Below are positions 1 to 34,735 of a DNA stretch of 34,735 nucleotides, piece by piece. Source of the stretch: a virus; the IMG/VR virus record IMGVR_UViG_3300046517_000330, positions 1 through 34,735 of that record; one strand, 5' to 3'. Made by a program: the position numbers and the translations under genes. Numbering within the stretch: the stretch's first letter is position 1; the number at the start of each line of letters is the position of its first letter. Below the pieces are notes generated by a model. That model was not told the origin of the DNA. It searched no databases and worked only from the letters and a program-made list of their open reading frames with translations.

Positions 1-329
1 GCCTTCGCTTCGGATTGCATCGTCACATTGACGTCGCCGACCGCGTCAGAAGCCGCCTTGATGCTCGCCTGATCGGTCGCCGCCTGGATCTGCGCCATCT
101 GCACCTTGAAGTCGTTGTCCGCCTTCTGGAGCGCTGCAATGGCGTCAGGCGACAGGCCAGCCTGAATCGCCTGCGTGACCTGATCCGTCGTGCCTTGATC
201 GTGACCGAGCACGGCGCCGCTCACCGCACGCAGCGCAGCGCCCGCTACCATGCCCGCGGGACCGCCGACGACAGATAGCGCGGTCGCTAATGTCGGCGCG
301 ACGCCACCGAGTATCGATTTCCAGTCCAT
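1..329 (-). CDS. Putative 3-TM holin (GTA-type), C-terminus cut by window edge
   Basis: The visible 109 residues begin MDWKSILGGVAPTLATALSV and continue through an Ala/Gly-rich hydrophobic stretch, then AIQAGLSPDAIAALQKADND. This N-terminus (DWK, 'APTLA', then a 'L-x-x-L-Q-x-A-D' helix) resembles the 3TM holin family associated with gene-transfer-agent and phage release; the assignment is from memory of the family, not a search. The start ATG shares one base with the stop of the endolysin gene (TGATG), so the two are translationally coupled. No stop codon is seen before position 1, so the last part, where further membrane segments would lie, is missing. It probably acts in the inner membrane to release the endolysin. 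It could instead be a lysis protein of unknown mechanism. Confidence 0.7.
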   Translation of the reverse strand, partial: MDWKSILGGVAPTLATALSVVGGPAGMVAGAALRAVSGAVLGHDQGTTDQVTQAIQAGLSPDAIAALQKADNDFKVQMAQIQAATDQASIKAASDAVGDVNVTMQSEAK

Positions 330-781
330 CACACCCCCTTTCGCATCATGTCGGCGAGGCGTTGCGCTCTGCCCTTTACTTGCGCGGCCCATGCGGACGC
401 CAACATGCCGTCCGCTGCTGCGTCGTATTTGCCCTGACGCATGGCAACGAGCGTGTTCCGGAAGCCGAGTAGTTTCGTGATTCCGAGATTGAACGCCATG
501 TTAGCCAAAGCGCGCTGTCGCACGTCGTTGAGATCCGTCCACCAGGGCAAGTTGCGGTCAAGATCGTGGAACACGTCTTCGAGATCGTCATCGAGCAGCG
601 AATTAATCTGCATGTCGTTGAGCGGATATTTCCAGCCTGCTGGTAGAGGCTTCGCGTTCAGGTTGTGCCCGACGCCAACCGTTGGAATGCCCTTCGTGTC
701 GTTGTACGGCGAATAACGAACGCCCTCGTCGCGGCGCAGCTCGGCGATCAGCTTTTGAAGGTTCTCGTTATTCATCGACAT
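329..781 (-). CDS. Endolysin, T4-type lysozyme (GH24 muramidase)
   Basis: The protein cleaves the glycan strands of peptidoglycan. The GH24 triad pattern is present: Glu in RRDEGVRYSPY, Asp in YNDTKG and Thr in PTVGVGHN, spaced E-x8-D-x5-T as in T4 lysozyme (E11/D20/T26). At about 150 residues it has normal family length. There are three candidate ATGs (787, 781, 775). The Shine-Dalgarno AAAAGGGG abuts the first and lies six bases from the second, so I chose 781. No signal peptide or signal-anchor is visible, so it should depend on a holin for access to the wall. The gene starts inside the end of a small membrane-protein gene and ends in a one-base overlap with the putative 3TM holin, forming a compact lysis cassette. 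Confidence 0.93.
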   Translation of the reverse strand: MSMNNENLQKLIAELRRDEGVRYSPYNDTKGIPTVGVGHNLNAKPLPAGWKYPLNDMQINSLLDDDLEDVFHDLDRNLPWWTDLNDVRQRALANMAFNLGITKLLGFRNTLVAMRQGKYDAAADGMLASAWAAQVKGRAQRLADMMRKGV

Positions 782-959
782 TCGCATCCCCTTTTCGCAG
801 GCGCTTGATCGACGAGTAAATCTGCAATGCCGTGTAAATCACGGACAGCGTGAGCAGCACGCGCGGGAAATTCGCGTCACTCCACGCGAGCGCCGTTGCG
901 TACCACGGAGGCGCGATTTGCGCGACCGTCTGTGCGACGGCTGAAGCGGTGTCTTTCAT
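768..959 (-). CDS. Small single-TM protein, candidate holin
   Basis: This 63-residue protein has an N-terminal amphipathic part (MKDTASAVAQTVAQIAPPWY), one clear hydrophobic segment (FPRVLLTLSVIYTALQIY, about residues 31-48) and a charged C-terminal tail (KRLRKGDANVDE). Size, topology and position directly upstream of the endolysin are those of a small phage holin. No specific holin family was recognised, so the function is inferred from context. It is the first gene after the terminator that follows the tailspikes, and its 3' end overlaps the endolysin start. The ribosome-binding site is weak. An upstream in-frame extension runs back into the tailspike gene and through the terminator, and is unlikely to be used. 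Confidence 0.7.
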   Translation of the reverse strand: MKDTASAVAQTVAQIAPPWYATALAWSDANFPRVLLTLSVIYTALQIYSSIKRLRKGDANVDE

Positions 960-972
960 GGGATCGGAAAAG

Positions 973-993
973 AAAAAGCCGCCCGAAGGCGGC
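973..993 (-). terminator. Intrinsic terminator after tailspike 2
   Basis: On the minus strand the sequence reads GCCGCC-TTCG-GGCGGC followed by TTTTTC: a perfect 6-bp GC stem with a UUCG loop and a U-tract. It lies between the second tailspike stop (1019) and the lysis genes (start 959), so lysis genes would need readthrough, antitermination or their own promoter. Confidence 0.85.
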
Positions 994-1018
994 TTAGGGT
1001 TACTTACGGCTGACCTTC

Positions 1019-2446
1019 TTACTGGTTCACGTTCGCGTGCCAGTAGAAAACGAGGTTGGACGCCTGCGATGCGTTGATCGTTATCGTGAACTGTGTTGAC
1101 GTAAACGAAGCAAGCCACCAGCGCGCGCCGAGCGTGTCGCCGGCCGGAACCAACTCTATCTGACCATTGCCCGGCGTGACGGCCAATCCATGATTGACGA
1201 CAATACTGAACGTGCCGGCCGTGATCGTTGCAGTCCCCGTTTTCTCGGTGATGAATCCCGCGTTACCCGAGAGGCTGAAATTGCTTGCGCTGGACTTGCC
1301 GAAGAGTGGCGTAGTCGTCGAAGTGAATGTGTTCCCTGACAGGCTGCCACCCGACACGGTCCCAGTAATGCCGATGCCCGTATTCAACTGGACGAACGTA
1401 TTACCCTGAATGACGATGCCTGTGTTCACTCCAGCGAGCGCAACCGCGGTCGTTACGTGGACGTTGTCGCCGCCAAAAATCGACCCGAGGATGAGAAGAT
1501 TAGTAACGCCCGTCAAGTTCAGGTGCGTCCCGGTGTTCTGAACATCACCGAAGAAGCACCCGATAATCGTCAGGTTCGCAATAGGATTCGACGTATCGTT
1601 CCAAATCTGCGACGGCCCGAGCGACGGCCCCGGCTCAAATGAAGTCCGAAGAATCGTCCAAAAGTTATTCGGATTGGCAATAGCGGTCGTGCAGTAGCTG
1701 ATCTCGCAGTTGCTTACCGTGACGGCGTTGCTTGCGCCAAGCGAGCCATTCAAGCCGCCGCGGATCGCGCAGTTTGCCCGCGCGAAGATGCAGTTCTCGA
1801 TGACGTAGCCGCTGACGTTATTGATCGCCACCAGGTTGCCAGCGGTGTTTGTCGTTCCGAGCTGAAGGAACTGGCATCCATCGATCTTGCCCTGCGTGAT
1901 ATTTTGCGGCGTCGCGCAGGAGGCATCGAGCAACGTTCCGCTATATGTGGCGCTCGTGTAGGCAAAAACGATGTCATGGAACGAACAGCCAATCCCGCCC
2001 GTGTTGTTGATGCACGAGGTCGAGCCTGATTGCGTGAACTTGATCATCGTGCCAACTGCGTTGCCACCCTGGAAGATGCCCCCGGCGCCACGCAAATGCA
2101 CGTTGCTGAAGTTCGCCATATTCCATTGGCCGGAGCAGATATAGACGCCTGCCGGGAACCACAGCGTACCGCCAGCAACGTTGACTGCGGCCAATGCGGC
2201 ATTGATCGCGGCAGTGTCATCCGTTACACCATCGCCTACAGCGCCGAACTGCTTTACATTGACGCGGGTGCGCAGCTCAGACTGCACGGAAACAGGCGTC
2301 GCGCCGGTTCCCGCCTGAGTAAATGTAGAATCTGATGCCGAAAGCGAAGTCCATGCGGGAGGCAGGCTAGCTCCGCTAGAGCGCAGAACCTGGCCTACCG
2401 TTGAACTTGCGGGGCTGACCAATTGAACGGGTACGGTCGTCGTCAT
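1019..2446 (-). CDS. Tailspike 2, right-handed beta-helix (pectate-lyase-3 type)
   Basis: 475 residues. After a short N-terminal adaptor (MTTTVPVQLVSPASSTVGQV...) comes the signature FGAVGDGVTDDTAAINAAL at about residues 68-86, typical of the Pectate_lyase_3 / phage tailspike beta-helix superfamily. A long Asn/Gly/Thr-rich series of beta-helix rungs follows, with repeated 'NCxF/GNTF'-like turns, and a C-terminal beta-rich tip. Such proteins bind and often cleave host surface polysaccharide. It lacks the large virion-binding N-domain found in tailspike 1 just upstream, so it may attach through tailspike 1 or by its short adaptor. SD GAGG precedes the ATG at good spacing. The substrate cannot be told from sequence. 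Confidence 0.88.
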   Translation of the reverse strand: MTTTVPVQLVSPASSTVGQVLRSSGASLPPAWTSLSASDSTFTQAGTGATPVSVQSELRTRVNVKQFGAVGDGVTDDTAAINAALAAVNVAGGTLWFPAGVYICSGQWNMANFSNVHLRGAGGIFQGGNAVGTMIKFTQSGSTSCINNTGGIGCSFHDIVFAYTSATYSGTLLDASCATPQNITQGKIDGCQFLQLGTTNTAGNLVAINNVSGYVIENCIFARANCAIRGGLNGSLGASNAVTVSNCEISYCTTAIANPNNFWTILRTSFEPGPSLGPSQIWNDTSNPIANLTIIGCFFGDVQNTGTHLNLTGVTNLLILGSIFGGDNVHVTTAVALAGVNTGIVIQGNTFVQLNTGIGITGTVSGGSLSGNTFTSTTTPLFGKSSASNFSLSGNAGFITEKTGTATITAGTFSIVVNHGLAVTPGNGQIELVPAGDTLGARWWLASFTSTQFTITINASQASNLVFYWHANVNQ

Positions 2447-2465
2447 TGTATTTAACCTCGATAAT

Positions 2466-4505
2466 TTAAACCGTTACGCCGAAGCTGCGCCACGTACCCG
2501 GCGAGCCACCCGCAACACACACGAAACCAACCGGGACGCCAGCCGAATTGCTGAGGTTCGTATTCCAGACGATTTCACCCGCGCCATGTGTCCCGCTTAC
2601 CGGCGCGGCGGAACCATACGAAGTCAACTTGAAATTACTGTTCGCGCCAACGACCGTATAGGGCTGATTGATGCCGATGAACGTTTCGTTCGTTGCCGTG
2701 TTGAAGTTGCAGCCGGTGTTTTCAACGATACCAACCTGGCCGTATGTAGGCTGCGACTGGTTATACGTATTCCGGTAGAACTCGTTTGTCGCACACGTCG
2801 ATCCGAGGTAAATGATCGCGTTGCCAGGCAAGGACTGACCGACGTCGTAGAATTCGTTGTCGTAAACCTTGGATTGAACAACGTTCGTCAGGACGATTGG
2901 CGTATTCAGCAGGTTCGCGAACTTGTTGCCCTTGATCGTCATGCGCGAAGCGTTGGCAAGGCTGATGACATTCCCGCTCAGCACCGGATACGCAGCGTTC
3001 CCAACGATGTTGTCGCTGATGATGAACTGACCAGGACCAGTCAGCGAAATCAGCGCGGCACTAATCTTGGTCCCGCTCAATGCCGTCTTGTGATTGCCCG
3101 AGATGATGCAGTTATACATATTGTTCGAACCTGCCACGCCGCTAATTGGCAAGTCATAACCGCAAAACTCGTTGTTCTTGATCGTCACATCACGAACTTC
3201 TCGCCCCGTCTGCGCAGAAATATTCGCGTGCAGAAGGATCGGTGTTTCGTTGCTCGAAGTCGGATCGGCCGTCCACGTTGAGTTGTGGATATGCGTGTTG
3301 CCAGACCATCCCTGCATGTCGATGCCGATATGTCCGTTCGAGTTCGCCGGAGCATAGAAATCGTTGTGATCCATCAGGGTATCGCCGCCCTGTTGAACCT
3401 GAATGCCGATTGTCGTCGCAAACGTGTTGTACAGAAATTCAGCGACACCATAGCCGGCGTTTGCCAGACCGTAGCCGCTCATGCCGACGAAGCTGTTGCG
3501 CACAACGTGCGAGCGCGTCGAGTAGTTCAGCAGAACGCCGTTCGTAGCGAGGCCATTGCCATCGAACACGAGGCCGTCGATCTTGGTGTAATACGGCGCG
3601 ATATTGCCGTTCGCGTACTGAATGGTCAGCATGGTCGTCATGCTGGCGCCCGCCCTAATCGTGCTTCTTCCGGGCGAAACGATGCTGACAGTCCGAATAT
3701 CGGAGAAATACAGTTGATAGTTCGTGCCGATAACGGGCTGAAGCGGAACCTGAACCGAACACGTCAGCGGCGACTTGATAAGGAACGTTTTGGACGACGG
3801 GAAATAGACCTCACCGCCGACGTTCGCAGCGAGTTGAAACGCCTTATTGATCGCGGCCGAATCGTCCGTCACGCCATCGCCGCACGCGCCGAAATTGGGA
3901 TCTGTCACGTCCCAACGGTGGTTGATGCGGTTGTACAGCGCCGACCCGGGCGCTACGGTGGTATCGACGACGCTTCCGGCAGCCGGCGTATTGATCGGCA
4001 GCGTAACGCCACCCTTGACCCATACTTGCAATACGCCGACCGGAATCGGCGCATTGAACGTGAGCGTCTTGAAATTCAGCGTGTAGGTCGTCGGCGATTG
4101 CGTGATGCCGTCGAACACAACAGAGACGTTACCCTCTGCGCCGTAGACGTTTGCCAGCGTCAGGACGGTAGTCGTGCCCGCAGTGAAATCCGCGCCCGCG
4201 TTGAACACTTCATCGATCAACTGGCCTTGAATCAGACCCGTCGATGCATCCGTAACGATCTGATCCCAAATCGTTACGCCCGATGCGTCGCAAACAACTT
4301 GACGATATGTGCCGCTTCCCCATACGATGGCTTGACCCCGACTGTCAAGCAATACGGGGTTGGTGTTCTGGATCGTGCCGGCTTTATCCTGAAACGTCGG
4401 CAGCGGGTTGGTCGTTCCGGGCGCGTAGTAATAGACGGACCCGCCCGCCAGAGGCGCGCCGTTTTGATCCACGAACTGAAGCTTTGCGTTCGGCAGAAGC
4501 TGCAT
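2466..4505 (-). CDS. Tailspike 1 with virion-binding N-terminal domain
   Basis: 679 residues from the ATG preceded by GAGG; an in-frame TTG four codons upstream sits on the SD itself and is rejected. Residues about 1-90 (MQLLPNAKLQFVDQNGAPLA..., then LDSRGQAIVWGSGTYRQVV) match the N-terminal head/tail-binding domain common in podoviral tailspikes. Residues about 105-166 are a beta-rich module (F-T-A-G-T-T-T ... V-V-F-D-G ... P-I-P-V-G) that recurs at the C-terminus of the protein at 11023-11625. The beta-helix signature FGACGDGVTDDSAAIN lies at about 205-220, followed by beta-helix rungs. Expected role: adsorption to, and possibly depolymerisation of, O-antigen or capsule. It corresponds in position to P22 gene 9. 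Confidence 0.9.
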   Translation of the reverse strand: MQLLPNAKLQFVDQNGAPLAGGSVYYYAPGTTNPLPTFQDKAGTIQNTNPVLLDSRGQAIVWGSGTYRQVVCDASGVTIWDQIVTDASTGLIQGQLIDEVFNAGADFTAGTTTVLTLANVYGAEGNVSVVFDGITQSPTTYTLNFKTLTFNAPIPVGVLQVWVKGGVTLPINTPAAGSVVDTTVAPGSALYNRINHRWDVTDPNFGACGDGVTDDSAAINKAFQLAANVGGEVYFPSSKTFLIKSPLTCSVQVPLQPVIGTNYQLYFSDIRTVSIVSPGRSTIRAGASMTTMLTIQYANGNIAPYYTKIDGLVFDGNGLATNGVLLNYSTRSHVVRNSFVGMSGYGLANAGYGVAEFLYNTFATTIGIQVQQGGDTLMDHNDFYAPANSNGHIGIDMQGWSGNTHIHNSTWTADPTSSNETPILLHANISAQTGREVRDVTIKNNEFCGYDLPISGVAGSNNMYNCIISGNHKTALSGTKISAALISLTGPGQFIISDNIVGNAAYPVLSGNVISLANASRMTIKGNKFANLLNTPIVLTNVVQSKVYDNEFYDVGQSLPGNAIIYLGSTCATNEFYRNTYNQSQPTYGQVGIVENTGCNFNTATNETFIGINQPYTVVGANSNFKLTSYGSAAPVSGTHGAGEIVWNTNLSNSAGVPVGFVCVAGGSPGTWRSFGVTV

Positions 4506-4516
4506 GTATTGCCTCA

Positions 4517-4542
4517 ATAAAAAAACCCCGCACTAGGCGGGG
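4517..4542 (-). terminator. Intrinsic terminator upstream of tailspike genes
   Basis: The minus strand reads CCCCGC-CTAGT-GCGGGG followed by seven T's (TTTTTTTATT). The stem is 6 bp and perfect. It lies directly before the tailspike 1 ribosome-binding site, so the tailspike pair forms a segment bounded by terminators on both sides. On the plus strand there is no T-tract. Confidence 0.82.
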
Positions 4543-4554
4543 TCGGGGGAAAAG

Positions 4555-4755
4555 ATGATTGAAGTACTAGACGCTGACGGCAACGTTATTCACGTTGTTA
4601 CGCGCCCACGCCGCGGGACGGCGTTTGCAATCGACGGCGATAAATTGAAAAGTGCGCCCTCATGGAAGCCGAAGCGGACAGCTCATTGGCTGATCCGCTT
4701 CGTATTTCCGCTACTTCTCCCAGTCGACGCGTGGATTGCGAAACGATTCCGCTAA
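4555..4755 (+). CDS. Small plus-strand ORF inside the minus-strand late operon
   Basis: 66 codons: MIEVLDADGNVIHVVTRPRR, then a basic middle part and a hydrophobic stretch LIRFVFPLLLPVDAWI near the C-terminus. It has a strong SD (GGGGGA four bases before the ATG) and normal phage codon usage. It fills the only sizeable minus-strand gap in the late region, between the transglycosylase gene and tailspike 1, and its 3' end overlaps the transglycosylase stop by 45 bases tail to tail. It looks like an inserted, independently expressed gene (moron-like), but no convincing plus-strand promoter is visible. A strong inverted repeat (4670-4702) lies within it. I recognise no family. It may be a chance ORF. 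Confidence 0.45.
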   Translation: MIEVLDADGNVIHVVTRPRRGTAFAIDGDKLKSAPSWKPKRTAHWLIRFVFPLLLPVDAWIAKRFR

Positions 4756-7395
4756 CTTATTCGCGGAGCGCCGGTTGACGAACTCAGTAGCCTTGCGCGT
4801 GAGCGCTGCGCCCGCCGGGCCAGCGACAGCAGCGCCAAGCGGGCCAAACATCGCAGAGGCCGCGCCGGTCGTTGCTGCGGTCGGCGCCCATATGACCGCC
4901 TTTTGCAATAAGTTATGACCTTGCGCCGCGGCGCCGGGGTAAGCCGTTGGCTTCTGCAGAACATGCCCTGCATCGTTCAACGTACGGAACCGGCTCATTT
5001 CGGCGTCATCGAAAAGAAGCCCCATGCGCGATCGCTGATCGTTCAGTTGCTTCGTCACTTTTGCCGCATTCCACTCTGCGCCCTGCCCCGCCTTATTCAC
5101 CCCATCCGCAAACACGCCCTTCATTTCAGAAAGCGCCTGCTGCGCCATCGGCTGAAGTTCGGCTGGCGCGTTTTTCAGAGTGTCGACGATGTGTCGAAGT
5201 TGACCAACGGGCATCGAGGTGAGCTTTTGGCCGATCTTTTCGTCGGGCACGGCTTGATTGATGCCGCCCGGACCTTCCTCGTTGAGCAGCGAGGAAATTC
5301 CCTTCGGATTGTCGAGAACGTTTTTTCGTTCGGCATGAAGCGCTCGCGCCTGCGCGTACACATCGTCGCCTGCCGACTTTGCCACATCGGAATCTAGCGC
5401 CTCCTTGATTTTGCCGATCAACCCCGAATTCTGAGGCGACCACTGGCCGTTGATGTATTGGCGCACACCTTCAGCCTGCTTAGCCGTCATCGGGTTAAAA
5501 GTGCCATCAGCGTTGCGAATGCCCTGCTCTTTCAGGTATGCATTGATGCCACGCCCAAGAGCGCCGTTTTCCGCCTTGCCGGCGAAATTCGACTTGGTAT
5601 CCATCAGAGAGCCAAACGAATCCGCATCGATGCCAGCAACGCCGCCAGCTCGCTCGTCCGCCGCCTTGTAAACACCGCGAACCGCGTTGTCGTAATAGTC
5701 GTTGAGGCCGCGCAACGGGTCGCGAATGATTTGACCAACTTCCTCCGGCGAGGCGCCACGCGCGCCGGTATCGTGCGAAATTTGCTGTGAGTAATTCTGG
5801 AGCGCAACCCGCTCCTTGTCGAACTGAGCACGCAACACCTCGCCTTGCGGCGTGTCCGTCTTGGCGAGTTGGTACTCATTGCCGGCCGTGAACTTATCGC
5901 CAGAGATTGCGCTTGGGCGATGGTCTTCCAGGCCAACCTCTCGCATCAGGTCTAGATTCTTCTGCTGCTGATCAGGCGCAAGCTTCGCCTTAACCGTGGC
6001 CGGCGCTGAATCGTCGAACTTCGGAATCTCGACAGGAGCGGGAGGCGTCGGCGCTGGCGCAACCTTGCTCGTCGAGTCATTCGCCGCCGCGCCCTTGCCA
6101 ACGGCTTGCGTTGCCGGGGCTTGCGGCAGATCCGGGCGCCCCGCCTGCGCATCATTGACCGCGGCGCGGTTAAGGCCGATAGCATCGTTCGCAGCCGGCG
6201 CGCGCGCGATCGTTGCAGCAGGTTTCGGCACGGCCCCGCCTTGCTCAACCTCGAGAAGAGCCGACAGGTCGTTCGCAGCGGGCGACACCGGAAGGCGTGA
6301 GACGTTGGCCTGCGGCAGGCCCTGCGGAACTTGGCCGACTCCACGGTTAGCGAGTTCGATGCTACCCGGCGTGGGCACCGGAACATCAGACTTGCCAAGC
6401 GCCTTGACGAGAGAATTAGCGCGCCCCGCCAGTTCGGGTGCGACAATCTGCGCCGTCGCGCTAGGGATCACATCGTTGAGCGTCGCCATAAACGGCGATT
6501 GACCCTGTACGAAGTTCTGCTTATAGCCTCCCGCGACAGCCTGCACCGGCGCCGAGTTCACAATCGGGCTGAGTGCGTTATTGGCGACGCGCGCAAAGTC
6601 TGCGTTCGCTTGCTGTCCACCCTCCGTCTGCGGGCGATACGTGAGCGCATTTTGTGTGCTCTCGCCGATCTGCTTCGCCTGATCGAAAGAAACACCCGGC
6701 AGCGCCGCCGCTCCGAGGCGAGCAATCGTTCCGATAGGCGCCGCAATAGCGCCCGTCGCGGCAGTCAGAAGCGGCTCGACAGCAGCGCCGGCCATGTTCT
6801 TGATCGACCATTCCGGCGTACCCGACTTCGGCGACTGCGACGCCTGCGCAGGCTGAGCGGCGGCCTTCGTCGCCATGAGTTTGCTAAACGGATCGCCGCC
6901 AGCAGCAGCCGGCGCGGCCGAAGTTGTCGACCCGCCAATGAGCTTGCTGAACGGGTCGTCGGCCGCCGATGCGACGCCAGCCGTAGGCGGCAGACCGGGA
7001 AGCGCGGATTGCGCCATTGGCTTTCCTTGATAGTTGGCGGAAATGCGCTTGACGTAGCCCTGCGTTTCCGGGAAGTTCGGGATTCCTCCCGCCTTGTCTA
7101 CGGCGCCCGGCCCCGCGTTATAGGCCGCTAGAGCCGTATTCACGTCGCCGTATTTGTCGAGCATCTGGGCCATGTAGCGAGCGCCGCCCATGATGTTCTG
7201 AACTGGATCGCTCGGATTCGAAACGCCCATCTCCTTAGCGGTTGCCGGCATCAACTGCATCAGGCCGGTCGCTCCTTTCGGAGATACAGCGTTCGGATTG
7301 CCCGAGCTTTCCTGAGTCATCATGGCCTTCAGAAGCTTCGGGTCTACGTTGTATTGCTTGCCCGCAGCCTCGAAAGCATCGTCATAGTTCGCCAT
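4711..7395 (-). CDS. Ejection protein with N-terminal lytic transglycosylase (SLT) domain
   Basis: 894 residues. Residues about 5-125 form a soluble lytic transglycosylase domain: catalytic Glu29 in TQESSGNPNAVS, then GATGLMQLMPATA and ALAAYNAGPGAV, the three classical SLT motifs. The rest is Ala/Pro-rich, then alpha-helical, with a small hydrophobic Gly/Ala segment near the C-terminus (AAVAGPAGAALTRK). This is the architecture of a virion-internal protein that locally opens the cell wall during DNA injection. It stands in the position of P22 gene 16, last of three ejection-type genes, and its ATG shares a base with the upstream stop (TAATG). It is unlikely to be the endolysin, which is encoded separately. 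Confidence 0.88.
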   Translation of the reverse strand: MANYDDAFEAAGKQYNVDPKLLKAMMTQESSGNPNAVSPKGATGLMQLMPATAKEMGVSNPSDPVQNIMGGARYMAQMLDKYGDVNTALAAYNAGPGAVDKAGGIPNFPETQGYVKRISANYQGKPMAQSALPGLPPTAGVASAADDPFSKLIGGSTTSAAPAAAGGDPFSKLMATKAAAQPAQASQSPKSGTPEWSIKNMAGAAVEPLLTAATGAIAAPIGTIARLGAAALPGVSFDQAKQIGESTQNALTYRPQTEGGQQANADFARVANNALSPIVNSAPVQAVAGGYKQNFVQGQSPFMATLNDVIPSATAQIVAPELAGRANSLVKALGKSDVPVPTPGSIELANRGVGQVPQGLPQANVSRLPVSPAANDLSALLEVEQGGAVPKPAATIARAPAANDAIGLNRAAVNDAQAGRPDLPQAPATQAVGKGAAANDSTSKVAPAPTPPAPVEIPKFDDSAPATVKAKLAPDQQQKNLDLMREVGLEDHRPSAISGDKFTAGNEYQLAKTDTPQGEVLRAQFDKERVALQNYSQQISHDTGARGASPEEVGQIIRDPLRGLNDYYDNAVRGVYKAADERAGGVAGIDADSFGSLMDTKSNFAGKAENGALGRGINAYLKEQGIRNADGTFNPMTAKQAEGVRQYINGQWSPQNSGLIGKIKEALDSDVAKSAGDDVYAQARALHAERKNVLDNPKGISSLLNEEGPGGINQAVPDEKIGQKLTSMPVGQLRHIVDTLKNAPAELQPMAQQALSEMKGVFADGVNKAGQGAEWNAAKVTKQLNDQRSRMGLLFDDAEMSRFRTLNDAGHVLQKPTAYPGAAAQGHNLLQKAVIWAPTAATTGAASAMFGPLGAAVAGPAGAALTRKATEFVNRRSANKLAESFRNPRVDWEK

Positions 7396-8900
7396 TATTG
7401 GGGACCGTTGATATAGCCGTTTTGGACCGCCCAGTTATATTGCGTGCGGAAGGTTGCTTGCTGCTTCGGATTCATGCTCTTGACCATCGCCTGCACCTTG
7501 GTCGGCTCCATCTGGTCGGCAACGAACACGCGTGGGTCCATCGTCGAGCCAAATTGCGACTTCCACTGACCGTATTGAGACGGTTGCAGGCCGGCGCTTT
7601 CCCACGCCTTCATGCGCGCCTGCTCCATGCGCTCAAGACCAAGGTTCACCTTCACCACGTCTTGCGCGGCAAGGTTGGAGATGTGCGTATTTCCGTTGCC
7701 AGCGATAGCCGCAGCGAGCTGCGAGTCTGTTCCATGCCCGAACGAAGCCGCCTTCTGCTGCGCGTACTGCGTGAGGTACTTATTCGCCTCGTCGTAGGAC
7801 GCAACCTTGTCAGCAGGGCCGCCAAGCGTTGCAACCAAGCCTCGAACTGCGTTCAGCTTGTCGGCGCCCGTACCTGTCTGCGCCTTCGAAAGTGCATCGC
7901 CCGCGTTTTGCAGCATGTTCACGCGCGTTCCTGACTGCGCATTCGACTGCTGATCGGCTGACAGCATGTCGCCGCCTGCCGCGTTCACCTTCTGTTGCGC
8001 CTCTACAGTGCCAGCGGCCGGAGCCGTCTGGAACGATCCGCCAGGATAGCGCCCGTTTCCGCCGTCGCCAGATCCGCCTTGAGGCTGCGCTTGCGGGGGA
8101 AGAAGCCCGCCAACGCCGGTTTGCTTCATGACCGAAGCCGTAGGAACCTTCGAGTGCGAGCCATCCGGGTTGATTACATCGACCATCTGCGCCGCCGTTT
8201 CTGGACCGACCGTGTTTTGGAAAACGGTCGTCGGAGTGACCTGGCCGGAAACTGGACTCTGGTTGTAGAGCGTCGTTCCACCGCCGGTGCTGACGGCGCC
8301 AGTCTTCGGAAGCATGATGCCAAGCTGCTGTGCAGCGCCCGATGCTTGCGCAACGTGATTCGCCGCCCACTGTTGCAATGCACCCTTCGGCGCGTCTGTC
8401 CCAGGCATATCGGCGAGTGCTTGCGCCGCGATCTTTGGCGTAATCTGCCCGCTATCAATTGCGCGTCCGATTGCGGCTGTTACATCAGACGCGGTTGCGT
8501 TCGGGTTGTTCGCGATTGCCCCGGCCGTCTGATACGCCCACCCAATGTGCTTCGCGGCGCTGTCTAGTTGCTCGTTTCCGAGTGCGACATCACCACGCGC
8601 GAGCGTTTGCTGCTGCTGCTTCTGCGTGTTGATGCCCTGAACCACTTCGCCGAGCTTGAAGCCGGCCGCAGGGTTCTGGCTGATGATCGCCATCAGCTTG
8701 TTATTGTCGACCTGACCTGTCGTCGGATCGGTTGCCTGCTGATAGGCGGCAGAGATAGCGCGATTTGCGTCTAGCCCCTGCTGCGCGGCTTGGCCGTTCG
8801 CGTTGTAGGCGCGAAACTGCGCGACCTGCAACGCCTGTTGAAGCGGGTTGATAGGCTGCGGCGCGTTCGTGTTGAGAGCGATACTAGTGTCAAGTGGCAT
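7395..8900 (-). CDS. Putative DNA ejection / internal virion protein
   Basis: 501 residues, rich in Gln, Ala and Asn (for example LQQALQVAQFRAYNANGQAA at about 20-39 and Gln-rich helices near 90-110), with no catalytic motif I recognise. Composition (long, low-complexity, helical, few Cys) and location between the small ejection protein and the transglycosylase protein match P22 gene 20. It probably enters the cell with the DNA and forms part of a channel. That is positional inference; sequence similarity could not be tested. The start ATG is two bases beyond the upstream stop and lacks a good SD, suggesting translational coupling. Confidence 0.72.
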   Translation of the reverse strand: MPLDTSIALNTNAPQPINPLQQALQVAQFRAYNANGQAAQQGLDANRAISAAYQQATDPTTGQVDNNKLMAIISQNPAAGFKLGEVVQGINTQKQQQQTLARGDVALGNEQLDSAAKHIGWAYQTAGAIANNPNATASDVTAAIGRAIDSGQITPKIAAQALADMPGTDAPKGALQQWAANHVAQASGAAQQLGIMLPKTGAVSTGGGTTLYNQSPVSGQVTPTTVFQNTVGPETAAQMVDVINPDGSHSKVPTASVMKQTGVGGLLPPQAQPQGGSGDGGNGRYPGGSFQTAPAAGTVEAQQKVNAAGGDMLSADQQSNAQSGTRVNMLQNAGDALSKAQTGTGADKLNAVRGLVATLGGPADKVASYDEANKYLTQYAQQKAASFGHGTDSQLAAAIAGNGNTHISNLAAQDVVKVNLGLERMEQARMKAWESAGLQPSQYGQWKSQFGSTMDPRVFVADQMEPTKVQAMVKSMNPKQQATFRTQYNWAVQNGYINGPQ

Positions 8901-8902
8901 CG

Positions 8903-9664
8903 TTATACCGTGAAGTAGTTCGGGTTGCCTGCCGCGGTCGTGCCGTAAGTTGGGTTCGCCGCAACGGCCGACGATGCATTGTTGTTCAACAACCCATATG
9001 TAAGGGCCGAACTGCCGACGCTGTTCAGCGCCCCACTTAGCGCATTCGACGAGCCGATCGTCCCGGCCGCGCTCGCATTAGCACCGCTCGTCAGCGTATT
9101 GCCGATGTTGCCGGCCGACGCAGCGCCTAGCGATCCGTTCGTCGCTGCCGCGTTCTGCCCGTTGCTGACAACGCTCTGCAGGCGGTTCACGTTGTTAGAC
9201 GCCGTGTTGTAGTTCGTCTGGAACGTTTGCAACGCGCGGTTGTAGACATCGTTGTACGTCGAGTCAGCCAACCCCGTTGCGTAGCTCGATGCGCCTTTAA
9301 GCGCCGCCCCTGAAGTACCAAGCCCGCGCGCCGCTGCGCTGTTTTGCGTCGCCTTCAGCCCTTGATTGAGCGTGAACTGATACCCTGGGGTCGCCTGCGC
9401 TTCTGCCGCTGTTGGTGCGCTGAACTGCTGCGTCAGCGTGGGGTTCGACAGCGCATCCTTTAGCGGGTTGATGTAGCTAGAACCCAAGTCCATATAGGGC
9501 TTGAGGTTTGCCTGCGTCTGCTCCCACTGTTGTTGTTGAATCTGAGCGGCATTGTTAGCTGCGTCAGCCTGCGTGTTTGCCGCGCTCTTAGATGCGCTCG
9601 ACGAGATCGCAGCACCACCGATCGCGCCGGCAGCGGCGATAGAGCCGCCAATAACGATTGCCAT
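8903..9664 (-). CDS. Putative DNA ejection protein, membrane-active N-terminus
   Basis: 253 residues. The N-terminus MAIVIGGSIAAAGAIGGAAI is a Gly/Ala-rich hydrophobic segment that could insert into a membrane. A Gln/Ala-rich helical region follows, and the second half is Asn/Ser/Ala low-complexity. Proteins with this N-terminus in this place of podoviral operons (after the tail accessory genes, before larger internal proteins) are usually annotated as injection proteins; the position equals P22 gene 7. SD GAGGG stands seven bases before the ATG. No enzymatic motif is seen. Confidence 0.75.
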   Translation of the reverse strand: MAIVIGGSIAAAGAIGGAAISSSASKSAANTQADAANNAAQIQQQQWEQTQANLKPYMDLGSSYINPLKDALSNPTLTQQFSAPTAAEAQATPGYQFTLNQGLKATQNSAAARGLGTSGAALKGASSYATGLADSTYNDVYNRALQTFQTNYNTASNNVNRLQSVVSNGQNAAATNGSLGAASAGNIGNTLTSGANASAAGTIGSSNALSGALNSVGSSALTYGLLNNNASSAVAANPTYGTTAAGNPNYFTV

Positions 9665-9674
9665 TAGTTAGCCC

Positions 9675-10127
9675 TCAAAGCCATTTGCCATACAGTTTTT
9701 CGACCGGCTCAAATTTCAGGAATTCGAACAGCGCGCTCGCGTCCTGCTTTACCTTGCTGCTGACAACCCAATAGTTGACACCGCGCCGCTTCAGTTCCTT
9801 TTCCGTGAACCGGAACAGCTTTGCGCCGTCCCATCCGCCGCGCTTGTCCTTGCGCAGATAGAAGATATCCAGATGACAGGTAAGGCACGTTTTGTAGTGA
9901 AGGCCTGGTGCGATAAATCCGATGAAATAGCCGACCAATTCGCCGCGCTCACGCATCGTCACGAACAGCAAGCCGCCGAGCCTTTCGCGCTCGATGTACG
10001 TTGAGAACTGCGGATCGAGCGGGAATCCCGCATCCCTGTGCAGAGACAATTCTTCGTAGTGGACAGGAAGCAGCGCCTTTAGTTCTGGCAGCGTTTCTTC
10101 GAAACTCTCGGCGGCGATCGTTATCAT
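9675..10127 (-). CDS. GNAT-family N-acetyltransferase
   Basis: 150 residues. The centre has the GNAT core: a strand GGLLFVTMRERGELVGYFIG, then HLDIFYLRKDKRGGWDGAKL, where 'V/F-x-L-x-x-x-x-R-G-x-G-x' normally binds acetyl-CoA, then FTEKELKRRGVNYWVVSS and a C-terminal FLKFEPVEKLYGKW. The pyrophosphate loop reads RKDKRGGWDGAKL, slightly divergent from Q/R-x-x-G-x-G/A. The ATG at 10127 (AAGG seven bases upstream, ATGA overlap with the oxygenase stop) is preferred to a TTG two codons earlier. The acceptor is unknown. Placement within virion genes and coupling to an oxygenase suggest modification of a phage or host protein; this is inference. Confidence 0.8.
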   Translation of the reverse strand: MITIAAESFEETLPELKALLPVHYEELSLHRDAGFPLDPQFSTYIERERLGGLLFVTMRERGELVGYFIGFIAPGLHYKTCLTCHLDIFYLRKDKRGGWDGAKLFRFTEKELKRRGVNYWVVSSKVKQDASALFEFLKFEPVEKLYGKWL

Positions 10128-10684
10128 TTGCAAGCCTTGATATCGACGATCAAGTGAATGCGATCGTCTGCGCTGTTGTTGATGACTGAATGCATCGACG
10201 AGTTATCGAACCACCATACTTCGCCGACGCGCATCTGAACCGTTTCGCCGCCCGCGTGGAACACGGAGCCGGGAAGCGATTGGAGGACGATGTGATACCG
10301 CTCGAAGTAAGCCGCGTGATCTCCGCTATCAACATGCGGATCGATAACGGCGCCCGGCTTCAGCTTCGTGATGATGCAGCGCCCCAGGCGTTCTCCTTCA
10401 ACGCGGGCCATCAGCGCGAAGATCAGTGCGCGAGCCTGCGGAAGCGCATAGAACGCCGGGTAATTGATGGATTCATGCTGATCCATCACATGCGCCGGAT
10501 CTGCGGTTTCCTCGTATGTTTTCAGGTCATTGAACCGAAGCCAAATGTCATCGACTTGCGTATGCGGCGAACTCTGATGCGTCGTGCGCAACAAGTTTTG
10601 ATTCCACAATTCAGGGCTTCGCGCCAGCGCAGAAAGAAGCGGCATCACGTCGACGCCTTCAGCGATCTTCAGGAAGTTTCTCAA
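10124..10684 (-). CDS. 2OG-Fe(II) oxygenase, aspartyl/asparaginyl hydroxylase-like
   Basis: 186 residues with a double-stranded beta-helix iron site: H117-x-D119 in IDPHVDSGD, H165 in SSMHSVINNS, and R175 in DDRIHLIVDI as likely 2-oxoglutarate ligand. RYHIVL and GEVWWFDN are typical of aspartyl/asparaginyl beta-hydroxylase-like folds. It probably hydroxylates a protein side chain or small molecule using O2, Fe(II) and 2OG; the substrate is unknown. The start is TTG, sharing bases with the upstream stop (TTGA) and preceded by AAAGGA at six bases. The next in-frame ATG is 13 codons in and has no such SD. It overlaps the GNAT gene by an ATGA junction, forming a coupled two-enzyme cassette inside the virion gene cluster. 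Confidence 0.85.
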   Translation of the reverse strand: MRNFLKIAEGVDVMPLLSALARSPELWNQNLLRTTHQSSPHTQVDDIWLRFNDLKTYEETADPAHVMDQHESINYPAFYALPQARALIFALMARVEGERLGRCIITKLKPGAVIDPHVDSGDHAAYFERYHIVLQSLPGSVFHAGGETVQMRVGEVWWFDNSSMHSVINNSADDRIHLIVDIKACK

Positions 10685-11019
10685 GCGCTATCCTTTACGT
10701 ATTCGATCCCGCTTATGCTGATCGAGCAGCCGTTACCGTCCGCGTAAAGCTGCGTGCCGGGTTCGAGTTTGTGATTGACCAGCTCAGGGAACTGCGCGGT
10801 CGCGCCGGCGCCTATGTTCTTTGACGCGATGCGCGTCGTCCCGTCAGCGGAGCGGCCAGCCGGAACCTTGTAGACGTTGAGCGTCACGACGCCGCCAGTC
10901 GGGTTGTTCGCGCTTGCCGCCTGAATAGATGCCGACGTAGCGGTTGCTGCGGTGTACAGGCTAGACGCGGCACCGGTCAGCGTCGCGCCCTTCACCATTT
11001 CTTTATATGTTGTTGTCAT
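10681..11019 (-). CDS. Small putative virion protein, beta-rich
   Basis: 112 residues: MTTTYKEMVKGATLTGAASS, then alternating hydrophobic/Thr-Ser segments such as GGVVTLNVYKVPAG and CSISISGIEYVKD, suggesting a compact beta-sandwich. No motif identifies it. Similar-sized beta proteins are common between tail genes and ejection genes in short-tailed phages; the position corresponds to P22 gene 14. SD GAGGG stands six bases from the ATG. It ends in a TTGA overlap with the oxygenase gene, so the two are translated together. Confidence 0.72.
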   Translation of the reverse strand: MTTTYKEMVKGATLTGAASSLYTAATATSASIQAASANNPTGGVVTLNVYKVPAGRSADGTTRIASKNIGAGATAQFPELVNHKLEPGTQLYADGNGCSISISGIEYVKDSA

Positions 11020-11022
11020 GCC

Positions 11023-11625
11023 TTACCCTCGTGCATAGACTGTCTGCGTGCCGACAGGGATCGCAGATGTGAACGTGATCGTCGTTCCGGCGATCGTGTA
11101 TTGGTCGCTGCCCTGGAATACGCCGTCGAAATGCACCGTGACGGCCGCGGCGTTCGCGTATGCCTTCGATAGCGTCAGGCTCGTCGTTGTCCCAGGCGTG
11201 AAACCAGTTCCCGAGACGAATCGATCTTCAACCGTCGCCGTCATCGCGTCGAGCTTCGCCTTGTCCGCACCCGACATGAAGCCGTTCGCCGTTTGCGTAG
11301 CGACTGCATGAAGATCCGGCGCGTCCTGTATGCCGTGCGTCGGGACGAACGAATCAGGCTCGCTCTGCGTCACCGCGCCAGCAAGCACAGAAAGCGTCGC
11401 CTCGACGTCAGCAATACGCAGCGCGGCCCCGTAATCGACCGGCACCAGCGAGGCGATCTGTTGAGCCACTTCCGACAGTTCCTGAGTCGATCCGCTATCT
11501 CCCGATGTGCCGCCAGTTCGATTGAAAAGCGCGATCAGAAGCTGGAACCAGACCATCGAAAGCCGGCCCGTCTTCGGGTCGACCAGCGGCACGCCGACGT
11601 CTGGAAAGTTTGTCGGCGTGCTCAT
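11023..11625 (-). CDS. Putative tail needle/fibre-type protein sharing a module with tailspike 1
   Basis: 200 residues from the ATG overlapping the gp10-like stop (ATGA). An in-frame start nine codons upstream lacks support. The N-terminus has VPLVDPKTGRLSMVWFQLLI, a motif frequent in phage tail fibres ('dp.tGrps..w...l'). The middle has HAVATQTANGFMSGADKAKL, another common tail-fibre motif. Residues about 137-200 form the beta module FTPGTTTSLTL ... VHFDGVFQG ... SAIPVGTQTVYARG that also lies in tailspike 1. The position corresponds to P22 gene 26, the needle plug, but no long trimeric coiled coil is visible, so I call it only a tail-tip or fibre-type virion protein. Confidence 0.7.
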   Translation of the reverse strand: MSTPTNFPDVGVPLVDPKTGRLSMVWFQLLIALFNRTGGTSGDSGSTQELSEVAQQIASLVPVDYGAALRIADVEATLSVLAGAVTQSEPDSFVPTHGIQDAPDLHAVATQTANGFMSGADKAKLDAMTATVEDRFVSGTGFTPGTTTSLTLSKAYANAAAVTVHFDGVFQGSDQYTIAGTTITFTSAIPVGTQTVYARG

Positions 11626-13046
11626 GTCCTGGCCCTCGACACATCGACCCATGCGCCGTTAAGCGCAGTCTTGACCGGAGCGGACCATGACAGCTCGAAC
11701 ACGCGATCGCGCGCATAGCCGAGGCGCTGCCATTGAATCGACGTGAGGTATTCGCCAGCCCTGCCAAGCGAGTTTGTTACCGCGTTTCCCCAACTGCGCC
11801 CGCGGTCATCTGACCAGCGCAGCCGAATCTCAGGCTCTGCGGAGTCGCCGGGCAGGCCGTTACCGACTTCCATATCCGCGATGAATTGCCGGAACAGGAC
11901 GCGGTTTCCATCGGCTCCGCTGATGTGCGGGAAGCCTCGAACGCAGAGCAGCGGGTTACCGTTGTCGGTATATGCGTTCTGGTCGAGCGCGTACACCTTG
12001 CCGGTTTCCCAATCGCCAACGAGGTTTTGGCCGCCATTGAACGAATAGCAGTTCGCGCGGTGCCGGCTGAATGTGCCGTCTGCCTCCAGATATCCACGCT
12101 CAGCCCATTGGCCCGTTGCCGTGTCGAAGCACCACGTCTTATTGGCGGTCGGGAACGTCAGCACGTAGAACGCGTGGCCGCCTTGCAGGTACGAAAAGCC
12201 GATCGCGTCGTCTATCCGGCTGTACGTTAGAAACTCCTGCTCCATCGCGTGTGTCGAGATCCGCTCAGCCGCGTAGTTGCGGCCGGCGAAAACAACGCCC
12301 TGCCCTTGCAAGTCTTTCCCGACCCAGAACAGCGCGAGATCGATCTTTGCGACCGAGTGCTTCGCAGCGCATCCATGCTCGATGTACACACCCGGCATGC
12401 GGCCGAACGTGAAATCTGATGCGCCGGTGTTGTACCAAACTTCGGTTGTCTGCTCGCCGAACAACCAGATTTCACGGTGCATCACCGCAAGCGTTACTAG
12501 ATTGTCTGCATACGTCGACTTCGACGCGATATCGAGCGAATCGAACGTAATGTCGTTGTATTTCGAGATGTAGAAGTGCTGCGTGCCAGGCTGATTGAAC
12601 ACGAAATAGCCGTCGACATAATCCACGCGATCAGCCCCGTAGAAAGCGGGGTCAGCGCATGGGATCATCACATTGGTTGTGATATCGAGCGTGAATCCGT
12701 TCTTGGAACCGTCGACAATGAACGCGTTCGTCCCGTTGTCGACCATCGACACAACGCCCGAAAGCGTGGAAAGCGCGCCGATCTGCGTATAGACGTTCGA
12801 CGAATCCACGTAGTAGACATTCATGCCGACCACTTCGTAACGCTTGCCATTCGATGCCGTGTAGATGCAACGACTTTCCGCGGCAATGGGCGGCGTCGAA
12901 ACGAGCGTGAGGCCCGGTGTCGGGTAATACGTGAACTGCGCGGCCGAGTCTTGCGGGTTCTGCTCAGCGTACAAATTGACCGACCGCTGTGCGTTAGCGA
13001 TGACGCTTTTCGCGGTGTACGCACCGCCAGTCAGAGGAATCCGCAT
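11622..13046 (-). CDS. Tail accessory factor / packaged-DNA stabilisation protein, P22 gp10-like
   Basis: 474 residues, the length of P22 gp10 (about 472). The N-terminus MRIPLTGGAYTAKSVIANAQ followed by RSVNLYAEQNP and YPTPGLTLV is the characteristic opening of this family. The rest is beta-propeller-like with repeated aromatic-Gly turns. It would close the portal-gp4 assembly to retain packaged DNA and mount the needle and tailspikes. Its start overlaps the gp4-like stop (TGATG), and its stop overlaps the next start (ATGA), the same gene order as P22 4-10-26. Confidence 0.9.
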   Translation of the reverse strand: MRIPLTGGAYTAKSVIANAQRSVNLYAEQNPQDSAAQFTYYPTPGLTLVSTPPIAAESRCIYTASNGKRYEVVGMNVYYVDSSNVYTQIGALSTLSGVVSMVDNGTNAFIVDGSKNGFTLDITTNVMIPCADPAFYGADRVDYVDGYFVFNQPGTQHFYISKYNDITFDSLDIASKSTYADNLVTLAVMHREIWLFGEQTTEVWYNTGASDFTFGRMPGVYIEHGCAAKHSVAKIDLALFWVGKDLQGQGVVFAGRNYAAERISTHAMEQEFLTYSRIDDAIGFSYLQGGHAFYVLTFPTANKTWCFDTATGQWAERGYLEADGTFSRHRANCYSFNGGQNLVGDWETGKVYALDQNAYTDNGNPLLCVRGFPHISGADGNRVLFRQFIADMEVGNGLPGDSAEPEIRLRWSDDRGRSWGNAVTNSLGRAGEYLTSIQWQRLGYARDRVFELSWSAPVKTALNGAWVDVSRART

Positions 13047-13759
13047 CAGTAATTAGAGCCGCTGTAGATGTTGTAACGCTGCTTCGAGCCGAGGCCGCGA
13101 GGCATCGTCATGGACGGGATCTGGCTGTTCATCCGCTTGACGACGCGCTTTGCGTTCATCGCGAGGCCAATTAGCGAACGCTGCGGCTCGATCTGATACG
13201 ACGGCGCGAGATACAGGCCAAGGTTGTAGCGAATCGCCGCCATGTACTCAGGCGGCAGGTTGATGACTTGCCCGGGTGCCGTGAACTGCGGCAGCGCTTC
13301 CATCGTGACGATATGAAGCTGAAACGTGCTGTCCGGGATCGGGTAATACGTCAGGTTTCCAAGCGGGAAAGCCGGGTCGTAATAGGCCCACGCAGGGAAC
13401 GATTGCAGCCCCTTCAACGCCAGGCGCGAATAGTCCTCCATCGACTCGATAATCCGAACCGGATAATCGATCGGCGTCGAGCTGCCCGCATTGAGCCGCG
13501 CATATGCTGCGCTGATCTTGATCGGCCGCTGAACGTTGAAATCACCGCCAGTGCCGATCATGTACGTCTGTTTCCCAGTCGACGGAATCGCCGTGTCGAC
13601 AAGGTGATAAACAGAGAGGCGTTCGCCCTGCCACTGACCGAGCATCATATTTAGCGTGGCAAGCGCGTCAGCCGTGTCTTCAGCGCTTGCCGCCTGCCCG
13701 ATACCGAGTGCGCCTATGTCCTTCAGCGCGAGCGTGATGAGGTCAACGGCGGTCGTCAT
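13046..13759 (-). CDS. Tail accessory factor, P22 gp4-like head-to-tail adaptor
   Basis: 237 residues. The N-terminus TAVDLITLALKDIGALGIGQ followed by ADALATLNMMLGQWQGERL is the family hallmark, a helical domain that docks on the portal. YYDPAFPLGNLTYYPIP and LPPEYMAAIRYNLGLYLAP further in are also typical. It forms the adaptor ring below the portal. P22 gp4 is shorter (166 residues) and has muramidase activity; I see no muramidase motif here. GAGG lies seven bases before the ATG, and the ATG overlaps the stop of the preceding small gene (TAATG). Confidence 0.88.
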   Translation of the reverse strand: MTTAVDLITLALKDIGALGIGQAASAEDTADALATLNMMLGQWQGERLSVYHLVDTAIPSTGKQTYMIGTGGDFNVQRPIKISAAYARLNAGSSTPIDYPVRIIESMEDYSRLALKGLQSFPAWAYYDPAFPLGNLTYYPIPDSTFQLHIVTMEALPQFTAPGQVINLPPEYMAAIRYNLGLYLAPSYQIEPQRSLIGLAMNAKRVVKRMNSQIPSMTMPRGLGSKQRYNIYSGSNY

Positions 13760-14088
13760 TAAGCAGCCTCTAGTGCGGCCCGGATCTTGTCATCGGACCA
13801 TCGTTTGTCGATCTTCACGCCCTTCTCTGCCGCGATCTTCAACAGGGCTTCGCGCGTGTCCACGTCGTCAGAGCCGAGCAGTGCGGATTCTTCTTCCGCG
13901 TTCTGCACAAGCTGATCGCCAATCCATTTCGGATATGCGGCGAATTCCGGCTTCTGCTCGCGCGGCACAGGCGGCACGTATTCAGGCACCGTGAAGCCGG
14001 GAAGCGCGTCTAGTTCGTCCTGGCTGTTGACGATGCGTTGCGCACCATCAGGGCCAGTTGCCCACGCGGGGAATTTTTCGTATGCCAT
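13759..14088 (-). CDS. Small acidic head-region protein of unknown function
   Basis: 109 residues from the ATG at 14088 (MAYEKFPAWATGPDGAQRIV). The frame is open further upstream but there crosses the post-coat terminator. The C-terminal part, ALLKIAAEKGVKIDKRWSDD with KIRAALEAA, resembles a small helix-extended-loop-helix DNA/RNA-binding element like those at the ends of many phage head proteins. The N-terminal half contains Pro-rich VPEYVPPVPREQKPE. It lies between coat and gp4, where P22 has no gene; other phages carry head decoration or completion proteins there. The SD is weak. Confidence 0.7.
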   Translation of the reverse strand: MAYEKFPAWATGPDGAQRIVNSQDELDALPGFTVPEYVPPVPREQKPEFAAYPKWIGDQLVQNAEEESALLGSDDVDTREALLKIAAEKGVKIDKRWSDDKIRAALEAA

Positions 14089-14103
14089 CAGCTCGTCAGG
14101 ATG

Positions 14104-14126
14104 AAAAACCCCCGCCGAAGCGGGGG
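14104..14126 (-). terminator. Intrinsic terminator after the coat gene
   Basis: The minus strand reads CCCCCGC-TTCG-GCGGGGG followed by TTTTTC: a perfect 7-bp stem, UUCG loop and U-tract, 22 bases after the coat stop. It would limit expression of tail genes relative to coat unless antitermination occurs. Confidence 0.88.
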
Positions 14127-14147
14127 CCGATTGCTGAATCAACACGA

Positions 14148-15356
14148 TCAGCGAACGATACGGCAGGCGAGTTCCGGATACACGGCCGCCCATCCATAAA
14201 GGACGTCAATTCTACAAGGAACCGTGTCGGTACCGATCGCGTACTGACGCGAGATACGCATCGAAATGCCCTTGTGCATGCGACGCGCGCCCCATGCGCC
14301 GTACTGCGACACGTCCTCAAGGTCCGCGGTCACGAGCGTGAACGCGTCCTTGTGGTACGCGAGGTTCGCGCTGTACTGCGTCGACGGTGCAACATCCCAC
14401 GTCACAACTGCAGCGTTCGCCGGGCCAGCCGAAACGGTCTGGTACTGCTGGTTGCTTGCCGCGGTGTTGATCGCCGGGAAGATCGACAGCGTTGCGTTGC
14501 CCGAGCCGTCAGCCGTTGCCGGTGCGGTCACGGTGAACTTGCGCAGCACGCCGGTCGACTGGCGGTTCTGCGGGTTCACGGCGTAGACGCCTGCGATCTG
14601 GAACGTATCGCCCTTCGCGACGGTTGCGGCAGCACCGAGGCCGGTAACGGTCAGCGTCGAGCCAGTTTGACCAGCGCCGGAAACGGTGCCGTTCGTGCGC
14701 GTGCCGGACGTGAACACGTTAATGTTCTGGTCCATGCCGATATCGAAGCCGAGCGACGAAGCCTGGAAGATGCCGGATTCGTACTGAGCGCCGATCGAGC
14801 GCGACGGATTGAACAGGCCGGATGCGGCCTTGACCATCGATGCGTTCGTTGCCGGGTCCCACACGACCGTGCGGCTGCCATCACGCGGCGTTGCTTCGTT
14901 GTCGAGCACGCTGCCAGCGGAAAGCAGCGTTGCGATATCGTTCGGCGTGGTGCCGACCGTGCCGACGTTGTTCGCGACGTTTGCGGCGAGGCCAAGACCG
15001 TCGAAATCGATCTTGTTGGCGATGGTCGCCATTGCCGGCTTGATGTAGCGATCAGCGAACTCGTCGACAACCAGCGTGAGTTCTTGCGAGCTGAACGTGA
15101 AATCGACGTGGAACTGAGTCGTCAGGCTGATCGGCAGCGACGATTCGTTCACGTTTTCGATGTTCAGGTTCGGGCCGGTCGTACCGACGAAGCGGTTCGG
15201 CTTACGCGCGTTGACGGTCGAACCGATCTTCGCGCCGCTCACGGCGAATTCCTTGCTGTATTCGCGGTTTGCGCGCGACGAGAACGTGAGATTGTTCTCC
15301 AAGATCATCAGCGATTCGTCGAGGATCTTGGTCGGGGTAAGAAGCGTATTTGCCAT
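14148..15356 (-). CDS. Major capsid (coat) protein, P22 coat-like
   Basis: 402 residues. MANTLLTPTKILDESLMILE, SSRANREYSKEF, VSGAKIGSTVNARKPNRF and VVDEFADRYIKPAMATIANK are the conserved N-terminal features of the P22-coat-like family (HK97 fold). A Gly/Thr-rich central insertion (VSGAGQTGSTLTVTGLGAAA) could be the inserted Ig-like/I-domain. It assembles the icosahedral head around the scaffold protein encoded just upstream. The SD is poor (an AAAGG about 15 bases away), odd for the most abundant virion protein; coupling to the scaffold gene eight bases upstream may compensate. Confidence 0.92.
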   Translation of the reverse strand: MANTLLTPTKILDESLMILENNLTFSSRANREYSKEFAVSGAKIGSTVNARKPNRFVGTTGPNLNIENVNESSLPISLTTQFHVDFTFSSQELTLVVDEFADRYIKPAMATIANKIDFDGLGLAANVANNVGTVGTTPNDIATLLSAGSVLDNEATPRDGSRTVVWDPATNASMVKAASGLFNPSRSIGAQYESGIFQASSLGFDIGMDQNINVFTSGTRTNGTVSGAGQTGSTLTVTGLGAAATVAKGDTFQIAGVYAVNPQNRQSTGVLRKFTVTAPATADGSGNATLSIFPAINTAASNQQYQTVSAGPANAAVVTWDVAPSTQYSANLAYHKDAFTLVTADLEDVSQYGAWGARRMHKGISMRISRQYAIGTDTVPCRIDVLYGWAAVYPELACRIVR

Positions 15357-15364
15357 CTAAGTAA

Positions 15365-16087
15365 TCAGCCTTTGTTTCGTTTCTTCCAAGCGATGTATTC
15401 CGCGGTCGAGGCGAACTCAGCCGGCTCGACAGGCGCAGACTTCCCGCCGACCGGAGTAATCGGTGCGGGCGCTTTGGAAACAGGTTTCGGGGTAGGTGCG
15501 CTCGCGCTGACCTTCGCTTCTAGGCGAGCCAGTTCGAGAGCCATTCGCAACGGGGGAAGGGAAAGCACGCGTTCAGCCGTCTCAGGGTCTTGGCCGAGTG
15601 CATGAAGCACCTTGTGACCGTGATCCATCGACGTGACGGCTTGCAGAAAGTCGGGCGATGCGCCGCCGAGCATTTGGAACGTGCGCAGGGACGAATCCCA
15701 CTCCGCCCCAAAGTCACCTTTGCCCGCGTCGAATACCTTGTTGCAAGCCTCGTCGAATCGCTCTTGCTCGATCAGCCGCTTGGCTTCGGATCGGATCTGT
15801 TCGGCCGTCATCGGCTGCCCAGTCGTCTCCTGCTGCGGCTGAAGCTCGCGCAATCGCGCTTCGAGTGCTTCTCGCTGGCGTTTCTCTTCGTGTTTCTCGC
15901 GCGTCAGTTGGTCGATGCGTCGTTGAACCCAATCGTTTTTGGGCTTTTGCTGCTCTTGCGACTGCTCGACTACCTCAGCGGTTTGCTCTGCGCCCGGTTC
16001 AGAGACGACTTCAGCGGGCTGTTGCGCCTGTTCCAACTCCGTAGGCGTGACGTTTTCTTGCGGCAATGCGTTTTCTTCGATTTGCAT
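15365..16087 (-). CDS. Scaffolding protein
   Basis: About 240 residues, highly charged and Gln/Glu-rich. The acidic N-terminus is followed by a coiled-coil-prone segment (RRIDQLTREKHEEKRQREAL), a helical domain with DNA-sized hydrophobic patches, and a Pro/Ala linker. The C-terminus ends in basic AEYIAWKKRNKG, matching scaffolds whose basic C-terminal helix-turn-helix binds coat protein. It lies between portal and coat as in P22 (1-8-5). The start is uncertain: the ATG at 16087 or a TTG four codons upstream, neither with a good SD. Confidence 0.85.
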   Translation of the reverse strand: MQIEENALPQENVTPTELEQAQQPAEVVSEPGAEQTAEVVEQSQEQQKPKNDWVQRRIDQLTREKHEEKRQREALEARLRELQPQQETTGQPMTAEQIRSEAKRLIEQERFDEACNKVFDAGKGDFGAEWDSSLRTFQMLGGASPDFLQAVTSMDHGHKVLHALGQDPETAERVLSLPPLRMALELARLEAKVSASAPTPKPVSKAPAPITPVGGKSAPVEPAEFASTAEYIAWKKRNKG

Positions 16088-16134
16088 GGACGAGTCCAAG
16101 AGGATTTAGCCCGGTGATGCCGCACCGGTACGGT

Positions 16135-18249
16135 TTATTGCTGTTGAGCGGGCAACAAAAAACCGCCCGAAGGCGGTTGCTGTTGTGTGGGGTCTTGCGT
16201 TTGCGGTGGACTGCCCTCTGGCGCGCCGGTCTGCATCATCTGCATGACGACTTGCGTAGCGACGTGCGCGACGAGTTCAGGATCAAGCGGCTGACCGAGT
16301 GCTTGCAGGCGCTTCGTCTCGGCGTCATAGGCCTTGATGTTCGTATCCTGCTGCTCCTTGCCCTGCTGCGCCTGTTGAAGCTGCTGCGTCAAGTGCTCGA
16401 TCATCTGGCCCATGTGCTGCATCTTCTGCGTGGCGTCCTGCATTTCAGGCGTCGGGCCTTCGCCCAAGATCGCAGGCGGGATCGTGCGGTGCAGACGCTC
16501 GGCAACCTCGTCAGCCATCGGGAAGTCAGCAGCCTTGAACAGCAGGTCGCCGGCAACCTTCATCAGCTCTTGATCCTGGCTCATGATCTGCGTGAGCGCG
16601 TTGAATGCTTCCTGCCTGCGCGTCTCGTAGTTCGGGCCAACCTCGACGGTCACGTCATAGCGGCCGATGCCAGGGTTGTAGATCAGTTGCACGTCCTTCA
16701 GATGGTCGCGCTGGTCCTGCGGCGGTGCGGGCCGTCCATCAGGCGTCGACACCGGATGCGGCTGATTCGGATCGAACTGAGCAAACGTCTCTGTACCGTC
16801 CTCGCCCAAGATCCGCACGACTCGTGCCGTGTCGTAAATCTTCGGGATCAGGTCGATCAGCACGCGGCCGGTATAGCGGATCGAGCGAGCAACGTTATCG
16901 ATGAAGTGATACGTCGCGCGATCGCCCTGACGCTGCCGAGCCTGAATCGCCACGCCAGCTTGAGCGTTCGATTGCTGCCCGAACTGCTCCTGATACTGGC
17001 CGGACGACATCATTAGCTCTTGCTGTGCCGTCTGCATGCCTTGCAGGTACGCAGAAGCGCCAACAGGCGGCTGCGAACGTTCCGGGCGGGGGATCTCTGA
17101 TCCATCCTCGCGCAGGGCGTTGTAGGGCAGATACGGCAGGTTGTCTTTGTTCGCCTGCGCCCACTCGCCCTCATATCCTTCGAACGCCTCTTTCGGCCCG
17201 ATGTACGGCGTCTTGGTCTGTAGCGCGATGTACTCGACGTTTGCGCTGCTCATGTAGTTGTACATGCGCTGCGCATCTTTCATGCTGCGCGTGTGGCCCT
17301 TGCGCTCGACCTTTCCGTCGATGACGATCTCTTCGCCGATGACGCGCACAATCGGGATATACCGACCGGGCCACGGCTTTTCGTCGATGATCGTGTCGCC
17401 GGCGAGCAGATACCAGGTGATCTGCGGCGTGCTGACCGTGCGACGCTGGATTGACGCGTCACCCTCAACCCTCTTCTGCTCATCAGGCGGCAGATCGGAC
17501 AGCATGACCGCGCCAAGCTCAGGATGAGCAACAAGCGTGTCGCTCTTGCTCGTCTTGCGGAAATACTCGCAGACGCGGATCTTGTCCTTGCCGATCCAAT
17601 CGCCCTTCGATGAGTCATCGCCGAATTGCACGTCGGCAGCCTTCTCGCCCGGATAGGTCGCCTCGAACTCGGCTTTCGTCATCTGCTCGAACGCGAAGCC
17701 ATACTTCGCGTCTGAGCCGTCTGCGGATTCGATATCCGGATCAAGATAGACCGTTAGCGGGTTCTTTACTCGACGGAGGAAGATTTCCTGATCAAAAGAA
17801 CCATCGTGGGCGTATTCCGTGACAACACGCCAGTATCCAATGCCACCTTGTACAGCGAACTCAGTGGCAGTGTCATAGACGATTTCTGCGTGGCTGTTGT
17901 ACTCGATGTGACGAATGATGCCATCGAGGATTTTCGCGATTTCAATGTCTGCATCGCCGTCCACCGGTAACGTCTTGACGCTAGGCTTGTTCTGCTTCGC
18001 ATCGTTGATGATCTGTAGATTGTGCTGACGCGTCTTGTTGATCGTCAGACACGGCCGCTGATCGCCTTCGCGTGCGTTGCGGATCTGATCGGGCCATTGC
18101 CAGCCGTTGTCGGCGTCGCCATTGGCGAACTTCAGGTCTTCAACGAAGCGCTTGCGAAACTCGCTCTCGGCTTCCTCGCAGCGCGCGAAACGCTCTTTCG
18201 CTTCGGCAACGATCTTTGCCTTGGGGTCTTCCTGTTTTTTGCGTGCCAT
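16135..18249 (-). CDS. Portal protein, P22 gp1-like
   Basis: 704 residues, close to P22 gp1 (725). Family features include the N-terminal RFARCEEAESEFRKRFVEDL followed by KFANGDADNGWQWP, then PCLTINKTRQHNLQIINDAK, SHAEIVYDTATEFAVQGGIG with YWRVVTEY, and LYLDPDIESADGSDAKYGF-like VYLDPDIESADGSDAKYGF. The C-terminus is Gln-rich (QQLQQAQQGKEQQD), compatible with the helical barrel of P22-type portals. It forms the dodecameric DNA gate and docks TerL. The ATG lies directly after the TerL stop with no real SD, implying coupling. A terminator-like hairpin lies inside its last codons. Confidence 0.94.
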   Translation of the reverse strand: MARKKQEDPKAKIVAEAKERFARCEEAESEFRKRFVEDLKFANGDADNGWQWPDQIRNAREGDQRPCLTINKTRQHNLQIINDAKQNKPSVKTLPVDGDADIEIAKILDGIIRHIEYNSHAEIVYDTATEFAVQGGIGYWRVVTEYAHDGSFDQEIFLRRVKNPLTVYLDPDIESADGSDAKYGFAFEQMTKAEFEATYPGEKAADVQFGDDSSKGDWIGKDKIRVCEYFRKTSKSDTLVAHPELGAVMLSDLPPDEQKRVEGDASIQRRTVSTPQITWYLLAGDTIIDEKPWPGRYIPIVRVIGEEIVIDGKVERKGHTRSMKDAQRMYNYMSSANVEYIALQTKTPYIGPKEAFEGYEGEWAQANKDNLPYLPYNALREDGSEIPRPERSQPPVGASAYLQGMQTAQQELMMSSGQYQEQFGQQSNAQAGVAIQARQRQGDRATYHFIDNVARSIRYTGRVLIDLIPKIYDTARVVRILGEDGTETFAQFDPNQPHPVSTPDGRPAPPQDQRDHLKDVQLIYNPGIGRYDVTVEVGPNYETRRQEAFNALTQIMSQDQELMKVAGDLLFKAADFPMADEVAERLHRTIPPAILGEGPTPEMQDATQKMQHMGQMIEHLTQQLQQAQQGKEQQDTNIKAYDAETKRLQALGQPLDPELVAHVATQVVMQMMQTGAPEGSPPQTQDPTQQQPPSGGFLLPAQQQ
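16157..16178 (-). terminator. Terminator-like hairpin inside the 3' end of the portal gene
   Basis: The minus strand reads AACCGCC-TTCG-GGCGGTT with the T-run continuing to TTTTTTG: 7-bp stem, UUCG loop. It falls about 20 bases before the portal stop codon, so the same bases encode the portal tail (PPSGGFLLPA) and a probable terminator or attenuator before scaffold and coat. Confidence 0.75.
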
Positions 18250-19545
18250 TTATGCGAGCCAGCCGCCAGCACCGACAATCGGGCGACGGACAACAGGTTT
18301 AGAGGGTTTAGGAGCCTTGCCGGCGCGCCGTGCGCCCTCACAGGCGTATCGCAGCGCGTCGATGACGTGGTTATCCTTGTCTTCGAGAATCGGCAGGATG
18401 GCGCCCGTCAACGGGTCTTCCTTGTACTTGTAGAGCGAGAGTTCATCGATCAGATGCTTGCAGCGCGGATGAACAATGATGTCGAACGACTTCAGGAATT
18501 CAACGCCCTCTTCCAGCGACTTCGCGCCCTTGATTGCCGGCCGAATCTTCGGAAAGCCGTTCTTCTGCATGTGGCTGATCGTTTCCGGCCGCGCAGAGTC
18601 AGCCGTGATCGGCCACTTCTCAGCGTCGGGAACGCTCATGAACAGTTCCGGCAAGTTCACGATCTCGCAGCCGACTTGATACGCCTCGTAATCGACGTAG
18701 AGCAGATGCCCTTGAATGTCACAGCGGATCAGCACCGTAGGGTCGACAGAGAAGCCCCAATCCGCACCAAGGCGGAATATGGTTCCTTCCGGTCGCTCGA
18801 ACTCTTCGACGCGCCAGTTCTTGAACACGCGCGCTTCGCTGTTCTGCTGGTATTGACCTAACCATACGTGCGCGTACTTGTCAGGATCACGCCGCTTGTC
18901 GAACTCCATTTCGTCGCGCAGCTCTTGCGGCAGCCACGGGTTGTCTAGGTAGTTCGCTTCAACGACGATCGCGCCAGGCGGCAACTCCGGGCCGCGAAGC
19001 AGCATATCTACGGGGTCGGTCGCCTTGCTTGGGTTCCAGCCAAACCACAATTGCGATCCTGGCTTACGGATGGTCGGGCGAAGCATGGTCAGGCTCTTAT
19101 CGCTGCCGTTCTGCGCTTCCTCGAACCATGCGCGGTCAAAGCCTTCAAGCGACTTGATCGATTCGGCTGTGTGGTTCTGCATGCCCTCGAAGATCGTCAC
19201 GCCGCCTAGCTTCGAGAGGATGCGCCGATCCTGCACGTCGAAATATGCGCCCGCATTGAACTGCGCAATCTTTCCTTCGAGCAACTTCTTAACGGAGAAC
19301 TCAAGCGACTTGAGTGTTTCGCGCAGACACACGAAGTCATACTTGCCGCTTACGTTCTCGTCTAGCCACAAATCACCGAAGAAGTGAGACTTGCCAGAGC
19401 CGCGGCCACCATGCGCAGCCTTATAGCGTGCGGGTCGACCATCTGGCGCAGTGTCAGCCAGCAGCGGAAGGAAGACTTCAGGCGTCGGTATCTGTAGGAC
19501 GGACAATTTTTCGCTCGATACTGGTGAATGCAACCGGGCCGCCAT
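18250..19545 (-). CDS. terL: Terminase large subunit (packaging ATPase-nuclease)
   Basis: 431 residues. Walker A is GGRGSGKS (46-53) and Walker B FDRAWFEEAQ (136-145) with the catalytic Glu. The nuclease domain has acidic residues in ADWGFSVDP (D262), ITADSARPE (near D316) and KDNHVIDALRY (D396). It belongs to the PBSX/Terminase_3-like group that uses headful or related packaging. It pumps DNA into the prohead through the portal. The ATG at 19545 lies 68 bases inside TerS. A TTG before SVLQIPTPEVFLPLL (about residue 15) is an alternative start, since homologues often begin near that motif. Neither has a strong SD. Confidence 0.95.
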   Translation of the reverse strand: MAARLHSPVSSEKLSVLQIPTPEVFLPLLADTAPDGRPARYKAAHGGRGSGKSHFFGDLWLDENVSGKYDFVCLRETLKSLEFSVKKLLEGKIAQFNAGAYFDVQDRRILSKLGGVTIFEGMQNHTAESIKSLEGFDRAWFEEAQNGSDKSLTMLRPTIRKPGSQLWFGWNPSKATDPVDMLLRGPELPPGAIVVEANYLDNPWLPQELRDEMEFDKRRDPDKYAHVWLGQYQQNSEARVFKNWRVEEFERPEGTIFRLGADWGFSVDPTVLIRCDIQGHLLYVDYEAYQVGCEIVNLPELFMSVPDAEKWPITADSARPETISHMQKNGFPKIRPAIKGAKSLEEGVEFLKSFDIIVHPRCKHLIDELSLYKYKEDPLTGAILPILEDKDNHVIDALRYACEGARRAGKAPKPSKPVVRRPIVGAGGWLA

Positions 19546-19816
19546 CTGCGCCGGTTAGCTCAACACCTTGCGTCGGCTTGCCGTATCCCCGCTCGATGAT
19601 CGCCATTGCGGCAGACAGACGGTTACGTTCGTTCTCGCCACCGTGCATGATCGAGTCGATTACGGCCAGCGCATCAGGCGTCTTGGCCTTGCATGCGGCG
19701 ATCAGATCCAGTTCCTCTGCGGTGCGCTTAGGGCGACCGGTCGGGTTTCCTGTTTGCCCCTTCTGGAACGGTCTGCCGCGAGCTTTTGTCGCTGTTTTCT
19801 CGCTGTTAGCAGCCAT
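19478..19816 (-). CDS. terS: Terminase small subunit (DUF5681-type basic N-terminus)
   Basis: 112 residues. The N-terminal TKARGRPFQKGQTGNPTGRP is a DUF5681-like basic motif seen in small DNA-binding proteins beside large terminases. Helices (AEELDLIAACKAKTPDALAV) and MAIIERGYGKPTQGVELTGA follow. It should recognise the packaging site and recruit TerL. Assignment rests on the motif plus immediate overlap with TerL. A start at 19816 gives a compact protein; GAG eight bases upstream is a weak SD. Confidence 0.85.
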   Translation of the reverse strand: MAANSEKTATKARGRPFQKGQTGNPTGRPKRTAEELDLIAACKAKTPDALAVIDSIMHGGENERNRLSAAMAIIERGYGKPTQGVELTGADGGPVAFTSIERKIVRPTDTDA

Positions 19817-19905
19817 ATCAGCACTCGTTAGTTGTTAGATGCGCGCTCACCGGCCCGTATGTGTTGCCGCGGAGCCTATCCGCTGACCAGGAGCGCGCGA
19901 AAGGG

Positions 19906-20031
19906 TTACCTGAATACGCTTCGGATAAAGCCGAACGCCAGAGCCGCGATCCAGAACCACAGAAATGCGCTGATTGCCGCGCCAATGAGCACGAATGGCC
20001 CAACGGCAAAGATCGTCAAAAAGGTTCCCAT
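19906..20031 (-). CDS. Small hydrophobic membrane protein (41 aa)
   Basis: The sequence begins MGTFLTIFAVGPFVLIGAAI and runs on through AFLWFWIAALAFGFIRSVFR. Nearly the whole chain is membrane-spanning (one long or two short helices), with a basic C-terminus placing that end in the cytoplasm. TGGAG lies about seven bases before the ATG. It is transcribed just ahead of TerS, with 89 bases between. No family was recognised; in this location it might be an extra holin/antiholin-like or superinfection-related protein, but nothing proves that. Confidence 0.6.
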   Translation of the reverse strand: MGTFLTIFAVGPFVLIGAAISAFLWFWIAALAFGFIRSVFR

Positions 20032-20159
20032 GTCTGCTCCAGTAGGTTGAGAAGATGCCGCACCCGGCGCGCCCTAGAGTTCCCTTGCGGGCGGAGACAG
20101 GACGCTTCCACTACCTGCGCGGCTGACGCTGTTTTCCCACCTGCGCCTGGGGTGATGAA

Positions 20160-20372
20160 TTAGTGCGTGATGCCAGCCCGCGCCATGATCGACAGCGCGG
20201 CTTCGAACAGCCCCGCGTAGTCGTCCTCGTCGTACTGCTCGGCGCGTCCAATCAGCATCTCTAGCGTCTCGTCGTCGAGTTCCAGATTGCCGGCGTTCAC
20301 CAGATGGCCGAACGCAACAGCGAGCGCGTCGGCGAGTGTGTCTATGTCTTCGTGCGGGCAGAGCTTGCGCAT
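20160..20372 (-). CDS. Small acidic helical protein (70 aa), unknown
   Basis: MRKLCPHEDIDTLADALAVA leads into a helical acidic chain (NLELDDETLEMLIGRAEQYD, then EDDYAGLFEAALSIMARAG). An excellent SD, GAGGAGG four bases before the ATG, supports the start. The first 31 bases overlap the 3' end of the HTH-phosphoesterase gene in another frame, so it is expressed with it. It is of a size to be a partner or inhibitor of its neighbour or of terminase. No known family was recognised. Confidence 0.7.
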   Translation of the reverse strand: MRKLCPHEDIDTLADALAVAFGHLVNAGNLELDDETLEMLIGRAEQYDEDDYAGLFEAALSIMARAGITH

Positions 20373-21535
20373 ACAGCCTCCTCGAACATATCCGGCGTGA
20401 CAATCGTTCTCGCCACCTGGCCGTACTTTGCGTGATACGTGATAGCCACAGCGGCGCGCTCCGATAGCCAGCCGCCGCGCGATGCGTATGCGTCACGAGC
20501 TGCAATCGTCGGATGCTGAATGACCGTCATGCCGCTATGCTCTTTTTCCTCGACGTGGTGCCGATGGCCCGTGTGCGCGTATCGCTTCGTCGTCGCGCCC
20601 CATACCTTCGGAAACTGAGCGGCAAAGAAGATCGGCAACGCATCATTGCGCTTCATATGGCCGTGATGGAACGCGATCAGCGTTTCGCCGTGCTGGTGGA
20701 CGTAGTACGGTAATTCCGACTCGATGACCGTCACGCGCGGTTCGTTCTCATACAGCGCCTTGAAAAGCGCCCTGAGCCATATGCTTGACGCGAGATCGTG
20801 ATTGCCTTCCGCCATCAGTACGACAACGCGCTCATGCTTCTGCAACGCGAAGTCGACGATGCGGCGCAACACACGAAGCGCCGCGGCAACGATCTTCGAG
20901 AATCGGCCGTCCTGGTCAAGAATGTGTCCGTTCGTCGGCGTGACCGGAAGCATGCCGTCGCTATGCAGGAAGTCGCCTAGCTGCGCGATCAATCCCGTAT
21001 TCGCGGCCGGCGCCGAGTTCACCATCTGCTCGAACGCGGCAACCAGCACACGCTCAGCGATTTTCACGTCCCAATCGGCCCCGCCCTCCTTGTGCCATGC
21101 GAGCGCGCCAAGGTGACAATCCGTCAGCGTGTAGACGTTACACAGATCGTCTTTCGTCTTCGTCGGCTTTGCCATCGGCTTGACGCGCGGCAGTTCTTTC
21201 GCCATCGCAGCGAAAGCCTCGCGCATGATCGCTTCTTGGCGGTCAGCGTCGACGGATGATTTCACCCACTGGCCGCGCGGCTTACCGTCCTCGTCGTAAT
21301 ACGTCGACACGCCCTTGACCATGTAGCCATCAGGAACAGTGCGAGTCATATCGTGTTCGGGGCTATAGCCCGAGCGCGCCGCGCGCTTCTTGAGCGATGC
21401 CAGCGCATTACTGATCGTGCCGTGACTCAGGCCAAGTGCGGACGCCGCTTTTCGCTCAGAACCAAACTGCTCGATCGCGTTGATGAATTCGAGTTGCCGC
21501 GGCGTCGCCCATGTCTTAAGAGTTGCATCGATCAA
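20342..21535 (-). CDS. HTH domain fused to a calcineurin-like metallophosphoesterase
   Basis: 397 residues. Residues about 12-52 form a helix-turn-helix (QLEFINAIEQFGSERKAASA then LGLSHGTISNALASLKKRA). From about 130 comes a metallophosphoesterase with all metal-binding blocks: D139-x-H141 (TLTDCHLG), GD188 (AQLGDFLHSDG), GNHD 244-247, HHGH 290-293 and G-H-R-H 323-326. It probably cleaves DNA or RNA phosphodiesters at sites set by the HTH. The start is TTG, sharing bases with the upstream stop (TTGA), with AGGGGG eight bases before it; no in-frame ATG is near. It lies at the head of the packaging genes, suggesting a role in DNA processing before packaging, or in defence. Confidence 0.85.
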   Translation of the reverse strand: MIDATLKTWATPRQLEFINAIEQFGSERKAASALGLSHGTISNALASLKKRAARSGYSPEHDMTRTVPDGYMVKGVSTYYDEDGKPRGQWVKSSVDADRQEAIMREAFAAMAKELPRVKPMAKPTKTKDDLCNVYTLTDCHLGALAWHKEGGADWDVKIAERVLVAAFEQMVNSAPAANTGLIAQLGDFLHSDGMLPVTPTNGHILDQDGRFSKIVAAALRVLRRIVDFALQKHERVVVLMAEGNHDLASSIWLRALFKALYENEPRVTVIESELPYYVHQHGETLIAFHHGHMKRNDALPIFFAAQFPKVWGATTKRYAHTGHRHHVEEKEHSGMTVIQHPTIAARDAYASRGGWLSERAAVAITYHAKYGQVARTIVTPDMFEEAVCASSARTKT

Positions 21536-21777
21536 GCATCGCCCCCTATACGCTTTAGTGCCGCCTCGCGATCAGCCTTCATCGCGCCAGTAATCAGTCG
21601 ATGCTTCTCGCTCTCTACGCTGCCCAGTAGCGCCCCGTGCGCGCCCTCTTGATCCAGGCATAGCGCCATTTCTTCAGCGTCCTCCGCGAAGTCCATTGCG
21701 AGCATCGCAACAGCCAGCACGCCAAGCGTAGACAGCAGCAACACAAGCGCGACAACGACAAGCGAGACGAGAGACAT
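21532..21777 (-). CDS. Small membrane-anchored protein (81 aa)
   Basis: A strong N-terminal transmembrane segment, MSLVSLVVVALVLLLSTLGV continuing to AVAMLAM, is followed by a soluble acidic/charged helix (EDAEEMALCLDQEGAHGALL then ESEKHRLITGAMKADREAAL). The type is N-anchored, like small phage spanin i-components or Rz-like proteins, but it is short and lacks a partner overlapping ORF. AGGAG stands five bases before the ATG. It is the first gene of the leftward late operon and overlaps the following TTG start. Function unknown. Confidence 0.72.
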   Translation of the reverse strand: MSLVSLVVVALVLLLSTLGVLAVAMLAMDFAEDAEEMALCLDQEGAHGALLGSVESEKHRLITGAMKADREAALKRIGGDA

Positions 21778-21801
21778 GGCGGCTCCTATAAGTCTGCGAA
21801 T

Positions 21802-21830
21802 GTATTAAATGTGGGCGTGCGAACGCGCAA
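21802..21830 (-). promoter_or_regulatory. Candidate leftward late promoter with half-conserved operator
   Basis: On the minus strand TTGCGC (21830-21825), 17-base spacer, TAATAC (21807-21802) stands 25 bases upstream of the first late ORF. The -10 is poor (3/6). Bases 21790-21806 match 12 of 17 positions of the palindrome found at 27945-27961, so the site may be controlled by the same protein. Confidence 0.35.
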
Positions 21831-21864
21831 AGCATCCACGGCGTCGACAGTTTGCAAACAAAAC

Positions 21865-21893
21865 TTGATGTTCTAATACTTGCGAAGTATTAT
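21865..21893 (+). promoter_or_regulatory. Promoter with 17-bp palindromic operator in the spacer
   Basis: TTGATG (21865-21870), exactly 17 bases, then TATTAT (21888-21893), 27 bases before the ATG at 21921. The perfect palindrome AATACTT-GCG-AAGTATT (21875-21891) fills the spacer and the front of the -10, so a bound protein would block RNA polymerase. The same layout recurs at 27935-27963. Confidence 0.75.
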
Positions 21894-21920
21894 ATCTGAA
21901 CGCAAACGCGGAGACCAACC

Positions 21921-22097
21921 ATGAGCCACTACGAAAATTACGTCCTGAAGCAAGCAGCCGAGACGATCGGCAAGCTGCGCGAGCTGGTGCAGTCCGGTCA
22001 CATCACCATCGAGAGCGCATGCGCAATCGGCGAAGCGCGCGCCATGCTGCAAATCCTCTCTGACGCACTGGAGGCTCGCAGTGAACGCGCGGTTTAA
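21921..22097 (+). CDS. Small helical protein (58 aa), first gene of a regulated mini-operon
   Basis: MSHYENYVLKQAAETIGKLR then ELVQSGHITIESACAIGEAR and a helical C-terminus. It looks like two or three amphipathic helices, with no recognised family. GGAG stands seven bases before the ATG. It is driven by the operator-controlled promoter just upstream, lies on the strand opposite to the late operon and overlaps the next gene. Size and isolation fit a small regulator or anti-host factor; this is inference. Confidence 0.72.
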   Translation: MSHYENYVLKQAAETIGKLRELVQSGHITIESACAIGEARAMLQILSDALEARSERAV

Positions 22098-22200
22098 GTT
22101 CAGCCACGATTTCTGGCTCGATCAGGAGGCTGACGCCTACTACAACGAGACAGATGGCGAGGATGACGAAGAACCGGAGGAAGATCCGGATAATGAGTGA
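22081..22200 (+). CDS. Tiny acidic-tail protein (39 aa)
   Basis: A GTG start with GGAGG six bases upstream, inside the end of the previous gene. The N-terminal half (NARFKFSHDFWLDQEADAYY) is mixed; the C-terminal half is almost entirely acidic (TDGEDDEEPEEDPDNE). The stop is followed at once by a terminator, so the ORF boundary is well supported. Such acidic tails occur in DNA-mimic inhibitors and polymerase-binding phage peptides; no specific match is claimed. Confidence 0.65.
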   Translation: MNARFKFSHDFWLDQEADAYYNETDGEDDEEPEEDPDNE

Positions 22201-22205
22201 CTAAG

Positions 22206-22228
22206 GCCCGCGCGATGCGGGCTTTTTT
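22206..22228 (+). terminator. Intrinsic terminator of the mini-operon
   Basis: GCCCGC-GCGAT-GCGGGC followed by TTTTTT: a perfect 6-bp GC stem and U6, six bases after the TGA of the 39-aa gene. It has no T-run on the minus strand, so it would not stop leftward transcription. Confidence 0.93.
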
Positions 22229-22280
22229 GTTTGTGCCGCTACTTTCCCGGCTGGTCAAGCGGTGGGGAGCCGCTAGGCGA

Positions 22281-22317
22281 AAACGAAAAAGCCGCCGCTG
22301 ATTTCTCTAGCGACGGC
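22281..22317 (-). terminator. Second tandem leftward terminator
   Basis: The minus strand has a 9-bp stem GCCGTCGCT / AGCGGCGGC (one G-U pair) around a 9-base loop, then TTTTTCGTTTT. It lies about 100 bases after the strong leftward promoter, as a back-up to the terminator at 22326-22355. Confidence 0.85.
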
Positions 22318-22324
22318 CTGCGTG

Positions 22325-22402
22325 TAAAAAGCCGCTCAACCCTTCCGGGGAGCGGAAACTGCTTTGCAGCAGAAGGAACCGGGAACGCATGAATCCCACG
22401 GT
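22325..22402 (-). ncRNA. Candidate short RNA (about 78 nt; PR'-like leader or phage sRNA)
   Basis: This is the predicted transcript from the promoter at 22409-22438 to the first terminator. It holds hairpin CTGCT-GCAA-AGCAG (22359-22372, GNRA-type loop) and then the terminator stem. No ORF of note lies in it: an ATG in the sense strand (ATGCGTTCCC) has no SD. Two readings are possible: a constitutive, prematurely terminated late leader like lambda 6S RNA, extended into the late operon when an antiterminator acts; or a trans-acting sRNA. Ends are predicted from sequence only. Confidence 0.6.
22326..22355 (-). terminator. First leftward terminator after the strong promoter
   Basis: The minus strand reads CCGCTC, inner CCC-GGAA-GGG, TT, GAGCGG, then CTTTTT. 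The outer stem is 6 bp, with a nested 3-bp stem. It ends about 78 bases downstream of the expected transcription start at 22402. Confidence 0.8.
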
Positions 22403-22408
22403 GACACA

Positions 22409-22438
22409 ATCATATCAAAACAGTCCAAGTTGTGTCAA
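22409..22438 (-). promoter_or_regulatory. Strong leftward sigma70 promoter (extended -10)
   Basis: On the minus strand a perfect TTGACA (22438-22433), 18 bases, then TGA-TATGAT (22414-22409) with the TGn extension. It is the best consensus promoter in the window. The 17-bp operator-like element 22441-22457 abuts the upstream side of its -35. Terminators follow within 120 bases. Confidence 0.85.
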
Positions 22439-22440
22439 CC

Positions 22441-22457
22441 AAAACTTCGCGTGTATT
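22441..22457. promoter_or_regulatory. Operator-like palindrome, third copy
   Basis: AAAACTTCGCGTGTATT differs by one base from the operator at 27945-27961. On the plus strand TTGTGT (22430-22435), 18 bases and TATTAG (22454-22459) put it in the same register to a weak -10 as the other copies. It also touches the -35 of the strong leftward promoter, so a bound protein could repress or activate that promoter. Confidence 0.55.
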
Positions 22458-22638
22458 AGTGCGTTCGCCCAACGATCGACAGAAGGGCCGCAATCGCCTC
22501 CTGACGCATGTGAACGGGGATGGCGGCGCAGGCCGCGTTGATGAATTCTTGGTCACTCCAGGCGTCAGACGATAACTCGCCATCGAACACCGGCAGAACA
22601 TTGGCACTATTTGCAGCGACAGCTTGAGCACCGGTCAT
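22456..22638 (-). CDS. Small protein (60 aa) of unknown function
   Basis: MTGAQAVAANSANVLPVFDG leads to ELSSDAWSDQEFINAACAAI and a C-terminal helix HMRQEAIAALLSIVGRTH. It is soluble and mildly acidic, with no recognised motif. AAGG about nine bases before the ATG serves as SD. It has its own upstream promoter and inverted repeat in the AT-rich gap after the repressor gene, and its stop codon lies within the operator copy at 22441-22457. The position suits a regulator of the lysis/lysogeny or late switch, but nothing in the sequence proves it. Confidence 0.65.
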   Translation of the reverse strand: MTGAQAVAANSANVLPVFDGELSSDAWSDQEFINAACAAIPVHMRQEAIAALLSIVGRTH

Positions 22639-22693
22639 AATTACCCGCCTTTCTCTTTTGTAGGGGACGCGCTTTCAACTAAGCGACCCCTGA

Positions 22694-22722
22694 ACAATAA
22701 GGCTTATCATATGGGTAAGCAA
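22694..22722 (-). promoter_or_regulatory. Leftward promoter with inverted repeat and leader hairpin
   Basis: On the minus strand TTGCTT (22722-22717), 17 bases, then TATTGT (22699-22694). The spacer contains GCTTACCCATATGATAAGC (22702-22720), an inverted repeat with GCTTA/TAAGC arms around CATATG, a likely operator of a different type. The transcript would begin with a hairpin (22662-22691, AGGGG/CCCCT plus CGCTT/AAGCG) before the 60-aa gene. The rest of 22723-22845 is AT-rich with no gene. Confidence 0.45.
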
Positions 22723-22845
22723 CAGGTTTTTGTATCGCTTTGTTGCATTTTGGCAGTATTAGAAGTCAAAATTACTTTGCTCAGACCTAAGTTGTTATTT
22801 CTGTAATATTTTTGTCGGCCCCGCTGTCAACCGTTTGCGAGCGGC

Positions 22846-23295
22846 CTATTTTGAGTGCGCTTTCTCGACAACTGACTCTATCGGCTTTCCTGTGACGATA
22901 GCGCCGATCACCTTCATCAGTGCTGCGCGAGTCGCTTCGGGGGAATGTTCGTAGAGGCCGCGGACAGTGTTTAGAACGTCTGCCAGCCCTTCGTCCTGGA
23001 CTTCTGCGGGCGCCTGATGGTTTGTATCCATCCAGCCTTCTGCGAGGTTCAGCGCGCTTTCTATCCTGCGCGCGAGCTGCGGGCCGATGATCCGACCGTT
23101 GCCGCCCTCTTCCTTCTTCCCGCCGTTCTTGATCTGCGACACGTAGATCTGATCCATGCCGAGCCTGTCAGCAAAACGGCGCAGCATCCCCCGATCAGGC
23201 TCATTCGGCCAATCCTTGCGAAACTCTTCCTTGAATTGCTCAAAAAGCCAAAGGAAGTTTCGCTGACGAATGCGCTCGATTGTTTCTACGGTCAT
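22846..23295 (-). CDS. CI-like repressor without autoprotease domain
   Basis: 149 residues from the ATG with AGGAA upstream. An in-frame extension through the control region is rejected. After an N-terminal helix rich in charged residues (RNFLWLFEQFKEEFRKDW) comes an HTH, LRRFADRLGMDQIYVSQIKN then IGPQLARRIESALNLAEGWM, the 'Q-I-K-N-G-x-K ... I-G-x-x-x-A-R-K-I-E' pattern of phage XRE-type repressors. The C-terminal half is a short helical domain, not a LexA/S24 peptidase: no Ser-Lys dyad region and too short. So induction should not be by RecA-stimulated self-cleavage. It lies divergent to a Cro-like gene, as lysogeny repressors do. Confidence 0.82.
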   Translation of the reverse strand: MTVETIERIRQRNFLWLFEQFKEEFRKDWPNEPDRGMLRRFADRLGMDQIYVSQIKNGGKKEEGGNGRIIGPQLARRIESALNLAEGWMDTNHQAPAEVQDEGLADVLNTVRGLYEHSPEATRAALMKVIGAIVTGKPIESVVEKAHSK

Positions 23296-23561
23296 CTTCG
23301 GTTCCTGTGTTTTAGTCGCGGGTTGGCCCCGTCGTGCGCACCTCATGCGCTTTTCACCGGTACGGTCGTATTCCCCTCGCCGTCCTGCTTTTATCGTGTA
23401 ACTGAATATTGCGACATAAGGCGTCTGAATGCAAGCGTGAACTAAGCAAAAAACTAGAGTTTTCACTAACTTACAGCGTTTTACGCCTACAAATACTGGA
23501 TACTTGAGGCGCCTTATAATACAATGGAAGCCTTAGACAAACAGGCGAAAGGAGCCGACAA
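23296..23561. promoter_or_regulatory. Immunity region between repressor and Cro-like gene
   Basis: This is a divergent control region. Rightward, TATAAT at 23515-23520 lacks a clear -35. Candidate operator elements are AAAACT-AG-AGTTTT (perfect palindrome, 23450-23463), TAAGGCGT (23418-23425), its inverted form ACGCCTA (23483-23489), and TTGAGGCGCCTTATAA (23504-23519), which overlaps the rightward -10. For leftward repressor transcription TTGCAT with AATATT 18 bases on is possible but weak. Which protein binds which element cannot be told. Confidence 0.6.
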
Positions 23562-23807
23562 ATGGATGCAAACGAGTTCCATCAAAAGCACGGCCGCAAG
23601 ATCGTCGACCAGGTGCGCGAGAAGCTCGGCATGAGCCTGTGCTCTTGGTATCACATCAAGAATTACGCCCGTCCGGTGACGCCTGACCGCGCAGTGAAGC
23701 TCGCTATGGCAAGCGACGAGATCACGGCTGGCGACGGTATGCAGATCGTCGACCTGCTGCGTCTGCGCGATCTGCCGGCGCGCGTCGTTGGCACTGGCAA
23801 GGAGTGA
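23562..23807 (+). CDS. Cro-like HTH regulator
   Basis: 81 residues: MDANEFHQKHGRKIVDQVRE, KLGMSLCSWYHIKNYARPVT, PDRAVKLAMASDEI. The layout (helix, turn with 'S-x-x-Y-H-I-K', then a PDRAVKLA helix) resembles YdaS/Cro-type small repressors that use A-V-K-L-A. AGGAG stands seven bases before the ATG. It is the first gene of the rightward early operon. Expected role: shut off the repressor promoter and modulate early transcription. Confidence 0.75.
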   Translation: MDANEFHQKHGRKIVDQVREKLGMSLCSWYHIKNYARPVTPDRAVKLAMASDEITAGDGMQIVDLLRLRDLPARVVGTGKE

Positions 23808-23809
23808 GC

Positions 23810-24283
23810 GTGAACAGCATCTTGGACATCGACTACGAATGGTGGATGACGCCGGAGCAGAAGGCCGCGGCGCGCGCCCACGAGAAGGCGGCGAAGGCAG
23901 CGGGCGCCAAGTTTGATCGGCGAATCAAAAAGGCCATCGAAGAAGCCGCACCGTTTATGCGCGAGTGGGGCGACGGGAATGGCGGTGAAATGATGCGCCG
24001 AATCGATGAACAGATGTACGCCTCCGGCGCCATCCGCTCAAGAAGCCGGGGGGACGTCTACCAGAAGGCGAAAATCAGCCGAACCCTTGCGAAGGCTGTT
24101 TTCGAGCGTGATGCGTACCGGTGCGTCATGTGCAGCTCGCACGTCGATCTCTGCTGCGACCATATCATTTCCGAGCGCGACGGCGGCCCGACGACGCTTG
24201 AAAACCTGCAGACGCTTTGCCGCCCCTGCAACAGCACCAAGGGCAAGAAGTCGTTTTCCGTCCTCAAGAGGAACGCAGCATGA
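23810..24283 (+). CDS. HNH nuclease-domain protein
   Basis: 157 residues from the second of two GTGs: AAGGAG stands five bases before it, whereas the GTG at 23804 lies inside that SD. The N-terminal half is helical and charged (TPEQKAAARAHEKAAKAAGA). The C-terminal half is an HNH domain: ERDAYRCVMC (C105, C108), CCDHIISERDGG (D117-H118), N132 in ENLQTL, and CRPCNSTKG (C137, C140), a zinc-stabilised beta-beta-alpha-metal nuclease. It sits between Cro and the initiator, an unusual place for packaging HNH proteins, so a role in replication, recombination or host DNA attack is more likely. Confidence 0.82.
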   Translation: MNSILDIDYEWWMTPEQKAAARAHEKAAKAAGAKFDRRIKKAIEEAAPFMREWGDGNGGEMMRRIDEQMYASGAIRSRSRGDVYQKAKISRTLAKAVFERDAYRCVMCSSHVDLCCDHIISERDGGPTTLENLQTLCRPCNSTKGKKSFSVLKRNAA

Positions 24284-24993
24284 TCATCCGAGAGCCGCGC
24301 CCGGACAGCAACTTCTACATTCTCGACAAGCGGATCAGTGAAGACGAGCGCCTGTCGTGGGCCGCTCGCGGGATGCTCATCTTCCTGCTTGGCAAGCCCG
24401 ATCATTGGCGCGTCAGCATTGAGGCACTGATCAACTGCACGGCAGGCGCAGGACAGCGCCAGTCCGGTAAAACGGCCGTTTACGCGATCATCAACGAACT
24501 CTTGAATGTCGGCTATCTGAGACGCAAGAAGCACGCAGACGGGACGCTCGACTACCTTGTTCGCGAGCGCGCGACCCCCTCCGACCCAAATTCAGGAAAC
24601 CCAGATTTGGGTAATCCAGATCAGGGAAACCCAGATTTGGGTAATCAACCACTAGTAAGTACTGATTCTAAGCAAGAACCGAGAAAGGCAGTAAAGACTG
24701 AAAAGGTCGCTGCGCGCCCCTCCTTACCTGAATGGCTCGATCCTGAGTTATGGGCCGAATGGGAGCAGCATCGCAGGGAGAAGAAAAAGCCGATGACGCC
24801 GAGCAGCGCACTGAAGACAATCGAGCAGCTCGCAACCTACCGCGCGCAAGGGGTCGATCTGAAGGCGGCAATCAATCACTCGATTGCGAACGGATATCAG
24901 GGTATTTTTCCGCCCAACTCTAAAACATCTGGTGTATCATCTACTAAAACAAAATCGCTTTCTGACATGGACTACAGCGAGAGTTTCTTCTAA
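24280..24993 (+). CDS. Replication initiator, lambda O-like (wHTH), carrying origin iterons
   Basis: 237 residues from the ATG in an ATGA overlap with the HNH stop (GAGGAA upstream). The N-terminal winged helix reads SNFYILDKRISEDERLSWAA, RGMLIFLLGKPDHW, then SIEALINCTAG and TAVYAIINELLNVGYLRRKK, a typical phage initiator DNA-binding domain. The linker carries a five-residue repeat (NPDLG, NPDQG, NPDLG) encoded by 15-bp iterons. The C-terminal part (LPEWLDPELWAEWEQHRREK, then IEQLATYRAQG) resembles the C-terminal domain of phage initiators that meets the helicase loader. The downstream DnaC-like gene fits the lambda O-P pairing. Confidence 0.85.
   Translation: MIIREPRPDSNFYILDKRISEDERLSWAARGMLIFLLGKPDHWRVSIEALINCTAGAGQRQSGKTAVYAIINELLNVGYLRRKKHADGTLDYLVRERATPSDPNSGNPDLGNPDQGNPDLGNQPLVSTDSKQEPRKAVKTEKVAARPSLPEWLDPELWAEWEQHRREKKKPMTPSSALKTIEQLATYRAQGVDLKAAINHSIANGYQGIFPPNSKTSGVSSTKTKSLSDMDYSESFF
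24586..24645 (+). repeat. Four 15-bp iterons: probable replication origin
   Basis: Four contiguous 15-base units in frame: CCAAATTCAGGAAAC, CCAGATTTGGGTAAT, CCAGATCAGGGAAAC, CCAGATTTGGGTAAT. Units 2 and 4 are identical; CCCAGATTTGGG is also a short inverted repeat. An A/T-richer stretch follows (about 24646-24715). Location inside the initiator gene is that of lambda ori. Confidence 0.8.
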
Positions 24994-25029
24994 CCAGAAG
25001 TGTTGTACAAAAACAAACAAGGAGCCGGT

Positions 25030-25077
25030 ATGAATGATTTAGTGGCCGCATGGACCGAAGGGGTGATCGCAAAATGA
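25030..25077 (+). CDS. Possible 15-codon leader peptide
   Basis: An AAGGAG SD precedes ATG for MNDLVAAWTEGVIAK. The stop overlaps the next ATG (ATGA). It could be a genuine microprotein or simply a translational feeder for the 44-aa membrane protein. Confidence 0.4.
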   Translation: MNDLVAAWTEGVIAK

Positions 25078-25208
25078 ACTGCATCGCTGACGGATTCTGG
25101 TTCAAGCTCGGGTCGATCGCCGCTGAGATTGCGGTTGGCGGCGCAATCTTCCTGTCCATCACCATCGCTTACATTGCGCTCGCAATCTTCCTGCAGAGGC
25201 GCAAATGA
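25074..25208 (+). CDS. Small membrane protein (44 aa)
   Basis: MNCIADGFWFKLGSIAAEIA is followed by a strong transmembrane segment, VGGAIFLSITIAYIALAIFL, and a basic tail QRRK. It overlaps genes on both sides by ATGA junctions, between initiator and helicase loader. One-TM proteins in early operons may exclude superinfecting phage or anchor replication to the membrane; the function is not determinable here. Confidence 0.65.
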   Translation: MNCIADGFWFKLGSIAAEIAVGGAIFLSITIAYIALAIFLQRRK

Positions 25209-25990
25209 ACGCTCCCGCCGAATTCGGCATGTGCGAGAAGCACGGCCAGTTCCATATCAAGTCGATAGCGACGCGCGTCTACACAATCAGGGTCGACCAA
25301 TGCCCCGCCTGCTGCAAGGAAGACGCAGACCGCGAGGCCGCCGCTAAAGCAGAGAAGGAGCACGCAGAGCGTCAGGCGAAGATCGAAGCGCGTCTGGAGC
25401 AAGCTGGTATCCCTGCTCTGTTCCGCGATCGCACGTTTGACAATTACGAGTTCCCGACAAGCGAACAACTGCGCGCACGTAACCGTTTCTATACCTTCGC
25501 GCAAAACTTTGACCATCACCTGAAGCGCGGCACCGTCCTAGTCGGCATCGGCAAAGTTGGTACCGGTAAATCTCACCTTGCATGCGCGGCTGCTAACTAC
25601 CTGATGGCACGCGGTCACACCGTCTACTTTACGTCCACCGCACGCTTGTTTACCAAGATTCGCGGAACATGGTCGCGCAACTCCGAGCTTACCGAAGAAC
25701 AGATGCTTCGCCAGTTCGAGTCGATCGATTTGATGATTCTCGACGAGATCGGATTGCAGCGCGGCACCGACGACGAGCAACGCACGCTGCACGAGCTGCT
25801 AGAGGCGCGCAGGCTCAATTGCAAGCCCACCATCCTGCTGACAAACCTCGACGTACCGAGCCTGAAGGCGTATCTCGGCGAGCGCTTCATGGACCGCCTG
25901 AGCGAATCTGGCGTAAGCGTGAAGTTTGATTGGGAGAGCCACCGGCGAGCATCGCGCGACGTGGGCGGCCTTGATTCGGAGGCAGCATGA
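25205..25990 (+). CDS. DnaC-like AAA+ helicase loader
   Basis: 261 residues. N-terminal zinc-binding motif C10/H13 (CEKHG) and CPAC (33-36), then a charged helix and the AAA+ core: Walker A GKVGTGKS (116-123), Walker B LMILDEIG (D170-E171), sensor I TNLD (193-196), and an Arg-rich end (ERFMDRL, ESHRRASRD). This is the DnaC/IstB-type loader; the zinc knuckle before the core is usual for phage DnaC-like proteins. It should place host DnaB on the origin marked by the initiator upstream. ATGA overlap with the 44-aa gene. Confidence 0.93.
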   Translation: MNAPAEFGMCEKHGQFHIKSIATRVYTIRVDQCPACCKEDADREAAAKAEKEHAERQAKIEARLEQAGIPALFRDRTFDNYEFPTSEQLRARNRFYTFAQNFDHHLKRGTVLVGIGKVGTGKSHLACAAANYLMARGHTVYFTSTARLFTKIRGTWSRNSELTEEQMLRQFESIDLMILDEIGLQRGTDDEQRTLHELLEARRLNCKPTILLTNLDVPSLKAYLGERFMDRLSESGVSVKFDWESHRRASRDVGGLDSEAA

Positions 25991-26274
25991 TTCCAGCCCG
26001 CATCAGCGATTACCTCAGCACGCAGCCCGAGGGCGCCACCGTTCAGCAGATCGCCGACAGCATCGACATTACGGCTCAGAAGGTGCGCCAGGCACTATCG
26101 CGACTTGAAACCAGCGGCAAGGTGAAATGCAACGGCCGCCGCGATAGATCGGGCTGCATTTGGTTTAGCACGCGCGAGGATACGCCGCCAGTGTTTCGAG
26201 CGATGGAGACGCTACGGGCGATGCAAGACGCTTGCCGTGCGCGATTGATGGCTAACGAGATGGAGGCGGCATGA
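25987..26274 (+). CDS. Small winged-helix DNA-binding protein
   Basis: 95 residues. MIPARISDYLSTQPEGATVQ, QIADSIDITAQKVRQALSRL, ETSGKVKCNGRRDRSGCIWF form a complete winged helix (helix 3 ITAQKVRQALSRLE; wing RRDRSGCIWF). The C-terminal helix has MRAMQDACRARLMANEM-like charge. A MarR/ROK-like regulator of phage genes is possible. ATGA overlaps at both ends place it in the core early operon. Confidence 0.7.
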   Translation: MIPARISDYLSTQPEGATVQQIADSIDITAQKVRQALSRLETSGKVKCNGRRDRSGCIWFSTREDTPPVFRAMETLRAMQDACRARLMANEMEAA

Positions 26275-26495
26275 CATACAGCATCGAAACACATCGTCGC
26301 GTGTATGACGACGACAACGGCAACTTCCTGACCATTCGCCCATCGCCCGATTTCCCCGATGGGAATGTGTGCCTGATGACTGAAGGCGAAGAGAAAGAAT
26401 ACTTCGGCGAGATCCGCCTTGATCTGCCAGTAGAGATGATGCGCAAGATCGCCGAAGCGCTGATCGCGGCGTGTGACGAAGCGGAGGCCGCATGA
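26271..26495 (+). CDS. Small acidic protein (74 aa), unknown
   Basis: MTYSIETHRRVYDDDNGNFL, TIRPSPDFPDGNVCLMTEGE, then EIRLDLPVEMMRKIAEALIA. It has an N-terminal beta-sheet and a C-terminal helix; this fold type ('...GEIRLxLPxxMxRxIAEAL') is frequent in early genes of beta/gamma-proteobacterial phages with no assigned role. Coupled by ATGA on both sides. Confidence 0.68.
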   Translation: MTYSIETHRRVYDDDNGNFLTIRPSPDFPDGNVCLMTEGEEKEYFGEIRLDLPVEMMRKIAEALIAACDEAEAA

Positions 26496-26590
26496 GTCCC
26501 GCCCTGTACTGGTGGCTGTTCTTGAACGTCATGGCGCGGGCGTGGTCTATCCCGGCGCCGAAGCCCGAGCAGAAAAAGGAGGAAGCGTGA
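26492..26590 (+). CDS. Tiny membrane-type protein (32 aa)
   Basis: MSPALYWWLFLNVMARAWSI then PAPKPEQKKEEA: an aromatic hydrophobic helix and a charged tail. The start overlaps the previous stop (ATGA) and the stop overlaps the methyltransferase GTG (GTGA). The AGGAGG for the methyltransferase lies in its last codons. Whether the peptide is functional is unknown. Confidence 0.5.
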   Translation: MSPALYWWLFLNVMARAWSIPAPKPEQKKEEA

Positions 26591-27234
26591 GGACAGAAAT
26601 CATCGGCGAGGCCACGCTGTATTTAGGGGATTGTCGCGAGATCCTGCCGACGCTTGATCGCGTCGATTCGGTTATTACCGACCCACCATACGGGATTGGG
26701 ATTGCAGCAAACCCGGTTCGCCAAAAACACGAAAAGCTAGATTGGGACGCCAAGCCCATCAATAGCGACGACATCAATGCGCTTCTCGCGCTATCCGATC
26801 GGCAAGTCATTTGGGGCGGCAACTACTTTCAACTGCCGCCGACGCAGTGCTATTTGGCATGGGACAAGATGCAGCCGGAAAACTTCTCGCTTGCCATGTT
26901 CGAGCTTGCATGGTGCAGCTTCCAGAAGCCCGGAAAGATGTTCCGTATGTCTGTCACTTCTTATCCAAAGGAGCACCCAACGCAAAAGCCCGTCGAACTT
27001 ATGGAGTGGTGCATTAAACAGGCCGGCATGCCGCTGTCCATCCTTGACCCATACATGGGCTCGGGAACCACAGGCGTCGCCGCCGCGCGCATGGGGCGCG
27101 AGTTTATCGGCATCGAGCGCGAACCAAAGTATTTCGACATCGCCTGCAAGCGCATCGACGAGGCTCAGCGTCAGGTGTCGTTATTCGAGCCGCCGCCCAC
27201 AGTCAAGCACGAGCAAACGGGACTGTTTGCGTGA
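26587..27234 (+). CDS. DNA methyltransferase 1 (beta-class N6-adenine/N4-cytosine)
   Basis: 215 residues from GTG, with AGGAGG four bases upstream. Motif order is catalytic DPPYGIG (32-38), HPTQKPVELM (130-139), then the AdoMet motif DPYMGSGTTGVAA (154-166), the beta-class order of solitary adenine-N6 or cytosine-N4 enzymes. No target-recognition domain of size is present and no restriction enzyme is adjacent, so it is an orphan methylase, probably protecting phage DNA or marking it. Recognition sequence unknown. Confidence 0.92.
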   Translation: MRTEIIGEATLYLGDCREILPTLDRVDSVITDPPYGIGIAANPVRQKHEKLDWDAKPINSDDINALLALSDRQVIWGGNYFQLPPTQCYLAWDKMQPENFSLAMFELAWCSFQKPGKMFRMSVTSYPKEHPTQKPVELMEWCIKQAGMPLSILDPYMGSGTTGVAAARMGREFIGIEREPKYFDIACKRIDEAQRQVSLFEPPPTVKHEQTGLFA

Positions 27235-27464
27235 GCAAGCCATTACGCCAATACGAATACAAAGACCCTCTTGAGGTCTTGATAACGCGCGAGGAACGAA
27301 CATGCAAGGGCTGCGTCTGGAGTGTCGGGAAAATCACGTTCGGGGAACGCTCACTTTGCGCAAAGCTGCGCGTGATGACGAAGCGATGCGCGGAGTACCG
27401 CTGTTCGCAAGCATGGAGGCAGCACTATCGTTCGCGCATCTCTGGCGGGCAACGTCAGGAGTAA
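27231..27464 (+). CDS. Cys-rich small protein (77 aa), possible zinc knuckle
   Basis: GTG start overlapping the methyltransferase stop (GTGA). MSKPLRQYEYKDPLEVLITR, then ERTCKGCVWSVGKITFGERS, LCAKLRVMTKRCAEYRCSQA. Cys25, Cys28, Cys43, Cys53 and Cys58 could bind zinc. A basic C-terminus (WRQHYRSRISGGQRQ) suggests nucleic-acid contact. The last 52 bases overlap the next gene. No family assigned. Confidence 0.65.
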   Translation: MSKPLRQYEYKDPLEVLITREERTCKGCVWSVGKITFGERSLCAKLRVMTKRCAEYRCSQAWRQHYRSRISGGQRQE

Positions 27465-27904
27465 AGGCGAGCGAGATCAAGGAATTCGTCGGCAAGGAAG
27501 GCGGCATGATCCTATCCGCGAGCGAGAAACGGGCGCAGGCGCGGCTGATCCTCGATGTCATAGCCTCGCATACCTCGCTCGATCAACGGGCGCTCCTAGA
27601 CGCGGAATACGGCGGCGAGAACGGCGAGCGACACGCGGCGATCGGTCGGCTCGAACACCTGTTCGCCGGCATCGTGCGCAATCGGGCCGTCATTCGCCTG
27701 ATGCTGATGCGCGAGTTCGTGTACGGCGCGCACTACTGCCCTTCCGCGCAGCACATCGCCGACGAGTGCGGAGTAAGCCGAAGCACCGCATACAACGCAG
27801 CTACGAAGATCGGGCCGGCGATCGCAGAGCTGCGCCAAGCGACGCACGAGAAGTTACGACCGGCGTTCGAGCGGCGCGGGTGGCTGGCGCGAGAAGAAAC
27901 GTAG
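27413..27904 (+). CDS. HTH protein in late-regulator position
   Basis: 163 residues from ATG 27413 (MEAALSFAHLWRATSGVKAS). An alternative ATG at 27506 (MILSASEKRAQARLILDVIA) has a much better SD, AAGGAAGG, and would give 132 residues. The MEAALxFAH opening recurs, as I recall, in uncharacterised proteins of related phages, so I keep the longer form. The C-terminal half has an HTH (CPSAQHIADECGVSRSTAYN then AATKIG) and long helices. Closing the first early block just before a promoter, it is a candidate for the Q-like late activator or antiterminator, or for the protein that binds the 17-bp operator. Function is inferred from position only. Confidence 0.68.
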   Translation: MEAALSFAHLWRATSGVKASEIKEFVGKEGGMILSASEKRAQARLILDVIASHTSLDQRALLDAEYGGENGERHAAIGRLEHLFAGIVRNRAVIRLMLMREFVYGAHYCPSAQHIADECGVSRSTAYNAATKIGPAIAELRQATHEKLRPAFERRGWLAREET

Positions 27905-27909
27905 GCGAT

Positions 27910-27927
27910 CGCACAAATATTTGTGCG
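27910..27927. promoter_or_regulatory. 18-bp perfect palindrome upstream of the second early promoter
   Basis: CGCACAAAT-ATTTGTGCG is fully self-complementary with no loop and no T-tract, so it is a protein-binding site rather than a terminator. It ends seven bases before the -35 at 27935. It differs from the 17-bp operator family. Confidence 0.65.
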
Positions 27928-27934
27928 AAGTCGC

Positions 27935-27963
27935 TTGCGTTGTTAATACTTCGCGTGTATTAT
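27935..27963 (+). promoter_or_regulatory. Second early promoter with 17-bp operator in the spacer
   Basis: TTGCGT (27935-27940), 17 bases, TATTAT (27958-27963). AATACTTCGCGTGTATT (27945-27961) sits in the spacer in the same register as at 21875-21891. The start point would be about 27970, followed by the 47-aa gene and the structured leader. Confidence 0.75.
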
Positions 27964-28006
27964 TCACTCATGCGCTGAACGACGCACACCAACCGGAGAG
28001 AGGGGA

Positions 28007-28150
28007 GTGAATCACTACCTGGTTTTCTACGCGATTGCTTACAACGAAGTCGCGCATTACATCATGACCGCGGACGATCTCGCTCAGGCAAAGCGTATCG
28101 CCCGAAGCATCTACGGCGATCGGTTCATCAGCCTTATCCGCCACTACTAA
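28007..28150 (+). CDS. Small protein (47 aa), first gene of the second early transcript
   Basis: GTG start with GGAGAG six bases upstream. NHYLVFYAIAYNEVAHYIMT then ADDLAQAKRIARSIYGDRFI and SLIRHY: two beta-strands and a helix, compact and soluble, with a ferredoxin-like pattern. No family recognised. Confidence 0.62.
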   Translation: MNHYLVFYAIAYNEVAHYIMTADDLAQAKRIARSIYGDRFISLIRHY

Positions 28151-28159
28151 CAACACCGC

Positions 28160-28220
28160 GCCCGGTACGCCGGGCCTTACAGGTCGAAACCGCTTCGGCG
28201 GTCTGCGCGTAAGGCGCGCA
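28160..28220 (+). promoter_or_regulatory. Structured leader: three consecutive hairpins
   Basis: GCCCGG-TACG-CCGGGC (28160-28175), ACCGC-TTCG-GCGGT (28189-28202) and TGCGCG-TAAGG-CGCGCA (28204-28220), none followed by a T-run. They fill the 108-base gap between the 47-aa gene and the 129-aa gene. They may stabilise or process the mRNA, or serve as a protein-binding or antitermination site. Confidence 0.65.
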
Positions 28221-28258
28221 CTGATGAGACCACAACAACAAACCAGAAGGAAACGTCG

Positions 28259-28648
28259 ATGAAACCGCAAAACATCTCCCGCAACGGCTTATTACGCCGT
28301 CTTGAAGCCTTCCGCCCGCAACAAGCTCCTGTTGCGCGTAAAAATTTGTCTGCAATGGATACACTGGCTGCTTCAGTTCCTAAGTCAGTGTTCATGCAAG
28401 AACTGCGCAAGGCCGGCGACGAGCATCTTTGCCCAGTCGCCGAACTGATCGAACTCCATCGACAGGTGCAGATCGCGGAGAAGGTGCCGGACATGTACGC
28501 CCTTCTGATGAATTTCGATCTGGAATGGCGTCGCTTTTCATCGATGTTTCCTGAAGCCGCCGCTGATGGCTGGCTCTCCCTCCTTGTGAACCGTGCGCGC
28601 GTCCTGCGCGATGAAATCGACGAGATCAGCCATGCGGGCCGCAATTGA
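28259..28648 (+). CDS. Helical protein of unknown function (129 aa)
   Basis: MKPQNISRNGLLRRLEAFRP, VARKNLSAMDTLAASVPKSV, then helical AELIELHRQVQIAEKVPDMY and a C-terminal RARVLRDEIDEI. Mixed charge, no Cys clusters, no motif I recognise. AAGGAAA lies before the ATG. It starts the recombination block; the position suggests a recombination or replication accessory, but nothing further can be said. Confidence 0.65.
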   Translation: MKPQNISRNGLLRRLEAFRPQQAPVARKNLSAMDTLAASVPKSVFMQELRKAGDEHLCPVAELIELHRQVQIAEKVPDMYALLMNFDLEWRRFSSMFPEAAADGWLSLLVNRARVLRDEIDEISHAGRN

Positions 28649-28724
28649 TTGGGCGATCGCCGCGCTGATCTGCTTCGGCGGCAGCGCTTGGGCGGCACAC
28701 GAAAACCTGAGGCTGCTGACATGA
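28632..28724 (+). CDS. Tiny signal-peptide-like protein (30 aa)
   Basis: MRAAIDWAIAALICFGGSAW then AAHENLRLLT: a hydrophobic helix ending in SAWA-AH, which resembles a signal peptidase site. It overlaps the previous gene by 17 bases and the next ATG by four. Weak SD. It could be translated by coupling. Confidence 0.45.
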   Translation: MRAAIDWAIAALICFGGSAWAAHENLRLLT

Positions 28725-28894
28725 GCGACTGGCAGCAACAAATCGAATGCGAAGAACAGCAACTTTACGAGCAAGAACGAACAGGAGAAGCAAATGAGCA
28801 TCGCAACTTTGATTTTGGGCGAGAGCGGAACCGGCAAGTCGACCAGCTTGCGAAATCTCAACCCGGCAGAAACCCTCTTGATCCAAGCGATTAA
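28721..28894 (+). CDS. Small Gln/Glu-rich ORF overlapping the ATPase gene
   Basis: MSDWQQQIECEEQQLYEQER and then RNFDFGRERNRQVDQLAKSQ. The first 73 bases are the only reading frame between the 30-aa gene and the ATPase; the last 101 bases overlap the ATPase gene, including its Walker A codons, in another frame. The charged, coiled-coil-like N-terminus looks like protein; the C-terminal part may be constrained only by the ATPase frame. Confidence 0.45.
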   Translation: MSDWQQQIECEEQQLYEQERTGEANEHRNFDFGRERNRQVDQLAKSQPGRNPLDPSD

Positions 28895-29450
28895 GAAGCC
28901 GTTGCCCTTCCGCGCGAAAGGCTGGTCGTATCGCACGAAGGAAAACCCGGTCGGCAACATCTTCGTTACCGACAAGGCCGACCAGATCATCACGCTGATG
29001 AGCAAGACGCAACGAAAGGTCGTCGTGTTCGACGACTGGAATCTGATGATGACAAACGAGTTCATGCGCCGAAGCGCTGAAACGGGGTTCCAGAAGTTCA
29101 GCGAGATCGGAAAGAGCGCATGGGACGTGATGATGTCTGCCTCTGTCCTGCCTGACGACGTGCGCGTGTACTTCCTCGGCCATGTGTCGACCGACGAACT
29201 CGGCCACGTCCGCGCCCGCACGATCGGCAAGATGCTCGACGAGAAATGCCCGGTCGAGTCGCTTTTCACGATCGTACTTCGAGCGGCGCTCATCAACGGC
29301 CAACACATTTTCAGCACGCAAAACAACGGATCCGACACCTGCAAGTCGCCGATCGACATGTTCGCCGATCAGCACATCGACAACGATCTTGCAGCAGTAG
29401 ACGCGGCTATCACCGACTTTTACGGCATCACCCAACCGGCTACGGCCTAA
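28794..29450 (+). CDS. P-loop ATPase, Sak4/AAA_24-type recombination protein
   Basis: 218 residues. Walker A GESGTGKS (9-16); Walker B KVVVFDDW (75-82); HVSTDELGHVRARTIG and HIFSTQNNGSDTCKSPIDMF further in are typical of phage AAA_24/Sak4-like proteins, which are RecA-core ATPases linked to ssDNA annealing and found with SSB partners. The next gene encodes an SSB-like protein, the classical pairing. GGAGA precedes the ATG. The exact family could be AAA_24 rather than Sak4; the two are hard to separate by eye. Confidence 0.8.
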   Translation: MSIATLILGESGTGKSTSLRNLNPAETLLIQAIKKPLPFRAKGWSYRTKENPVGNIFVTDKADQIITLMSKTQRKVVVFDDWNLMMTNEFMRRSAETGFQKFSEIGKSAWDVMMSASVLPDDVRVYFLGHVSTDELGHVRARTIGKMLDEKCPVESLFTIVLRAALINGQHIFSTQNNGSDTCKSPIDMFADQHIDNDLAAVDAAITDFYGITQPATA

Positions 29451-29471
29451 CTCAAAAAGGAAACAAACGAC

Positions 29472-30113
29472 ATGTACGCACTGAACAACGAATCCGCACA
29501 AGCCGCGCGCAAGGCCGAGCAACGCACCAGCTTTATCGACGAGAAAGGCAAGTATGTTGGCAAGTTCACACGCGCAGAGGACATCACCGCATCGAGCGGA
29601 ACGCGTGGCATCGCCTTCACCTTCGAGACTGACGACGGGCAGAAGTCGAACTTCTCTATCTACACGATCAAGTCGAACGGCGAAAAGCTCGGCGACTACG
29701 GCACGCTCATGGCGATCATGACCGTCCTCGGCGTGCGCGACATCAAGCCGGCAAAAGCCGTGTCGACGGTATGGGACAAGGAAGCCGGCGGCAACGTACA
29801 AAAGACGCTGACTCAGTTTCCCGAACTGCTGAACAAGCCGATTGGCGTCCTCTTGGCGATGGAGGAATACGCCAAGAAGCAAAACGGTGTTGAAACTGGC
29901 GAGACCGGCTGGAGCGTCCGACTGAATGCCGTGTTCCAGGCTGACACCGAATTGACGGCAGCCGAAATCCTCGACCGGAAGACGAGCCCGGCGAAGCTGC
30001 CCTTGCTGGTTGCCGCCCTGCGCGATCGTCCGCTGAAGAAGTCGGCAGGACAACAGCAGTATGCGCCGGCCGGTGGCCCGAGCGACTTCGATGATTCGGG
30101 AATCCCGTTCTAA
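29472..30113 (+). CDS. Single-strand DNA-binding-like protein (DUF669-type)
   Basis: 213 residues. MYALNNESAQAARKAEQRTS, YVGKFTRAEDITASSGTRGI and AFTFETDDGQKSNFSIYTIK resemble the DUF669 group of phage proteins with an OB-like beta core. A flexible linker (QQQYAPAGGPSDF) ends in DFDDSGIPF, nearly the same as the E. coli SSB tip (DFDDDIPF), through which SSB recruits replication and repair proteins. So it probably coats ssDNA and recruits host or phage enzymes. AAGGAAA precedes the ATG; it follows the ATPase by 21 bases. Confidence 0.82.
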   Translation: MYALNNESAQAARKAEQRTSFIDEKGKYVGKFTRAEDITASSGTRGIAFTFETDDGQKSNFSIYTIKSNGEKLGDYGTLMAIMTVLGVRDIKPAKAVSTVWDKEAGGNVQKTLTQFPELLNKPIGVLLAMEEYAKKQNGVETGETGWSVRLNAVFQADTELTAAEILDRKTSPAKLPLLVAALRDRPLKKSAGQQQYAPAGGPSDFDDSGIPF

Positions 30114-30125
30114 CCAACAACGACC

Positions 30126-30151
30126 GCGCCGCTAGCACGCTCTAGCGGCGC
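30126..30151 (+). promoter_or_regulatory. Perfect 10-bp stem hairpin in the early mRNA
   Basis: GCGCCGCTAG-CACGCT-CTAGCGGCGC, no T-tract on either strand. It lies 13 bases after the SSB-like stop and 16 before the next ATG. More likely an mRNA processing/stability element or protein-binding site than a terminator. Confidence 0.65.
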
Positions 30152-30167
30152 ACCAAGGGGAACAAGC

Positions 30168-30407
30168 ATGGAGACATTGAGTGAGTGGCACCCGAGAGAA
30201 ATTACGCCGGTTCATGTCGGCGTGTACGAAGTGCGAGTGAAGGCAAACGGCAAGATCGTGCGTTGGTTCAGCTACTGGGACGGGAGACGATGGTCGCTTT
30301 CCGCATCGACACCAGAGCAAGCGAGCATCTATATGTACACCCGCAGCGATGCAGCAGAGCACGCAGGCGGGTTTGAATGGCGCGGATTGAAGGAGAAAGC
30401 AGAATGA
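30168..30407 (+). CDS. Small protein (79 aa), phage-conserved type
   Basis: METLSEWHPREITPVHVGVY, EVRVKANGKIVRWFSYWDGR and RWSLSASTPEQASIY. The motif 'P-V-x-x-G-x-Y-E-V ... W-F-S-Y-W-D-G-x-x-W' is common in small early proteins of temperate phages without known role. It is a beta-rich (SH3-like) domain. AAGGGG upstream of the ATG; ATGA overlap with the next gene. Confidence 0.7.
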   Translation: METLSEWHPREITPVHVGVYEVRVKANGKIVRWFSYWDGRRWSLSASTPEQASIYMYTRSDAAEHAGGFEWRGLKEKAE

Positions 30408-30685
30408 AGCGAAGCAAAGAAGAAGACGCGATCATGAGCCGGATCGCGAATCTGGAAACCGAACTGAAACGCCAGAACAAGCTGCTCGAAGAAGAACGCT
30501 ACCGCAACGCGGGCATCGCGATAGGCGACATAGTGGTGTGCAAAGGCGAGCGGTTCCGCGTGGCCGAGGTGAAGACGTTTAGTTACGGTTCGGTATGGGT
30601 AGTCGGCAACGCAAAGAAGAAAGACGGATCTTGGGGCACGGCGCGAAAGGCGCTGTATAGCGACTGGGAAAAGGAGCAAGCATGA
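30404..30685 (+). CDS. Coiled-coil small protein (93 aa)
   Basis: From the ATG overlapping the upstream stop: MKRSKEEDAIMSRIANLETE, LKRQNKLLEEERYRN is a coiled coil (heptad pattern I-N-L-L). Then IAIGDIVVCKGERFRVAEVK and a beta-rich end (YGSVWVVGNAKKKDGSWGTA). It combines dimerisation with a small KOW-like domain. GGAG eight bases upstream. No family. Confidence 0.66.
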   Translation: MKRSKEEDAIMSRIANLETELKRQNKLLEEERYRNAGIAIGDIVVCKGERFRVAEVKTFSYGSVWVVGNAKKKDGSWGTARKALYSDWEKEQA

Positions 30686-30891
30686 ATCGCTTAGACAACA
30701 CCGTACCCGTCATCGCCGTTTCGCTCGATCACATTCGCGAGCAGATCCGCATAGCAGAGATCGACGTTGCGGAAGCCACAATGCGCAGAGACATGCTGCG
30801 ATTCATCCTGGAGCTGCGCCAGCAGGATGATCCGGTAGAGCAAGCGCACCGCAATCGTACCGCTGCGATCATAGCGAAATTTTATGCGTGA
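30682..30891 (+). CDS. Small helical protein (69 aa)
   Basis: MNRLDNTVPVIAVSLDHIRE, QIRIAEIDVAEATMRRDMLR, FILELRQQDDPVEQAHRN: one long helical hairpin, highly charged. ATGA overlap with the preceding gene. It ends the block; an 89-base intergenic stretch follows. Unknown function. Confidence 0.62.
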   Translation: MNRLDNTVPVIAVSLDHIREQIRIAEIDVAEATMRRDMLRFILELRQQDDPVEQAHRNRTAAIIAKFYA

Positions 30892-30903
30892 ATAATACTC
30901 GCC

Positions 30904-30960
30904 ATGCTTTATTTCGTGGCAATATTCTAGAACGGATACGCCCGATGCTTTATGTCTGGC
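30904..30960 (+). repeat. Imperfect direct repeat in an intergenic stretch
   Basis: ATGCTTTATTTCGTGGC (30904-30920) and ATGCTTTATGTCTGGC (30945-30960), 41 bases apart (about four helical turns), with one gap and one mismatch. The AATAATAC just before (30893-30900) resembles one arm of the 17-bp operator family. No convincing -35/-10 pair is seen. Confidence 0.45.
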
Positions 30961-30980
30961 GATGACAAAAAGGAGCCGAG

Positions 30981-31292
30981 ATGGAAACGAAACACACACC
31001 TGGGCCGTGGCACGCGGTCGACAACAAACAGTTTTGGGAAATAAGGACGTCGGATTGGGAGCGCAGCGGAGAACAGATCGGCGACGCGTGCGCATCATGC
31101 TTCATCGACGGTCATAAAGATAATCCCGTAGCAGAAGCCAATGCGCACCTGATGGCAGCCGCGCCGGATTTGTTCGCGGCCCTGACTGCGCTGATGGGCG
31201 ATCACGGCGGATCAATCGGCGTATCTCGCACTGATGAGCGAGCGCTGGCGGCACTGGCAGCTATCGCCAAGGCAACCGGAGAGAAAGCATGA
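30981..31292 (+). CDS. Small protein with HTPGPW motif (103 aa)
   Basis: METKHTPGPWHAVDNKQFWE opens with the HTPGPW box, very common in small phage early proteins. Then CASCFIDGHKDNPVAEANAH and the helix LMAAAPDLFAALTALMGD, the usual 'A-N-A-x-L-I-A-A-A-P-x-L' continuation. The family has no established biochemical function. AAGGAG upstream of the ATG. It follows an intergenic stretch, so a separate promoter is possible. Confidence 0.8.
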   Translation: METKHTPGPWHAVDNKQFWEIRTSDWERSGEQIGDACASCFIDGHKDNPVAEANAHLMAAAPDLFAALTALMGDHGGSIGVSRTDERALAALAAIAKATGEKA

Positions 31293-31786
31293 GCAACCTT
31301 TTCGAGATCGCAGCGGAGTACCGCGCGGACGTAGCAAAGCTGGAAGACCTGGAGCTAGACGATCAAACGTTCCTCGACACGATGGAAGCCATCGGCGGGG
31401 ATCTGGAAACAAAGGCGATGAATACCGCATTCGCCGCGAAGAATCTCGAAGCAACCGCAGCGCAGATCAAAGAGCACGCGAAAGCGATGGTCGAGCGCGC
31501 GAAGGCGCTGGAGAACCGAGCAGAGCGCATCCGCAAGTACCTGCTCGATGGCCTCACGCTGGCGCAGGTGGAAAAGGTGGATACGCCCTACTTCCGCATC
31601 AAGATCGCGCTCAATCCGCCGAGCGTGCAGATTGCAGACGAATCGCTGATTCCGGATGCGTACAAAACGGAACCGGAGCCGCCCAAGCCGATGCCGGACA
31701 AGAAGCTGATCGCGGCGGCGCTGAAAGATGGATTCGAAGTACCGGGTTGCTCGCTCGTTCGCGGGCGCCGTTTGGATATTAAGTGA
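31289..31786 (+). CDS. Siphovirus Gp157-like protein
   Basis: 165 residues. MSNLFEIAAEYRADVAKLED, the long helix NLEATAAQIKEHAKAMVERA with KALENRAERIRKYLLDGL, then DTPYFRIKIALNPPSVQI and a C-terminal GCSLVRGRRLDIK. This order (helical N-part, then 'F-x-I-x-x-x-x-N-P-P-x-V', then G-x-x-x-x-x-G/V-R-L-x-I-K) is the Gp157 family; its founder was linked to phage resistance in Streptococcus thermophilus phages. In this context it is often near SSB-annealing modules. ATGA overlap at the start. Confidence 0.85.
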   Translation: MSNLFEIAAEYRADVAKLEDLELDDQTFLDTMEAIGGDLETKAMNTAFAAKNLEATAAQIKEHAKAMVERAKALENRAERIRKYLLDGLTLAQVEKVDTPYFRIKIALNPPSVQIADESLIPDAYKTEPEPPKPMPDKKLIAAALKDGFEVPGCSLVRGRRLDIK

Positions 31787-31793
31787 GGAAACC

Positions 31794-32177
31794 ATGACGC
31801 CAGAACAAAAAATCAAGCACCTGATCCTTATTCGCTACGCGGAACTGAACAAGAAGCCTGCGCCGGAAAACGTCACCGCCGAGAACATCGACGAACTATA
31901 CGACGAGACGAACGGCGACGACTACGAGCTTCAAGACGCAATCAGCGACGTGCGTTGCAGCGGCGAGGAAACCGGCCTTTCTTGCGACTGGTCGCGCCAC
32001 TACGAATCTGACGCTGTAGCAGCTAAGGCGCCGGATGGCTCATGGGTCGGCTGGACCTACTGGTACGGCGGCGGCAAGCACGGCGAGCCGGAGGCTATCG
32101 ACTGGATCGAAGACGCATACGACGTGATCGTGACCGGCGAGAAGACCATCGTCCAGCGCATTTTCGCCAAAGCATAA
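31794..32177 (+). CDS. Acidic protein of unknown function (127 aa)
   Basis: From the ATG with GAGGAA upstream: MTPEQKIKHLILIRYAELNK, then acidic NIDELYDETNGDDYELQDAI and CSRHYESDAVAAKAPDGSWV-like text: DWSRHYESDAVAAKAPDGSW, WTYWYGGGKHGEPEAIDWIE and DAYDVIVTGEKTI. High Asp/Glu/Tyr/Trp content. No catalytic motif seen. Such acidic early proteins can be DNA mimics, but that is speculative. Confidence 0.65.
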   Translation: MTPEQKIKHLILIRYAELNKKPAPENVTAENIDELYDETNGDDYELQDAISDVRCSGEETGLSCDWSRHYESDAVAAKAPDGSWVGWTYWYGGGKHGEPEAIDWIEDAYDVIVTGEKTIVQRIFAKA

Positions 32178-32189
32178 CCGAGAACAACC

Positions 32190-32321
32190 ATGTCCACGTC
32201 AATCACGATCTTAGCCAACGGCTACATGGAAATCACCTGTGTCAATCCTGAAGCCGAGCCGCTACGCCGGCATTACGTGATCCGGCGCACGGTCGATTAC
32301 CGGTCGATCCCTTGGTGCTAG
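32190..32321 (+). CDS. Small protein (43 aa)
   Basis: MSTSITILANGYMEITCVNP then EAEPLRRHYVIRRTVDYRSI and PWC. It has short beta-strands and no motif. GAGAA before the ATG is a weak SD. It is placed because it fills the gap between its neighbours in frame with phage codon use. Confidence 0.5.
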   Translation: MSTSITILANGYMEITCVNPEAEPLRRHYVIRRTVDYRSIPWC

Positions 32322-32500
32322 GCGTGGACAGGGACGAATGCTTACGCCGCTTTATGCAGGCAGTGAGAGACGGACGCCGAGGCGACTACGGCAGCTCTAA
32401 GGCGATCGTCGAGAGCGTGAGGCAGAGAGGCGGTAACGAGGCCGCCGAGCGGGCGAAGAAGGAAGTTTGGGCCTACATAAAAAGCGAGAAAAAAGCGTGA
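32315..32500 (+). CDS. Small basic protein (about 61 aa), start uncertain
   Basis: LGVDRDECLRRFMQAVRDGR, RGDYGSSKAIVESVRQRGGN, EAAERAKKEVWAYIKSEKKA. Candidate starts are GTG 32315 (overlapping the upstream stop) or GTG 32324; none has a clear SD. Positively charged and helical, so nucleic-acid binding is possible. The stop overlaps the methyltransferase GTG (GTGA). Confidence 0.55.
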   Translation: MLGVDRDECLRRFMQAVRDGRRGDYGSSKAIVESVRQRGGNEAAERAKKEVWAYIKSEKKA

Positions 32501-33045
32501 AATTTGCCTACGCAGACCCGCCCTACCTGGGCTGTTCGCTCAAGTTCTACGGCGATCATCCGTACGCGCAAGTGTACGACTCCACGGAAGGCCATCGGGC
32601 GCTAATCGAGCGCCTGTGCGACGAATACAAAGACGGCTGGGCGCTCTCAATGACGAGCGGAAACATGCACGACCTGCTTCCACTCTGCCCTCGCGAGTCT
32701 CGAATCATGGCTTGGGTAAAGCCGTTTGCAGCATTCAAGCCGAATGTTGGCGTCGCCTACGCATGGGAACCAGTCATCGTCATGGGCGGCAGGAAGCGCA
32801 CCCGCCAGCAGGATACGGTACGTGACTGGTGTGCTGTGAATATCACGCTCAAGCGCGGCTTCACCGGAGCGAAGCCGGCCGAATTCGTGTTCTGGCTGAT
32901 GGACGTGCTGAACGTTCAGGAAGGCGACACGGTAGACGATTTGTTTCCAGGATCTGGCGCGGTGCAAGCAGCCATCGATGCTTACTTCGGCGCGATGACT
33001 GGGCATGTGCAAGAGGGGTTATTTGCAGACGAGAACGCATCATGA
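32497..33045 (+). CDS. DNA methyltransferase 2 (divergent adenine-type)
   Basis: 182 residues from GTG. Catalytic DPPYLG begins at residue 7, almost at the N-terminus. Then WALSMTSGNMHDLLPLCP, RIMAWVKPFAAFKPNVGVAY and WEPVIVMGGRK (the MT-A70/N6-adenine-like middle), GAKPAEFVFWLMDVLNVQEG (equivalent to H-x-x-x-K-P), and DLFPGSGAVQAAI (148-160, AdoMet loop). Order catalytic-before-AdoMet, as in methyltransferase 1. The two differ strongly, so this is not a recent duplicate. Orphan; target unknown. A weak SD suggests translation coupled to the upstream ORF. Confidence 0.85.
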   Translation: MKFAYADPPYLGCSLKFYGDHPYAQVYDSTEGHRALIERLCDEYKDGWALSMTSGNMHDLLPLCPRESRIMAWVKPFAAFKPNVGVAYAWEPVIVMGGRKRTRQQDTVRDWCAVNITLKRGFTGAKPAEFVFWLMDVLNVQEGDTVDDLFPGSGAVQAAIDAYFGAMTGHVQEGLFADENAS

Positions 33046-33335
33046 AATACGCAGCCAAAGCAGACCGCAATCAGCCCGAAGTCGTCGCAGCGTTACGCAA
33101 GATCGGCGCGAAGGTTGTACCGACCCACACAGTCGGACAGGGCTTTCCTGATCTTGTCGTTGAATACGAAGGACGCACGTTCCTGCTCGAAATCAAAGAC
33201 GGAACAAAGCCGCCGAGCGCGCGCAAGCTGACGCCTGCGCAGGAAGAATTTCACGCCGCATGGTCAGGCGAGATTTACGTCGTTGAGACGATCGAGCAAG
33301 CGATTGCAGTCACCTGTCAATGGCAGGGCGCATGA
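33042..33335 (+). CDS. PD-(D/E)xK nuclease (VRR-NUC / Holliday-junction resolvase-like)
   Basis: 97 residues from the ATG overlapping the methyltransferase stop. MKYAAKADRNQPEVVAALRK carries a Glu (E13), then GQGFPDLVVEY (D37) and GRTFLLEIKDGTKPPSARKL (E50-x-K52): the complete E...D...ExK nuclease signature. The size fits VRR-NUC/Hjc-like enzymes that cut branched DNA. It is placed directly before NinB, so recombination or replication-fork resolution is likely. Confidence 0.85.
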   Translation: MKYAAKADRNQPEVVAALRKIGAKVVPTHTVGQGFPDLVVEYEGRTFLLEIKDGTKPPSARKLTPAQEEFHAAWSGEIYVVETIEQAIAVTCQWQGA

Positions 33336-33733
33336 TGGACAAGCACATCATCATCCTAAACGAGAGCAACCGCCGCTTCGCTATCGGCGCCGTGACGCAT
33401 CGCCCTGATGGTCACATTCTCACCCTCTCCGAGCCGACACGCACGCTCGACCAGAACGCGAAGCTGTGGCCGATGCTGGCTGACGTATCGCGCCAGGTTA
33501 ATTGGTACGGCCAGAAGCTGACGCCCGAAAACTGGAAAGACGTCTTCACGGCTTCGCTCAAGGGGCAGAAGGTCGTTCCCGGTATCGACGGCGGATTTGT
33601 GGTCTGCGGCCAGCGGACTAGCACGATGGGCAAGAAGCTGTTTTCCGACTTGATCGAACTCATGCATGCATTCGGCGCGCAGCATGGCGTTCGCTGGAGT
33701 GCGCCGGCAAGTTACGCGGAGTACGCAGCATGA
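33332..33733 (+). CDS. ninB: NinB recombination mediator (lambda Orf-like)
   Basis: 133 residues from ATG (double Met start, overlapping the previous stop). RTLDQNAKLWPMLADVSRQV, NWYGQKLTPENWKDVFTASL, KGQKVVPGIDGGFVVCGQRT, and FSDLIELMHAFGAQHGVRW are the conserved NinB core. Lambda Orf acts as a RecFOR-like mediator that binds ssDNA and SSB. The SSB-like protein of this phage with its DFDD...IPF tail is a plausible partner. Confidence 0.95.
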   Translation: MMDKHIIILNESNRRFAIGAVTHRPDGHILTLSEPTRTLDQNAKLWPMLADVSRQVNWYGQKLTPENWKDVFTASLKGQKVVPGIDGGFVVCGQRTSTMGKKLFSDLIELMHAFGAQHGVRWSAPASYAEYAA

Positions 33734-34086
33734 CGGGGAAAGAACAAATCTTATCGCTCCTGCAATCAGGCGCATACACGCGGATCGACATTCAATCTAT
33801 CGTCAAAATGACGACGGGCGGCACGAACAAGGCGATCAAGCAATTGCGCGATGAACGCCGGGTTTACATCGACGGATGGGAGCGACGCGACGGGCGATCA
33901 GGGAACCATCTACCGCTTTATCGAGCAGGCAGAAAGCGCGATGCCGCCCCCCTTCCTCGATTGACAAAATCGGAGACGAGCAAGATCTATCGACGCCGGC
34001 ATGCGGCGGTTTTGAAGACGCGACGAGCGGCAAGAACGGGGAAGCCGATCAATCCGTTTGCGCAACTTCTGTGGAGCCAGCAATGA
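33730..34086 (+). CDS. Winged-helix protein with basic C-terminus (118 aa)
   Basis: MTGKEQILSLLQSGAYTRID, IQSIVKMTTGGTNKAIKQLR, DERRVYIDGWERRDGRSGNH: a winged helix (recognition helix GTNKAIKQLRDE, wing RRDGRSGNHLPLYRAG). The C-terminal half is very basic (KIYRRRHAAVLKTRRAARTG). A DNA-binding protein; nin-region regulators of this type are common. ATGA overlaps at both ends. Confidence 0.75.
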   Translation: MTGKEQILSLLQSGAYTRIDIQSIVKMTTGGTNKAIKQLRDERRVYIDGWERRDGRSGNHLPLYRAGRKRDAAPLPRLTKSETSKIYRRRHAAVLKTRRAARTGKPINPFAQLLWSQQ

Positions 34087-34376
34087 AGCATCGAGCCACC
34101 AAGCGCGAAAGCGCATACATGGGTCGCGTCGCCGAAATGGCTTGCATCTGCTGCACCCTTCTCGATCGCCATCAGCAGTCTAAGACCGATGTGCATCACA
34201 TTCGCACCGGGCAAGGTGGCGCGCAGCGAGCGGGGAATTTCCTTGTGCTGCCGCTCTGTCACGACGACTGCCACCAGGGGCCGAACGGCATCCACGGCGA
34301 CCAGACGTATCTGCGCATCCTGAAATGCACAGAACTTGACCTTTTGAACGCAACGCTCGATCGCCTCAACTCATGA
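34083..34376 (+). CDS. HNH protein, Ref-like (recombination-enhancing nuclease family)
   Basis: 97 residues from the ATG overlapping the previous stop. CICC (21-24), DVHHIRTGQGGAQRAGNFLV (HH motif at 38-39), LPLCHDDCHQGPNGIHGDQT with His/Cys ligands, and ATLDRLNS at the end. This compact HH...N...H layout matches phage proteins akin to the catalytic domain of P1 Ref, a RecA-dependent HNH nuclease, or DUF968. The long basic N-terminal tail of P1 Ref is absent. Function inferred from fold and nin-like location. Confidence 0.78.
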   Translation: MKHRATKRESAYMGRVAEMACICCTLLDRHQQSKTDVHHIRTGQGGAQRAGNFLVLPLCHDDCHQGPNGIHGDQTYLRILKCTELDLLNATLDRLNS

Positions 34377-34732
34377 AAAACACAATCAACATCGGCCGTC
34401 AGCCGGAAACGATCTCTCCGCACGAGCTGGCAGACGCCATGCAGGCAGGACGCGCCTACTCGCAAGAAGAAGTAATGGGCTTGCTGCCGGGACGCCCACG
34501 CGCCTGCGTGCGCGACACGCTGCATTTGATGGTGCAAAAAGGCATGGTATGGCGCAACAACAGCAAGCGCGGCGCGATCACGTTCGAGTTATTGGAAGGT
34601 GAGCAACTTCGGGAGGCGATCGACAGCAAGACGAAGCGCGCCGAACCGCCCGCATGGATGAGCAAGAACCTCGTCGGCTACGAGCGATCGCAGAACGGCT
34701 TCCGCGATCTGTGTTTACTCGCGCGAAAATAA
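34373..34732 (+). CDS. Winged-helix-type early protein (119 aa)
   Basis: MKNTINIGRQPETISPHELA, DAMQAGRAYSQEEVMGLLPG, RPRACVRDTLHLMVQKGMVW, RNNSKRGAITFELLEG: a winged-helix-like core with a basic linker and a Trp-containing C-terminal part. Complete, stopping three bases before the window end. ATGA overlap with the Ref-like gene. No family recognised. Confidence 0.68.
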   Translation: MKNTINIGRQPETISPHELADAMQAGRAYSQEEVMGLLPGRPRACVRDTLHLMVQKGMVWRNNSKRGAITFELLEGEQLREAIDSKTKRAEPPAWMSKNLVGYERSQNGFRDLCLLARK

Positions 34733-34735
34733 TAC

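Follow-up and report, generated by a model that had tools for sequence, protein, structure and literature searches.

A conserved oxygenase and acetyltransferase gene pair directly before a phage DNA-ejection protein: a candidate maturation cassette

It has long been asked how ejection proteins get out of the phage head, unfold and form a membrane channel, and the locus described here raises that question in a particular form: why do genes for two enzymes, a 2OG-Fe(II) oxygenase and a GNAT acetyltransferase (hereafter referred to as OX and GNAT, respectively), stand just before the gene of such a protein? The window, by which we mean the whole stretch of 34,735 bases analysed, is the IMG/VR virus record of a short-tailed phage and carries the virion genes on its minus strand. 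Read in the order of transcription, these genes encode a P22 gp10-like stabilisation protein (a label taken from position and annotated relatives), a 209-aa protein, a small protein (SMALL), OX, GNAT, the gp7-type ejection protein EJ1, a second ejection protein EJ2 and a protein with an SLT domain (Table 1). A first-pass annotation of this DNA had reported TTGA and ATGA overlaps joining SMALL to OX and OX to GNAT, and both are present in the sequence; the range that it gave for the enzyme pair, 10124-11019, is right for OX and SMALL and leaves GNAT outside. For GNAT, an alternative TTG start two codons 5' of the ATG is also possible. SMALL, the partner in the TTGA overlap, precedes OX often, not always, in the loci of relatives. 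OX, GNAT and EJ1 are probably translated from one message. Elsewhere in the virion genes, a short FDG-type domain seems, by eye, to be common to the tail spike (2466-4517, minus strand) and the 209-aa protein (11023-11652, minus strand), as if the latter were a tail adaptor.

Table 1. Features of the oxygenase-acetyltransferase-ejection protein region, in window coordinates
Feature	Position	Strand	Evidence
SMALL, 112-aa protein, phrog_20100	10681-11019	-	PHROGs E 1.4e-8
TTGA stop/start overlap SMALL/OX	10681-10684	-	read in sequence
OX, PF05118 2OG-Fe(II) oxygenase, 186 aa, TTG start	10124-10684	-	ORF and Pfam
ATGA stop/start overlap OX/GNAT	10124-10127	-	read in sequence
GNAT acetyltransferase, 150 aa, ATG start	9675-10127	-	ORF, PHROGs, model
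EJ1, gp7-type DNA-ejection protein, proposed substrate, N-terminus MAIVIGGSIAAAGAIGG	8903-9664	-	phrog_598 E 3.2e-30
EJ2, second ejection protein	7395-8900	-	by position; without family match
Third internal/ejection protein, SLT transglycosylase domain	4711-7395	-	PF01464 E 5.3e-32

OX matches the Pfam family PF05118 (Asp_Arg_Hydrox) with an E-value of 4.6e-17 and 62.7 bits, against a cut-off of 22.6. It carries the Fe(II)-binding HxD...H and the 2OG-binding R; these residues, H117, D119, H165 and R175, lie at the numbers claimed by the first-pass annotation and are kept in 141, 140, 140 and 139, respectively, of 141 distinct relatives, the exceptions being one gap each at D119, H165 and R175 and one K at 175. 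The predicted structure (pLDDT 93.7) was compared with solved ones, among which proline hydroxylases, a nucleoside-antibiotic hydroxylase and AspH were nearest and tied in VIA-align Z (proline 3-hydroxylase, 15.3; 7v4m, 15.2; proline 4-hydroxylase, 14.8; AspH, 14.5). The substrates of these tied matches are free proline, a nucleoside antibiotic and EGF-like domains, so that the fold, by Foldseek and VIA-align, fails to separate protein hydroxylases from those of free amino acids. L-proline cis-4-hydroxylase (4p7w), proline 3-hydroxylase (1e5r) and AspH (5apa), all of PF05118, have both the fold and the sequence profile in common with OX and differ among themselves in substrate; the AspH entries include a TPR domain, which OX lacks. 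The earlier suggestion that OX hydroxylates Asp or Asn was not borne out, given this tie with the proline and nucleoside-antibiotic hydroxylases and the composition of the neighbouring protein: an alignment of 106 EJ1 rows has no Asp/Asn column conserved at 70 percent or more. Comparison of OX-bearing phages with 6 OX-less ones yielded no OX-specific residue, the conserved EJ1 columns being largely common to both, and an EJ1-specific hydroxylation site was rejected on these grounds.

The acetyltransferase identity of GNAT is supported by PHROGs, by its relatives and by its model. The match of the window protein itself to Pfam PF00583 (E 0.023, 15.4 bits) is below the cut-off of 20.7; its relatives P0005, P0007 and L006 pass that cut-off, and PHROGs assigns the protein firmly to phrog_1249 (E 9.7e-10). 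In Foldseek, 263 PDB chains matched the model (pLDDT 94.8) with E-values of 0.001 or lower, the 50 matches listed being acetyltransferases or structural-genomics entries of GNAT fold. Its top match was 7n1l, a ribosomal-protein-alanine N-acetyltransferase (E 1.3e-8, TM 0.75), and the top PDB sequence match of the GNAT profile was NAA30; both are N-terminal acetyltransferases by name. The RimI-type N-terminal alanine acetyltransferases 7n1l and 5isv, the closest Foldseek matches, are only 17-19 percent identical to GNAT, and VIA-align Z ties RimI with aminoglycoside (AAC(3)), polyamine and other acetyltransferases. H23, H77, Y78, D87 and K125 are invariant in 125/125 sequences, and E26 and R96 are kept in 124/125; we refer to these as conserved polar positions and assign no catalytic role to any of them singly. 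Both OX and GNAT look intact.

Co-occurrence of the two genes in other phages, which the first-pass annotation had set as a check, was then found to be extensive. Among IMG/VR stretches, relatives of OX were encoded in 345 of 413 and relatives of GNAT in at least 582 of at least 599, and we kept the best 80 of each (of 345 and of at least 582, respectively) for profile searches over all open frames. OX and GNAT were adjacent in 143 of 160 distinct loci from phage records and IMG/VR; 132 of the 160 had an EJ1 match as well, and 11 more had the pair without one. GNAT adjoins OX in 68 of the 80 OX-selected loci; the other 12 comprise 4 contigs that end 0-119 bases past OX and 8 that carry a cupin-like gene. 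Conversely, OX adjoins GNAT in 80 of the 80 GNAT-selected loci, and the adjacency is more than chance. The two samples contain near-identical contigs and consist of the sequences closest to the queries; the counts therefore describe this clade, not all phage GNATs. As a rule, the pair stands directly before a gp7/gp14-type ejection protein (hereafter EJ), and in most of the printed loci without an EJ1 match, the next gene again begins with a hydrophobic stretch rich in Ala, Gly and Val. The nearest annotated case is Pseudomonas phage PfAn1, with the order SMALL-OX-GNAT-EJ1 and identities of 49 and 45 percent. In Limnohabitans phage DC33, OX and GNAT are adjacent between the terminase and a T7-type portal, and a 107-aa protein with an Ala/Val-rich start (L003:9070-9393) lies between GNAT and the portal; the cassette thus sits in a different virion layout, in a record filed under Inoviridae despite its terminase and portal. 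That so many related viral sequences carry this three-gene block points to a role of the enzymes in readying the injected protein for its task.

The two genes also occur separately. GNAT is found without OX in MW202796, Vibrio phage 1.253.O and three EJ-selected loci, and OX is found without a GNAT or cupin match in MW202665 and in Pseudomonas phage Itty13, in the latter without virion neighbours. Bacterial genomes contributed 27 loci, mostly from Burkholderiales and Sphingomonadales with one from Acinetobacter, showing the same order or the cupin variant; in the most distant of them (L283-L287), OX was the only one of the profiles tested to match. One of these, a distant OX homologue in Profundibacterium (L284:4995-5576), has chromosomal-looking surroundings that include an ABC transporter-like ORF and the gene of a P-loop protein, and no phage genes were seen in its neighbourhood.

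To view the same position from the side of the ejection protein, we collected 80 IMG/VR loci with four EJ queries, two of them from OX-less phages. These loci contained 0 OX, 3 GNAT and 47 cupin-like genes, and 30 had none of these. From the EJ-anchored sample together with reference phages, 65 of the 81 listed proteins in the slot upstream of EJ were scanned, 16 being left out (12 of SMALL type, two near-copies and the phiAX1 and PBR31 proteins); the scan returned 14 Cupin_2, 9 weak cNMP_binding, 6 SET and 1 weak GNAT matches. In L072, L085, L090, L276-L280, L282 and the 47 EJ-selected loci (within L181-L260), the place of GNAT, or of the entire cassette, before EJ is taken by a cupin-like protein, whose gene precedes OX in some loci and comes after OX in others. 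PHROGs labels the cupin-like members of DSL-LC05 and P26218 'short tail fiber', so an ordinary structural role of this family is possible. The SET domain, a protein-methyltransferase type of fold, is C-terminal in the 6 of 65 slot proteins that have it (best E 7.6e-12), as in L230:2668-3516 and, weakly, in P26218 (L172:3889-4764). Divergent GNATs were considered upstream of EJ in L194, L203 and L242, which lack the EJ aromatic described below, and in PBR31; since the matches are weak (Pfam Acetyltransf_7 E 0.003, below cut-off, for L203; hhalign probability 13.6, E 0.0021), they were not counted, nor was the PAE2 slot gene (Acetyltransf_4 E 0.027, below cut-off).

The N-terminus of EJ varies with the occupant of this slot. 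EJs of loci with both OX and GNAT typically start with M-V-A-A-A-V; those of loci with a cupin-like gene or no enzyme start like MTFWVAGAVVGS, MSFVAAAI, MPWM or MAGWMAAAVVGS, and those of loci with OX and a cupin-like gene start with MPW or MPF. EJ1 of the window, with MAIVIGG, is unlike the usual MVAAAV. An aromatic residue (W or F) at positions 2-6 is present in 9/127 EJs of OX+GNAT loci and 1/4 of loci with GNAT only, against 48/50 with a cupin-like gene, 26/33 with neither and 3/3 with OX and a cupin-like gene; the two rows with OX alone (0/2) are both misread frames. Five of the 9 aromatic exceptions among OX+GNAT loci (L042, L098, L102, L104 and L126) have an N-terminal extension before a VAAA-like stretch. 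There are exceptions on the GNAT-less side too: rows lacking both GNAT and the aromatic number 9, besides the two misread ones, and only part of them may hide a divergent GNAT, to judge from the weak matches.

Shared ancestry was taken into account with a FastTree phylogeny of EJ, built from 187 rows with the first 32 residues removed and with misread, short and identical rows dropped; 12 named loci had been dropped beforehand as misread or truncated. The tree gave 12 independent contrasts for GNAT. Over random pairings, the aromatic differed in the opposite sense in 7.7 of these on average and in the same sense in 0.0, a single same-sense case appearing in a few pairings; the median p was 0.0078 (range 0.0078-0.125), for a measure chosen post hoc. 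For OX, 2.7 of 7 contrasts were of opposite sense (p 0.25), and the notion that OX tracks the aromatic change was rejected. The aromatic measure was picked after the sequences had been read, and EJ start codons were assigned by rule; we therefore take the covariation of GNAT and the aromatic as a lead that needs a fresh sample. Proline does not accept N-acetylation, and its presence as the second residue was also considered as the mark of GNAT-less loci; the idea was set aside, as it fits the OX+cupin rows but Thr, Ser or Ala stands there in others of the cupin group.

The explanation that we favour, at about even confidence, is that OX and GNAT together serve as a conserved cassette for the maturation of EJ1, for which we infer catalysis, substrate, site and effect on ejection. 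EJ1, as a gp7/gp14-type protein, would have to bring a hydrophobic N-terminal stretch into the envelope of the host, and the two enzymes, whose genes come just ahead of its own and overlap in their stop and start codons, would act on it. GNAT would acetylate EJ1, at its N-terminus or at a neighbouring amine. Loss of the N-terminal charge could then let a plain Ala/Val segment enter the membrane without an aromatic anchor, acetylation taking over the role of the near-N-terminal aromatic kept by GNAT-less phages. OX would hydroxylate EJ1 itself or one of its partners within the ejection complex, a suggestion based on its position and conservation; in other phages its slot is held by a cupin-like or SET-domain protein. 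This division of labour, with GNAT as the acetyltransferase of the EJ N-terminus and OX as an accessory hydroxylase, is one that we would back and doubt in equal measure as regards both chemistry and substrate. The first-pass idea that the enzymes serve the neighbouring ejection protein thus gains from the conserved order in diverse phages and from the covariation of GNAT with the EJ N-terminus, and its Asp/Asn chemistry is left without support.

What is reported of the known members of this class bears on the favoured explanation in two ways. The first 20 amino acids of P22 gp7 are removed by the host protease OpdA, leaving a mature N-terminus KGGKG (record note; PMC8402733, as far as its available text goes), so N-terminal maturation of the gp7 class has precedent. 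The same partial text gives a burst of about 60 percent for P22 with this 20-residue leader deleted, and the N-terminal state of EJ may accordingly matter little. T7 gp14 ends in the outer membrane after ejection (PMC11784390, available part).

The equivalent place in P22 and T7 is not empty. In P22, a head-morphogenesis gene, gene 14 (DUF2824, PF11039), comes directly before gene 7 (PF25688), followed by 20 and 16, which contradicts the first-pass statement that P22-like operons have structural genes only at this point. T7 likewise has a small gene, gene 13 (PF11090), directly upstream of gene 14 (PF24072) in its internal-virion cluster. Unlike the present locus, neither pair comes with an oxygenase, and in P22 it is the gp7 leader that is removed, by OpdA. 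GNAT had no detectable homology by hhalign to the T7 gp13 family PF11090 (probability 0.1, E 0.6), which we take to belong to the GNAT clan, or to DUF2824 (probability 0.2, E 0.34, with a single P22 sequence). GNATs have been noted at this place: in Cobavirus/SIO1, pc40 lies beside internal virion proteins and was suggested as the T7 gp13 counterpart (PMC6775973), and in vB_PaeM-G11, the ORF39 GNAT precedes gp14 (PMC10142737). In the portions available of these two papers, the function is a suggestion and no adjacent oxygenase partner is described.

P22 gp14 and T7 gp13 are thought to act as assembly factors on the ejection protein during head assembly. OX and GNAT could do the same, as non-catalytic, chaperone-like factors that bind EJ1 and re-use enzyme folds as scaffolds; P22 gene 14 and T7 gene 13, annotated as head morphogenesis and probable scaffold, share their position, and in the available part of the Cobavirus paper a GNAT so placed is connected with T7 gp13 (PMC6775973). 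A pure scaffold, however, would not need the invariant metal- and 2OG-binding residues of OX and the invariant polar residues of GNAT, and GNAT is without detectable sequence relation to either protein; we hold this account to be improbable. A second alternative, that OX hydroxylates a free amino acid or metabolite and GNAT acetylates a small amine, both being auxiliary metabolic or resistance genes placed by chance in a late operon, we judge unlikely, if slightly less so. It agrees with the best structural relatives of OX, the free-proline and nucleoside-antibiotic hydroxylases, with the equal likeness of GNAT to AAC(3) and polyamine acetyltransferases, with the distant OX homologue of Profundibacterium (L284) amid no visible phage genes, and with the treatment of such genes as auxiliary metabolic genes in the consulted parts of PMC12195039, PMC6918029 and PMC11288001. 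Neither the place directly before EJ in diverse phages and virion layouts nor the covariation with the EJ N-terminus would be expected for a free metabolite.

Instead, the enzymes might have a host target, for instance in the envelope or the translation machinery, and either be packaged and injected to reach it or act on it early. Their place in a late operon among ejected proteins would suit this, as would the resemblance of GNAT to RimI, which in the cell acts on ribosomal protein S18; the covariation, however, is with the phage's own EJ, and we regard a host target as very unlikely.

The first-pass annotation had expected a two-enzyme virion-modification cassette to be new. No description of the OX-GNAT-ejection block was found in the literature searched, beyond whose reach most subscription papers lay; the block is absent from the accessible portions of PMC12195039, PMC8954989, PMC6775973, PMC6918029, PMC10142737, PMC8402733, PMC4992974, PMC10883804, PMC11784390 and PMC11288001. 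Each half is known separately from such partial texts: the DC33 OX is described as an auxiliary gene (PMC12195039), and CRP-810-type phages are credited with a GNAT, a 2OG-Fe(II) oxygenase and an aspartyl hydroxylase as auxiliary genes (PMC11288001). What appears to be new, as far as these sources extend, is the conserved block of two enzymes before the ejection protein; an assembly gene at this slot is not, since gene 14 already occupies it in P22 and gene 13 in T7.

If the maturation reading is right, a dedicated, conserved enzyme pair encoded just ahead of the channel protein would open a chemical step of its maturation to experiment in the cultured phage PfAn1. We know of no chemistry assigned to P22 14 or T7 13, and the cassette might explain why these genes occupy that place. 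The locus also counsels caution before oxygenases and GNATs of this kind are classed among the auxiliary metabolic genes.

A broader reading, which we put forward tentatively and with more doubt than belief, is that short-tailed phages use the slot ahead of their gp7/gp14-type ejection protein quite generally for modification enzymes. Lineages would place OX with GNAT, GNAT alone, a cupin-like protein with or without OX, or a SET protein of lysine methyltransferase type there, and each occupant might chemically tune the membrane-inserting N-terminal segment of the injected protein. Were this true, post-translational modification would be a routine step in building the phage DNA-ejection channel.

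Several EJs of OX+GNAT loci (L026, L034, L105, L109 and L126 among those listed) begin with a leader of about 20 residues that has a KLRGE-like motif, and in L026, L105, L109, L126 and others the motif is often followed by Cys-x-VAAAV. The start of P22 gp7 contains KLRGE, and by eye it resembles these leaders.

Follow-up and report, generated by a model that had tools for sequence, protein, structure and literature searches.

Layout of the locus

The window, meaning the whole 34,735-nucleotide (34.7-kb) stretch of the virus record analysed here, encodes a portal of the P22 type, and its terminase large subunit shares 74% identity with the one from Xanthomonas phage PBR31. Late genes are oriented leftward (1019-21777), early genes occupy the stretch from 23562 to the end in the rightward direction, and a leader lies between them. 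The parts considered are as follows.

22409-22438, minus strand: predicted sigma-70 promoter TTGACA-18-TGA-TATGAT (-35 at 22438-22433, -10 at 22414-22409)
Within 22409-22438, minus strand: promoter spacer CAACTTGGACTGTTTTGA, a putative antiterminator-binding element that differs between phage groups
22398-22403 (-1 to +5), minus strand: second -10-like hexamer CACCGT, a predicted sigma-dependent pause element
22378-22402, minus strand: predicted RNA start (22402) and first hairpin H1, found in several groups with differing sequence
22372-22380, minus strand: conserved, mostly unpaired box GGTTCCTTC
22359-22372, minus strand: leader hairpin H2
22326-22355, minus strand: intrinsic terminator 1 (H3 and U-tract)
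22280-22317, minus strand: intrinsic terminator 2 (H4 and U-tract)
22258-22274, minus strand: hairpin H5, loop CTCCCCA, past both terminators
22235-22251, minus strand: hairpin H6, GAAAG-type loop, after which RNA cassettes come in relatives
22203-22230, plus strand: terminator of a convergent mini-operon, a hairpin with no U-tract on the minus strand
1019-21777, minus strand, downstream of the promoter: late region with an 81-aa ORF, exonuclease, terminase, portal, capsid and tail genes
27413-27904, plus strand: gene for a 163-aa protein with the predicted fold of a Q/AlpA-type antiterminator

A strong promoter closely followed by two terminators

In a site scan the promoter at 22438-22409 matched the consensus at 11 of 12 positions with a TG ahead of its -10, and it was the sole site scoring at least 10 in the whole window, in keeping with the preliminary description, which had called it the best promoter present. 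Shuffling the whole window 100 times with dinucleotide composition preserved gave an equally good site in 5 cases, and taken alone the match is only moderately unlikely by chance and no proof. An inverted repeat flanking the promoter (TGACACAA...TTGTGTCA) was considered as an operator and set aside as no general part of the locus, since L005-type phages have it in altered form and groups B-E lack it. Separately, a AATACTTCGCGTGTATT-like palindrome occurs at 21875-21891, 22441-22457, 27945-27961 and 30894-30910, near several likely transcription starts, with one copy abutting the -35 of the late promoter; five matches were reached in none of 100 shuffles, and the phage repressor (22846-23466, minus strand) probably uses this palindrome as its operator.

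The promoter stands closely before two intrinsic terminators, as had been proposed, with U-tracts ending at about +77 and +117 counted from the predicted start at 22402. Terminator 1 is a hairpin (22355-22332) followed by CTTTTTA, with its U-tract at 22330-22326 (+73 to +77), and terminator 2 a hairpin (22317-22291) followed by TTTTTCGTTTT, with its U-tract at 22290-22286 (+113 to +117). Both were missed by a simple terminator scan, which does not allow for loops or inner stems of this size. RNA released at terminator 1 would be about 76-78 nt long and at terminator 2 about 118 nt, and the RNA from 22402 to 22270 folds at -53.7 kcal/mol (z = -2.7). No conserved ORF was found in the leader, again as first described, and among relatives the leader length varies by amounts that are not multiples of three, which rules it out as a coding region.

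Conservation and covariation of the leader RNA

Besides the window, 27 distinct variants, all of them viral contigs gathered by searches with neighbouring genes and the terminator pattern, have the promoter, hairpins and U-tracts in the same position, and the locus is also present in two more records, plus further ones found by a covariance model. Across the variants the order of promoter, GGTTCC box, hairpins and U-tracts is constant despite sequence divergence. The covariance model matched 8 of 16 further records (E 1e-19 to 8e-27), 7 of which had been fetched solely for encoding a homologue of the 27413 product, the eighth being the L006 record; 7 of the 16 gave no match, several of these being fragments, and G014 (35.7 kb, with the same recognition helix as the window's) gave a match of only 9.7 bits. 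A strict promoter pattern requiring TTGAC found nothing in 22 further records bearing the 27413 homologue because those promoters use TTGCGA or other variants, as seen in the covariance-model matches. No known phage was matched by DNA similarity, and a search of bacterial genomes with the terminator-2 pattern returned two apparently unrelated matches, in Streptomyces and Tepidamorphaceae.

Stem pairs were tallied by hand from the sequences, since RNAalifold on a MAFFT alignment misaligns hairpin 2. Standard pairs were kept at 50 of 50 positions in H2 (over 10 variants), 40 of 40 in H3 (terminator 1; 31 of 33 in its inner stem), 24 of 24 in H4 (terminator 2), 46 of 48 in H5 and 39 of 40 in H6, and when 3' arms were exchanged between variants as a control, standard pairs fell to 54-90%. 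Changes on both sides of a pair were seen at 3 of 5 pairs in H2, 5 of 5 outer and 2 of 3 inner pairs in H3, where the T-tract is invariant, 2 of 8 in H4, and 4 of 4 in each of H5 and H6. The H4 stem is otherwise conserved, and group D has a different but complementary stem in its place. Because H5 and H6 lie beyond the terminators, their compensatory changes argue that transcripts extending past the terminators are produced and under selection, which is hard to explain unless readthrough belongs to the design. The window does have the GNRA-type hairpin of the preliminary description, as GCAA in hairpin 2 and GGAA in terminator 1. Conservation does not extend to it, the stems being kept while the loops change, and this detail is incidental. 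In Rfam the leader stayed below every family's gathering cut-off, and the window gave nothing but sub-threshold chance matches.

A protein of predicted AlpA-like fold, a predicted pause hexamer at a fixed offset and a spacer that follows the recognition helix

Homologues of the 27413 product, 55-100% identical, were found in 77 viral loci. The protein matched no antitermination family in PHROGs, NCBIfam or Pfam, and a profile search of the PDB by sequence found nothing. An AlphaFold (AF2) model built from 30 homologues (pLDDT 83.9, pTM 0.79) had as its best Foldseek match AlpA (7xyb chain G; E 2.8e-3, probability 1.00, TM 0.66/0.64, 18% identity), with the next match at E 0.46. AlpA had matched weakly with a first model from 17 close sequences (pLDDT 61), and the wider alignment raised pLDDT to 84 and brought E to 0.003. 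This match covers the AlpA/Q21-type arrangement of an N-terminal ring-forming segment and a C-terminal helix-turn-helix, with residues 11-30, the would-be ring loop, modelled at low confidence. The predicted fold thus supports 27413 as encoding a Q/AlpA-type antiterminator, one that belongs to no known Pfam, NCBIfam or PHROG Q family. Among 12 records that have either a divergent leader or a related late region, 7 encode a homologue of this Q; the others include short fragments.

The AlpA antiterminator of P. aeruginosa is processive: bound at a site between the -35 and -10 elements, it enables polymerase to read through terminators further downstream (PMC7969949, PMC9371919); it requires a sigma-dependent pause at a -10-like CACGAT occupying -1 to +5 of PalpB (PMC9371919). 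A -10-like element is found in the same register of the initially transcribed region here (CACCGT), and in 15 of 17 related promoters a yAnnnT hexamer (A at position 2, T at position 6) lies exactly 5 nt past the -10, while every other offset gave 0-2 of 17. The readable promoters of the covariance-model records carry TAACGT, TAACAT, TAGCAT or TATCGT at an unchanged offset. Of the exceptions, L121 has its hexamer one base later, and L264/L006 has a promoter without the hexamer, its 41-kb record (G010) having no detectable Q homologue. In that record the leader RNA is kept while pause hexamer and Q homologue are both absent, and it probably uses a different antiterminator.

Comparing phage groups revealed that the promoter spacer changes together with the recognition helix of the AlpA-like protein. 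Group A pairs helix SRSTAYN with spacer CAACTTGGACTGTTTTGA, group B helices HQATVSR and NQATVSR with CATCTGCATAAGATTCG, group C helix SPMTASR with CATCCGTTACGGTTTTG, and group D helix NQATVSR with ATACTGCATAGGTATTGG; CTGCATA is common to the spacers of groups B and D, whose helices are HQATVSR/NQATVSR. As spacer type follows helix across all four groups in a small number of independent cases, we take it as a strong suggestion rather than a result that the spacer is the antiterminator-binding element.

The path from the leader to the late genes

The late genes lie leftward of the promoter across a gap of about 500 nt plus the convergent operon. Between terminator 2 and the exonuclease, neither the window nor most of the relatives tested showed a leftward intrinsic terminator, L129 having one weak candidate there, and the terminator of the mini-operon offers none to leftward RNA because its U-tract is on the plus strand only. 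The claim that the promoter points at the late operon therefore holds, the late genes being reachable without another intrinsic terminator after 22281, although a weak second promoter in the gap is possible. For the same reason leftward RNA reading past 22281 would run antisense to the mini-operon at 21921-22200, as had been suggested, and might switch it off. The possible second promoter is a weaker leftward TTGGTC-18-TATAAT (21918-21889, -10 at 21894-21889), present in the window, L005 and L090 and absent from L004 and groups B and C; its -10 could contribute to late transcription in some group A phages.

Exchangeable RNAs past the terminators in relatives

The gap from H6 to the convergent terminator is empty in the window, L004, L087, L093, L109, L020 and others. 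Other variants carry tRNA-Asn(GTT), tRNA-Tyr(GTA) or tRNA-Ser(CGA) genes past the terminators, or else structured RNAs, roughly 150-400 nt long, in which a constant frame (CTCTCACGCATGGCG...CGCCAGTCGTGAGAGTGA...GCCGGAGATCAGC..CCGGCCGCTCTCA) surrounds an interior that differs in nearly every phage; some interiors have tRNA-like arms. These cassette RNAs reached no Rfam family's cut-off, and a tRNA-like element in L115 scored only 21.6 bits. Because no promoter was recognised inside the cassettes, they appear to depend on readthrough, which is a second argument for antitermination.

The modular RNA, with its constant frame and hypervariable interior, is sometimes arranged in tandem and was seen in L007, L084, L094, L032, L034, L284, L287, L304, L347 and others. 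The middle arm CGTGAGAG has two possible partners, the 5' arm CTCTCACG and the 3' arm CTCTCA, which suggests alternative states. The pattern scan for the cassette RNA was loose, with the paired 5' arm kept in only 21 of 80 matches. The 3' half of the frame also occurs in the cultured phages YA3, PAJU2 and Shamal (L376, L379, L380), between annotated Q and lysis genes, and near tRNA genes in Salmonella and Klebsiella phages. In L001, identical to the window at leader and exonuclease, a copy lies past the exonuclease gene (L001:7558-7750); the window contains no 5' motif of the modular RNA, and modular RNAs therefore also move within the late region. In L034, from a related phage, a Proteo-phage-1 RNA (L034:5239-5319; RF03044, 48 bits) sits beside a cassette copy in an RNA array upstream of the exonuclease.

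It is possible, though we hold this only tentatively, that the late leader serves as a docking site for exchangeable RNA, in which a conserved entry RNA (H1-H6) is followed by swapped tRNAs and hypervariable, partly tRNA-like RNAs that would be delivered only late, plausibly for counter-defence or host takeover, the same RNA domain occurring in the Q-to-lysis gaps of unrelated Pseudomonas phages. A counter-defence role of the cargo RNAs is a guess.

A probable Q-dependent late promoter and rival readings

Taken together, the AlpA fold at 27413, the pause hexamer in AlpA register, the joint change of spacer and helix, and the conserved RNA past the terminators make it very likely that the locus is a Q-dependent late promoter, in which promoter, pause and two terminators would be joined by an antiterminator from 27413 that lets polymerase through to the late genes. 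Under this model, RNA polymerase would start at about 22402 on the minus strand and pause when sigma meets the -10-like CACCGT at -1 to +5. Without antiterminator it would get no further than terminator 1, after about 78 nt, or terminator 2, after about 118 nt, leaving a short structured RNA. Once 27413 is expressed from the early region, the helix-turn-helix of its product would bind the promoter spacer and the protein would load on the paused polymerase, constricting the RNA exit channel in the manner of AlpA and Q21, so that both terminators are passed. Polymerase would then copy H5 and H6 (with tRNAs and structured RNAs in relatives), cross the mini-operon antisense and enter the late genes.

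The preliminary description had offered a late promoter or a short-RNA gene as alternatives; the late-promoter reading is supported, and the short RNA is no alternative to it, since it very probably exists as a by-product of the same promoter. A free-standing sRNA gene, whose abundant 78- or 118-nt structured RNA acts alone with readthrough as mere leakage, would fit the strong promoter, the compact hairpins with compensatory changes and the mostly unpaired GGUUCCUUC box, and StxS, from Stx phages, sets a precedent for a PR' by-product with a regulatory role (PMC7873438). Moreover, UUCCUUCUG of the box (22370-22378) could base-pair with the ribosome-binding region of the gene at 28259 (28244-28252), a possible target; the 9-mer occurs in only two places, and as many matches arose in 2 of 100 shuffles. 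Such a gene leaves unexplained, however, the conserved pause hexamer, the co-variation of the spacer with an AlpA-fold protein and the selection on H5, H6 and cassettes past the terminators, and we consider it very improbable. That the Q-type promoter drives leader and RNA cargo only, with structural genes served from the leftward promoter near 21918-21889 under a repressor operator at 21875-21891, draws on the TATAAT -10 there and on the overlapping palindrome found at several phage promoters. Against this, the -35 is poor, L004 and groups B and C lack the site that the window, L005 and L090 share, and no leftward terminator would halt the leader transcript ahead of the late genes, which makes the arrangement unlikely. 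That a promoter-like sequence stands next to two hairpins purely by chance is favoured by the 5% of shuffles with a site this good, but position, register, hairpins and U-tracts are conserved in at least five diverged groups, a degree of conservation that already refutes this reading and leaves it practically no probability.

Relation to known systems

In the lambda PR'/6S RNA/tR' system with Q, as in the Q systems of phages 21 and 82 (see also PMC9371919), a strong promoter with an early pause yields a short terminated RNA, the late genes come next and the antiterminator is made from the early region. The same layout can be read here from the sequence, with the differences that 5 kb separates the Q gene from a promoter on the other strand, where in those phages Q is immediately upstream, and that the terminators are in tandem and the protein falls outside the Pfam Q families. 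With AlpA and its promoters PalpB/PPA0807 the locus shares the predicted protein fold, the expected binding element in the spacer, the -1 to +5 hexamer register and one or two terminators downstream (26-247 nt) (PMC7969949, PMC9371919). It differs in serving a phage late operon where AlpA serves cell-lysis genes, in lacking detectable sequence similarity, and in having as its leader a conserved multi-hairpin RNA with RNA cargo. AlpA and Q21 are themselves reported to share a similar fold without sequence homology (PMC7969949, PMC9371919). StxS, a short terminated RNA from PR'-tR' of Stx phages, is a by-product of an antitermination-controlled late promoter, as the short RNA here very probably is, and belongs to a class marked by stable short RNAs with Hfq-dependent targets; its sequence and structure are different from those here (PMC7873438).

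In Xanthomonas phage PBR31 and the three Pseudomonas phages, Q, leader and late genes stand in a row. PBR31 has an annotated Q, a TATACT promoter-like site, a terminator and then an operon whose exonuclease (42% identity) and terminase are homologous, but on one strand, compactly and without an RNA cassette. YA3 (whose Q is PF06530), PAJU2 and Shamal share the relatives' cassette-like RNA domain (GTGAATGCGCAGGCTGATGCGC ... GCCGGARATCAGCACCGGCC), placed between annotated Q and lysis genes, a domain that is missing in the window, whose leader is of the empty type.

The kind of element, a Q-dependent late promoter, is thus already known, and what is new is the Q family, the leader RNA and the exchangeable RNA cargo. 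A Q family invisible to sequence searches, together with its promoter, would form a directly testable protein-DNA pair from phages seen here almost only in metagenomes, and the groups with differing helices and spacers would constitute a natural experiment on how Q reads its site. With RNA after the terminators that appears selected, and a site there for exchangeable tRNAs and structured RNAs, such late leaders may be a place to seek new phage RNAs.
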